A DNA stretch of 44,389 bases. Source: Psychrobacter piechaudii (lineage in GTDB: Bacteria > Pseudomonadota > Gammaproteobacteria > Pseudomonadales > Moraxellaceae). Each line of letters starts with the position of its first letter. Within the stretch, counting starts at the first letter, position 1. This document shows, piece by piece, positions 1 through 44,389 of this stretch. The stretch lies in NCBI RefSeq assembly GCF_900162825.1, contig NZ_FUGE01000214.1:1-44389 (forward strand). The letters are read 5' to 3'. The position numbers and the translations under genes were made by a program. The notes under the pieces were generated by a model that was not told the DNA's origin, ran no database searches, and saw nothing but the letters and a program-made list of their open reading frames with translations.

Positions 1-395
1 TAAATTCACCACCAAGCTTGTTAAAGATAACAGCTTAATTGTGGTTGGTGATGTTAAATCTCGCTCATTTACAACTAGAAAAACCAATCTAGCTAAATCG
101 ACATACGATGCCGGATGGTTTGAACTTAAACGACAACTGGAATATAAATGCAAGCATGCAGGTTGTCAGCTTGAGATGGTAAATGAGAGTTACACTACCC
201 AGACCTGCTCGTACTGCCTTAAAATAAGTGACAGTAGCTTGAGGGTAGAGCAGGCTTGCGAATAAGAGGATGGACTTGTGCTGAGTGTGGCACATGGCAT
301 GATAGAGATACCAATGCTGCTAAGAACGCCCTTGCGGGCGGGCTTGACCGTCTAGCTGTAGGAATCCCCTCGGTTTAGCGAGGGGAGGAAGTCAA
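1..395 (+). pseudogene. 3' remnant of IS200/IS605-type tnpB (copy 1) with right end
   Basis: This is the C-terminal third of a TnpB (OrfB) protein, cut by the window edge. It matches the intact copy at 33123-34229 through the RuvC-II segment (VVGDVKSRSF) and the first zinc-finger pair (CSYC). A one-base deletion near 235-260, relative to the intact copy, shifts the frame and causes a stop at 263-265. The second finger half (CAEC), HDRD motif and final codons continue in another frame to a TAG at 376-378. A perfect hairpin (CCCCTCG 366-372, CGAGGGG 379-385) and the terminal GTCAA at 391-395 mark the element's right end, as in IS608-like elements. The product cannot be a working TnpB. The end of the repeat lies only 111 bp before the downstream ABC operon. 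Confidence 0.85.
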
Positions 396-506
396 TTTGT
401 TAGAATTCAAATCATTGTCTTTAGTTGGTAAATTGCTATCTTTAATAGCTAGTTGTTCTTTAATTAATAGTTATTCCCCTTTTTAGCTTTACTGAGATTC
501 CTAATA

Positions 507-1286
507 ATGACCCCTGTTCAAAAGCGAGCCCAAGTTAGTAGACAGTTTGTTAGTCTAATAAAAAGTCATATCTTAGTCATTTTAATACTGGTGTTGTGGC
601 AGCTGTGTGTGTCATTAGAGCTTATTCCTGATTACTTATTACCCTCACCACTGCAAATAGTTGAAGCTTTTATTGAAGATTTTCCCTTATTAATGGAGCA
701 TGCCAAATACACTTTGGCGACTGCTTTTATCGGAACAGCAATTGGTCTTGTAATCAGTTTTGTGCTATCAATAATTATGGATTTATCGAAGACCATGAAA
801 GAGCTGATTTATCCTGTCATTTTATTGAACCAAACCATTCCCACCATTGCCATTGCTCCTTTATTGATTATCTGGTTGGGATATGGAATTACTCCCAAAG
901 TAGTTTTAGTGGTTTTGGCAGTGTTCTTTCCGATAACCATTGCTTTGGTAGATGGCTATCAGTCGGTAAGTCGTGAACATTTAAACCTTTTTAAGTCTAT
1001 GAAAGCTTCGAAATATCAGCTGTATCGACACTTAAAGATTCCTTCAGCTATGGGGTCTTTTTTTACCGGTCTGAAAGTGGCTTTATCCTACGCTCTAATT
1101 TCAGCCGTTATTGCTGAATGGCTAGGGGGGTATCATGGGCTTGGGGTTTATATGACACGGGTACGTAAGTCTTATGACTTAGACAGTATGTTTGCGGTGA
1201 TTTTTTTGATTAGTTTCCTAACTATTTTGCTTATTGGACTGGTGAAATGGTTGGAGAGACGGGTACTACGTCATAATTATTTATAA
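507..1286 (+). CDS. ABC transporter permease, ThiX/NMT1-system type
   Basis: Inner-membrane permease of a BPD-transport family importer (259 aa), the length usual for ThiX/SsuC-type permeases. A hydrophobic helix at about residues 21-40 is followed by several more membrane segments. The cytoplasmic EAA-type loop that contacts the ATPase is visible around FKSMKASKYQLYRHLKIPSA. It is the first gene of a three-gene set with a substrate-binding lipoprotein and an ATPase. The binding protein resembles the thiamine-precursor (HMP) or riboflavin type, so the cargo is probably a pyrimidine-like vitamin precursor; this is inferred from the neighbour. The ribosome-binding site is weak. The repeat remnant ends 111 bp upstream, so the original promoter or leader may have been displaced. 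No THI-box riboswitch is recognisable in the remaining leader. Confidence 0.8.
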   Translation: MTPVQKRAQVSRQFVSLIKSHILVILILVLWQLCVSLELIPDYLLPSPLQIVEAFIEDFPLLMEHAKYTLATAFIGTAIGLVISFVLSIIMDLSKTMKELIYPVILLNQTIPTIAIAPLLIIWLGYGITPKVVLVVLAVFFPITIALVDGYQSVSREHLNLFKSMKASKYQLYRHLKIPSAMGSFFTGLKVALSYALISAVIAEWLGGYHGLGVYMTRVRKSYDLDSMFAVIFLISFLTILLIGLVKWLERRVLRHNYL

Positions 1287-1324
1287 AACAACCTTTTCTA
1301 AAATAACTTTACAGAGGATTTATA

Positions 1325-2338
1325 GTGGAGATTTTAAGCTCAAGTCGTATTAAGACCAGCGCTGTTTATTCCATGGTGGTGCTGTCGTTATTGGCAATTA
1401 TGGCGATAAGCTTAGCAGCTTGCCAACCAAAGGCAGACAGTGCTAAGCAAGGAGGCGAGGGTCTGACCGAAGTGGTTATCTCATTAGATTGGGTGCCCAA
1501 TACCAACCATACTGGTCTATATGTGGCACAAGAAAAGGGATACTTTAAAGACCAAGGCTTGGCGGTAAAAATTGTTCAACCTAGTGAAGACAGTGCCTCA
1601 ACCCTAGTGGCGAATAATAGAGCAGATTTTGGGGTCTATTTTCAGTCAAATATGACTTCAAGATTGGCAAAAGAAGTGCCCATTACTGCTGTAGCCGCCA
1701 TCTTACAACACAATCCGGCGGGTTTATTGAGCTTAAAGTCACTGGGAGCAGAGTCGCCAAAAGACTTAAATGGTAAGCGTTATTCCACTTGGGAAGATCC
1801 TATTGATGATGCGACTGTGGCTCATATTGTGGGCGGTGACTTAGTAAAAATACCAGGTGAAGCTACAGATGCTACGGTTGCGCTAAGAATGAATCAGTTT
1901 GATTATATTCTTGCTTACTATGGTTGGGATGGCATTCATGCCCAGCTACAAAATGTGGAAACTAACTTCTTTTTCCTAAAAGACTATGAGCCAGTCTTTG
2001 ATTATTATGCCCCAGTAATTATTACCAATAATAAACTCCTAGAAACCAAGCCTGAGCTTGTGAAAAAGACTTTAGCTGCGATGAAGCAGGGCTACATTTA
2101 TGCTGCAAAAAATCCTGAAGAAAGTGCAGAAATCTTGGTGAAGCATGCCCCTGAAACCAATAAAGAGCTAGCGCTGGCGAGCCAAAAATACATCTCTACT
2201 CAATATCTAGATGAAGAGGGCGATTGGGGTAAATTTGATTATGATCGTTGGGATAGATTTTATGACTGGGTTTATAAAAAGGGTCTGTTAGAAAAACCAC
2301 TTCCTCCTCAAGCTGGTGTTACTAACGACTATCTATAA
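1325..2338 (+). CDS. ABC substrate-binding lipoprotein, ThiY/NMT1 family
   Basis: Periplasmic lipoprotein that would capture the substrate for the adjacent permease and ATPase. The start is a GTG with a good AGAGGA site 8 nt upstream. An uncleaved N-region is followed by a hydrophobic stretch and the lipobox SLAAC, so the mature protein is anchored at that cysteine. The mature sequence begins with the family hallmark LDWVPNTNHTGLYVAQEKGYF, close to the DWxPNTNHTG signature of NMT1/THI5-like proteins that bind hydroxymethylpyrimidine precursors or, in a related group, riboflavin. At 337 aa it has normal length. It follows the permease by 38 bp and precedes the ATPase by about 65 bp, which fits one operon. 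The exact ligand cannot be read from the sequence. Confidence 0.8.
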   Translation: MEILSSSRIKTSAVYSMVVLSLLAIMAISLAACQPKADSAKQGGEGLTEVVISLDWVPNTNHTGLYVAQEKGYFKDQGLAVKIVQPSEDSASTLVANNRADFGVYFQSNMTSRLAKEVPITAVAAILQHNPAGLLSLKSLGAESPKDLNGKRYSTWEDPIDDATVAHIVGGDLVKIPGEATDATVALRMNQFDYILAYYGWDGIHAQLQNVETNFFFLKDYEPVFDYYAPVIITNNKLLETKPELVKKTLAAMKQGYIYAAKNPEESAEILVKHAPETNKELALASQKYISTQYLDEEGDWGKFDYDRWDRFYDWVYKKGLLEKPLPPQAGVTNDYL

Positions 2339-2403
2339 TAGTGTTTGATTTATTTAAAACCTATTATATGAACCAATGCCCAACAAAGTGAGTGGTATCA
2401 ATA

Positions 2404-3138
2404 ATGGATAAGGTACTTGTTTTAAAAGAGATCAACCATGCCTTTAACCAAAAGCCTATATTTGAAAATTTAAATATGGCTGTGGCAAAAAATGATGTGG
2501 TGAGCATTGTTGGTGCCAGCGGTGTTGGTAAGACCACCCTGTTTAATATCGCAGCCGGTTTACTAACACCGACTTCAGGGGAGGTTTGGATAAATGGGGT
2601 TGAGACCACAGGTCAGGCAGGTACGGTAGGCTATATGCTCCAAAAAGACCTACTATTACCCTTTAAAAGTGTGTTCGATAACATTGCTCTGCCGTTAACT
2701 TTAAAGGGTTATAGTAAGGCAAAAATTGAGGAAATTGTTAGACCACAATTGACTCACTTTGGGCTTCAAGGCTTGGAGCAACAGTACCCTCAGACTTTAT
2801 CTGGTGGTCAAAGACAGCGAGCGGCTTTATTGCGTACTTATTTAGGTGATAATCCTATTATGTTGCTCGATGAGCCGTTCTCTGCTTTAGATTTCGTAAC
2901 CAAAGATGAAATGTACCACTGGTTTAGTCAACTGCAAAAACGCTTAGAATTAACCTGCCTGATCATTACGCATGACATCGATGAAGCTATTTATCTCTCC
3001 GATCATCTATATGTGTTAAAAGGGGAGCCGGCTCAGCTAACCGAGCACTTTGTTATTCCTAAGCATGAGGGGTTTTTGGATAGCCAAGAGTATTTGGTGT
3101 TAAAAAAACAAATCTTAACCGCAATTCAAAGCCCTTAG
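2404..3138 (+). CDS. ABC transporter ATPase, ThiZ/SsuB type
   Basis: Cytoplasmic ATP-hydrolysing subunit of the same importer, 244 aa from this ATG. Walker A is GASGVGKT (residues 37-44), the ABC signature is LSGGQRQRAALLR, Walker B with the catalytic glutamate is IMLLDEPFSALD, and the switch histidine is in ITHDID. These identify an intact nitrate/sulfonate/taurine-class ATPase. A GTG at 2392 would add four residues (MVSI). Neither start has a strong ribosome-binding site; I prefer the ATG because the conserved family sequence begins almost at once after it. It completes the permease / binding protein / ATPase set. Confidence 0.8.
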   Translation: MDKVLVLKEINHAFNQKPIFENLNMAVAKNDVVSIVGASGVGKTTLFNIAAGLLTPTSGEVWINGVETTGQAGTVGYMLQKDLLLPFKSVFDNIALPLTLKGYSKAKIEEIVRPQLTHFGLQGLEQQYPQTLSGGQRQRAALLRTYLGDNPIMLLDEPFSALDFVTKDEMYHWFSQLQKRLELTCLIITHDIDEAIYLSDHLYVLKGEPAQLTEHFVIPKHEGFLDSQEYLVLKKQILTAIQSP

Positions 3139-3223
3139 TTCTTAAGGTATTGGGTCAATCATCTCACGTAACCTCACTCTATAAATTATAAGCAGACTAC
3201 CCGCCAGCTAAAAGGATTAAATA

Positions 3224-3889
3224 ATGTTTGGTATCGACAATTATTGGGGCTTTTTGGCTGCAGGCGTGTTGCTGAATTTAACTCCAGGTGCAGATAGCTT
3301 ATATATTATTATGCGTAGCATCTCACAAGGACCCCAAGCTGGCGTGTTCTCAGCTTTGGGTATTGTCACTGGCATCTTAGTGCATACCTTGTTGGCAGCA
3401 TTGGGGTTGTCTGTATTGTTAGCGAGTTACCCACTGGCTTTTACTATAGTTAAGTATCTAGGCGCACTCTATCTGTGTTATTTGGGGATAAGGCTTTTAT
3501 GGTCTAAACAGAGTACTGAAGTTTCTGAGCAACTGCCTAAGGACGTTATGTCTGAGGTAAAGTTGGGCATGAAACGCGGGATAAATCAATGGCAAATTTA
3601 TAAGCAGGGCATATTGACCAATGTGCTTAATCCCAAAGTGGCCTTATTTTTCTTAGCTTTTTTCCCGCAGTTTATTGATGCTAATTACGGTAATGCCATG
3701 CTGTCCTTTTCTTTGCTTGGATTAAGTTTTGCGGTCACAAGTTTAGTGTGGTGTGTCAGTTTGGCACTATTGGCAGCACGATTTAGTGAGCAATTAAGAC
3801 AGAATCCAAGTATTGAAGCTTGGCTTAATAAAATTAGTGGTGTGGTATTTATTGCTTTGGGACTAAGATTGATGAGCGCTAAGCTTTAA
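3224..3889 (+). CDS. LysE/RhtB family amino-acid exporter
   Basis: Inner-membrane exporter (221 aa) of the LysE/RhtB family, which pumps amino acids such as homoserine, threonine or leucine out of the cell. The N-terminal block with LTPGADSLYIIMRSISQG is the family signature. It has about six hydrophobic helices with a charged central loop (residues ~90-125) and the conserved LNPKVALFFLAFFPQF motif opening the second half. An AAAGGA site precedes the ATG. The gene stands 85 bp after the ABC ATPase and ends in a strong hairpin terminator shared with purN, so it may be transcribed alone. The exported amino acid cannot be assigned. Confidence 0.85.
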   Translation: MFGIDNYWGFLAAGVLLNLTPGADSLYIIMRSISQGPQAGVFSALGIVTGILVHTLLAALGLSVLLASYPLAFTIVKYLGALYLCYLGIRLLWSKQSTEVSEQLPKDVMSEVKLGMKRGINQWQIYKQGILTNVLNPKVALFFLAFFPQFIDANYGNAMLSFSLLGLSFAVTSLVWCVSLALLAARFSEQLRQNPSIEAWLNKISGVVFIALGLRLMSAKL

Positions 3890-3913
3890 AAGCTTAAATA
3901 AACTTTAAATGAA

Positions 3914-3943
3914 AAAGCCCAAATCTAAGACTTGGGCTTTTTT
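3914..3943. terminator. Bidirectional terminator between the LysE-type gene and purN
   Basis: The stem AAAGCCCAA / TTGGGCTTT with a 9-nt loop has T-rich sequence following it in either reading direction. It lies 25 bp after the exporter stop and about 30 bp after the purN stop. Confidence 0.85.
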
Positions 3944-3974
3944 ATTTAGAATTAATCGGTTCTGGTCATAGCTA

Positions 3975-4664
3975 TTAACTATCTAACCAAAGTTTTAGTG
4001 GTAGCTGCGGTAGATAAGGCGTTGCTGCTTTCTGCTCATTGATAGCATCAAGATTTAATACACCCCGAGCAATAAGTAGGATGGTCCATGGCAGTACTTG
4101 ATGTTCAAGCTTTTGGACGCGGGCTTGTAGTGCTTCAGCAGACTCGCTGTGATCAACTGCAAGCATAGCCTGAGTCAATACTTGGCCGGCATCTAGCTCA
4201 GCAGTCACAATGTGTACACTACAGCCATGATGGATGTCGCTAGACTCTAAAACACGCTGATGAGTATCTAGTCCTTTATATTTTGGTAGTAGTGAAGGGT
4301 GTAGATTGATCATTGGCGCAGGCGAACCACTAATAAACTCATCACTTAGGACTCGCATAAAGCCTGCCAATACCACCAAATCAGGTTGCCACTCATTCAA
4401 CTGAGCGCTGGCATGACGCTCAAAGGTTTTAATCCCCATGCGCTTACCAGCATTTTCACCTTCAGTAATATGAGAAAATACTGCTGTGATTATGCCAGCT
4501 TGCTGTGCTCGAGTCACCGCATAAGCTTCTTTGACATTACTAATGACGCCGATAATCTCAATAGGTAAGCTACCGGCGTTCATAGCGTCAATAAGTACTT
4601 GAAGGTTGCTGCCACTGCCTGAAACTAAAACAGCAACCTTTAATGGTTTTTGCGAATCAGTCAT
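3975..4664 (-). CDS. purN: Phosphoribosylglycinamide formyltransferase (PurN)
   Basis: Transfers a formyl group from 10-formyl-tetrahydrofolate to GAR, the third step of de novo purine synthesis, in the cytoplasm. The N-terminal VAVLVSGSGSNLQVLIDA is the phosphate-binding start of the fold. The catalytic region INLHPSLLPKYKG supplies the Asn and His, and the aspartate is in the HIVTAELDAGQVL block. I place the start at the ATG giving MTDSQKPL, 229 aa. The open frame continues 25 codons upstream into purM but that extension is not family-like. PurM's stop codon lies only one base before this ATG, so translation is probably coupled. The gene ends at a terminator shared with the LysE-type gene. 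Confidence 0.95.
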   Translation of the reverse strand: MTDSQKPLKVAVLVSGSGSNLQVLIDAMNAGSLPIEIIGVISNVKEAYAVTRAQQAGIITAVFSHITEGENAGKRMGIKTFERHASAQLNEWQPDLVVLAGFMRVLSDEFISGSPAPMINLHPSLLPKYKGLDTHQRVLESSDIHHGCSVHIVTAELDAGQVLTQAMLAVDHSESAEALQARVQKLEHQVLPWTILLIARGVLNLDAINEQKAATPYLPQLPLKLWLDS

Positions 4665-4665
4665 G

Positions 4666-5757
4666 TTACGAGTACACCACTGCATCATCAGTACGAGCGA
4701 TAATTTCACCGAAGATGAAAGCTTTCTCACTGGCATCATTTAAGATACTAACCGCTTGCTCAGCTACTTCAGCTGGAACCACAACCACGAAACCTACGCC
4801 ACAGTTGAAGGTACGGTACATTTCAGACTGCTCAATGTTGCCGTGTTTTTGAAGCCAGTTAAATAACTCAGGCATCTCCCAGCTTTGGGTATCAATTTTA
4901 GCTGCTAAATTCTCTGGTAATACGCGAGGTAAGTTTTCGGTAAAGCCGCCGCCAGTGATATGTGACATAGCATGTAGCTTGCTGTTACCTAGTGCTTTTT
5001 GTAACGTTTGGATAGATTTCACATAGATTTTAGTAGGGGCCATTAGTGCATCGGCAATTGGTTGACCGTCTAAGGTTTCGTCAGAGTTGGCAATATCTAC
5101 GCCACTAACCTCAATGACTTTGCGGATTAGAGAATAACCATTTGAGTGAGCACCACTAGAAGCGATACCGATAAGGACATCACCTTCTGCAACATTCTCA
5201 CCAGTAATAACTTCAGACTCTTCAACCACGCCCACACAGAAGCCAGCTAGGTCATAATCTTCATCTTGGTACATGCCTGGCATTTCAGCAGTTTCGCCAC
5301 CGATTAGAGCACAGTTAGACTGCTTACAGCCTTCACCGATACCGCCCACAACTGAGGCTGCAGTATCCACATCTAATTTACCAGTAGCATAGTAATCTAA
5401 GAAGAATAAAGGCTCAGCACCACAAACCAATAGATCGTTGACACACATAGCCACCAAGTCGATACCGATAGTGTCATGACGGTCTAGTTGAAGTGCAAGC
5501 TTAAGCTTAGTGCCGACACCATCTGTTCCTGAAACTAATACAGGCGACTTATAGCCTGTTGGAATACGGCATAATGCGCCAAATCCACCAAGACCGCCAA
5601 CAACTTCAGGACGAGTGGTTGATTTAGCAATAGATTTAATGCGTTGAACTAGGGCATCACCTGCATCAATATCTACACCAGCATCTTTATAGCTTAGTGA
5701 AGTTGGCTTGTCTTGAGTTGACGAGTTAGCAGATGCATTAGAATTTGGATGGCTCAT
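4666..5757 (-). CDS. purM: Phosphoribosylformylglycinamidine cyclo-ligase (PurM)
   Basis: AIR synthetase closes the imidazole ring of FGAM using ATP, the fifth step of purine synthesis. The 363-aa protein is normal in length apart from a low-complexity, Ser/Asn-rich N-terminus of about 20 residues. Family landmarks are [12 protein letters not shown] near the start, [24 protein letters not shown] in the centre and [16 protein letters not shown] in the second half. It is the first gene of the purM-purN pair. The AI-2E family gene is divergently oriented upstream, and hda follows it, matching the arrangement known in Pseudomonas. Confidence 0.95.
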
Positions 5758-6110
5758 GGTAGCAGCAGACCTTAATAAGCGAATGTGAGAATAAAATAAT
5801 AGAAGGTTCAGATAAAAACTGTGTGCTCAAATTAGCAAAGTGAATTAGGCTAGATTGTTAGTAAATAGCAAACAGCAGTTCTCTGGTGGCATTATACGCA
5901 AAAACGCAGGGCTCGCAAAATTTAACGCATATTAATTGAGGATAAAAACAAAAAATGACTAAAATTTAGTTAATGATTACGCTGTTGTGGATTATTATAG
6001 AATTAATTTTGACTTATTATTTTGTTTTTACAGTTAAATTATTTTTTTCTGTTAAAAACAATACCCTTCTTTCCTACCTGAAGCTTTTTGAATTATAGAG
6101 AATATTATCT
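5758..6110. other. Divergent intergenic region purM / AI-2E gene
   Basis: This 353-bp spacer must hold the promoters of purM (minus) and the AI-2E family gene (plus). Positions about 5935-6085 are very AT-rich. A possible -35 TTGACT at 6009-6014 has no well-spaced -10. I see no convincing PurR operator and no open reading frame of note. Confidence 0.5.
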
Positions 6111-7211
6111 ATGCAAGTTGTAAGAATTGACCCATTTTTTAAGCGTTTATTCGCCGTTGTAGCCATAGGGATAGGTTTATGGCTTATATATTTGCTAATT
6201 CCTGTTATTTTGCCTTTTTTAACTGCATTTATATTGGCTTACCTTCTGAATCCCATTGTGGCACGTTTGGCTCGTATTATGCCTAGGTGGCTATCGATTC
6301 TGATTGTTTATACCGCCATTATTTTGGGGTTTGGGGTTTTATTATGGTGGCTACTACCTACGTTATGGACGCAAATTGAGTCCGCGTGGAAGTACTTTCC
6401 AAGATTGGTTGAATGGTATAACAGTGATATTCGTGTTTGGGTTAATGACAACAGTCGTTTCAATTTACCTGTATTGGAGTCGCAAATTGTCTCTGATACT
6501 TTGGTTGAGTATCTCAACAAAAACTATAATGTAGCCGATGCTCAGTCATTTCTGATGTACATCATGAACTCAGGGCTAACCGTTATTAATAATACCGGTC
6601 TTGTGGTCTTAGTGCCTATCTTAACCTTTTATTTCTTATTTAACTGGAACGAGCGCCTGCAAACGTGGAAAGCAGCTTTACCTGCAACCAGCTCGAAGAA
6701 AATTATTGAGATTGCTCGTGATTGTGACAAAGCTTTAATGGCTTTCATTAAAGGTCAGTTGCTGGTCATGATATTATTAGGCGTCGTCTATGCAGTACAG
6801 TTGCAGCTTATTGGGTTGGAGCTTGGCTTAATTATCGGAATGGTAGCAGGTATTGCCAGTTTCGTGCCTTATCTAGGTTTTGGTATTGGTTTTATTGCGG
6901 CCATGATTGCAGGGTTATTCCAGTTTGGTATGGACTGGTTACAGCTTGGACTTATTGCCGGTGCATTTATGGTAGGGCAGGCGGTAGAAGGTTATATCCT
7001 ACAGCCTCTACTACTGGGAGATAAAATTGGACTTTCTCCTTTATGGGTCATCTTTGCTGTGCTGGCAGGGGCAAGTTTGCTAGGTTTTGTTGGGATGTTA
7101 ATTGCGCTACCGGTTTCAGCCATCATTAATGTTTTATTCCGTCATGCTTACGCGGCTTACCAGAACACAGATTGGTATAAGGGTAGAAAGCAGTATAAGT
7201 TATTTGAGTAA
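6111..7211 (+). CDS. AI-2E family (PerM-like) membrane transporter
   Basis: Polytopic inner-membrane protein of 366 aa in the AI-2E exporter / PerM family. Two or three helices lie within the first 80 residues, followed by a soluble insert at ~85-150. After a further hydrophobic segment, LTFYFLFNWNERLQTW leads into the conserved domain with AFIKGQLLVMILLGVVYAV and GMVAGIASFVPYLGFGIG, typical of the family core. Members have been linked to efflux of signalling molecules, Na+/Li+ antiport or stress tolerance; nothing here decides the substrate. It precedes hda by 132 bp, a pairing also seen in Pseudomonas. A purine-rich GAGAA tract lies shortly before the ATG. Confidence 0.85.
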   Translation: MQVVRIDPFFKRLFAVVAIGIGLWLIYLLIPVILPFLTAFILAYLLNPIVARLARIMPRWLSILIVYTAIILGFGVLLWWLLPTLWTQIESAWKYFPRLVEWYNSDIRVWVNDNSRFNLPVLESQIVSDTLVEYLNKNYNVADAQSFLMYIMNSGLTVINNTGLVVLVPILTFYFLFNWNERLQTWKAALPATSSKKIIEIARDCDKALMAFIKGQLLVMILLGVVYAVQLQLIGLELGLIIGMVAGIASFVPYLGFGIGFIAAMIAGLFQFGMDWLQLGLIAGAFMVGQAVEGYILQPLLLGDKIGLSPLWVIFAVLAGASLLGFVGMLIALPVSAIINVLFRHAYAAYQNTDWYKGRKQYKLFE

Positions 7212-7343
7212 GTGTCAGTAAGCAGATAACAAAGTGTTTGTTAGGGTTTACTGGCTTATTGCAGGGTAATGTCATATTATTGTTCATAAAATTGTGATAT
7301 AAATAAACGTTACAAAGTTATATCGAGCCGAGATACTAGCCTG

Positions 7344-8156
7344 ATGACAAATCAATTAAGTTTAAATCTAGAAGTAAGGAGAGATGCTAGCCTGAGCGAT
7401 TTTTCGGGACCGGGCTGGTCGACTTTAATCGATGCTGTTCGTCAACTGCATGTTGGCTTAATTGGACAGATGTACATTTATGGTAGTGCTGCTACTGGTA
7501 AAACTCACTTACTTTCCGCTATTTGCGAATCTTATATGGAGATGGATAAGACTGCGATCTGTCTGTCTTTAAAAGAACTGGTCAACACCGATGTAGGGGT
7601 TTTGGCTTCACTAGAAAGTTTTGACTTGGTGGCCATTGATGATTTGGAAGCCATTCGCAATAGTCGTGTCTGGCAAGAAGCCATCTTCCATTTGATTAAT
7701 CGTAGCCGTGAAGGTCAGGGGCAATTAATCTTTGCGGCGAAAACACCGGCCACAGACTTACCATTTGAATTACCTGACTTATTGACTCGATTAATTCAGT
7801 CACCAGCTTTTAGAGTGCCAGAAGGGCATGATATTGCAGATAGGAAAGCTATGCTTGAGTCGATAATGCGTAGACGGGGTTGGCAGTTTGACCCTCGCAT
7901 CACCGAGCATTTGCTGAATGAAGGGCCGCACCGTATTGGCGGTATGCTGGATATCTTAAATGTTATCCAGCCTTTATTCTCTAACCTAAATCGATCTCAC
8001 GTGTCTAAGGCTGTGATCAATCAGGCCATTACGATGATTGATGAGCAAACACTTATGGCGGAGCTTGAGGATATTAACCAAGAAGCTCACGAAGATTTCT
8101 TAACTAAGTCAGAAGAGAGTAACCCTTATCGCGATAATATGACTCTGAATTTTTAA
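7344..8156 (+). CDS. hda: DnaA inactivator Hda
   Basis: AAA+ protein that, bound to the DNA-loaded sliding clamp, stimulates ATP hydrolysis by DnaA and so prevents re-initiation. The N-terminal QLSLNL (residues 4-9) is the clamp-binding motif, equivalent to QLSLPL of E. coli Hda. Walker A is GSAATGKT (47-54) and Walker B is LVAIDDLEAI. The family-typical LPDLLTRL and a helical C-terminal domain follow. At 270 aa it is about 35 residues longer than E. coli Hda; the extra part is an acidic C-terminal tail. The position next to the AI-2E gene and purMN agrees with Pseudomonas gene order. Confidence 0.9.
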   Translation: MTNQLSLNLEVRRDASLSDFSGPGWSTLIDAVRQLHVGLIGQMYIYGSAATGKTHLLSAICESYMEMDKTAICLSLKELVNTDVGVLASLESFDLVAIDDLEAIRNSRVWQEAIFHLINRSREGQGQLIFAAKTPATDLPFELPDLLTRLIQSPAFRVPEGHDIADRKAMLESIMRRRGWQFDPRITEHLLNEGPHRIGGMLDILNVIQPLFSNLNRSHVSKAVINQAITMIDEQTLMAELEDINQEAHEDFLTKSEESNPYRDNMTLNF

Positions 8157-8196
8157 AAAATTATCAGAGCATCTTTAAATTGTAATTTTTTCCAGT

Positions 8197-8215
8197 TATG
8201 CTACGGCATATTTTT
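8197..8215 (+). terminator. Short hairpin terminator after hda
   Basis: TATGC and GCATA form a 5-bp stem closed by the tetraloop TACG, a stable UNCG-class loop in RNA, followed by five T. It lies 40 bp after the hda stop and 57 bp before the next start. Confidence 0.55.
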
Positions 8216-8271
8216 ACTATTTTTATTAAAACTAATACTCACTTAATTCCAATATTCTTTAAGGCTATCTC

Positions 8272-8946
8272 ATGACTGATACAACCCACAAGCCCCTGCT
8301 AAATAAACTGCTAACTGTCGCAGGTATTGGCTTATTCTCAGTATCGTTGGCACATGCTGATGTGACTTTAAAAGTAGACGACAATATCAAAGTAACGGTT
8401 TTAAATGGTAAGCAGTACAACACTAGCTTATTTCAGCCTTTACAACAGACCTTTGTGTTACAGCCAGGCAAACACGTAATTACTGCTAAATATGATCGCC
8501 TGTATGATGATTTACCTGGCGATAATCATGATTACTTGCGTTCTGGTAATGTGACGGTCACTGCTGACTTACAAGATAACCAAACTTATCGTTTGGCCAT
8601 GCCAGGTCAGCCAGAGAGATATCAGGAAGCCCAAAAATATGCTAAGTCTCCAACTTTAGCGGTAATTAAAGGCTCAACTGTGATTGCACAGACCAGCGGC
8701 GCTGTTGAAGAGGGTGGCTTATTCTCAGGGCTATCTTCTTTATTCGGTAGTAATGATGCTCAAGTAGAAAACCAAAAAGCTATTGCTGCGGTTAATGGCT
8801 CATCAACTACTTCAATTAAGGCCATCTCTCCAGTAGAAACTTCTAGTAATAGTGCCAAGGCTGATACTTTGGATAACTTTATGCAGCTTTGGTTACAAGC
8901 GACTCCTGATGAGCGTGAAAAAATTCGTCAGTGGATTCAAAAGTAA
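8272..8946 (+). CDS. Exported DUF2057 family protein (YccT/CsgI-like)
   Basis: Secreted protein of 224 aa. A signal peptide (positive start, hydrophobic core, SLAHA-D cleavage near residue 29) leads into a DUF2057-type domain. The recognisable pattern is an N-terminal strand (VTLKVDDNIKVTVLNGK), a second strand followed by FVLQPGKHVITAKYD, and TYRLAMPG later. E. coli YccT (CsgI) of this family acts in the periplasm to inhibit curli assembly, but no curli genes are present here, so the role in this organism is unknown. The C-terminal ~80 residues are Ser/Ala-rich, ending with a helix (PDEREKIRQWIQK). A terminator follows at 9012. Confidence 0.7.
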   Translation: MTDTTHKPLLNKLLTVAGIGLFSVSLAHADVTLKVDDNIKVTVLNGKQYNTSLFQPLQQTFVLQPGKHVITAKYDRLYDDLPGDNHDYLRSGNVTVTADLQDNQTYRLAMPGQPERYQEAQKYAKSPTLAVIKGSTVIAQTSGAVEEGGLFSGLSSLFGSNDAQVENQKAIAAVNGSSTTSIKAISPVETSSNSAKADTLDNFMQLWLQATPDEREKIRQWIQK

Positions 8947-9011
8947 TCCCTATTTTGACCCTGCTTCATTGAGTACTGAATAGAAGATAGGGGCTGCTAC
9001 CATTGTCTTTG

Positions 9012-9041
9012 AAACCCGTCAGGTTGTTGGCGGGTTTTTTA
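9012..9041 (+). terminator. Terminator after the DUF2057 gene
   Basis: AAACCCG and CGGGTTT form the stem with a 12-nt loop, followed by a run of T. Confidence 0.8.
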
Positions 9042-9118
9042 TTAGCTCAATTAATAAGATAGAAGAGTGGACTAATAAAAGATAAAATTACAGGCAAACG
9101 CTAAAATGGCATAAAGCT

Positions 9119-9147
9119 TTTACAATCTGGCATAGTTTTAATATATT
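9119..9147 (+). promoter_or_regulatory. Sigma-70-type promoter for the peroxiredoxin gene
   Basis: TTTACA (9119-9124) and TATATT (9142-9147) are separated by exactly 17 bp. Transcription would start near 9154, giving a leader of about 95 nt. Confidence 0.55.
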
Positions 9148-9151
9148 TATT

Positions 9152-9169
9152 TTGATAGTATATTATCAA
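9152..9169. promoter_or_regulatory. Palindromic operator candidate at the peroxiredoxin start site
   Basis: TTGATA and TATCAA flank a 6-bp AT core, an 18-bp dyad lying on the predicted +1. This is a position where a repressor would block initiation. It does not fit the OxyR spacing, and the bound protein is unknown. Confidence 0.4.
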
Positions 9170-9248
9170 TTGCATAGGACTACTGTGCATGATAGTGGTT
9201 AAGTTAATTAAATAGTTAAATAAATCAATTATAAATAAGGATTTTATT

Positions 9249-9890
9249 ATGGCACATTTACGTTTAGGTGATGATGCTCCAAACTTTGACGCCCCAACTA
9301 CTGATGGTGATATTAACTTTTATGAGTGGGCAGGTGACAACTGGGTAGTATTCTTCTCACACCCAGCTGATTTCACTCCAGTATGTACTACAGAATTAGG
9401 TCGTGCTGCTGCTTTAAATGGTGAGTTCCAAAAGCGTGGTGTCAAGCCAATTTGTATCTCTGTAGATGACGTAGAAGATCACAAAGCGTGGGCAAGTGAT
9501 ATCGGTGAAACTCAAGGTACTGAGTTAAACTTCCCAATTATTGGTGATGAGAATAAGAAAGTAGCCGAATTATATGACATGATCCACCCTAATGCGGCGA
9601 CTACTAACACAGTACGTAGTGTGTTTATTATCGATCCAAAAAAGAAAGTACGTTTGATTCTAACTTACCCAGCAAGCGTTGGCCGTAACTTTGATGAAAT
9701 CCTACGTGCTATTGATGCGTTACAATTAACAGATGAGTATAACGTAGCTACGCCAGTAGATTGGAAAGATGGTGATGACGTTATTATTCCACCAAGCATC
9801 AAAACTGAAGATATTTCAGAAAAAGACTATCCAAAAGGCTTCACTGAGATTAAACCTTACTTACGTATCACTCCTCAGCCAAATAAATAA
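9249..9890 (+). CDS. 1-Cys peroxiredoxin (Prx6 subfamily)
   Basis: Cytoplasmic thiol peroxidase that reduces hydrogen peroxide and organic peroxides. The peroxidatic cysteine is C46 in HPADFTPVCTTELG, the Prx6 form of the motif. The length (213 aa) and the long C-terminal domain (DDVIIPPSIKTEDISEKDYP) are those of Prx6 rather than AhpC. There is no C-terminal resolving-Cys motif of the 2-Cys type. The codon pattern is smooth and the promoter good, suggesting high expression. It is monocistronic, with a promoter and palindrome upstream and a terminator at 9950. Confidence 0.9.
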   Translation: MAHLRLGDDAPNFDAPTTDGDINFYEWAGDNWVVFFSHPADFTPVCTTELGRAAALNGEFQKRGVKPICISVDDVEDHKAWASDIGETQGTELNFPIIGDENKKVAELYDMIHPNAATTNTVRSVFIIDPKKKVRLILTYPASVGRNFDEILRAIDALQLTDEYNVATPVDWKDGDDVIIPPSIKTEDISEKDYPKGFTEIKPYLRITPQPNK

Positions 9891-9917
9891 GGTGAGGTTT
9901 CGATTTTAAGGTTTAAA

Positions 9918-9941
9918 CCAGAAACTTAGCCAGAAATTTAG
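9918..9941 (+). repeat. 12-bp tandem duplication after the peroxiredoxin gene
   Basis: Two adjacent copies of CCAGAAAYTTAG differ at one position. They lie between the stop codon and the terminator. Confidence 0.7.
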
Positions 9942-9949
9942 TAAGTTGT

Positions 9950-9987
9950 AAAAGCTCCCTTAACTGTAGTTGTGGGAGCTTTTTTTA
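9950..9987 (+). terminator. Terminator of the peroxiredoxin gene
   Basis: AAAGCTCCC / GGGAGCTTT stem with a 14-nt loop and a T run, about 60 bp after the stop. Confidence 0.85.
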
Positions 9988-10141
9988 TCGGCTTGTTTAT
10001 TATTGGCTTATCGTGCTAAAAATGATTAATTAACAAATATTGATATGGTGTTATTGCTTCAGTTTGATATGATAAAAGACGAAGTAGGGATACCTAAAAT
10101 TATATCCACCAAAGATAAAATTAAATCAAAGGGAGTTTGAA

Positions 10142-10771
10142 ATGAAAAAATTATACTTAACTCGTATGGCGCCTAATCCACGTAAAGTGGTTCTCCTTTT
10201 AAAAGCTAAGGGTATAGATATTGATGACATTGATGATATCGATGTGATTGATATTGATATGGCAAAGGGCGAGCATTTAACCGAAGAGTTTCGCAAAATA
10301 AATCCTTTACAGCTATTGCCGGTATTGGTGCTTCAAGATGGTACCGTACTCAATGATTCTCAAGCTATCTGTGAGTACTTAGATAGGGTCTATGGGGAGC
10401 GTTCTGTGATGGGCAATGATGTTGTGCAACGGGCTCAGGTATGCTCGATAAGAAGGGTTGCCGAGTTTGAAGTGTTGTATAACTTTATGCTCGCCTTCCA
10501 GCACAATCATCCCTCAAAAGCGCATCGAGTTGATCAAGTTCCCGAGTTTGCCTCTAAGTCTATCGCCAGAGCCGAAAAAGCACTGCCATATTTCAATGAT
10601 ATTTTGAAAGACAAAGATTACCTAGTGGGCAATCAATTAAGTTATGCCGATATCGTGTTCTATATTGGCCTTGATTTTGGGCGAGTTCTTAAATTTGATC
10701 CCACTGCTCATGGTGAGGGTATAGCGCGCTTCTATAACTCAATGAATGAGCGATTTGGCTTTAAGAAGTAA
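10142..10771 (+). CDS. Glutathione S-transferase family protein
   Basis: Soluble GST-fold protein of 209 aa. The N-terminal thioredoxin-like domain shows KLYLTRMAPNPRKVVLLL, the cis-proline region LLPVLVLQDGTVLNDSQAIC with the Glu/Asp-Ser glutathione-binding turn, and EYLDRVYG. The C-terminal helical domain contains LVGNQLSYADIVFY, the usual N-capping box. Oddly, residues ~24-40 form an Ile/Asp run encoded by near-repeats of GATATT/GATGAT, where relatives have a short strand; it looks like a microsatellite-type expansion. A GGGAG site precedes the ATG. The next gene begins 8 bp after the stop, so the two are probably co-transcribed. Substrate unknown. Confidence 0.8.
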   Translation: MKKLYLTRMAPNPRKVVLLLKAKGIDIDDIDDIDVIDIDMAKGEHLTEEFRKINPLQLLPVLVLQDGTVLNDSQAICEYLDRVYGERSVMGNDVVQRAQVCSIRRVAEFEVLYNFMLAFQHNHPSKAHRVDQVPEFASKSIARAEKALPYFNDILKDKDYLVGNQLSYADIVFYIGLDFGRVLKFDPTAHGEGIARFYNSMNERFGFKK

Positions 10772-10779
10772 GGAATAAT

Positions 10780-11622
10780 ATGCTGTCTGCAAAAGGTCTA
10801 TTTACGGTTATGGTCACGGGTAGTCTACTGTTAGTGGGCTGTCAAAATACCGATCCTGTAACTTCCCAGTCCAGTGCTCCTCAGAGTAGCACTATGACAA
10901 ATGCTGAAAACAAGTTGACGCTGAATGCTACTAGCTTGGCCAATTATCATTGGCAACTACTGGCTGCAAAGGATAAACACGGTCGACCTTTATCGGTATT
11001 AGAAACTATTAAAGATCAAGTCCATCTTAGCTTCTATGTGGACAAAAGGGCTAATCGTGCCAGCTTCACAGTAGGGTGTAATGGTATGGGTGCTGAATTC
11101 ACGGTATCTAACCAGACCCTAAAAATGGGCAATATTATTAGTACTGAAATGTATTGCCAAGAAGTAGACCAAGCAGAGAGATTAATGGCTCAATTAATGC
11201 GTGGTAATAGTAAGCTCTCTATTGAAAGCCCTAAAGAATCGACTACGATTCAGCCTCTATTAACTCAACAGTTGGCCACTGGAGAGGTATTAGTTTGGAA
11301 GGGGACTGCAACCCCAGAAGCTAAGTATCAACAAAAAGGCGATATTGTATTTTGGGAGGTCAATCATCAGCTGCAAGACTGTCCAAATCCTAACCAAAAG
11401 GGTTGCTTGAAAGTGAGGCCTGTTTATTATGATGATCAAGATATTAAAACAGGCGTTGGTGATTGGCAGATCTTTGTCGATAAGATTGAGGGCTATAATC
11501 ATGACAGCGGTATCGACACTGTGCTGCGTTTAAAGCGTTTTACGGTTGACCCAATAGACGTCAAGGGCAAGCAATTTGTCTATGTGTTAGATCAAATTAT
11601 AGAAAGTTCTGTGGTTAACTAA
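10780..11622 (+). CDS. META/DUF4377 domain lipoprotein
   Basis: Lipoprotein of 280 aa with signal peptide and lipobox LVGC (C21). A Ser/Thr/Gln-rich linker leads into a META domain (about residues 50-165), with NYHWQLLAAKD at its start, SFTVGCNGMGAEF and a MGNIISTEMYCQ strand as in HslJ-like proteins. The second part (about 190-275) fits a DUF4377 domain, often found after META. META proteins are outer-membrane or periplasmic and tied to stress or antibiotic resistance in some species; no specific role is shown here. The start is 8 bp after the GST stop with an AAGGA site. It shares a terminator with ruvC. Confidence 0.8.
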   Translation: MLSAKGLFTVMVTGSLLLVGCQNTDPVTSQSSAPQSSTMTNAENKLTLNATSLANYHWQLLAAKDKHGRPLSVLETIKDQVHLSFYVDKRANRASFTVGCNGMGAEFTVSNQTLKMGNIISTEMYCQEVDQAERLMAQLMRGNSKLSIESPKESTTIQPLLTQQLATGEVLVWKGTATPEAKYQQKGDIVFWEVNHQLQDCPNPNQKGCLKVRPVYYDDQDIKTGVGDWQIFVDKIEGYNHDSGIDTVLRLKRFTVDPIDVKGKQFVYVLDQIIESSVVN

Positions 11623-11710
11623 AGCTAGGTTGATTATTAAAGCTAATAAGGTAATAAAGAGCCAATTAGCCAATTTGAGCTAGCCGAATAATATAAATAG
11701 AAAAATAAAG

Positions 11711-11742
11711 AATCGCCTATAGCAACTATAGGCGATTTTTTT
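11711..11742. terminator. Bidirectional terminator between the META lipoprotein gene and ruvC
   Basis: A perfect 12-bp stem, AATCGCCTATAG / CTATAGGCGATT, with loop CAA. T-rich sequence follows in the plus direction and a TTATTTTT tract in the minus direction. Confidence 0.9.
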
Positions 11743-11754
11743 GTAAAGCTGAGT

Positions 11755-12339
11755 CTACTTTAGCCCAGCCAAGTCTTCTTCGGTTAAACGCCAACGTCCT
11801 TTTTTCTTGGAAGAACCGCGGCCTCGTAGGGTGGTATTCATAAGTAGCTTGTTCATAGAATGACTTGAATGCGCGTGGCAGATGGCGCAAGCAAGACCAT
11901 CGGCGGCATCTTGTTGTGGGGTGACATCCAGTTTTAAGATGCGACAAACCATTTCTTGTACTTGTACTTTATCGGCGGCTCCATAGCCACAGACCGCTTG
12001 TTTGATTTGTCTGGCAGTATATTCAGAAACTTCTAGGTCCAAGGCAACCAAAGCTGCGATGGCTGCACCGCGGGCTTGACCTAACTTAAGAGCAGAGTCG
12101 GGGTTTTCAGCCATAAACACCTGCTCAACGGCAGCATGAATAGGCTCGTCAGAATATTTTTGATGATATTGGGTAATACGAGTTATCCCATTAAATATAC
12201 GTTTTAAACGTTCTGGCATCTCTTTGGTGTCGGTTCTGATAGTACCGGCATCCAAATAACGCAAGGTATCCCCTTTTTGATGAATAATACCGTAACCTGT
12301 CATTCTAGAGCCGGGGTCAATACCAATAATAATCGCCAT
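11755..12339 (-). CDS. ruvC: Holliday junction endodeoxyribonuclease RuvC
   Basis: Cleaves four-way junctions symmetrically as the nuclease of the RuvABC resolvasome. The 194-aa protein starts [17 protein letters not shown], giving the first catalytic aspartate (D8). The second acidic residue is in [24 protein letters not shown] and the final aspartates are in [16 protein letters not shown]. After the catalytic core is a basic C-terminal tail of about 35 residues ([12 protein letters not shown]). It is transcribed alone here, away from ruvA at 22076 on the other strand, unlike the ruvC-ruvA-ruvB cluster of many relatives. Confidence 0.95.
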
Positions 12340-12525
12340 AATAAATCAAATTATCCTAAGGGTTATAAAAATTTGTGCTGCTGAATCTTGTTTGATTGAG
12401 GTTAAATTTCAGTATTATTCCTCAACAAAATTCATTTAAGATTTGATAGTATAGCAAGCCATCCCCATATATCTAATACATATTAAATTTTAGTTATTTC
12501 CCAAATCAAAATAGGACGACACATT

Positions 12526-13161
12526 ATGGGTCAATTAGTTGGCTTAGCCATCGTATGGTTTATTATTGAAATGCTACTGTGGTACTTAGTGGCACAATTT
12601 ATCAGTGGCTGGTGGGTATTTTTCTGGTTTATCATAGCTGCTGTAATTGGGCTTAGCTTAATACGTCGTGGTATGACCACTTTAAACCCTATGGCACAAC
12701 ATATGAAAGCAGGCGGCATGATGAATCCTGCTATGCGCCCACCTGAGAATACCATTATTAAGACAGTAGCTATGGCAGTAGGGGGTCTATTACTACTAAT
12801 TCCTGGTCTACTATCAGATATTTTAGCACTGTTGGTAGTCCTACCTCCTGTGCAGAAAAAACTAAAAGATATGGCCAATAATTACGTCATGAATAACCAA
12901 CAAAAAATGATGGAAATGATGGCGAAACAGATGGGTGGACAAATGGGCGGTCAAAATCCATTTGGTGGTATGGGTGCTGGCGTTAATCCATTTGGGGGCC
13001 AAAATCCTTTCGGTGGCCAGAACCCATTCAATAATCAGCCAGGCTCTAAAAATGCAAATCCATTTGGTAGTGGGTTTAAGAAAAGCACTACGGTAGATGG
13101 TTCAGCGAAACCAGTTATTAAAGATGTGAAAAAATTAGAGAAACCTGCTAACGATGAATAG
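12526..13161 (+). CDS. fxsA: FxsA family membrane protein
   Basis: Inner-membrane protein of 211 aa. The N-terminal FxsA domain (residues 1-~120) has two long hydrophobic segments, then the RRGMTTLN loop and a further segment with LLLIPGLLSDILALLVVLPPVQ, which is diagnostic. E. coli FxsA affects exclusion of phage T7 by F-plasmid PifA, but the cellular function is unknown. The rest is unusual in composition: Met/Gln-rich helix, then several NPFGG-type repeats (about 145-185) and a Lys-rich tail. Such repeats suggest a flexible cytoplasmic extension. It is divergent from ruvC and ends in a strong terminator. Confidence 0.85.
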   Translation: MGQLVGLAIVWFIIEMLLWYLVAQFISGWWVFFWFIIAAVIGLSLIRRGMTTLNPMAQHMKAGGMMNPAMRPPENTIIKTVAMAVGGLLLLIPGLLSDILALLVVLPPVQKKLKDMANNYVMNNQQKMMEMMAKQMGGQMGGQNPFGGMGAGVNPFGGQNPFGGQNPFNNQPGSKNANPFGSGFKKSTTVDGSAKPVIKDVKKLEKPANDE

Positions 13162-13203
13162 TAGGCTTCCAAAGCTTTTTGAATAACTGACTATTTTGTC
13201 CAA

Positions 13204-13248
13204 GCAATAAAAAAACCCTTCTACTTGAGTAAAAGGGTTTTTTATTGC
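13204..13248 (+). terminator. Terminator after fxsA
   Basis: A long stem (AAACCCTT / AAGGGTTTTT) extends outward through matching GCAATA and TATTGC. T run on the plus strand and A run on the left arm. Confidence 0.85.
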
Positions 13249-13257
13249 TTATAACTT

Positions 13258-13292
13258 CTTATAGCTTATAGCTTATAGCTTATAGCTTATTG
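13258..13292 (+). repeat. Heptamer tandem repeat CTTATAG
   Basis: Four exact copies of CTTATAG (13258-13285) plus one variant CTTATTG. It sits between the fxsA terminator and the 3' end of 6S RNA. Confidence 0.85.
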
Positions 13293-13354
13293 CTTTATTG
13301 AATAGTATTCAAAACACATAAAAATAAGGAAGTTATAAGGTGCCACAAAAATTA

Positions 13355-13543
13355 GAACCGAAGTGCCGCTGTTGGATGGGGACCCATGAACCGTGAAGTT
13401 CAGGGCGGATGTGTCACTGTCTCTTAAGGTTTCCTGAGTCACTGCAAGCAGTGCAGGCATACACAATGAAACAATAGATAGCACATCCATTTAGTGCATT
13501 ATCGGCTCAGGGAATAACATCCACTGGCGAACACTTCAGAGTC
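13355..13543 (-). ncRNA. ssrS: 6S RNA
   Basis: Regulatory RNA that mimics an open promoter and sequesters sigma-70 RNA polymerase in stationary phase. On the minus strand the 5' part reads CTCTGAAGTGTTCGCC then TCCCTGAGCCGATA, nearly the E. coli 6S sequences CUCUGAGAUGUUCGC and CCCCUGAGCCGAUA. The 3' part has AACCTTAAGAGACAGTGACA, CCTGAACTTCACGGTTCA and AGCGGCACTTCGG, matching the E. coli 3' half in order. GAAGTG at the 5' end pairs with CACTTC at the 3' end, forming the closing stem. Length, about 189 nt, is typical. A 67-codon open frame across this stretch is fortuitous. Ends are good to within about 5 nt. Confidence 0.9.
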
Positions 13544-13548
13544 TTTAA

Positions 13549-13577
13549 ATACTAACCAATTTTTTATGAACTTGCAA
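13549..13577 (-). promoter_or_regulatory. Promoter of 6S RNA
   Basis: On the minus strand TTGCAA (13577-13572) and TAGTAT (13554-13549) are separated by 17 bp and lie directly before the predicted 6S 5' end. Confidence 0.5.
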
Positions 13578-13879
13578 ACCTAAAGCTATATTAGTTTGTT
13601 AATAATATGAATAAGTTAGCAACTGAGCCTACCATATGTCTGTCTGACTTAAATTTTAATGTAGAGGAGATGGTTAATGTTGCTATGGAATTATTGAGGC
13701 TGAGCCCTTATATAATAAGCGTTCACAATCTTACATTATAGTTAAACTGGTGAGTGTGTTAGAATTAGAGGGTCAATTTTGATATTAATTTTAATAGTTT
13801 TGTATATTTGATTTAATTTTATAATCTTTAATATTCTAATTTTTCTTGAAATATTGCAATACAAATGGAGATAAAGTCA
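13578..13879. other. Intergenic region upstream of 6S RNA and gpmI
   Basis: AT-rich, with TATATAATA around 13710. A 44-codon ATG-started frame at 13607-13741 (plus) has no ribosome-binding site and no recognisable homology. The gpmI promoter should lie here, but I cannot place it. Confidence 0.4.
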
Positions 13880-15472
13880 ATGGTAGCAGCTGATAAAAAC
13901 AAAAAAATCCCACACGTTCTGATGATTTTAGATGGCTTTGGATATCGTGAGGATGAGCAGGACAATGCGATCGCTGCTGCCACCACGCCTAATCTAGACA
14001 AAATCAACAGTACCTATCCACATGGCCTAATCTCAGGCTCAGGTGAGGATGTTGGGTTGCCTGAAGGTCAATTTGGTAACTCAGAAGTAGGTCACATGAA
14101 CTTAGGGGCAGGGCGAGTGTTGTTTCAGGATTCTACTCGTATCTCTCGTGATATCAAAAACCGTGATTTCTATAAAAACCCTGAGTTGTTAGAAGCCATC
14201 GAAGCGGTAAAAGAGTCTGATAGCAATCTTCATATTATGGGTCTATTGTCAGATGGCGGGGTGCATGCTCATCAGGATCATATTGAAGCCATGTGTCATG
14301 CCACCGTTGTGCATGGTGCAAAAGGGGTTTATGTTCACTGCTTTTTAGATGGTCGTGATACGCCACCAAAATCTGCTGATAAATATATCAAACGCTTAAA
14401 AGAGTTCTTGGCAAATTTAAACGCCTATTATGAAAGCAACGTACAGATTGCCAGTATCATCGGTCGTTACTATGCGATGGACCGTGATAATCGCTGGGAT
14501 AGAGTAGAGAAGGCTTATAATCTATTAACCTTGGGTGAGTCAGAAAGAATGGCAACACGAGCAGATGGGGCAGTCCAAGCCGCTTATAAGTCTCGTGAAA
14601 CAGATGAGTTTGTGAGTCCAACTACGGTTATTGAACACGGCGAGACACCAACGACCATCAATGATAATGACGCTGTGATTTTTATGAACTTCCGTGCGGA
14701 TAGAGCGCGTGAGCTGGCTCAAGCTTTCATCCTACCCGATCATGAGTTTTCAGGATTTGCTCGTAAGAAGCAACCTAATCTTTCAGCCTTTGTCATGATG
14801 ACTCACTACTCTGATGAGTTGGCTGCTAATCCAAAAACTTCAGTAGCTTATAAGCCAACAAAATTACATAACACCTTGGGTGAGTACTTACAGAATAATG
14901 GAAAAACTCAACTAAGAATTGCGGAAACTGAGAAATTTGCTCATGTTACGTTTTTCTTCAGTGGTGGCAAAGAAGATGAGTTTACAGGTGAGTCTCGTAT
15001 TCTAATTCCCTCTCCTGATGTTGAAACTTATGACTTAAAACCAGAGATGAGTGCTCCGGAAGTAACCAAAAACTTAGTAGAAGCCATTGAGTCTGGCAAG
15101 TATGATGTTTTGGTAGTGAACTATGCCAACGGTGATATGGTGGGTCATACCGGTAGTTTTGAAGCTGCAGTAAAAGCGGTAGAAGCATTGGATGTGGCGA
15201 TTGGTGAGGTTTCAGAAGCGGTTATTAAAGCCGGTGGTCATATGTTAATTACCGCAGACCATGGTAATTGTGAGCAGATGCAAGATTATGAAAGTGGTCA
15301 GGTGCATACTCAGCATACTACCGAACATGTGCCTTTGATTTACGTTGGTGATAAAAAAGTGACAGTTCGTGAGGGCGGTAAATTAAGTGATGTGGCCCCA
15401 ACCATCTTAGATCTAATGGGTCTTGAAGTGCCGAAAGAGATGACTGGTATCAACTTGTTAGAAGCTAAATAG
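13880..15472 (+). CDS. gpmI: 2,3-bisphosphoglycerate-independent phosphoglycerate mutase
   Basis: Interconverts 3- and 2-phosphoglycerate in glycolysis and gluconeogenesis through a phosphoserine intermediate with two Mn2+ ions. The alkaline-phosphatase-like metal site starts with [11 protein letters not shown]. The catalytic serine is S68 in [43 protein letters not shown] and the late [11 protein letters not shown] supply further substrate and metal ligands. I start at the second ATG (530 aa), since GGAG at 13867-13870 is correctly spaced for it; the first ATG (13865) overlaps that site and would add five residues. ctpA-type protease follows, as in many gammaproteobacteria, but without envC between. 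Confidence 0.95.
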
Positions 15473-15474
15473 CC

Positions 15475-15519
15475 AGTCAAGATTAGCCTAGTTAAGGTCC
15501 GCCTAGTCAAGACCAACCT
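15475..15519 (+). repeat. Three imperfect 15-bp tandem repeats after gpmI
   Basis: Units are AGTCAAGATTAGCCT, AGTTAAGGTCCGCCT and AGTCAAGACCAACCT. They begin two bases after the gpmI stop codon and end 43 bp before the next start. Confidence 0.85.
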
Positions 15520-15562
15520 AGGAGTTAAAATCTCTTAACTACCACTGATAGTAGAGCATACG

Positions 15563-17128
15563 ATGCAATTTGATTCTTCTCAAAACTTATCAAAAAATAA
15601 GGAGTCTATAACTCCTAGCAAGTTTTGGCTAGCCATGTTTAAGGGGCATAAACTTAGTCAGGTGGCTGGGTTTACGCTGTTATCCTTAACGCTTTCTATC
15701 AGTGGTTGCTCTTCCATGGGACAGCTACAGACTTCTACCGTTGATAACGGAGCTACTAAATCTGTCATTTTGGAGACGGGGTCAAATGCTCAGCCCAGCT
15801 CAGAAGCGGCAAAAAAGCTGAATGATTTGGCAGTTAGTGCTAAAAAATCTGAAGACGCCTGTGTAGATGACTGCGGCGATGTGGATGCTATTGCTCATCT
15901 TGATGAAGAGATAGAAAGTTATGAAGACATAGATGCGCAGCCAGCCCTTATCGATATAGAAGAAGATGATATTGATGATGAAATTGAAGGTGAAAGGTTA
16001 GGGGTAGAGCATGTTCCTTTAAATGCCATATCACCTCAGACGCTACAAGCTTTTGTGGAGGTCATCGATGTCATACGTCATGACTATGTGAAACCTGTCA
16101 ATGATGAAATGCTTTTTCAGCAAGCCATAACCGGTATGTTAGAAAAGCTAGATAAGCACGCTGAATATTTAACCCCAGAGAGTTACGATAATCTACGTAG
16201 TTTCACTGATGGGGAAATAGCCCAAGTGGGATTGGTGGTAAAATATAATTCTAATCAGCAGGTGTGGGAGGTCAGCTCTGTCTTAAGCCAGTCTTCTGCT
16301 CAGCAAGCTGGAATAAAGATCGGTGATAGGTTATTACGCATTAAAAATGCGGAACTCACCTCAGATATGACAGAGCAGGATGTACAGCAACTACTTTCTG
16401 GTATTGCCGGCTCTCAAGTTGAAGTAACCGTAGTGAATGCCCAAGGAGGGACGCGGCGCAATATAACTTTGCAACGTAATCTCGCCGCTAATAATGAATT
16501 GTCTGTGACCGTAAAAAACAGTATTGCCATAATCCGCTTACCTGTTTTTCAAAACGGTTCTAAAGATCAATTGATTAGCGCCTTAAAGCAAACTGGGTCA
16601 GCGGTAACTGGTGTGGTTATTGATGTGCGTAATAATCCAGGCGGGGTGTTATCCTCTGCAATTGACATTGCTAGTTTGTTTATTAAAGAAGGGGACCTGA
16701 TTCAGGTAAGAAGCCGTACCAATCATGGTCAGCTGATTAAGCCCAAAGGAAAACCTTATCTTTCTGATTTACCAGTAATTATCTTACAAAACCGTTACTC
16801 TGCTTCTGCCGCGGAAGTGCTGGCAAGCAGTTTTAAAAGCAACAAGCGGGCAAAAATTGTGGGTGAGCAAAGCTTTGGTAAAGGCACCGTACAAGAGGTG
16901 GTGCCCCTTGAGTCTGGTGGAGGTATCAAGCTTACGGTTGCAGAATACCGCAGTGCGAAAGGTGAGCTTATAGATGGGGTTGGGGTGAAGCCTGATATGG
17001 TTCTAGCCCATGATGGTTCGGATTGGCAACAAACTGCCGTGAATCTTTTGTTATCTCAAGACAGACCCTTTGGAATTAAATTTGATACAAAGTTTGATGA
17101 TGATGGCAGCATGCTTAATGATTACTAG
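15563..17128 (+). CDS. S41 family C-terminal processing peptidase (CtpA-like), probable lipoprotein
   Basis: Serine protease with a PDZ domain that trims exported proteins or cell-wall hydrolases in the periplasm. Residues 30-49 form a hydrophobic stretch ending in the lipobox ISGC (C49). The n-region is long; an in-frame ATG at 15635 (codon 25) would give a more usual signal peptide, but lacks a ribosome-binding site. An acidic linker (about 97-145, rich in Asp/Glu) precedes the S41 N-terminal helices (VIDVIRHDYVKP), a PDZ domain (~215-300) and the catalytic core, with S415 in RYSASAAEV and K440 in SFGKGTVQ. At 521 aa it is longer than typical CtpA because of the linker. Confidence 0.85.
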   Translation: MQFDSSQNLSKNKESITPSKFWLAMFKGHKLSQVAGFTLLSLTLSISGCSSMGQLQTSTVDNGATKSVILETGSNAQPSSEAAKKLNDLAVSAKKSEDACVDDCGDVDAIAHLDEEIESYEDIDAQPALIDIEEDDIDDEIEGERLGVEHVPLNAISPQTLQAFVEVIDVIRHDYVKPVNDEMLFQQAITGMLEKLDKHAEYLTPESYDNLRSFTDGEIAQVGLVVKYNSNQQVWEVSSVLSQSSAQQAGIKIGDRLLRIKNAELTSDMTEQDVQQLLSGIAGSQVEVTVVNAQGGTRRNITLQRNLAANNELSVTVKNSIAIIRLPVFQNGSKDQLISALKQTGSAVTGVVIDVRNNPGGVLSSAIDIASLFIKEGDLIQVRSRTNHGQLIKPKGKPYLSDLPVIILQNRYSASAAEVLASSFKSNKRAKIVGEQSFGKGTVQEVVPLESGGGIKLTVAEYRSAKGELIDGVGVKPDMVLAHDGSDWQQTAVNLLLSQDRPFGIKFDTKFDDDGSMLNDY

Positions 17129-17170
17129 TTACAGAGTAAATTACTGATTGTTAAATAAATATTTTGATAG

Positions 17171-17202
17171 AAAAAGAGAGCTTCTGGTAAGCTCTCTTTT
17201 TT
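17171..17202. terminator. Bidirectional terminator between the S41 protease and response regulator genes
   Basis: AAAAAGAGAGCTT / AAGCTCTCTTTTT stem, short loop, T run in both directions. Confidence 0.85.
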
Positions 17203-17255
17203 ATTGATGAAGGTGATCAAGGTTGCGCATTATTGTTGACTTTTAACATTCAGGC

Positions 17256-17891
17256 CTACGGGGTGATTAAGCCATGGCGCATGGCTAAGTGAGTGAGCTT
17301 CACGTCACTGTCGACCCCAACCTTTTCAAAGATACGATAGCGATAAGTGTTGACTGTTTTTACACTAACAAAAAGCTGGTCAGCGATTTGTTGCGGGCTT
17401 TGACAGTTTACCACCATCATAGCAACCTGTTTTTCTCTTTCACTTAGTCTATCAAAAGGCGACTCTTCATTGTCTGTCAGTAGCATATCAGCCAGCTGTA
17501 CTGCCACGTCACTACTAAAGTACTTACTGCCTTGATAAACTTTTTTAATGGCTTTAATCATTTCGGCTAAAGGGGTGCCTTTGGTGATATAGCCATTGAC
17601 CCCTGCCTTTAATAGCATCGAAGGATAAGGCTGTGAGGAAACACTACTAACCGCTAAAATTTTTACTTTTTCATCAAATTGGCGTAAGCGTTTTGTGGCT
17701 TCAACTCCGCCAATATTTGGCATATTTACATCCAGTAAGACCACATCTGGGCTGAGTGCTTTAACCATTCTAATAGCAGCTTCACCACTGTCAGCTTCAC
17801 CGATAACCTCAATTTCAGGGTCATCTGCCAACATTCTACTTATGCCCATTCTAACCAAGTCGTGGTCATCAACCACCAAAACTTTAATCAT
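17256..17891 (-). CDS. LuxR-type response regulator (GacA/UvrY-like)
   Basis: Two-component transcription regulator of 211 aa. The receiver domain (1-~120) has D8/D9, the phosphorylated D54 in VVLLDVNMPN and the KAGVNGYITKG block with the conserved lysine. The C-terminal LuxR helix-turn-helix (~145-205) shows LSEREKQVAMMVVNCQSPQQIADQLFVS and VKTVNTYRYRIFEKV. Length and sequence are those of GacA/UvrY/SirA, which activates CsrA-binding small RNAs in response to the BarA/GacS kinase. No kinase gene is adjacent, as is usual for GacA, and uvrC, its neighbour in enterics and pseudomonads, is not here. It is monocistronic. Confidence 0.85.
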   Translation of the reverse strand: MIKVLVVDDHDLVRMGISRMLADDPEIEVIGEADSGEAAIRMVKALSPDVVLLDVNMPNIGGVEATKRLRQFDEKVKILAVSSVSSQPYPSMLLKAGVNGYITKGTPLAEMIKAIKKVYQGSKYFSSDVAVQLADMLLTDNEESPFDRLSEREKQVAMMVVNCQSPQQIADQLFVSVKTVNTYRYRIFEKVGVDSDVKLTHLAMRHGLITP

Positions 17892-18327
17892 ATTATTTTC
17901 CCAAGAGAACGCACAAAATTATAGTATGAGTAATTTTATGTTGCTGTAGCGTAAAAGAAATGTTTTGAATTGACACCATACCTTAATCCCATCACGTTAA
18001 GTGGAATTAACACTTAACGACTAAGATTAATGATGTTAAGATAATTAACATATTGGCTGTATTTGGTATTAGTATGGTGTTTAAGTTTATAAATTAGTAC
18101 TAATGTTTGTAAATGTAATTACTTCTATTATCAAAAAGGCACTTCATAAATCCTAATATAACAAAGCTTTTAATCGCAGTGGGTAATTGGTAATTTTTTT
18201 ATATCTGTTTCAATGCATTCCATTGTCAATGGATTTAGCTTCTAGGTCAATAACATCATACCTTTAAATTAACCGCATGGTTAATTATTCTTTTTTATAC
18301 TATTTTACGACTCAAGTGGGATGAAAT
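17892..18327. other. Divergent intergenic region, response regulator / PBP7
   Basis: This 436-bp AT-rich spacer holds three dyads: CGTTAAGT-N9-ACTTAACG (17995-18019), CCATTG-T-CAATGG (18220-18232) and TTAACC-N4-GGTTAA (18269-18284). A TATACT at 18296-18301 could be a -10 for the PBP7 gene. No open frame or RNA gene was recognised. Confidence 0.5.
17995..18019. promoter_or_regulatory. 25-bp inverted repeat upstream of the response regulator
   Basis: CGTTAAGT and ACTTAACG are exact complements across a 9-bp spacer, 104 bp upstream of the regulator's start. It is a candidate operator; the protein is unknown. Confidence 0.45.
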
Positions 18328-19356
18328 ATGAGCATAAATAAATCTTTCAACAAATCTTTTATCTTTGTTTGCATCGCATTGGGTCTGGGTACCGCAAGCT
18401 CTGTCTCAAATGCTGCTTTAACTATTGTGGAACCAAGCAAAACAGGCAACTCACAAGTTCAGTGGGGTAATGCTGGTGGTTTATCAGAAGCCCGCAGTAT
18501 TATGTACTCTAATCCAGGGGTGACTACTAACACCACTCGTTCTTTTTCTACTTCTACCAATAATTTCTCAAGCTCTCCAGGTTTCGTTGACAGACTACCT
18601 ATTTCAGCCGCTTCAAGAGGGGTCGTCGTTTTAGACGTAGCAACTGGACAGCCTTTGTATGAAAAGAACGCTGATGTGGCTCGTCCAATAGCTTCTATTA
18701 CTAAGATTATGACGGCTATGGTGGTTTTAGATGCCGGTCTTGATATGCGAGAAGAGATTAAGCTTGATCCAGAAGATTTCGTAGGTCCTAAGCGTGCTAG
18801 TTCTCGTTTGAAAGCTGGTGACCGTATGAACCGTGCAGAACTGCTATTAATGACCCTAATGAAGTCTGAGAACCCAGCTGCTAAATCTCTAGCCAGAAAC
18901 TATCCAGGTGGCTATGATGCTTTCATGCGTGCAATGAACGCTAAAGCCCGTTCGTTAGGTATGAATACTGCTTTCTTTGGTGATCCTACTGGTCTAGATA
19001 AGCGTAATGTGGCCTCTCCCATGGACTTAACTAAGATGGTTAAAGCTGCTGGTGAATATGAAGTGATCCGCCGCTTCTCAACCACTAAAAACTATGACTT
19101 CTTTGTAGCAAACTATAGCGATGGTAACCGTACCTATCCTGCTAATAACACTAGTAAGCTAGTTCGTAGTGGCACTTATCCAATTGGTATCTCAAAAACT
19201 GGCTTTATTAATGAAGCGGGTCAATGTGTGGTAATGGAAACCCAAGTTAACAACCGTCCAGCGATTATTGTTATTTTAGGTGCTGATAGCTCTAATACGC
19301 GCTGGAACGATGCAGAGAACATTCTACATAATTTAGCTTTACGTCGTACTATTTAA
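18328..19356 (+). CDS. pbpG: D-alanyl-D-alanine endopeptidase (PBP7 family)
   Basis: Periplasmic penicillin-binding protein that cuts D-Ala-meso-DAP cross-links in peptidoglycan. It has a cleavable signal peptide ending near SNAA (residue 29-30) and a Ser/Thr/Asn-rich linker to about residue 90. The three active-site motifs of the S11 fold are present: S123-I-T-K126, S180-E-N182 and K290-T-G292. No C-terminal amphipathic anchor is visible, which fits PBP7 rather than PBP5/6. At 342 aa it is slightly longer than E. coli PBP7, owing to the linker. It ends in a terminator shared with the DksA-like gene. Confidence 0.9.
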   Translation: MSINKSFNKSFIFVCIALGLGTASSVSNAALTIVEPSKTGNSQVQWGNAGGLSEARSIMYSNPGVTTNTTRSFSTSTNNFSSSPGFVDRLPISAASRGVVVLDVATGQPLYEKNADVARPIASITKIMTAMVVLDAGLDMREEIKLDPEDFVGPKRASSRLKAGDRMNRAELLLMTLMKSENPAAKSLARNYPGGYDAFMRAMNAKARSLGMNTAFFGDPTGLDKRNVASPMDLTKMVKAAGEYEVIRRFSTTKNYDFFVANYSDGNRTYPANNTSKLVRSGTYPIGISKTGFINEAGQCVVMETQVNNRPAIIVILGADSSNTRWNDAENILHNLALRRTI

Positions 19357-19410
19357 TAGCCAACTTATTTTTATATCCCGTTGTTTCTATTAAAATAATA
19401 TAGTACTCAC

Positions 19411-19443
19411 AAAAAAAGATTGCTCTTAGAGCAATCTTTTTTT
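19411..19443. terminator. Bidirectional terminator between pbpG and the DksA-like gene
   Basis: A perfect 15-bp arm pair, A7-GATTGCTC and GAGCAATC-T7, with loop TTA. Confidence 0.9.
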
Positions 19444-19462
19444 GTTTATTAGAGGCTATAAT

Positions 19463-19792
19463 TTAAGAGGCGTGTTGCATGCATAAAGTTGCATAAGGCA
19501 CAGCTTCTAATCTCTTTTCTTCGATATCTTCACCACAAACTGTACATTCGCCATAGGTGCCATTGTCAATACGACTTAACGCATTTTTAACATAGGTAAG
19601 CCCTTGTTTGGCCTCAACCAATAGCGTTTTGCGCATCTCATTATCCCGCATAGAAATGGCTTGGTCATCCCAATGTTCATTTAAATCATCTTGAGGGTTA
19701 TAAATATGATCTTCAATTTTATCGATACGGTTTTGATATTCTTGTTGTAGCTCTAGTAGGCGCTCTTTAGCAGCAGAAAAATCTCTACTCAT
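19463..19792 (-). CDS. DksA/TraR family zinc-finger protein
   Basis: Small cytoplasmic protein (109 aa) related to DksA and TraR, which enter the RNA polymerase secondary channel. The first 80 residues are predicted coiled coil (RLLELQQEYQNRIDKIEDH and a later RKTLLVEAKQG helix). The finger has C83 and C86 (GECTVCGEDI), then C104 and, where DksA has the fourth cysteine, H107 (LCMQHAS), so the metal site would be C3H. The coil tip carries acidic residues (DD near 35-43), but equivalence to DksA's tip pair is uncertain. It is shorter than DksA (~150 aa) and closer to YbiI-like members. An AAGGAG site precedes the ATG. Confidence 0.8.
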   Translation of the reverse strand: MSRDFSAAKERLLELQQEYQNRIDKIEDHIYNPQDDLNEHWDDQAISMRDNEMRKTLLVEAKQGLTYVKNALSRIDNGTYGECTVCGEDIEEKRLEAVPYATLCMQHAS

Positions 19793-19980
19793 TGTAATCT
19801 CCTTAAGTAAATATAATTGTATAGGGGTTATTAACCCCTTTATTATTGCTTTGTTTATATCTTCTATATTAGCACTTATCCAATAATAAATCTTTGTATT
19901 GCCCTAAATAATAGAACGACAGATTTAATAAATCCCCAATAATAATAGGCAGAAACAGAGGCGAAAATAGGCTGGAAAAT

Positions 19981-20006
19981 ATGGTAGAATTCTCCCACCA
20001 TTTTTT
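19981..20006 (+). promoter_or_regulatory. Terminator-like hairpin in the pgk leader
   Basis: ATGGT and ACCAT pair around an 11-nt loop and are followed by TTTTTT, 68 bp before the pgk ATG. It could be an attenuator, or end upstream transcription; the stem is short. Confidence 0.35.
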
Positions 20007-20073
20007 CTTCAAACCTAAAATAGAAGTGTAAGCCAATTTTGACTTCTAATTATAATTAAGTAAGGGTAAATAC

Positions 20074-21282
20074 ATGAATTTCGCTAGAATGGAAAACCAA
20101 GATTTAACTGGAAAAACTGTGTTGATTCGTGAAGATTTAAACGTGCCAATTCAAAATGGAGAAATCTCTAACGATGCGCGTTTACAGTCAAGTTTACCCA
20201 CCATTAAGCTAGCCCTCGAAAAAGGCGCAGCCGTTCTGGTTTGCTCACACTTAGGTCGCCCAACAGAAGGGGAGTTTGAAGAGAAGTACTCTATGCAGCC
20301 TGTAGCGGATTATTTAAGTGAGCATCTAGGCCTGACTGTACGCTTAAACAAAGATTATGCTGAACAGGATGTATCTATTCAGCCAGGGGAAGTGGTGTTA
20401 TTAGAAAACGTTCGCTTTAACGTTGGTGAAAAGAAAAACACAGAAGCTCTATCACAGCGTTATGCTGATCTATGTGATGTGTTCGTTATGGATGCATTCG
20501 GTACAGCTCACAGAGCTCAAGCTTCTACTGAAGGGATAATCCAAGCTGCTGCCAAAGCTGGAAAAGTGGTGTGTGCGGGTCCTTTACTAGCTGCAGAATT
20601 AGATGCGTTAGACAAAGCCTTACACGCACCAAAAAAACCACTAGTGGCCATTGTTGGCGGTTCTAAAGTATCTACTAAACTAGACGTATTGATCAGTTTA
20701 GCAAAAATTTGTGACCAAATTATCGTCGGTGGCGGTATTGCTAATACCTTTATCGCAGCAAAAGGTCATTCAGTAGGGGCTTCATTATATGAAGCAGATA
20801 TGATTGAAACGGCCAAACAAATCATGACTCAAACTGAGATTTTATTGCCACAGAACGTGGTAGTGGCTGATAAGAATCAAATCAACTTTGACGACTTTAT
20901 TAACTCATTACAAACGGCAACTCCAGTTGTAAAAAGCATAGACTCAGTTTCTGAAAATGAAATGATTTTAGATGTGGCAGCTGAAGGGGCAGAGCATATC
21001 TTTAACGCTGTTAAGGATGCAGCGACTATCTTGTGGAATGGCCCCGTTGGTGTGTTTGAAGTAGATGCCTTTGCAGAAGGGACTCGACTACTGTCTGAAG
21101 CAGTAAAAGACAGTAACGGTTTCTCGATTGCAGGGGGAGGCGATACCTTGGCTGCTATTCATAAGTTCCAAGTAGAAGACGGTGTAAGCTATATGTCTAC
21201 AGGTGGTGGTGCCTTCTTAGAGTTTGTGGAAGGTAAAGTACTGCCTGCCGTTGCCGCTTTAGAAAAATACAGTGCTAAGTAA
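20074..21282 (+). CDS. pgk: Phosphoglycerate kinase
   Basis: Transfers phosphate from 1,3-bisphosphoglycerate to ADP in glycolysis. Landmarks in order: [14 protein letters not shown] with the substrate-binding Arg and Asp-Asn, [34 protein letters not shown], the [12 protein letters not shown] nucleotide-site lysine, [10 protein letters not shown] and the closing GGGDTLAA / [10 protein letters not shown] loops. The 402-aa length is usual. An alternative ATG five codons later would remove MNFAR. The usual neighbours epd and fba are absent from this window. The gene is divergent from the DksA-like gene, with a hairpin in its leader. Confidence 0.97.
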
Positions 21283-21477
21283 TAATTATTTATTAACTAA
21301 GCTTATTACTGGGAATGATTGCTTATATCGTTGAGATAAATATAGCCTACGCCAGTACTATATTAGGTTTAGATAAACTAAAACTTATGTTACTTAAAGC
21401 TACTTGTGTTTTCAATTACTAGCTATTAGAATGCTGAAAATCTAATATTGTAATAACACATATTGTGAGGAGTTCAC

Positions 21478-21846
21478 ATGTTATACCGTAATCTTTTAAT
21501 CTCAGGTCTTGTTGCTAGTGCTGTTGCTATCACTGGTTGTAGCAAGGAGACTGAAGAAGCTGCAGATGCAGGTAATGTAGAAGCTGCTGCTGAGAGTGCA
21601 GGTCAAGATACTATTGATAATGCTCAAACGGCGGGTGCTGTAGCTACCGGTGCTGTTGTTAATGCTGGCGAAGCCATTGCTGAGGGTGCAAATTCAGCCG
21701 TTGAAGGGACAGCAACAGCAGTATCAGAAGGCGCAACTGCTGTAGCTGAGGGTTCAAAAGATGTAGCAAACAATACTACAGATAATGTAGACCTACAAGC
21801 TAATCCAGAAGTTGTGGAAGCGGTTGATGAAGATCAACAGTACTAA
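21478..21846 (+). CDS. Small Ala/Glu-rich lipoprotein of unknown function
   Basis: Lipoprotein of 122 aa with signal peptide and lipobox AITGC (C21). The mature part is strongly biased to Ala, Glu, Gly, Thr and Asn and consists of degenerate 10-12 residue units such as AVSEGATAVAEGSKDVANNT. This resembles amphipathic helical repeats found in LEA-like or apolipoprotein-like stress proteins, but that is only a compositional likeness. A GTGAGGAG site gives a strong start. It is flanked by a 195-bp spacer from pgk and its own terminator, so it is probably a separate unit. I do not recognise a named family. Confidence 0.75.
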   Translation: MLYRNLLISGLVASAVAITGCSKETEEAADAGNVEAAAESAGQDTIDNAQTAGAVATGAVVNAGEAIAEGANSAVEGTATAVSEGATAVAEGSKDVANNTTDNVDLQANPEVVEAVDEDQQY

Positions 21847-21913
21847 TTTATCTGCTTAAATTCTGTATTTTTAAATAGCATATTTTTTAAATACTACTAC
21901 ATTTAAGTATAAT

Positions 21914-21942
21914 AAAAGCTCTGATTTTATCAGGGCTTTTTT
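21914..21942 (+). terminator. Terminator of the small lipoprotein gene
   Basis: AAAAGCTCTGAT / ATCAGGGCTTTT stem (one G-T pair), loop TTT, then T run. Confidence 0.85.
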
Positions 21943-22029
21943 AATGGCTATGGGTTTATGAAAATAAAATAAACAGAATATAGCGTTAATGGAAGCAGGG
22001 CACAAGCTCAGTTAATGCTTGGGTATCTT

Positions 22030-22038
22030 TGCTATAAT
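22030..22038 (+). promoter_or_regulatory. Extended -10 promoter of ruvA
   Basis: TGCTATAAT is a consensus extended -10 element 38 bp before the ruvA ATG. No good -35 is at 17 bp, consistent with extended -10 use. Confidence 0.55.
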
Positions 22039-22075
22039 GAAGCTTGTTTTTTTATTAGAGAATTAAAATAACATT

Positions 22076-22708
22076 ATGATAGGACTAATTGAAGGTAAGG
22101 TATGTCATTTGTCTGCTCCAGTGGCATGCATTATGACCGCTTCTGGGGTAGGTTACGAGATAGAATTGCCTCTACCAGACTTTTGTCAGCTGCAACTTGA
22201 TGCTAGCGTGGTTGTATGGACTCATTTACATGTGCGTGAAGATGCCCAGTTGCTGTATGGCTTCATAAAGCATCAAGAAAGAGAAGTTTTTCGTCAGCTA
22301 ATTCGTATTAATGGGGTGGGTGCAAAAATGGCGTTGGCTATGATGTCCACCATGTCTGCCCCTGAGTTAAAGCAGGCCGTTGAGACGGATAATGAAGTGG
22401 CACTAACGCGAGTACCCGGCATTGGTAAAAAGACGGCACAGCGACTACTTATCGAACTAAAAGGTAAGTTTGATAATATTGAAAGCAGTGGTGGATTATT
22501 TGAAGTGTTAGAGGGCATGCCCAAATCTGCTGCGGGAAGTGAAGGAGTTATACTTGCTGAGGTTGAATCGGCACTTATAAGTCTAGGTTACCGAGATAAA
22601 GAGGCTCAAAAAGCGATTAAAGCAGCAAGAGAAACTGAAGCGGGTCAAAATATTGTTGATACTCAGTCGTTATTAAAACTAACGTTACAACAACTCTCAA
22701 ACTTTTAA
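22076..22708 (+). CDS. ruvA: Holliday junction branch migration protein RuvA
   Basis: Tetrameric junction-binding subunit that loads the RuvB motor. The start MIGLIEGKV is the normal RuvA N-terminus. Domain I is an OB fold ending near HVREDAQLLYGF. Domain II holds two helix-hairpin-helix motifs (INGVGAKMALAMMS and VPGIGKKTAQRLLIELK). A linker leads to the C-terminal three-helix domain III (SALISLGYRDKEAQKAI) that contacts RuvB. The 210-aa length is usual. Unusually, ruvB does not follow: a terminator comes within 40 bp, then the convergent argD. ruvC is on the other strand at 11755. Confidence 0.95.
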   Translation: MIGLIEGKVCHLSAPVACIMTASGVGYEIELPLPDFCQLQLDASVVVWTHLHVREDAQLLYGFIKHQEREVFRQLIRINGVGAKMALAMMSTMSAPELKQAVETDNEVALTRVPGIGKKTAQRLLIELKGKFDNIESSGGLFEVLEGMPKSAAGSEGVILAEVESALISLGYRDKEAQKAIKAARETEAGQNIVDTQSLLKLTLQQLSNF

Positions 22709-22744
22709 TTACTAGCTTTTAATGTTCGAAAATAGCCTAAGCAT

Positions 22745-22775
22745 AAAAAAGCCCTTAAAAATTTAAGGGCTTTTT
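22745..22775. terminator. Bidirectional terminator between ruvA and argD
   Basis: AAAAAAGCCCTTAAA / TTTAAGGGCTTTTT stem with a very short loop. Confidence 0.9.
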
Positions 22776-22805
22776 CTTTATATAGGTAGTGAAGGTTTTA
22801 TTTGA

Positions 22806-23996
22806 TTAGCTTAAAGTAGATTTAATCAGTCGAATCAATCTTTCAATCAGCTGATCACTTTCTTCACGCTTTAGATTTAAAGGAGGTAATAAGCGGATAA
22901 CATGACCTCCAGTAACGTTAATGATTAGTTTCTCATCCTCACGCGCTCTATCCACTAAATCGCTGCAATCGGTAGACTCTGGCAATACAACGCCTATCAT
23001 CATGCCATGTCCTCGAGTGGTAACGCCAAAATCTTTTAAGGCCTCACTCAAAGACTGCTGAATGTAGTCACCTTCAGTAGTGGCATTTTGCATAACATCA
23101 GTATTGCTTAAAATGTCATAAACGGTATATACCACGCGGCTGCCTAAAGGTGTGCCCCCGTAGGTAGAACCATGACTACCCACTTGAAACAAATCACGAG
23201 CACGACCACGAACCATGCAAGCACCAATAGGGAAGCCGTTACCCAAGCCTTTGGCGGTAGATAAGACATCCGGCTTAGCATTACTGTGCTGATAAGCAAA
23301 ATATTTGCCGGTACGACCATTACCCGTTTGCACTTCATCTAGCATAAATAACCAATCTTGCTGATCACACAGGGCTTGTACTTGCTCCAAATACTCGAAG
23401 CCGTCTTTAGCAGTATTTAAGCCGCCTTCACCTTGAATAGGCTCTAGCAGCACTGCCGTAATCTCATCTTCATCTTGGGTGACTTGTTTTAAAGCTTCAA
23501 TATCACCGAAAGGGACTCGGATAAAGTCTGAGTCTAAAGTATAAAAGCCTTCACGTGCTTTGGGGTTTGCAGTAGCGGTTACCGTCAATAGAGTACGACC
23601 ATGGAATGATTTCTCCATGACGATAACTTTAGGTTTCTTAAAGCCTTTTTTATAGCCATATAGACGGGCCATCTTAAGCGCAGCCTCATTGGCTTCAGCA
23701 CCACTGTTGGCAAAGAAAACACTGTCCATGCCAGCTGCCTGACATAAAGCTTCAGCGGCTTTTTGTTGCCATTCAATTTCGAATAGGTTACTGGTATGGA
23801 CTAAAGTGGCTGCCTGCTCCTGAATGGCTTTAGTAATCTCAGGATGGCAATGACCCAGACCACAAACTGCGATACCTGTTAATGCGTCTAAGTAAGGAGT
23901 ATTGTCAGCAGTAAAAAGCCAGCTGCCTTCTCCTCGAGTAAAGCTTATGGGTTGAGGGCTATAGGTAGGCATAATATAGGAATGCGATGCTGACAT
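22806..23996 (-). CDS. argD: Acetylornithine aminotransferase
   Basis: PLP-dependent class III aminotransferase that makes N-acetylornithine in arginine synthesis, and may double as succinyldiaminopimelate aminotransferase in lysine synthesis. The 396-aa sequence contains FFANSGAEANEAALKMAR, the KSFHGRTLLTVTATANPK region, the PLP-ring aspartate in FMLDEVQTGNGRTGKYFA and the Schiff-base lysine in STAKGLGNGFPIGA. An AAGGA site lies just before the ATG. yacG on the same strand lies 105 bp upstream. A catabolic succinylornithine transaminase (AstC) is the main alternative; no ast genes are seen nearby. Confidence 0.9.
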   Translation of the reverse strand: MSASHSYIMPTYSPQPISFTRGEGSWLFTADNTPYLDALTGIAVCGLGHCHPEITKAIQEQAATLVHTSNLFEIEWQQKAAEALCQAAGMDSVFFANSGAEANEAALKMARLYGYKKGFKKPKVIVMEKSFHGRTLLTVTATANPKAREGFYTLDSDFIRVPFGDIEALKQVTQDEDEITAVLLEPIQGEGGLNTAKDGFEYLEQVQALCDQQDWLFMLDEVQTGNGRTGKYFAYQHSNAKPDVLSTAKGLGNGFPIGACMVRGRARDLFQVGSHGSTYGGTPLGSRVVYTVYDILSNTDVMQNATTEGDYIQQSLSEALKDFGVTTRGHGMMIGVVLPESTDCSDLVDRAREDEKLIINVTGGHVIRLLPPLNLKREESDQLIERLIRLIKSTLS

Positions 23997-24101
23997 AATG
24001 GGTCCTTAAACATTTAGCAGATAGGAGGGTAATAAGTATTGTAGCTGAATAAATACGATGTGTGCAGTATTTAAAACAGCCTCTTAAAGGCAAGCCAATA
24101 A

Positions 24102-24311
24102 CTAATAATTTAGATCATCAGAAAAAGGAGACTCTTCGGCAGCAACACGATACTCTTCATTGGCCCAAGCGCCTAAATCGATAAGTTTGCATCGATCACT
24201 ACAAAAAGGCTTATAAGGATTGTCTTGCCAAGAAGTTGCCTTTTTGCAATAGGGGCAAGGGTAGGTTTTTGGACTTGAGGGGCTGCTGGAGTGGTCTGTA
24301 GAGTCGGTCAT
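24102..24311 (-). CDS. yacG: DNA gyrase inhibitor YacG
   Basis: Small zinc protein (69 aa) that in E. coli binds GyrB and inhibits gyrase. The zinc site is C19, C22, C37 and C41 in PCPYC and FCSDRCK, followed by the family signature [13 protein letters not shown]. The N-terminal 15 residues are Ser/Asp-rich and the C-terminal tail is acidic ([10 protein letters not shown]), as in other members. The classic coaE/pilD neighbours are not here; argD follows downstream and a methyltransferase gene is divergent upstream. Confidence 0.9.
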
Positions 24312-24556
24312 AGTTTAAAGTCTTTGAATTACAAGTAAGTTGTGAGTCACTGAGTGACCAAATTAGAATTATAACATGGGTATCAGAGGGCTTATACTGC
24401 TTCACAATCTATCTTAATACGCGATGTAAAGCTAATATTATGATCAAGGTGAATATGAAAATAACCGCTAGAGTTCACCCTGATAAGGCTTTAGAAATGA
24501 TAACATATATCGCATTATCAATAATTCTATAACTTGATTAAGTGTCTAAAACAATT

Positions 24557-25312
24557 ATGTCAATTTCAAAACCTAACTCCTTATTGTCTACTGAGGCGCT
24601 AAGTCATAACAAAAGTCGCTGTTTTAAACCTGAGAAGCTAACCACTCCAAGAGACTTTTCACTACCTGTATTCGTGACTCGCTCTCTTGAAGCCAGTAAA
24701 AAGACTGGTGTTAAGGTTAGCCTAGATGATGACAGCCGACCGCTAATAGTGGAGATTGGTGCTGGTAAGGGCATGCATGCTTGCTTATATGCCAAAAAGA
24801 ATCCCAAACATGATTTGATCGCTATTGAAAGAACTCAAAATAAATTCACTGCTTTTAATAGCTTAGTACAATCTGTTAGCAATGAAGTGGTAAATCTAGA
24901 TAATATTTTAGCGGTGCATGCGGACGCCATTCCTTACTGTGTCTACGCGCTGCCGGCACAAAGTGTGGATCTGTTTTATTTACTATATCCCAACCCTGAA
25001 CCCAAAAATCCTAATCAACAATGGTTAAATATGCCATTTTTTGAGTTTCTATTATCCCGATTAAAATCTAAGGGTAGGGTAATATTGGCCAGCAATATTG
25101 AAGAATACATAGATAATGCCTATCAGCAGGCGGTTGAGACTTGGTGTTTAGTGACCAAGAGAAGGGAAGTTCCCATAGATAGTAAGCGTACTCACTTTGA
25201 AATAAAGTATTTAGCTAGAGGTGAAACCTGCTGGGAGCTTGAAATGATAAAGCCTGAAGGTTACGTCACTCGCTTTGATGAGTGGAATTCTGAGGCATTA
25301 CAGTCAGTTTAA
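24557..25312 (+). CDS. TrmB-like SAM-dependent methyltransferase, divergent
   Basis: A class I methyltransferase (251 aa) with the layout of TrmB, the tRNA m7G46 methyltransferase. The SAM-binding motif I is IVEIGAGKGMHACLYAKKNP, followed by LIAIERTQNK and an acidic loop AVHADAIPY. Where TrmB has FPDPWHKKRH this protein has YPNPEPKNPNQQW, and the C-terminal RTHFEIKYLARGETCWELEM corresponds to TrmB's TKFERRG...GHGVWDL. The basic substrate-contact residues are therefore largely replaced, and the target may not be tRNA guanine-46. A GTG at 24542 would add five residues; neither start has a clear ribosome-binding site. It is divergent from yacG. Confidence 0.65.
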   Translation: MSISKPNSLLSTEALSHNKSRCFKPEKLTTPRDFSLPVFVTRSLEASKKTGVKVSLDDDSRPLIVEIGAGKGMHACLYAKKNPKHDLIAIERTQNKFTAFNSLVQSVSNEVVNLDNILAVHADAIPYCVYALPAQSVDLFYLLYPNPEPKNPNQQWLNMPFFEFLLSRLKSKGRVILASNIEEYIDNAYQQAVETWCLVTKRREVPIDSKRTHFEIKYLARGETCWELEMIKPEGYVTRFDEWNSEALQSV

Positions 25313-25402
25313 GAAGCCGTCAATTTAAATACCAGTTATCTGATTTTTATCGAAGATAATAATCGAAACGGAAACTGGCAGATTTAGTAGGATGGTATCC
25401 AT

Positions 25403-25440
25403 AAAAAAGGCTTGCTTGAACTTAGTCCAAGCAAGCCTTT
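25403..25440 (-). terminator. Terminator of the ABC1 kinase gene
   Basis: AAAGGCTTGCTTG / CAAGCAAGCCTTT, a 13-bp stem. The T run is on the minus strand side, so it serves the gene at 25499; it may also stop plus-strand reading. Confidence 0.8.
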
Positions 25441-25498
25441 AGTTATTGGCTCAGTGAAGCCTATAATCCTTTAGTACTGAGGCGTTTGCATGTTATAT

Positions 25499-26935
25499 TT
25501 ACATGTTAATAGGCACAAACTTACTCAGGGTGTCATAGGTGTTGGTTCTGGCATTTAATACCGTTAAAAAGGTATAGGCGCCAATAAACTTACGACTGAT
25601 AAACATAAATTCTTTTGGGGGTAAACTGAACTCGCGAGACTGCATAGCACTGGCTGAGCCTTCCATCAGTCGCTTATGTAAATTGCTATTGGCCCAGTGG
25701 TAATAGCCATGTTCATCTATCAAATCACTGGACTTATTTTGCGGCAAGCTAGGATTTCTAAAGGGTTCTGTCGCCAATAAGAAAACCTCGGCCATATTGG
25801 CTTTTACCTCCAAGCTCATAATATCGAAGAATTCATAGCCTTGCATGGCATCCATCATTTGCTGCTTATCATAATTAAAACCTGCTAACATAAGATTGCG
25901 GGCAATTTTTAATAAATCATCATCGAACTGACGCATGGCCCCGAAGTCTAATAAAATAAGCTTGTCTTTGCCATCTGGCTTATCTGCAGGCTCTGAGCGA
26001 ATTAAATAGTTACCAAAATTGGGGTCAGTTTGCATCTCTCCCCAAACAAAGATTTCATTGAGCATGATATCGATAGCGGCTTTACCTAAAGCATCTCGGC
26101 GACGTTGTGGTAAAGCTTTTAGGTTAGCATTGGTAACTGGAACCCCTTCTTCAAAGCTTAGGCACAGTAGTCTTGGGGTAGAGTAGGCTTCATAAACTTT
26201 AGGAACTCCGTAACGCTCATCATCTTTTAGGCGCTCATAAAAGCGCATAGTGGTCTGGGCTTCTGCAACATAGTCCACCTCGACCTTTAATAAATCGCTA
26301 ATTTCATTAAACCATTCATCTAACGCTTTGGTTTGCGGTACTGCGTTAGTCACTTTTAATAAGTGCTTGAATAAGCTTAAGTCCGAATCAATAGCATCCG
26401 CAACGCCAGGATATTGGACCTTAAGTACTACCTGTTGACCTGTAGACTTAATGGTAGCTCGGTGTACTTGTGCCAAGGACGCTGTGCCAATAGGAGTCGG
26501 GGAAACCTCTAACTCATCTAAACGGTTGCCAAGCTGTTGGCGTAGAGCAGACTCTACTACTGGCCATGACAAGCTTGCGGTACTGTCATTCAAGCGATGT
26601 AAGGCTGCAGTTATTTCAGGATGTAAGAAATGCTCACCGTATAAAGCCAGCATTTGACCAATCTTCACTACTGAACCTTTTAGCTTACCTAATTCATCTG
26701 CTAAATAAGCCGCTTGCTCTTTCATAAACTCTTGGTTGCGAGAGGCTCTTTCTTCTTTACTTAGAAAAAGACCGCTAAAGCTGTTGCCTGCCCAACGTCT
26801 TCCTAAATTTAAAGAGGTTTTGGCCATAGAAAGACGGCGATCTAAACGAGAAGTCTTAAGTTCACCCATCTCATTTGTTAAACGGCTTTTTGGTAAGTCT
26901 GTTTGTGGCGGTGTTGAAGAATGTGAATTTGACAT
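25499..26935 (-). CDS. AarF/ABC1/UbiB (ADCK) family atypical kinase
   Basis: Atypical protein-kinase-like ATPase of 478 aa. Family features in order: the inhibitory KxGQ motif (K91-I-G-Q94) in LKGSVVKIGQ, the Ala-rich nucleotide loop PIGTASLAQVHRA, the lysine in VVLKVQYPG, the catalytic-loop version TDPNFGNYLI (HADPHPGN in UbiB) and the metal-binding DFG in LILLDFGAM. UbiB itself supports ubiquinone synthesis and has C-terminal membrane helices. This protein lacks obvious ones and no ubi genes are nearby, so I assign only the family. It is monocistronic and convergent with the TrmB-like gene. Confidence 0.85.
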   Translation of the reverse strand: MSNSHSSTPPQTDLPKSRLTNEMGELKTSRLDRRLSMAKTSLNLGRRWAGNSFSGLFLSKEERASRNQEFMKEQAAYLADELGKLKGSVVKIGQMLALYGEHFLHPEITAALHRLNDSTASLSWPVVESALRQQLGNRLDELEVSPTPIGTASLAQVHRATIKSTGQQVVLKVQYPGVADAIDSDLSLFKHLLKVTNAVPQTKALDEWFNEISDLLKVEVDYVAEAQTTMRFYERLKDDERYGVPKVYEAYSTPRLLCLSFEEGVPVTNANLKALPQRRRDALGKAAIDIMLNEIFVWGEMQTDPNFGNYLIRSEPADKPDGKDKLILLDFGAMRQFDDDLLKIARNLMLAGFNYDKQQMMDAMQGYEFFDIMSLEVKANMAEVFLLATEPFRNPSLPQNKSSDLIDEHGYYHWANSNLHKRLMEGSASAMQSREFSLPPKEFMFISRKFIGAYTFLTVLNARTNTYDTLSKFVPINM

Positions 26936-27084
26936 GTTTTAACCATTTAGAAAACTAAAGCTGTGGCTATGTTGGCCTTTAAACAGCAATATAAGTAATT
27001 AGGGTTGGCACAAATATCCTGATAGTTATTAACTTATAATTATTTTAACCGTACCAATTAAGGCTACTTTTTTGTTGGCTTGCT

Positions 27085-27116
27085 TTCTAGAGTAGCATTG
27101 TTCTAGAGTAGCATCG
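27085..27116 (+). repeat. 16-bp tandem duplication
   Basis: Two adjacent copies of TTCTAGAGTAGCATYG differ at one base. The region has no gene. Confidence 0.8.
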
Positions 27117-27192
27117 TTATTGTTGTGACGCACTGACCTAAGAGTTTTAATAACCAACTTAGTAAAATAGCTAGGTATCTAATATGTCAATG

Positions 27193-27230
27193 GGGCTAAA
27201 TACCCACAAAACAATGGTAATATTTAGCCC
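27193..27230 (-). terminator. Hairpin downstream of purD
   Basis: GGGCTAAATA / TATTTAGCCC forms a perfect 10-bp stem with an 18-nt loop, 43 bp after the purD stop. There is no T run, so it may be a transcript-end stabiliser rather than an intrinsic terminator. Confidence 0.4.
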
Positions 27231-27272
27231 TATGATTTATATCACAATAAAGCCAATAAAGAGGGTGCTTTA

Positions 27273-28553
27273 TTAGCCACGGTTAACTGCTCTATAACCA
27301 ATGTCACGGCGATAATGTGCACCTTCAAACTGAATAGAAGCGGTAACTTTTAAAGCTTCACTCTGTGCATCGGCAATGGTATCCCCTAAAGCTGTAACAC
27401 AAAGCACACGGCCACCATTAGTGACAACATGTTCGCCATCGGCTTTAGTCCCGGCATGGAATACTTTAGTGGTTTCGCTGCTTTCTAGCTCTGGAAGACC
27501 AGTAATCACATCCCCTTTAGAAGACGTTTCAGGATAGCCTTTTGAAGCCAGTACAATACCTAAGGCCGCACGCTCATCCCACTCAGCAGATTCTGGTAAT
27601 TCACCCGCAATTCCTTGTTGGACAAGTTTCACCAATGAGCTTTTTAGGCGCATTAAGATAGGCTGAGTTTCAGGGTCGCCAAAGCGGCAGTTAAATTCAA
27701 TAACGTAAGGATCGTTTTTGTCATCAATCATTAGACCCGCATACAAGAAACCGGTGTAGGGGTGACCTGCTTGCTTCATGGCATCAACTACAGGCTGAAT
27801 AACTTGATCGATAACCTTTTGATGAACCTCTTGAGTCACTACAGGGGCGGGCGAGTAAGCACCCATACCGCCAGTATTTGGTCCAGTATCACCTTCGCCC
27901 ACACGTTTGTGGTCTTGGCTAGTGGCCATAGGTAAGATATTTTCGCCATCAATCATACAGATAAAGCTGGCTTCTTCCCCTTGTAAAAACTGCTCAATTA
28001 CCACACGGCTACCGGCATCCCCAAATTTATTGTCGCCAAGCATATCTTCAATAGCGCTGTGAGCTTGTTCGATAGTTTCAGCTACGATAACCCCTTTACC
28101 TGCTGCTAGGCCATCTGCTTTGACTACAATGGGTGCACCATTTTCATTGATATAAGCTTTAGCAGCTTCTATGTCAGTAAAAGCCTCATATTTCGCAGTT
28201 GGGATATTATTGGCCTGCATAAACTCTTTTGCAAAAGTCTTAGAGCCTTCAAGCTGGGCACAATATTGAGTCGGGCCCCAAGTGGCGATATTTGCTTTTT
28301 TGCAGTCATCTACTAAGCCAGCTACTAAAGGAGCTTCTGGGCCTACGATGATGAGCTCAACTTTATTTTGTTGACAAAAATCAATAACCGCTTGGTGATC
28401 TGTGGTATCAAGGTCAATATTTTCACATTTTGGTTCAAGAGCTGTACCAGCGTTGCCATTGGCCACATAGACTGTGGTGACATCGGCGTCTTTTGCACAT
28501 TGCCACGCTAGTGCATGTTCACGACCGCCAGAACCAATAATTAAAATATTCAT
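27273..28553 (-). CDS. purD: Phosphoribosylamine-glycine ligase (PurD)
   Basis: GAR synthetase joins glycine to phosphoribosylamine with ATP, the second step of purine synthesis. The N-domain begins MNILIIGSGGREHALAWQ. The ATP-grasp domain shows PIVVKADGLAAGKGVIVA, EEASFICMIDGENILPMATSQDHKR and NTGGMGAYSPAP, and the metal-binding FLYAGLMIDDKNDPYVIEFNCRFGDPETQP. The closing YRAVNRG is typical. At 426 aa it has normal length. An AAGG site precedes the ATG. purH, its common partner, is not adjacent, and no partner lies in the 250 bp upstream. Confidence 0.97.
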   Translation of the reverse strand: MNILIIGSGGREHALAWQCAKDADVTTVYVANGNAGTALEPKCENIDLDTTDHQAVIDFCQQNKVELIIVGPEAPLVAGLVDDCKKANIATWGPTQYCAQLEGSKTFAKEFMQANNIPTAKYEAFTDIEAAKAYINENGAPIVVKADGLAAGKGVIVAETIEQAHSAIEDMLGDNKFGDAGSRVVIEQFLQGEEASFICMIDGENILPMATSQDHKRVGEGDTGPNTGGMGAYSPAPVVTQEVHQKVIDQVIQPVVDAMKQAGHPYTGFLYAGLMIDDKNDPYVIEFNCRFGDPETQPILMRLKSSLVKLVQQGIAGELPESAEWDERAALGIVLASKGYPETSSKGDVITGLPELESSETTKVFHAGTKADGEHVVTNGGRVLCVTALGDTIADAQSEALKVTASIQFEGAHYRRDIGYRAVNRG

Positions 28554-28711
28554 ATATATCCTTGTTAACTTAATGAGGTATGTTTATTAATGGGGAAATA
28601 TTACACAATAGGCCGGTTGCTATTGGCGATATAAAAAGGCACAACATAATCTGGCCCATAGTATATGGGATAATTAGAATTCATTTTATCAAAATATAGC
28701 CATTAGGTGCA

Positions 28712-28749
28712 GGTTTGTTACCTTGCCAGTCTATTATTGGTAAGAAACC
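28712..28749 (+). promoter_or_regulatory. Imperfect hairpin upstream of the DUF2905 gene
   Basis: GGTTT-G-TTACC pairs with GGTAA-G-AAACC: two 5-bp helices separated by one G-G mismatch, with a 16-nt loop. It lies 58 bp before the ATG and lacks a T run, so it may be a leader structure. Confidence 0.35.
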
Positions 28750-28806
28750 CCTAAAATAGTAGGTTTAATTTATTATTGATAGTTTTTTAACTCAAAGGAG
28801 GATGTT

Positions 28807-29013
28807 ATGGCAAAGGTTTTAATATTGATTGGGGTGGTTTTAGTGGTGCTAGGCCTAATTTGGAGTGCTTTTCCAGGAGCTTTTTCTTGGTTGGGGAAAC
28901 TGCCTGGTGATATTCGTTATGAATCAGGTAATACTCGAGTGTATTTCCCAATAGTCACTATGATTGTGGTGAGTGTGGTACTTAGTATCTTACTTAATAT
29001 ATTTAGACGTTAA
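28807..29013 (+). CDS. DUF2905 family small membrane protein
   Basis: Inner-membrane protein of 68 aa. It has one hydrophobic helix at residues ~3-25, a conserved centre with WLGKLPGDIRYESGNTRVYFPI, which is the DUF2905 signature, and a second helix at ~48-65 ending in a basic tail. An AAAGGAGG site 6 nt before the ATG is the strongest ribosome-binding site in this part. It stands alone between purD (divergent) and metN. Function is unknown in the family. Confidence 0.85.
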   Translation: MAKVLILIGVVLVVLGLIWSAFPGAFSWLGKLPGDIRYESGNTRVYFPIVTMIVVSVVLSILLNIFRR

Positions 29014-29167
29014 GTGGCTAGTCGGATTTTTAGTCCAATTTTCGAGACCCCTTAATGCCAAGAATTTCTATGGCCAATTGATGGGGTTAATTGTATGAAT
29101 TGAATTTAGATATTCTAGTTAATCATGGCTTTTGTTTGGATAAATTGATGTTATAAACAGTGCAGTA

Positions 29168-29176
29168 TGCTATATT
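29168..29176 (+). promoter_or_regulatory. Extended -10 promoter candidate for metN
   Basis: TGCTATATT lies about 93 bp upstream of the metN start. The only -35-like element, TTGATG, is 20 bp away, so extended -10 use is more likely. Confidence 0.4.
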
Positions 29177-29198
29177 ATTGCGCTTTGTAATTTTCATT

Positions 29199-29216
29199 AC
29201 AGTCGATTTAGACTGT
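29199..29216. promoter_or_regulatory. Inverted repeat in the metN leader
   Basis: ACAGTC-N6-GACTGT lies about 20 bp downstream of the predicted -10, where a repressor could bind. It is not a MetJ box (AGACGTCT) pair. Confidence 0.35.
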
Positions 29217-29268
29217 GTTTGTTTCCTAAATTCAGTGTAACTTCAAAAGCTGTAAACCGTTATTCAAG

Positions 29269-30033
29269 ATGACTGCCATGAGCGATATGATTGTTCTAGA
29301 TCAAGTATACAAAAAATTCCAGACTCAAAAGGATGGTAAAACCCATTGGTTTACTGCTGTCGAACCGATTTCATTGACTGTTAAGCAGGGAGAAATCTTT
29401 GGTTTGATGGGGTATTCTGGGGCAGGGAAATCGACCTTATTGCGCTTAATGAATTTGCTTGAACGTCCTGATGGCGGCACAGTTACTATCGATGGTGAAG
29501 TGCTGACTGATATGAATCCAAAACAGTTAAGGGTTGCTCGTCATAATGTCGGTATGATTTTTCAGCAGTTTAACTTGATGTCTAATAAAACTGTTTTTGA
29601 AAATGTGGCGTTTAACTTAAAAGTTGCAGGCTATGCCAAAGATAATATTTATGCTCGAGTCATGGAGTGTTTGGAGATCGTTAATTTAACCGATCGAGCC
29701 AATCATTATCCTGCTCAGCTTTCAGGCGGACAAAAGCAGCGCGTTGGTATTGCCCGTGCTATTGCTCCTAATCCAAAAGTACTTTTGGCTGATGAGCCGA
29801 CCAGTGCCCTTGACCCTTCGACTACTAGAGCCTTATTAAGCACCTTAAAAGAAGTGAATGAAAAGTTGGGTGTGACCATTGTCATCGTAACTCATGAAAT
29901 GAGCGTTATTCGCCGTATTTGTAATCGTGCTGCATTGTTGCATGAAGGCCATTTACTTGAGGTGGCTGATGTTGTTGATGGTCAAATTATAGCCACCACT
30001 GAAGTGGGTCGCGGCTTGGTTCAGGAGGACTAA
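29269..30033 (+). CDS. metN: Methionine ABC transporter ATPase, short form
   Basis: Cytoplasmic ATPase that powers methionine import with MetI and MetQ. Walker A is GYSGAGKST, the signature is LSGGQKQRVGIARA, Walker B is VLLADEPTSALDP and the switch histidine is in IVTHEM. MetN of E. coli is about 340 aa, with a C-terminal NIL (ferredoxin-like) domain that binds methionine and shuts the transporter. This protein ends at 254 aa, and the reading frame closes cleanly 2 bp before metI, so that sensor is absent. Starts at 29278 or 29287 are possible; none has a strong ribosome-binding site. Confidence 0.85.
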   Translation: MTAMSDMIVLDQVYKKFQTQKDGKTHWFTAVEPISLTVKQGEIFGLMGYSGAGKSTLLRLMNLLERPDGGTVTIDGEVLTDMNPKQLRVARHNVGMIFQQFNLMSNKTVFENVAFNLKVAGYAKDNIYARVMECLEIVNLTDRANHYPAQLSGGQKQRVGIARAIAPNPKVLLADEPTSALDPSTTRALLSTLKEVNEKLGVTIVIVTHEMSVIRRICNRAALLHEGHLLEVADVVDGQIIATTEVGRGLVQED

Positions 30034-30035
30034 TA

Positions 30036-30719
30036 ATGTTAGCAATGAGTTTTAACGATGCCACAGCCCGTCTTTGGGAGCTGCGTAATGAAATCTGGCA
30101 AGCGATGATTGATACCTTTGTGATGTTAGGTATATCGACCGTAGCGGCCATTATTATCGGTGGCTTGTTTGGGGTGTTTTTATTCTTAACCAGTGATAAG
30201 CAGTTGCTGCAAAATAAGAGCTTTTATGCGCTTCTAGGCGGTATAACCAACTTTATGCGAGCTTTCCCCTTCGTTATCTTAATGATTGCGATGACTCCCT
30301 TTACCAAATCCTTAATCGGAACCAGTATTGGTCCTATTGCTGCATCGTTAGTATTGGCGCTGGCAGGCTCGTTTTACTTTGCTCGATTAGTCGAACAGAA
30401 CCTTAGAGAAGTACCACGCGGTATTGTTGAGGCTACCGAATCTATGGGAGCCACTCCTTTTACCATTATCAAAGTGTTATTGACCGAAGCCCGTTCAGGA
30501 TTGGTGCTATCAGTAACCATACTTTGTATTAGCTTACTGTCTTATTCAGCGGCAGCTGGTATGATTGGTGGCGGTGGTTTGGGCGACTTGGCCATTCGTT
30601 ATGGTTACTATCGTTATCAAACTGAAGTTATGATCTTTATTGTGATTATGCTTTCAATTATGGTAATTGGTATTCAGGGTATTGGTAACTTATTAGCGGC
30701 CAAACTTGATAAGCGTTAA
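30036..30719 (+). CDS. metI: Methionine ABC transporter permease
   Basis: Inner-membrane permease of 227 aa with about five helices. The EAA-loop region reads LREVPRGIVEATESMGATPFTIIKVLLTEA, and the family-typical AAGMIGGGGLGDLAIRYGYYRY follows. AGGAGG lies within the last codons of metN and the two genes are 2 bp apart, so they are translationally linked. With metQ downstream, the set is the MetNIQ uptake system for L- and D-methionine. Confidence 0.9.
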   Translation: MLAMSFNDATARLWELRNEIWQAMIDTFVMLGISTVAAIIIGGLFGVFLFLTSDKQLLQNKSFYALLGGITNFMRAFPFVILMIAMTPFTKSLIGTSIGPIAASLVLALAGSFYFARLVEQNLREVPRGIVEATESMGATPFTIIKVLLTEARSGLVLSVTILCISLLSYSAAAGMIGGGGLGDLAIRYGYYRYQTEVMIFIVIMLSIMVIGIQGIGNLLAAKLDKR

Positions 30720-30860
30720 TTGCAGATTTTTGACAGTAGCGCTGAACCTTTAGTGCCTTGTAGTATTTTAATGCTAATGCCTTAATGAATTTTATTCATA
30801 AGTAGTGCCAAAAGTTTCATGTAGAAGCTTGCAGATATCGGTTAGAATGTAACCCATAAA

Positions 30861-30892
30861 CTGCAGTAACAATTATTAATTCTGTAGTAACA
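30861..30892 (+). promoter_or_regulatory. Direct repeats in the metI-metQ spacer
   Basis: CTGCAGTAACA (30861-30871) and CTGTAGTAACA (30882-30892) repeat with a 21-bp period, two helical turns, in the 240-bp spacer before metQ. This is a plausible tandem protein-binding site, suggesting metQ has its own promoter. Confidence 0.35.
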
Positions 30893-30959
30893 TTTTAACT
30901 TTAATGAGCCTTTACAAAATTATTTGCTAAAGGCCCCTTCTTATTTAAAGGATTGATCC

Positions 30960-31847
30960 ATGAAAATAGCTGAAATTCGTAAGCAAATTTTTGCCGCAGC
31001 CGCCATAGCTGGTATTTCAGGCCTAGCATTAGTAGGTTGTAATAACAGTGCTAACCAAGACGCAGCCAATGCTGATGCCGGTGCTGCTACTGAAGAGAAA
31101 AAGACTATTGTAATCGGCACCACTGAAGGTGACTTCGCTGATATGGTTCGCGATCAAGTTAAAGGCGAGCTTGAAGCACAAGGGTATACGGTTAAGCTGA
31201 CGACTTTCACAGATTATGTTCGTCCTAACTTAGCGCTAGCTGAAGGTGATTTGGATATTAACATCTTCCAACACAAGCCTTATTTAGATACTTTTAAAGC
31301 AGAAAATAACTTAGATCTTGTTGAAGTATTCCAAGTACCTACCGCACCACTAGGGGTGTACAGTGGTAAGAAGAAGTCTTTAGAAGAAGCTTATGACGGT
31401 ATGAAAGTATCTGCACCGAACGATCCGAGTAACTTCGCTCGTGCATTAGTTATGATGGATGATTTGGGCTGGATTACCCTAAAAGACAACGTTGATCCTT
31501 TAACAGCTTCTAAGTCTGATATCGCTACTAACCCAAAAAACATTGATATCATTGAGTTAGAAGCAGCGCAGTTACCTCGTGCTCGTGATGATGTTGACTT
31601 TGCTATCATCAACGGTAACTACGCTACTGACTCTGGTATTAAGCTAACAGAAGCTTTATTCCAAGAAGCCAGCTTTGCCTATGTTAACTGGTCAGCGATT
31701 AAAGCGTCCGATAAAGATGCAAAATGGGTTAAAGATGTAACAGACGCTTATAACTCAGAAAGCTTTAAGGCTTATGCGCACGAATCTTTCCCAGGTTATA
31801 AGTATCCAAAAATCTGGGGTGAAGGCCAAGAAGCAGAGGCTAAATAG
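30960..31847 (+). CDS. metQ: Methionine-binding lipoprotein MetQ (NlpA family)
   Basis: Periplasmic lipoprotein that delivers methionine to MetNI, 295 aa. The signal peptide ends at the lipobox LVGC (C27). After an Asn/Ala-rich linker, the NlpA domain begins with KTIVIGTTEGDFADMV and includes YVRPNLALAEGDLDINIFQHKPYLD, SAPNDPSNFARAL and the AIINGNYATDSG block; these are conserved in MetQ. The spacer from metI (240 bp) is long for an operon and carries direct repeats. A hairpin pair follows the stop. Confidence 0.9.
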   Translation: MKIAEIRKQIFAAAAIAGISGLALVGCNNSANQDAANADAGAATEEKKTIVIGTTEGDFADMVRDQVKGELEAQGYTVKLTTFTDYVRPNLALAEGDLDINIFQHKPYLDTFKAENNLDLVEVFQVPTAPLGVYSGKKKSLEEAYDGMKVSAPNDPSNFARALVMMDDLGWITLKDNVDPLTASKSDIATNPKNIDIIELEAAQLPRARDDVDFAIINGNYATDSGIKLTEALFQEASFAYVNWSAIKASDKDAKWVKDVTDAYNSESFKAYAHESFPGYKYPKIWGEGQEAEAK

Positions 31848-32155
31848 TCTGCTGTAACTCACTTTAAGGGTGGTGATAGTGACCACCGTTAAAGGAGGTT
31901 AAAAACCTGTTATCTGTAAGGCTTAGAGCCTGAAAGGTAGCAGGTTTTTTTATATTTGTGTTTTTATATTTTTTGGTACTGATAAAGCCTGACTGAGCCT
32001 GCTAATCTGCAAATTAACATCGAGATATGAGCAGATCTTTGGTAAACTTAGGCTCTAACTTTGATTACTGATTTTAAAGATTTTATGTTTTCCTAATGGG
32101 TAAGAAACCACACGAGCTCCATGCATGGGTTCTATAATTGAAAAATGATATCTCT
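31848..32155 (+). other. Intergenic region between metQ and the HolD-like gene
   Basis: A stem with one G-G mismatch (31863-31893) and a terminator (31901-31951) occupy the first third. Near the HolD-like start lie a palindrome CCATGCATGG (32119-32128) and TATAAT (32133-32138). No gene was recognised. Confidence 0.5.
31901..31951 (+). terminator. Terminator after metQ
   Basis: AAAACCTG / CAGGTTTT closes a branched hairpin with an inner GGC/GCC stem, followed by a T run. Confidence 0.7.
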
Positions 32156-32962
32156 ATGACCGCTGCCTATCAAGCTTCTGTAAATTCATTAACTCCCAAT
32201 AAAGGGGTAGATAGTGCTGTGCCTGCCTTATTAATTCAGCAGAGACACATATTGGGCATGATGGGGCTTAATATCTGGGTTCAGCGCGATAGAGCTACCA
32301 CCCTAGTGGACTATGATACGGCAGTTAAGCAGCACAGGGATACGATCCATGACCAAAGCAGTCCTAGTATTAGGTTAGCAGTGGTCTCTGAAACGCCAGT
32401 AGCGGCTGCTGATGAAGAGCCTAACGCAAACGCAAAACCGGATAATACTTCAACAGCAGATAGCCCAGTTGTAGACCAACCCACAGCTAACCAGGAGCAG
32501 CTAACTGCCAATCCGATACAAGCTTTAAAGAAAAAGTTCGTAGCATCTGAAGAACAGACAGCTAAGGCGAAGGTAAGCTTAGCCGATAGTTTAGAGCAAG
32601 TGGCTCCTTTTGAAATTTTGGGTGTAAGCTTTAAAGATTGGGTGTTAATAGCGGATGCTGAGGCATTGAAGCTGCCGCAGCAGTTGACTCTTTGGGAAAA
32701 TATCCTGAGTGCCTTATCGATAACTCCTCAAGTGCTAAAATTCCCGATTTGTCCAGGTATTAGCGATAAGGAGTCTGCGAATGCTAGTGTGGCAGGCTTT
32801 GTATTTTGCTTGGCCAAAAGAAATGATGTAAAAGTTGGCGCTGTAACTAATATGCCTAAAAGTTTGGAGCATCCACAGCTTACTACTTTGCCTTCTTTAG
32901 CAGATATGCTACAAGACGGTGAACTGAAAAAACAGCTGTGGCAAATGCTTAATCAACATTAA
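32156..32962 (+). CDS. Putative DNA polymerase III psi subunit (HolD-like) with a long linker
   Basis: Protein of 268 aa. Residues ~27-45 (LLIQQRHILGMMGLNIWVQR) resemble the N-terminal chi/clamp-loader-binding helix of HolD (QLQQLGITQW). Residues ~150-265 follow the HolD order: a strand (WVLIADAEAL), LWENILSALSITPQVLKF, comparable with E. coli SDVLRALTVSPDQVLQL, and finally LADMLQDGELKKQLWQML, comparable with LTDLRANPTARAALWQQI. In between is a disordered Ala/Asn/Asp/Pro-rich linker of ~100 residues, making it nearly twice E. coli HolD's length. A TTG six codons upstream is less likely; this ATG has no clear ribosome-binding site. The identity is inferred from remembered patterns. The tnpB element follows. 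Confidence 0.5.
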   Translation: MTAAYQASVNSLTPNKGVDSAVPALLIQQRHILGMMGLNIWVQRDRATTLVDYDTAVKQHRDTIHDQSSPSIRLAVVSETPVAAADEEPNANAKPDNTSTADSPVVDQPTANQEQLTANPIQALKKKFVASEEQTAKAKVSLADSLEQVAPFEILGVSFKDWVLIADAEALKLPQQLTLWENILSALSITPQVLKFPICPGISDKESANASVAGFVFCLAKRNDVKVGAVTNMPKSLEHPQLTTLPSLADMLQDGELKKQLWQMLNQH

Positions 32963-33084
32963 AGTCGTTCCTCTTTTGAATAAATACTGAGTCAGTTAAC
33001 AGTGTTTATCACCGGTCACCATAAAACCATCCGTTTCAAGGGGGGGATATAAGATGACATATACTGTCGTGATAAGTAATTAAA

Positions 33085-34246
33085 AGGTTGTAAGTTAAAA
33101 CTAACCTCGCCATACTAAAGATATGAAAACCCTCAAGCTACGCATTAAAGACAAGCACGTAAAAGAGCTGAATCAGCTAAGCGGTTCGGTGAACTTCGTG
33201 TGGAACTATGTTAATGCGCTTTGCTTTGAGCATTTAAAACGTACCGGTGAGTTCTTTAGTGCTTATGATCTAAGTCAGTACACTAAAGGAAGTGGTGAGT
33301 ATTTAGGTTTGCATAGTCAAACCTTGCAAGCTATTAATGAGACTCACGCTAAATCACGTAAACAGTTTAAAAAAGCTAAGCTTAATTGGCGTACCAATCG
33401 TCCTGATGCAAAACGCAAATCACTGGGCTGGATACCTTTTAAGAAATCTGCTATCAAGTATCTACATACCAGACAAACGGGAAAGAAAGCACTTAAATCA
33501 ACCATACGGCTATCACTCTCTAAAGGTGACAAGTTAATCATTAACGTGTTTGACAGCTACAACCTGTCTTTGTATCAAATCAACACGCTTGAGATAGTAC
33601 AAGACAGTCGTAATCGTTGGTATGCGTGTATTACTGTTAAAGATTACCCTAAACAAGTAAGCGGTACGGGTAGTGTTGGCATTGACTTAGGCTTAAAAGA
33701 AGCTGCCACCACGTCAAACGGCGAAAAGCTAATTCCTAAGCAAACTCAAAAATGGGCGCATAAATTAGCAACCGCTCAGCGCGCCAAGAATAAAGAGCGT
33801 GTCAAAGCAATCCACGCCAAAATTAAAAACACAAGATTAGATTTAATCCATAAGTTCACCATCAAGCTTGTTAAAGATAATGCTTTAATTGTCGTTGGTG
33901 ATGTTAAATCACGTTCATTTACAACTAAAAAAACCAAGCTGGCTAAATCGACATACGATGCAGGATGGTTTGAGCTTAAAAGACAACTGGAATATAAATG
34001 CAAGCATGCAGGTTGTCATTTTGAGATCGTAAATGAGAAATACACTACCCAGACCTGTTCGTACTGTCATAAAATAAGTGATAGTAGTCCGAAAGGTAGA
34101 ACAGGTCTTGGAATAAGAGGATGGACTTGTGCTGAGTGTGGCACGTGGCATGATAGAGATATCAATGCTGCTAAGAACATCCTTGCGGTCGGGCTTGACC
34201 GTCTAGCTGTAGGAATCCCCTCTGTTTAGCGAGGGGAGGAGGTCAA
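33085..34246 (+). mobile_element. IS200/IS605-type element carrying only tnpB (intact copy)
   Basis: Single-gene element between the HolD-like gene and serC. A bulged hairpin at 33085-33107 (AGGTT..AGTT/AACT..AACCT) resembles the imperfect left-end hairpins of this group and is my guess for the left boundary, which is uncertain. The right end has the stem CCCCTC (34217-34222) / GAGGGG (34231-34236) and ends GTCAA at 34242-34246. No tnpA lies in the window, so movement would need a transposase in trans. Confidence 0.65.
33123..34229 (+). CDS. tnpB: RNA-guided nuclease-type TnpB (OrfB), altered RuvC-II site
   Basis: TnpB proteins are RNA-guided DNA nucleases, ancestors of Cas12, encoded by IS200/IS605 elements. 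This 368-aa copy is complete: N-terminal helix-turn-helix/OrfB region (~1-50), central domain, RuvC-I aspartate D188 in GSVGIDLGL, zinc finger C312/C315/C336/C339 and RuvC-III HDRDINAAKN (D344/D346). At RuvC-II, where active TnpB has Glu in VVED, this one has Gly (G259 in IVVGDVKSR). Candidate substitutes are E284 and E290 in the following helix. The same GDVKS reading is kept in copy 1, so it is a lineage trait rather than a fresh mutation. Activity is uncertain. Confidence 0.9.
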   Translation: MKTLKLRIKDKHVKELNQLSGSVNFVWNYVNALCFEHLKRTGEFFSAYDLSQYTKGSGEYLGLHSQTLQAINETHAKSRKQFKKAKLNWRTNRPDAKRKSLGWIPFKKSAIKYLHTRQTGKKALKSTIRLSLSKGDKLIINVFDSYNLSLYQINTLEIVQDSRNRWYACITVKDYPKQVSGTGSVGIDLGLKEAATTSNGEKLIPKQTQKWAHKLATAQRAKNKERVKAIHAKIKNTRLDLIHKFTIKLVKDNALIVVGDVKSRSFTTKKTKLAKSTYDAGWFELKRQLEYKCKHAGCHFEIVNEKYTTQTCSYCHKISDSSPKGRTGLGIRGWTCAECGTWHDRDINAAKNILAVGLDRLAVGIPSV

Positions 34247-34262
34247 CGCTTTGATAATTGTA
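34130..34262 (+). ncRNA. Predicted omega (right-end) RNA of the tnpB element
   Basis: In this family the guide RNA scaffold overlaps the 3' end of tnpB and the right-end hairpin, and the guide is the flanking sequence just past the element. The 3' scaffold boundary would be 34246 and the guide about 34247-34262 (CGCTTTGATAATTGTA). The 5' end given is arbitrary. Confidence 0.35.
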
Positions 34263-34329
34263 TTATACTTATCCAATTAACCTAAAATGCTATACCCCCA
34301 CCCACCTTATTTTGTTTTGTAGGAAAATT

Positions 34330-35478
34330 ATGAACCAAGTAACTGCAGCCGCTAACTTAAATGATGAAGCTTCTCTCAATCGTAAACACAATTTTTGTGC
34401 TGGGCCAGCGTCTTTACCGACAGAAGTGTTGCTAAAAGCACAAGCTGAGATGTTGGATTGGAGAGGGAAAGGCGTCTCTATTATGGAGATGAGCCATCGT
34501 AGCGCTGACTATGTGAAAGTGGCGCAAGAAGCAGAGCAAAGCTTACGCCGTTTAATGAATATCCCTGATAATTACAAAGTGTTGTTCTTACAAGGTGGAG
34601 CAACGCTTCAATTCTCTGCTATTCCGTTAAACCTATTGGGTAACGAGAAGAGTCAAGGTAAAGCAGATTATTTGACTACGGGCGCTTGGTCAGGCAAAGC
34701 TATTAAAGAGGCCAAACGCTACGCCCAGCTAGGATTGGGTGAAGTGAATGAAGTGGCTTCTAGCAAAGCATCAAACTTTACTACAGTTCCTGATCAAGAT
34801 GAGTGGCAGCTAACTGAAGGGGCACAATATTTTCATTACTGTGCTAATGAAACTATTCACGGGGTACAAATTTTTCAGCCACCCCAAGTGGATGCGCCAT
34901 TAATTGCGGATATGTCTTCTTGTATCTTGTCAGAACCTATTGATGTCTCGAAATTTGGGATGATTTATGCAGGGGCTCAAAAAAATATTGGTCCTGCAGG
35001 TTTGGTTATTGTGATTATCCGTGAAGATTTAATTGGTAAAGCTAGCGAGTGGTGCCCAGCCTTACTTGATTATGCCAATCAAGTGAACAAGGAATCTATG
35101 CTGAACACGCCAGCCACCTATTCTTGGTATTTAGCAGGGCTTGTGTTTGAGTGGTTAGAGCAACAAGGTGGCTTAGAGGCCATTGCAAAAATTAACCGTC
35201 AAAAAGCAGAATTATTATATAAAACCATCGATGACAGCGAGTTTTACATTAATAACGTAGACCCTCAGTATCGCTCAATTATGAACGTGTCTTTTACCTT
35301 AAAAGACAGTAGTTTAGATGGGCAGTTTTTAACAGAAGCTGAAGAAGCAGGCTTATTAAACCTAAAAGGGCATCGTGATGTAGGCGGTATGCGTGCCAGC
35401 ATCTACAATGCTGTGAGCTTAGAGTCGGTGCAAGCTTTATGTGATTTCATGGTTGAATTTGCTAAAAAACAGGCTTAA
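34330..35478 (+). CDS. serC: Phosphoserine aminotransferase SerC
   Basis: PLP enzyme of serine synthesis, also used for pyridoxal 5'-phosphate synthesis (3-hydroxypyruvate phosphate and 4-phosphohydroxythreonine pathways). I start at the ATG with AGGA 6 nt upstream, giving 382 aa; the open frame's 24-codon extension overlaps the IS flank and is not family-like. HNFCAGPASLP and SIMEMSHRS mark the N-terminus, LFLQGGATLQFSAIPLNL the phosphate site, and the PLP lysine is in IYAGAQKNIGPAG. HRDVGGMRASIYNAV lies near the end. The tnpB element ends 84 bp upstream, so serC's native promoter may be displaced or lie in this short gap. Confidence 0.95.
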   Translation: MNQVTAAANLNDEASLNRKHNFCAGPASLPTEVLLKAQAEMLDWRGKGVSIMEMSHRSADYVKVAQEAEQSLRRLMNIPDNYKVLFLQGGATLQFSAIPLNLLGNEKSQGKADYLTTGAWSGKAIKEAKRYAQLGLGEVNEVASSKASNFTTVPDQDEWQLTEGAQYFHYCANETIHGVQIFQPPQVDAPLIADMSSCILSEPIDVSKFGMIYAGAQKNIGPAGLVIVIIREDLIGKASEWCPALLDYANQVNKESMLNTPATYSWYLAGLVFEWLEQQGGLEAIAKINRQKAELLYKTIDDSEFYINNVDPQYRSIMNVSFTLKDSSLDGQFLTEAEEAGLLNLKGHRDVGGMRASIYNAVSLESVQALCDFMVEFAKKQA

Positions 35479-35512
35479 TTAAATCGGATTAAATCAAACT
35501 TAATCATTTCTA

Positions 35513-35547
35513 AAGCTACCATCTCTAAAGCTTTAGGGTGGTTGCTT
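35513..35547 (+). terminator. Stem-loop after serC
   Basis: AAGC-T-ACCA pairs with TGGT-T-GCTT around an inner palindrome CTAAAGCTTTAG. There is no T run, so termination is uncertain. Confidence 0.35.
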
Positions 35548-35584
35548 CTATACTAGGAATTAAACTTATTTAAGGAGGGGGTAA

Positions 35585-37444
35585 ATGCAAATTAAGCTGT
35601 TTTCCAAAAGACAGAATGCTTGTTTTGCCTCGACCTTAATGAGTGCGGTATTGCTTAGTTTAGCGCCTAGTGCTTATGCTGATCCTATTACTGTGACAGC
35701 CATTGGCCACAATAGTGAGGCGCGTTATATTAATGCGCCTTATCTACCTTATGCCAACCCTAAAGCCCCAAAAGGCGGTACGTTATTGCTATCAGCACTG
35801 GGTACCTTTAACAGTGCCAACCCCTGGATGACTACAGGGGTGGCTATGAATGGTACTGACTATCTTTACGACACCTTATTATCAGGCTCATTGAATGAGT
35901 CTTTTGTTATGTACCCGCAGCTGGCTGAAAAAGTCACTTACGACCCTGATGATACCAGCTGGATTATTTACCATATCGATCCTAATGCCAAATTTTGGGA
36001 TGGTAGCGCTGTCACTAGTGATGATGTCCAAGCTACTTATGATGCTTATTTGAACAAAGGACTGATGCAAGTGCGCAGTTATTTGGCTGCTATCGATAAA
36101 GTGGAAGTCCTAGATAAGTACCGAGTAAAGTTTCATTTCAAATCTTCTGACAATAAAGAAGTTTTATTATTGACGGTTGGTCAGTTTCCAATCTTTAAAA
36201 AAGCTTCGGTTGAGAAGGATTTTGAAAAGTTATCGCTTACTCCCTTAATGGGCAGTGGTCCTTACAAGTTGCTTAACATTGAACAAGGGCGTAGTGTGAC
36301 TTATAAGCGTGACCCTAACTATTGGGGAAGACAGCTTATGGTTAACAAAGGCCGGTTTAACTTTGATTACATTAAATACCTCTACTACGGTAGTGATGAA
36401 ATTGCACTAGAAGGATTTAAGGTAGGGCAGTATCACTTTCGGCAAGAAAGTTCTGCTAGGAAGTGGACAACCGCTTATGACTTTGGTGCTGCCAGAGCAG
36501 GGTTGATAAAAAAAGAAGCCATTGTTACCAAGAACCCTGTGATGATGCAGGCTTTGGTGATGAATCTTCGAAAAGATATCTTTTCCGATATACAGGTCCG
36601 TCAAGCGATGACCGATGCTTTTGACTTTGAGCTAATGAACAAGACTTTGTTCTATGATCAATACGAGCGTTTAGAAAGCTACTTTCATGGCTCAGAGTTG
36701 GCGGCTACCGGAGTGCCAGATACAGAAGAATATGAGGTGTTAAAGCCTTTACTGCCGAAGCTTGAGCCTATTCAAAGGCAAGCCACTGTGGCAAAGTGGC
36801 AGCTTGCTAAGTCAGATGGCAAAAGCTACCATCGGCAAGCTCTATTAAATGCTCGACAAAAACTGCTACAAGCTGGTTTTTATTATCAAGATATGAAGCT
36901 ATATCAAGCCAATGGCAAGCTAGCTAGCTTTGAGATCTTAATTACTGACGATAAAATGAGCCGAGTACTTTTGCCTTACGTGAGAAACTTAAAAAAGCTA
37001 GGCTTTACGGTTTCGATTCGTCAAGTAGATACCTCGCAATATTTAGAGCGCTTAAGACGATTTGACTATGACATGATAGTGGCTGGTTTCCCGCAAAGCA
37101 CTTCACCTGGCTCTGAACAAAGCTATATGTGGGGTAGTGCTGCAGCTGATGAGCAGGGTAACCAAAATTACAGTGGCATTAAGAATGAAGCCATTGATAC
37201 GGTGATAGACAAGCTCATTAAAGCCGCGAATAGAGAAGAGATTGTGCTTTATACTAAGGTGTTGGATCGCTTGTTGCGGGCTGGCTATTATATGGTTCCT
37301 ATGTATGGAACTACCAATACCCGGGTGGTCTATTGGGATAAGTATCGTCACCATAAAACGTTGCCAGACAATGCTATAGGTATTGACTACTGGTGGGTAG
37401 ATAAATCTGCCGAATCTATTGTTAATAAATATTTAAAACGATAA
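35585..37444 (+). CDS. yejA: Family 5 peptide-binding protein of an ABC importer (YejA-like)
   Basis: Periplasmic binding protein (619 aa) for a peptide ABC transporter. The signal peptide ends near SAYADP (residue ~32). The mature start has NSEARYINAPYLPYANPKAPKGG, the YejA hallmark, followed by FNSANPWMT. The family-5 core shows WIIYHIDPNAKFWDGSAVTSDDV and, in the second lobe, FDYDMIVAGFPQSTSPGSEQ and IDYWWVDKSA. YejABEF systems import peptides, including microcin C in E. coli, and confer resistance to antimicrobial peptides in some pathogens. An AGGAGGGG site precedes the ATG. gloB and the two permease genes follow on the same strand. Confidence 0.85.
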   Translation: MQIKLFSKRQNACFASTLMSAVLLSLAPSAYADPITVTAIGHNSEARYINAPYLPYANPKAPKGGTLLLSALGTFNSANPWMTTGVAMNGTDYLYDTLLSGSLNESFVMYPQLAEKVTYDPDDTSWIIYHIDPNAKFWDGSAVTSDDVQATYDAYLNKGLMQVRSYLAAIDKVEVLDKYRVKFHFKSSDNKEVLLLTVGQFPIFKKASVEKDFEKLSLTPLMGSGPYKLLNIEQGRSVTYKRDPNYWGRQLMVNKGRFNFDYIKYLYYGSDEIALEGFKVGQYHFRQESSARKWTTAYDFGAARAGLIKKEAIVTKNPVMMQALVMNLRKDIFSDIQVRQAMTDAFDFELMNKTLFYDQYERLESYFHGSELAATGVPDTEEYEVLKPLLPKLEPIQRQATVAKWQLAKSDGKSYHRQALLNARQKLLQAGFYYQDMKLYQANGKLASFEILITDDKMSRVLLPYVRNLKKLGFTVSIRQVDTSQYLERLRRFDYDMIVAGFPQSTSPGSEQSYMWGSAAADEQGNQNYSGIKNEAIDTVIDKLIKAANREEIVLYTKVLDRLLRAGYYMVPMYGTTNTRVVYWDKYRHHKTLPDNAIGIDYWWVDKSAESIVNKYLKR

Positions 37445-37533
37445 TTTAAAGTATTGCCTAAGATATTTTGACATAAGAGAACACGACTTAGTCATATTAA
37501 AGAATAAATACACTTTAAATAATAGGAAGTTTC

Positions 37534-38313
37534 ATGAGCTTAATTATTACGCCTATCCCCGCCTTTACTGATAACTATATATGGGCGCTAGTAAATGATA
37601 AGAATAAACAAGCCATCGTCATTGATCCAGGTCAGGCGGCCCCCGTTGCTGACTATTTACAGCAATACCAACTTGAGTTGACCGCCATTTGGGTTACTCA
37701 TCATCACGATGATCATATTGGTGGTATAGCAGAGCTACGTGAGATGTACCCTATGACGCATGTGGTGGCGGGATCTGATCATGGAGTGAGTCCAGACCAG
37801 ATTGTCAAAGAAGGCAGCTCAGTAAGTGCTTGGGGGTACACAGCTCAAGTATGGGCGGTTCCTGGGCATACCGCCTCGCATTTGGCTTATGTATTGACCC
37901 ATGAAGATGAGAAGCAAGTCTTCTGTGGCGACACCTTATTTAGTGCAGGCTGTGGTCGGGTCTTTACAGGTACTATAGAGCAATTATATGAAAGCTTTAA
38001 GCGGTTAAATAAATTGCCTAAAAATACTTTATTTTATCCAGCCCATGAATATACTGCCTCAAACTTAAGATTCGGCTTATCTATTGAACCAGACAACTCA
38101 GTCATGCAACAAACTTTACAGCAAGTTGAGGCCCTTAATGAAGAGGGTAAGCCGTCGTTACCAGTGACCTTAGAGCATGAAAGACAGGTTAACGTATTCT
38201 TGCGTAGCGAAGAGTTAACGGTTATCGATGGGGTGCAAAGACAGGTGGAGCTTGCAGACACCAAGCCATTAACCGTGTTTAGTGCTTTAAGAGCCCTAAA
38301 AGATAACTTCTAA
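37534..38313 (+). CDS. gloB: Hydroxyacylglutathione hydrolase (glyoxalase II)
   Basis: Metallo-beta-lactamase-fold enzyme that hydrolyses S-lactoylglutathione to lactate and glutathione, the second step of methylglyoxal removal. The binuclear metal motif THHHDDH (H56, H58, D60, H61) is intact, as are GHTASHLAY and the bridging aspartate in FCGDTLFSAGCGR. The C-terminal substrate domain contains YPAHEYTASNLRF. The 259-aa length is standard. Its location is odd: between yejA and yejB, with 89-bp and 56-bp spacers and a good ribosome-binding site, so it seems to be carried in the transport operon. Confidence 0.95.
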   Translation: MSLIITPIPAFTDNYIWALVNDKNKQAIVIDPGQAAPVADYLQQYQLELTAIWVTHHHDDHIGGIAELREMYPMTHVVAGSDHGVSPDQIVKEGSSVSAWGYTAQVWAVPGHTASHLAYVLTHEDEKQVFCGDTLFSAGCGRVFTGTIEQLYESFKRLNKLPKNTLFYPAHEYTASNLRFGLSIEPDNSVMQQTLQQVEALNEEGKPSLPVTLEHERQVNVFLRSEELTVIDGVQRQVELADTKPLTVFSALRALKDNF

Positions 38314-38369
38314 CTCAACGGATTGGATTGGAACTATCATGATAAGCAGTAATAAATAAGGATAGAGTC

Positions 38370-39440
38370 ATGGGTCGTTATATTTTAAAACGGTTATTGC
38401 TTATCATACCCACATTATTCCTCATTCTTTTAACCAATTTTATATTGGTTCAAGCAGCACCAGGTGGCCCAGTTGAGCAGCAAATAGCACAAATTGAGCT
38501 GGCTCAAAACAAGGGGGAGACCACTGGAGCCGCAATGGGAGGGGGTAGCATTCTTTCAGATGGGGTTTATAGAGGCTCAAGAGGACTGTCTGAAGAGATG
38601 GTAGAGGCCATTAAGGCACAATATGGCTTTGATAAGCCGGCCCCTGAACGCTTTTGGATTATGCTAAAAAACTATGCCGTGCTTGATTTTGGTACGTCAT
38701 TCTTTAAGGGTAAGCCAGTTACCGAGCTAATCGTAGAAAAATTACCGGTCTCTATTTCTCTTGGTCTTTGGAGCACCCTGCTTATCTATCTCATCGCCAT
38801 ACCTTTGGGTATCTATAAGGCGATGCACCACGGCTCAGGTATTGATAAATTTACCGCGGTTATGTTGGCGGTTGGTCATGCCATTCCTATATTTGTGTTC
38901 GGTGTTATTTTACTGGTGCTGTTTGCAGGGGGGAGTTACTGGCAGATTTTCCCCTTACAGGGACTGGTTTCAGAGAATTTTGATCAGTTGAGCCCTTTGG
39001 CTAAAATCAAAGACTATTTTTGGCATTTGGCGTTACCGCTGACGGCAAGCACCATTGGCGGCTTTGCAGCCCTTACTTATTTAACAAAATTTAGTTTCAT
39101 CGAAGAGTTATCCAAGCAATATGTGCTGACTGCACGGGCCAAAGGTTTAAGCAACCGCCAGGTGCTTTATGGTCATGTCTTTAGAAATGCAATGCTGATT
39201 GTTATTGCGGGTATTCCTGCCGCCATTGTCAGTATATTTTTTACTGGAAATCTCTTAATTGAGATTATATTTAAGCTTGACGGTTTAGGCTTACTTGGCT
39301 TTGAGGCCATTGTACAGCGAGACTATCCAGTGATATTTGGCACCTTATTCATCTTCACCTTGGTGGGTTTGTTATTACAGCTTATTAGTGACATAAGCTA
39401 TCATCTCATTGACCCACGTATTGACTTCGAGGGACGCTAA
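38370..39440 (+). CDS. yejB: Peptide ABC transporter permease (YejB-like)
   Basis: Inner-membrane permease of 356 aa. The N-terminus [17 protein letters not shown] and the [12 protein letters not shown] motif are typical of DppB/OppB permeases. A Yej-type insert of about 60 residues follows, then [24 protein letters not shown] and the EAA loop [24 protein letters not shown]. It ends one base before the yejE start, with which it forms the transmembrane channel. Confidence 0.88.
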
Positions 39441-39441
39441 G

Positions 39442-40473
39442 ATGAGTAAAGATAATCCTTTGGTTAATCCAATATGGCAGGCAAGACTCAATCGTTTTAA
39501 ACGAAATAGACTCGGAGTGGTGGCTCTGCTGTTATTTTGTCTCATCTCTTTAGTCTGTTTGGGTGCTAATTTTGTGGCCAATGATAAGCCTTTATTGGTT
39601 AAATATGAGGATAATTTATATTTCCCAGTGGTTAAAGCTTATCCGGAAACCGCGTTTGGTGGGGTATTTGAGACCGAAGCGGACTATAAAGATCCAGCAG
39701 TAAAACAACTGATTGAACAAAAAGGCTTTATGATCATGCCACTCATTGAGTTTGCGGATCAGACGGCCAGTGTTGAGCTAGAGCAGCCTTATCCGGCACC
39801 GCCTAATGCCAATAATTGGTTAGGGACTGACGATACGGGTAGGGATGTATTGGCTCGAATTCTCTATGGAATGCGGATCTCTTTAATTTTTGGCTTGGCA
39901 TTAACCTTAGCGGGATCATTAATAGGGATTATCGTGGGTGCAGTACAAGGCTATTATGGCGGATGGCCGGATTTGATTGGCCAACGCTTTATGGAGGTAT
40001 GGGCAGGCTTACCTCAACTGTTTATGATTATTATTTTGGTCAGCTTATTTAACCCCAGTGTTTGGGTGTTATTTGCTTTAATGCTGTTATTTGGTTGGAT
40101 GAGTTTGGTCGGCTTAGTTCGTGCAGAGTTTTTAAGGGCACGTAATTTTGATTATGTGAGAGCAGCCCGAAATTTAGGGGCCTCTGACCGCCAAATTATG
40201 CTGCGTCATATTCTTCCAAATGCTTTGGCTTCAAGTTTGTCTCAGCTGCCTTTTATATTAACTGCCAATATTGTGGCTTTGACCTCACTGGACTTCTTGG
40301 GCTATGGATTACCGCCAGGCTCTCCTTCATTAGGGGAGCTGATGAATCAAGGTAAAGATAATCTAGATGCTCCTTGGTTGGCCTTATCTGCCTTTTTTAG
40401 TTTAACCGTCGTGTTGTCATTACTGATATTCGTGGGAGAAGCGCTAAGAGATGCCTTTGATCCAAGACGCTAG
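39442..40473 (+). CDS. yejE: Peptide ABC transporter permease (YejE-like)
   Basis: Second permease subunit, 343 aa. I start at the ATG one base after the yejB stop, preceded by GAGGGA; an upstream TTG would add eleven residues. QARLNRFKRNRLGVVALLLF is the family's N-terminal helix region and the long periplasmic loop contains YFPVVKAYPETAFGG, typical of YejE. NNWLGTDDTGRDVLARILYGMRISL and the EAA loop FDYVRAARNLGASDRQIMLRHILPNA complete the core. The yejF ATPase gene that normally follows is missing: a terminator lies 37 bp after the stop. The ATPase must be encoded elsewhere, or be shared. Confidence 0.88.
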   Translation: MSKDNPLVNPIWQARLNRFKRNRLGVVALLLFCLISLVCLGANFVANDKPLLVKYEDNLYFPVVKAYPETAFGGVFETEADYKDPAVKQLIEQKGFMIMPLIEFADQTASVELEQPYPAPPNANNWLGTDDTGRDVLARILYGMRISLIFGLALTLAGSLIGIIVGAVQGYYGGWPDLIGQRFMEVWAGLPQLFMIIILVSLFNPSVWVLFALMLLFGWMSLVGLVRAEFLRARNFDYVRAARNLGASDRQIMLRHILPNALASSLSQLPFILTANIVALTSLDFLGYGLPPGSPSLGELMNQGKDNLDAPWLALSAFFSLTVVLSLLIFVGEALRDAFDPRR

Positions 40474-40509
40474 CTTGTAGTTATAACTTTTCGAGAAATA
40501 CCGCATAAT

Positions 40510-40542
40510 AAAAAAGGTTCTTATTAAGTAAGAACCTTTTTT
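40510..40542. terminator. Bidirectional terminator between yejE and the lipoprotein gene
   Basis: AAAAAAGGTTCTTA / TAAGAACCTTTTTT stem with a 5-nt loop. Confidence 0.9.
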
Positions 40543-40571
40543 GTAGACGGGTCTAGAGCTTGCTTAATAGA

Positions 40572-40955
40572 TTACTGACAACGGAAGCTGATATTATATT
40601 CATAGTCGTCGTCACGGGATAAGTTAGGTTTACCTGTACCTAGGACTACGCCCGCAATTGCGCCTGCTTGATCAATCATGCGTCCTGTTCTTTGGTCAAA
40701 CAAGCCATTGTATTTGACTTCATCTTTGACAATGACTGCCTGACGCATGCCACAAGTCTTTTTGGCACTGGCTAAAGCATTTTCTTGAGCCTGAACTTTA
40801 GTTTTGCCAACACCTGTGGTTTCAAAGGTAGAGTCTACGCGCTGAATAACAGGGGCAGTGGGGGTAGATTGACAAGCGCTTAAGCCAATTGCAGCCGATG
40901 CAAGGAAACCTAAAGTAGTGAATTTTGTCATTTTTTGCCAAGCTAGTGTGGTCAT
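40572..40955 (-). CDS. Small lipoprotein of unknown function
   Basis: Lipoprotein of 127 aa from the ATG at 40955, chosen because GAGG lies 8 nt upstream; a TTG four codons earlier and an ATG eight codons later are alternatives. The lipobox is LSAC (C28). The mature part has FETTGVGKTKVQAQENALASAKKTC, an alpha/beta segment like those of proteins with repeated 'AxxxAxxxC' helices, a central KVKYNGLFDQRTGRMIDQAGAIAG-like stretch (visible as NGLFDQRTG then AGVVLG) and a C-terminal YNISFRC; three cysteines include the lipidated one. I recognise no named family. It is convergent with yejE. Confidence 0.7.
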   Translation of the reverse strand: MTTLAWQKMTKFTTLGFLASAAIGLSACQSTPTAPVIQRVDSTFETTGVGKTKVQAQENALASAKKTCGMRQAVIVKDEVKYNGLFDQRTGRMIDQAGAIAGVVLGTGKPNLSRDDDYEYNISFRCQ

Positions 40956-41385
40956 AAGAGGCCTCAAAATAATTAAAAGGAACTATAAGCTAAGGAAAGC
41001 TAAGTAAATATAAGTAACAAGCAAAGTTAAATGCAGGATCCTAAATTAGGATCATCAAATAATAAGCAATATAGTTGTCATGGTAGTATATCAGAGTATA
41101 CTTTCGCAATTATTGAGCGTTCATTGTTTAGTGTAGAGCTTATTGCTTCTATATTACAACTACAATAATATCAGCTAGCACTTATTAGAGGCTAACTAGC
41201 ATTTATTAGAGGCTAGGTAGAGCATAAGTTGGCTTATGCCTCCTATGCATTGCCTGCTACATTAACACAGCCTTACCCACTTATAAGGTAGTTTTTGCTA
41301 TCATGGGGTCACTTGAGATATATAACCCTAGCTATAATTTTGGCAATAACTAATAACCATTATATAAAAGATAAAGATTTTGACT
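40956..41385. other. Intergenic region, lipoprotein / alpha-beta hydrolase
   Basis: A 430-bp divergent spacer. It contains a 21-bp tandem duplication (41175-41216) and, right after it, a perfect 7-bp hairpin GCATAAG-TTGG-CTTATGC (41222-41239). No open frame of note and no clear promoter were identified. Confidence 0.5.
41175..41216 (+). repeat. 21-bp tandem duplication
   Basis: Two adjacent units of CTAGCAYTTATTAGAGGCTAR, differing at two positions, in the divergent spacer and directly before a hairpin. Confidence 0.85.
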
Positions 41386-42051
41386 ATGAAAACCAAAACT
41401 GAAGAGTTTTTGATTGATGGCCCTGCAGGAAAACTTGAAGTAGAAGCGCTATGGCAGAATGAGGATCCTACGGATACTAACACCAAAAAAGTGGCTTTAT
41501 TATGTCATCCTAACCCTTTATTTGATGGTACTATGAAGAATAAAGTGGTGACCACCATGTTTAACTTTGCCCGTGATGAGGGCATGCATGTGGTGCGTTT
41601 TAACTTTCGTGGGGCAGGTAAGTCGACCGGTGAGCACGATTATGCGGTAGGTGAAATTGAAGATGCTATGGCGGTATTACAGTGGATTAGCGATCACACC
41701 TCAGCAAATCAGCTATGGCTAGGAGGCTTTTCCTTTGGCGGTTATATTACTGCGAGGGTCGCTGAGCAGTTATTAGTTACGCCTCATATTTGGGGGTTGA
41801 CTGAGATGGAGCTAACAAAGGTAATATTAATGGCTCCTTCTGTTGAAAACAATGATGCCTCTGACGTTATGTTGCCGACCCAAAAAACCATTCAAATCTA
41901 TGGCGATGCCGATACTGTGATTAAGCCTGAGCTTATGAAAAAATTTGCTGAAGATAAACAAATCGCCAGTTATGTGCTTGAAGGGGCAGGCCACTTCTTT
42001 CATGGGCGTTTAACTGAAATTAGAACTTTATTAGAGCAACACGCAGTATAA
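41386..42051 (+). CDS. Alpha/beta hydrolase (COG2945-like)
   Basis: Cytoplasmic alpha/beta hydrolase of 221 aa. The conserved start region LLCHPNPLFDGTMKNKVV and VVRFNFRGAGKSTGEHD are hallmarks of this serine-hydrolase group. The nucleophile elbow is GGFSFGGY, the acidic residue is in IYGDADTV and the histidine is in GAGHFFHGRL, so the triad is complete. I start at the ATG; a TTG two codons earlier is less likely. Members act on unknown esters or peptides. zapE follows at 88 bp on the same strand, possibly an operon. Confidence 0.8.
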   Translation: MKTKTEEFLIDGPAGKLEVEALWQNEDPTDTNTKKVALLCHPNPLFDGTMKNKVVTTMFNFARDEGMHVVRFNFRGAGKSTGEHDYAVGEIEDAMAVLQWISDHTSANQLWLGGFSFGGYITARVAEQLLVTPHIWGLTEMELTKVILMAPSVENNDASDVMLPTQKTIQIYGDADTVIKPELMKKFAEDKQIASYVLEGAGHFFHGRLTEIRTLLEQHAV

Positions 42052-42139
42052 GCCATAAATAGGCCAGCGAGATGGAAAACGCTTGAGTGGCTAAAATTAG
42101 TTTTTTATTCCTTGATGAGATAAGAGCGATAGTTGAAAT

Positions 42140-43276
42140 ATGAATATGACCCCATTACAAAGGTACCAAGCTGCGATAGCTACTGATGAGTTTAATCATG
42201 ATCCTATTCAGGAACAGGCGATGACCTATCTTGATGGGGTTTATCATCAACTGATAGAGAACTCCAAAGAGAAAAAAAGTTTTTTTGGCCTGTTTAAATC
42301 GCAACCTGTTCCGCCAAAAGGGCTTTACATGTGGGGCGGTGTAGGTCGAGGCAAAACTTGGATGATGGATATGTTCTTTGAGTCTGTGCCCCTACAGCGC
42401 AAAATGCGGATGCATTTCCATCACTTTATGCAGCGGGTTCACAAAGAGCTAAATAAACTTCAAGGCAGTAGTGACCCCTTAGAGAAAGTGGCAGATATCA
42501 TCCATGATGAGGCGGTACTAATTTGCTTCGATGAATTCTTTGTCTCCAACGTCTCCGACGCTATGATCTTAGGGGATTTGTTTACTATGCTGTTTAAGCG
42601 TGGTATTACCTTAGTTGCCACCTCAAATATTGAGCCATCGGGTTTATATAAAGATGGACTACATAGGGATCGCTTCATGCCAGCAGTAGCGGAGCTTGAG
42701 AAGCACACTACTGTAATGAATATCGACTCAGGTATTGATTACCGTTTACGTTTACTGCAGCAAGCTGAGCTGTATAAATATCCATTAACCAAAGAAAATA
42801 GTCACTGGTTGGCCAACCGTTTTGTGTCATTGGCCAATAATCAAAAGATTTCAAAAGAACCCATTATTATTAATGGGCGTGAAATTAAGATTAACGCTCG
42901 CACCAAGACCGTCTTGTATTGTGATTTCAGACAGCTGTGTATGGAGCCAAGATCTGCCAACGACTTTATTGAGATCTCCAATAACTTTACTACAGTATTG
43001 GTAGATAACGTTCCTGATTTAACTGATGTGCTGCGAGATCCTACGCGTCGTTTCATTTACTTAGTAGATGAGTTTTATGATCGCCGTGTGAAATTACTAA
43101 TTAGAGCAGAGCAGTCTATCTTGGAATTATATCAAGGTGAAAAGCTGGCCTTTGAGATTGAACGGACCCGCTCACGTCTGCTTGAAATGCAGTCGGAAGA
43201 TTATCTAAAGCTTGAGCATCGTTTGGATGTAGATAGCTCACAAGCCACATTGGACGATGATGAGTTGGTTGGCTAG
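42140..43276 (+). CDS. zapE: Cell division ATPase ZapE (AFG1 family)
   Basis: AFG1-like ATPase of 378 aa. ZapE in E. coli binds FtsZ and destabilises rings under stress. Walker A is GGVGRGKT (residues 66-73) within KGLYMWGGVGRGKTWMMD, Walker B is LICFDEFFV and the sensor region is LVATSNIEPSGLYKDGLHRDRF, all diagnostic. The C-terminal FRQLCMEPRSANDFIEIS and RRFIYLVDEFYDRRVKL complete the family pattern. A second ATG two codons inside is possible. It ends in a strong terminator. Confidence 0.92.
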   Translation: MNMTPLQRYQAAIATDEFNHDPIQEQAMTYLDGVYHQLIENSKEKKSFFGLFKSQPVPPKGLYMWGGVGRGKTWMMDMFFESVPLQRKMRMHFHHFMQRVHKELNKLQGSSDPLEKVADIIHDEAVLICFDEFFVSNVSDAMILGDLFTMLFKRGITLVATSNIEPSGLYKDGLHRDRFMPAVAELEKHTTVMNIDSGIDYRLRLLQQAELYKYPLTKENSHWLANRFVSLANNQKISKEPIIINGREIKINARTKTVLYCDFRQLCMEPRSANDFIEISNNFTTVLVDNVPDLTDVLRDPTRRFIYLVDEFYDRRVKLLIRAEQSILELYQGEKLAFEIERTRSRLLEMQSEDYLKLEHRLDVDSSQATLDDDELVG

Positions 43277-43339
43277 TTAGCGATTGAAATCTGGTTTGGT
43301 TAATATCAGTTTTTTAAAGACTTAAATATAAAAAACCAT

Positions 43340-43390
43340 AAAGGCTTATAAATAGAGGGTTATTAATTCTCTGTTTATAAGCCTTTTTTT
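43340..43390. terminator. Bidirectional terminator between zapE and the exported protein gene
   Basis: A 13-bp stem AAAGGCTTATAAA / TTTATAAGCCTTT encloses an inner AGAG/CTCT pair and ends in T7. Confidence 0.9.
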
Positions 43391-43440
43391 AGTTTTCAAA
43401 GTTCGTAGGTCTCAAATGCAGATGAGAGCTGGGCTAGGTA

Positions 43441-43983
43441 TTAATGCACAATAGTATTAAAGGCCACGCTCACTGACTTGCGTGGCGGAATATACTTAAT
43501 GTCCCAGCGCAGAGATTTATATTCAGAATAAGGCACTTCTACCAGCTTCCCATCAACCATACGCATTAAGGGTAGGTCACGGTAATTGTAGTTATCAAGC
43601 GAAGCTTGGGCACTAGGAGGATAAGCCTCTCCAGTAAATTCTGTATTGGCTGGAATAGGAAGGGTTACCGTGGTGTTTTGAATCGCAGTATTTAAAGTAT
43701 TGCTATAGGTAGCTTTATACTGGATTAGAGTACCAATTTTGGCCGTATTTACAGGAATATATACCTTTTCGCCCTGATTATTAGTCACAACTTTGCTGGC
43801 ACTGAGCCTCATTTTCAGAGCGTCATTGGCTTGGGCGGGGGCTGCTGTCAGGGTAAGTAAAATACCAGATAAGACAGCCGCAAGATAGACATTACTGTAC
43901 TTCAAAAAAGACTTGGATAATATAGGCTTCCAAAAACGAGAAAGCTTACTATAAAACACGGCTCCTGAAATAACTGTGATCAA
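43441..43983 (-). CDS. Exported DUF11-like protein
   Basis: Secreted protein of 180 aa. The best start is a TTG with AAGGAG 8 nt upstream; it gives a long basic n-region (SKLSRFWKPILSKSFLKYSN) before a hydrophobic core and a cleavage site near PAQA-N (residue ~53). The mature ~125 residues look like one immunoglobulin-type strand-rich domain: IGTLIQYKATYSN, TVTLPIPANTEFTGEAYPP and LRWDIKYIPPRKSVSVAF, a pattern close to DUF11 repeats of surface or periplasmic proteins. Function unknown. The tnpB remnant begins about 90 bp upstream, so its promoter must be in that short gap. Confidence 0.65.
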   Translation of the reverse strand: MITVISGAVFYSKLSRFWKPILSKSFLKYSNVYLAAVLSGILLTLTAAPAQANDALKMRLSASKVVTNNQGEKVYIPVNTAKIGTLIQYKATYSNTLNTAIQNTTVTLPIPANTEFTGEAYPPSAQASLDNYNYRDLPLMRMVDGKLVEVPYSEYKSLRWDIKYIPPRKSVSVAFNTIVH

Positions 43984-44073
43984 GATGAACTCCTTTATGA
44001 GACTATGCCACTTAGGGTGGTAGCGAGTCTCTTATGCTTTAGTTGCTATAGTTAATATCAACACAAACCATTT

Positions 44074-44389
44074 TTGACTTCCTCCCCTCGCTAAACCGAG
44101 GGGATTCCTACAGCTAGACGGTCAAGCCCGACCGCAAGGATGTTCTTAGCAGCATTGGTATCTCTATCATGCCATGTGCCACACTCAGCACAAGTCCATC
44201 CTTTATTCGCAAACCTGCTCTACCCTCAAGCTACTGTCACTTATTGTGTGGCAGCACGAGCAAGTCTGGGTAGTGTAACTCTCATTTACCATCTCAAGCT
44301 GACAACCTGCATGCTTGCATTTGTATTCCAGTTGTCGTTTAAGCTCAAACCATCCTGCATCGTATGTTGATTTAGCTAGATTGGTTTTT
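44074..44389 (-). pseudogene. 3' remnant of IS200/IS605-type tnpB (copy 3) with right end
   Basis: Minus-strand copy cut by the window edge. It ends with the same GTCAA (44078-44074) and the perfect hairpin CCCCTCG/CGAGGGG (44084-44103) as copy 1. It shares copy 1's one-base deletion near the zinc finger, has a further deletion in AATAAAGG and a CSYC to CSCC-type change with ACACAATAAG, so it is more decayed. It is not a functional gene. Confidence 0.85.

What the first reader, a model, noticed from the sequence alone, without database searches (positions are those of the whole stretch)
33123..34229. TnpB lineage lacking the RuvC-II glutamate
G259 occupies the position of the catalytic Glu (VVED to VVGD), while RuvC-I, RuvC-III and the zinc finger are intact. 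Copy 1 has the same Gly, so the change was inherited. Either the acid was relocated to a nearby helix (E284 or E290), or the protein is a non-cutting RNA-guided binder. Both have been reported among TnpB relatives, as I recall.
Basis: partly seen in the sequence, partly recalled or inferred. Interest (0 to 1): 0.6.

Follow-up and report, generated by a model that had tools for sequence, protein, structure and literature searches.

The report
TnpB with glutamate moved to zinc finger
A transposon gene for an RNA-guided DNA cutter seems to lack a key catalytic amino acid, but its relatives show that the acid sits in another, already described place in the protein, so this is most likely an ordinary working member of a known group.

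Summary
The TnpB at 33123-34229 has Gly at residue 259, where most TnpBs carry the RuvC-II glutamate. That observation is correct and inherited, but the acid is not missing. E305, followed by six residues and the first zinc-finger CxxC, is at the 'alternative glutamate' (Ealt) position published for Fanzors and some bacterial TnpBs (PMC10711439). E305 is invariant in 98 of 98 full-length rows (84 different proteins). Of 70 wider rows, 38 have G259 with E305, 32 have E259 without E305, none has both or neither. Mimivirus Fanzor2, of solved structure, aligns E467 with E305. The gene fills a TnpA-less IS200/IS605-type element (33010-34246) with a TTTAT target motif, TCAA end, paired guide-RNA scaffold, and an empty target site in two relatives; 19 intact copies from four genomes give median dN/dS 0.105. 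I conclude it is a cutting nuclease using D188/E305/D346, a member of the known Ealt group; cutting itself is inferred. Mildly notable: 71 left-end matches in one 2.8-Mb genome, and none of the 38 Ealt rows fits the published Ealt search expression.

The parts
33005..33009 (+). TTTAT, target motif left of the element (putative TAM)
   Evidence: 51 of 57 distinct left ends found without using the motif (own genome and relatives) are preceded by TTTAT
33010..33122 (+). Left end of the element, with a degenerate subterminal hairpin
   Evidence: Boundary from copies and from the empty site; this copy's own left end folds no better than shuffles
33123..34229 (+). tnpB, 368 aa, Ealt type
33684..33686 (+). 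D188, RuvC-I catalytic Asp (DLG)
33897..33899 (+). G259 at the canonical RuvC-II Glu position
33972..33974 (+).
33990..33992 (+).
34035..34037 (+). E305, alternative (Ealt) Glu, inferred catalytic
   Evidence: 98 of 98 close rows; exclusive with E259 in 70 rows; aligned with Fanzor2 E467
34056..34139 (+). C4 zinc finger, C312 C315 C336 C339
34158..34160 (+). D346, RuvC-III catalytic Asp
34172..34246 (+). 3' part of the putative guide-RNA (omegaRNA) scaffold, overlapping the end of tnpB and ending TCAA
   Evidence: First hairpin paired in 78-80 of 82 distinct sequences with changes on both sides; the second hairpin was part of the search pattern and is not independent
34247..34266 (+). Putative guide, first 20 nt after the right end (length assumed)
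   Evidence: Follows TTTAT at the empty site in two relatives with one difference, at position 8; 100 distinct right flanks among copies
1..395 (+). Degraded copy ('Copy 1'): residues 244-368, frameshifted, with right end
44074..44389 (-). Degraded copy: residues 270-368, frameshifted, with right end

Best explanation
This is a TnpB of the alternative-glutamate (Ealt, Fanzor-like) type in a TnpA-less IS200/IS605-type element. Shown here: the canonical Glu position is Gly, and an invariant Glu (E305) stands directly after the next core strand, seven residues before the first zinc-finger Cys. Inferred: E305 completes the RuvC site with D188 and D346; the protein binds the RNA made from its own 3' end and right end, recognises TTTAT plus the guide, and cuts the empty donor site, helping the element to be restored or spread after excision by a Y1 TnpA acting in trans.
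For: E305 invariant in 98 of 98 full-length rows, 84 different proteins, and in 28 of 28 own-genome loci reaching it among those fetched. Of 75 wider rows, 70 readable at both places: 38 G259/E305, 32 E259/other, none with both or neither; the two types fall on two sides of one branch, 100/100. ExxxxxxCxxC in 38 of 38 Ealt rows and 0 of 32 others. Mimivirus Fanzor2 (9b0l) reads NVNEYLTTKTC, E467 aligned with E305; whole-fold Z 20.7 to 9b0l and 22.6 to ISDra2 TnpB 8h1j. AlphaFold2 model, mean pLDDT 84.1: D188 ends strand 183-189, G259 is near the end of strand 253-260, E305 follows strand 299-304, D346 is at the start of helix 345-363. Median dN/dS 0.105 over 171 pairs of 19 intact copies from four genomes. 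Target motif, right end and flanks, empty site, paired RNA hairpin.
Against: No cutting was measured. No atomic coordinates were available, so the distance from E305 to D188/D346 was not measured; pTM is only 0.51. None of the 38 Ealt rows matches the full published search expression: the RuvC-I to Glu gap is 112-114 instead of 120-160, and the zinc loop is 19-20 in 35 rows instead of 12-18. The dN/dS set holds intact copies only. Three Moraxella rows are truncated and lack D346 and the second Cys pair, and two M. catarrhalis rows have a reworked RuvC-I, so the count of 98 for D188 holds two doubtful alignments.
Confidence: 0.88

Rival explanations
1. Nuclease-dead RNA-guided binder (TldR-like): loss of the RuvC-II Glu abolished cutting, and the protein only binds or represses its target.
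For: The canonical Glu is absent in all 98 close rows; cutting has not been assayed.
Against: A replacement Glu is invariant and exclusive with the canonical one; D188, D346 and the zinc finger are kept in the 29-row alignment; copies sit in standard element boundaries with unrelated flanks, not beside one regulated gene.
Confidence: 0.07
2. The catalytic acid was supplied by E284 or E290.
For: E284 is kept in 97 of 98 close rows.
Against: E290 is E/D/T in 32/31/35 of 98. In wider rows E284 is E in 17 of 38 Ealt and 16 of 32 canonical, E290 in 20 of 38 and 18 of 32, so neither compensates. Both exist in ISDra2. Both lie in helix 282-296, not at a strand end.
Confidence: 0.02
3. The element is decaying and the protein no longer matters; the Gly is one of several degenerative changes.
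For: Many copies in this genome are fragments or frameshifted, though many fragments are cut by contig ends; the window copy's left end folds no better than shuffles; no intact Y1 TnpA was seen in the genome.
Against: Intact copies with median dS 0.41 show dN/dS 0.06-0.19, and G259/E305 is shared with bacteria of other families.
Confidence: 0.03

Closest known systems
Ealt TnpBs with a D-Phi-G RuvC-I motif (Yoon et al. 2023, PMC10711439; sections 23, 28, 30 and passages read)
   Same: No Glu at the canonical place, Glu six residues before the zinc finger, DLG motif
   Different: Shorter RuvC-I to Glu gap (112-114) and mostly longer zinc loop (19-20), so the published search expression misses all 38 rows tested
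Fanzor2, e.g. mimivirus L79 (PDB 9b0l)
   Same: Glu at the same place before the zinc finger, similar overall fold
   Different: Fanzors carry DPG and IS607 or eukaryotic transposons (PMC10711439); here DLG in an IS200/IS605-type element
Canonical TnpB, ISDra2 (8bf8, 8exa, 8h1j)
   Same: Fold, zinc finger, both Asp, also the E284 and E290 equivalents
   Different: Glu at the RuvC-II strand, no Glu at position 305
TldR nuclease-dead repressors (PMC13418256, passages only)
   Same: TnpB-derived, RNA-guided
   Different: TldRs have inactivated nuclease domains and many are linked to non-transposon genes; here the site is rearranged and the gene is in a mobile element

Membership tests
TnpB (RNA-guided endonuclease family) | Match above the curated cut-off of a TnpB model | tested here: met
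   NF040570, 254 bits against 100
TnpB (RNA-guided endonuclease family) | RNA-guided DNA cleavage | not testable with these tools
   needs an assay
Ealt TnpB / Fanzor-type RuvC | Glu followed by six residues and the first CxxC, no Glu at the canonical place | tested here: met
   38 of 38 Ealt rows, the window's included, 0 of 32 others
Ealt TnpB / Fanzor-type RuvC | Full published search expression, D{P}G x(120-160, as I read the printed '120160') E x6 CxxC x(12-18) CxxC x(4-8) D (a filter, not a definition) | tested here: not met
   0 of 38 rows; spacings differ
Ealt TnpB / Fanzor-type RuvC | E305 within metal-binding reach of D188 and D346 | tested here: inconclusive
   Order of strands fits; no coordinates available
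Pro-Fanzor / Fanzor | DPG motif in RuvC-I | tested here: not met
   DLG
TldR (nuclease-dead repressor) | Inactivated RuvC site | tested here: not met
   D188, D346 and a Glu at the Ealt place are kept; activity itself not assayed
IS200/IS605-type element | Insertion 3' of a short fixed motif without target duplication, TCAA-type right end (features recalled) | tested here: met
IS200/IS605-type element | Own Y1 TnpA gene (present in some groups only) | tested here: not met
   The element 33010-34246 holds tnpB alone; both full-length G002 copies have a full Y1 TnpA match 81 bp from tnpB, divergent

The most novel reading that the evidence does not exclude
A compact Ealt lineage carried by IS200/IS605-type elements in Moraxellaceae, other gammaproteobacteria and viral-collection contigs, missed by the published Ealt search expression, which may have moved its glutamate independently of the IS607/pro-Fanzor line and which, with the reduced collateral cutting suggested for such sites (PMC10711439), can persist at 70 or more left ends per genome.
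Probability: 0.15. Interest if true: 0.45.

Novelty: new member of a known kind. Interest (0 to 1): 0.25.

Why it matters
It turns an apparent loss of the active site into a testable active-site layout, and warns that judging TnpB 'deadness' only at the canonical Glu would misfile Ealt proteins as inactive. The many copies, many guides and a readable target motif make it a convenient system for comparing cutting, and collateral cutting, by Ealt and canonical TnpBs from one genome.

Tried and rejected
E284/E290 as replacement: rejected by conservation. Nuclease-dead binder: not supported (see rivals). Distances in the model: no coordinate file was available. Rfam: only sub-threshold matches, best HgcC 19.4 bits against a gathering score of 50. 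Single-strand DNA folding of this copy's left end: no better than shuffles. No row of the solved-structure searches was named SpuFz1. Paper searches: TnpB with Psychrobacter listed 1 paper, on a Pseudoalteromonas plasmid by its title (listing only); TnpB with Moraxellaceae and copy number 0; Ealt and rearranged-site wording 0, 3 and 2; TnpB with Fanzor, TldR or inactivation terms 43 (25 listed), 15 (10 listed) and 1; none of the titles shown is about this lineage. The PNAS 2023 TnpB census and the Science Advances 2023 Fanzor paper are not held and are recalled only. Whether ISXfa1, shown active in PMC10711439, is Ealt could not be read from the passages seen.

Bias told: the 38 Ealt rows were mostly found by similarity to this protein, so their single branch is partly by construction; near-identical rows were kept; 5 of 75 rows with a gap at either place were dropped. 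Four overlapping loci were dropped before the own-genome tally. In one search the second hairpin was part of the pattern that picked the sequences. The left-end pattern included the target motif, so TTTAT frequency is taken instead.

Full report
Observation. The ORF at 33123-34229 is an intact 368-aa TnpB. Residue 259, where canonical TnpBs have the RuvC-II glutamate, is Gly. D188, D346 and the four zinc-finger cysteines are present. 'Copy 1' is a frameshifted fragment at window 1-395 that carries the same VVGDVK, so the Gly is inherited. The host is probably a Psychrobacter: the closest named TnpB matches are P. pasteurii at up to 92%; the own record is unnamed and TnpB is mobile, so this is an inference.

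What replaces the glutamate. Yoon et al. 2023 (PMC10711439; passages, sections 23, 30 and 28) define a canonical Glu about 50 residues before the zinc finger and an alternative one (Ealt) six residues before it, and report an Ealt group split into DPG and D-Phi-G clades. The window protein reads E305-KYTTQT-C312, exactly that spacing. In 98 full-length rows (84 different proteins, the window's own included), G259 and E305 are invariant, E284 is E in 97 and Q in 1, and E290 is E/D/T in 32/31/35. In more distant relatives, down to 44% identity, E305 stays while the residue at 284 is A, T, Q, M, I or S. Of 75 wider rows, 70 can be read at both places: 38 are G259/E305 and 32 are E259 with R, P, A, Q, S or V at 305; none has both and none has neither. 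In these rows E284 is E in 17 of 38 Ealt and 16 of 32 canonical rows, and E290 in 20 of 38 and 18 of 32, so neither tracks the change. A maximum-likelihood tree puts the two types on two sides of one branch, 100/100; the Ealt rows were collected mostly by similarity, so this is only partly independent.

Structure. The AlphaFold2 model (39-row alignment, mean pLDDT 84.1, pTM 0.51) places D188 at the end of strand 183-189, G259 near the end of strand 253-260, E305 directly after strand 299-304, and D346 at the start of helix 345-363; E284 and E290 lie in helix 282-296. In an RNase-H fold the ends of these parallel strands meet at the active site (established knowledge), and Yoon et al. report a topologically distinct but consistent position of the Glu in their models of Ealt TnpBs and Fanzors. 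The fold matches ISDra2 TnpB (8h1j, Z 22.6, rmsd 5.8, 322 aligned) and mimivirus Fanzor2 (9b0l, Z 20.7, rmsd 7.1, 327 aligned). Fanzor2 aligns its E467 with E305. In SpuFz1, E541 binds metal together with D383, N385 and D606 (PMC10432273, passage). Coordinates of the model were not available, so no distance was measured.

The element. Copies share a left end beginning CACC and a right end TCAA. Of 57 distinct left ends found without using the motif (own genome and relatives), 51 are preceded by TTTAT; 100 distinct right flanks show no shared sequence, as expected of guides. In the window the element is 33010-34246. Two relatives (G023, G005) have the empty site, TTTAT followed directly by the guide-matching sequence with one difference, at position 8. 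In the last 75 nt before TCAA, 82 distinct sequences keep a first hairpin paired in 78-80 of 82, with changes on both sides (for example G-C to C-G in 9); a second hairpin is also kept but was part of the search pattern. The own genome has 71 left-end matches (control 0) and, by my count, 45 places that begin at TnpB residue 1; many contigs end inside the element. Of its four Y1 TnpA matches, one has two stops, two are pieces of one split gene and the fourth is cut by a contig end, so no intact TnpA was seen but one is not excluded. In both full-length G002 copies a full Y1 TnpA match lies 81 bp from tnpB, divergent. Nineteen intact 1104-nt copies from four Psychrobacter-type genomes (own, P. 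pasteurii, P. coccoides, P. celer) give median dN 0.043, dS 0.41, dN/dS 0.105 (range 0.062-0.187, 171 pairs; 1 of 20 copies left out for length).

Mechanism. Most likely a working RNA-guided nuclease with D188/E305/D346, guided by RNA from its own right end to TTTAT plus guide, as established for TnpB in general. Shown: residue pattern, element ends, target motif, empty site, RNA pairing, purifying selection. Inferred: metal binding by E305, cutting, help to element maintenance, mobilisation by TnpA in trans.

Filing. It works like, and is a member of, the Ealt TnpBs by their defining residue (38 of 38 rows against 0 of 32). It is not a pro-Fanzor (DLG, not DPG) and has no sign of being a TldR. 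It fails the full published search expression because two spacings differ (0 of 38), so this lineage may be under-sampled in that survey. I found no paper on it in the held library.

Noticed in passing
L004, L268-L272, L274, L275, L280-L284 (own genome): A second insertion sequence (427-aa DDE_Tnp_1 transposase in L272) sits again and again in the TnpB element's left-end hairpin, in most at ACTTCAGGG next to GCATAGGTATCTACACAA; 13 of the 60 own-genome loci examined show a junction, L271 with a different flank and L004 and L268 in the other orientation. It looks like one element targeting the hairpin of another.
   Followed up: partly
L279 (own genome, contig C153:8400-10480): A 332-bp mini-element with the left end, the guide-RNA hairpins and the TCAA right end but no tnpA or tnpB: a possible guide-only, non-autonomous derivative.
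   Followed up: partly
L278 (own genome, contig C292): Another left end is followed by a different element with reading frames resembling IS66 ORFs (resemblance recalled, not searched).
   Followed up: no
L203 (same place as L126) and L209 (genome G002): Two Ealt tnpB copies read here share a small insertion and frameshift just before E305 while a full Y1 tnpA match stands beside each; two further G002 places also stop matching at residue 290. A broken tnpB seems to have spread with its tnpA.
   Followed up: partly
L166 (own genome, contig C151): The same genome also holds canonical TnpBs (E at 259, R at 305), one beside a tnpA with two stop codons.
   Followed up: partly
L067, L068 (Moraxella catarrhalis): TnpB copies with a short repeat in RuvC-I (SVGIALGLKDSGLKDS) that changes the D188 region.
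   Followed up: no
L044, L064, L073: Records titled Streptomyces cinereus (two) and a Sphingobacterium MAG carry Moraxellaceae-like copies (75-79% identity): mislabelled or contaminated records are likely.
   Followed up: no
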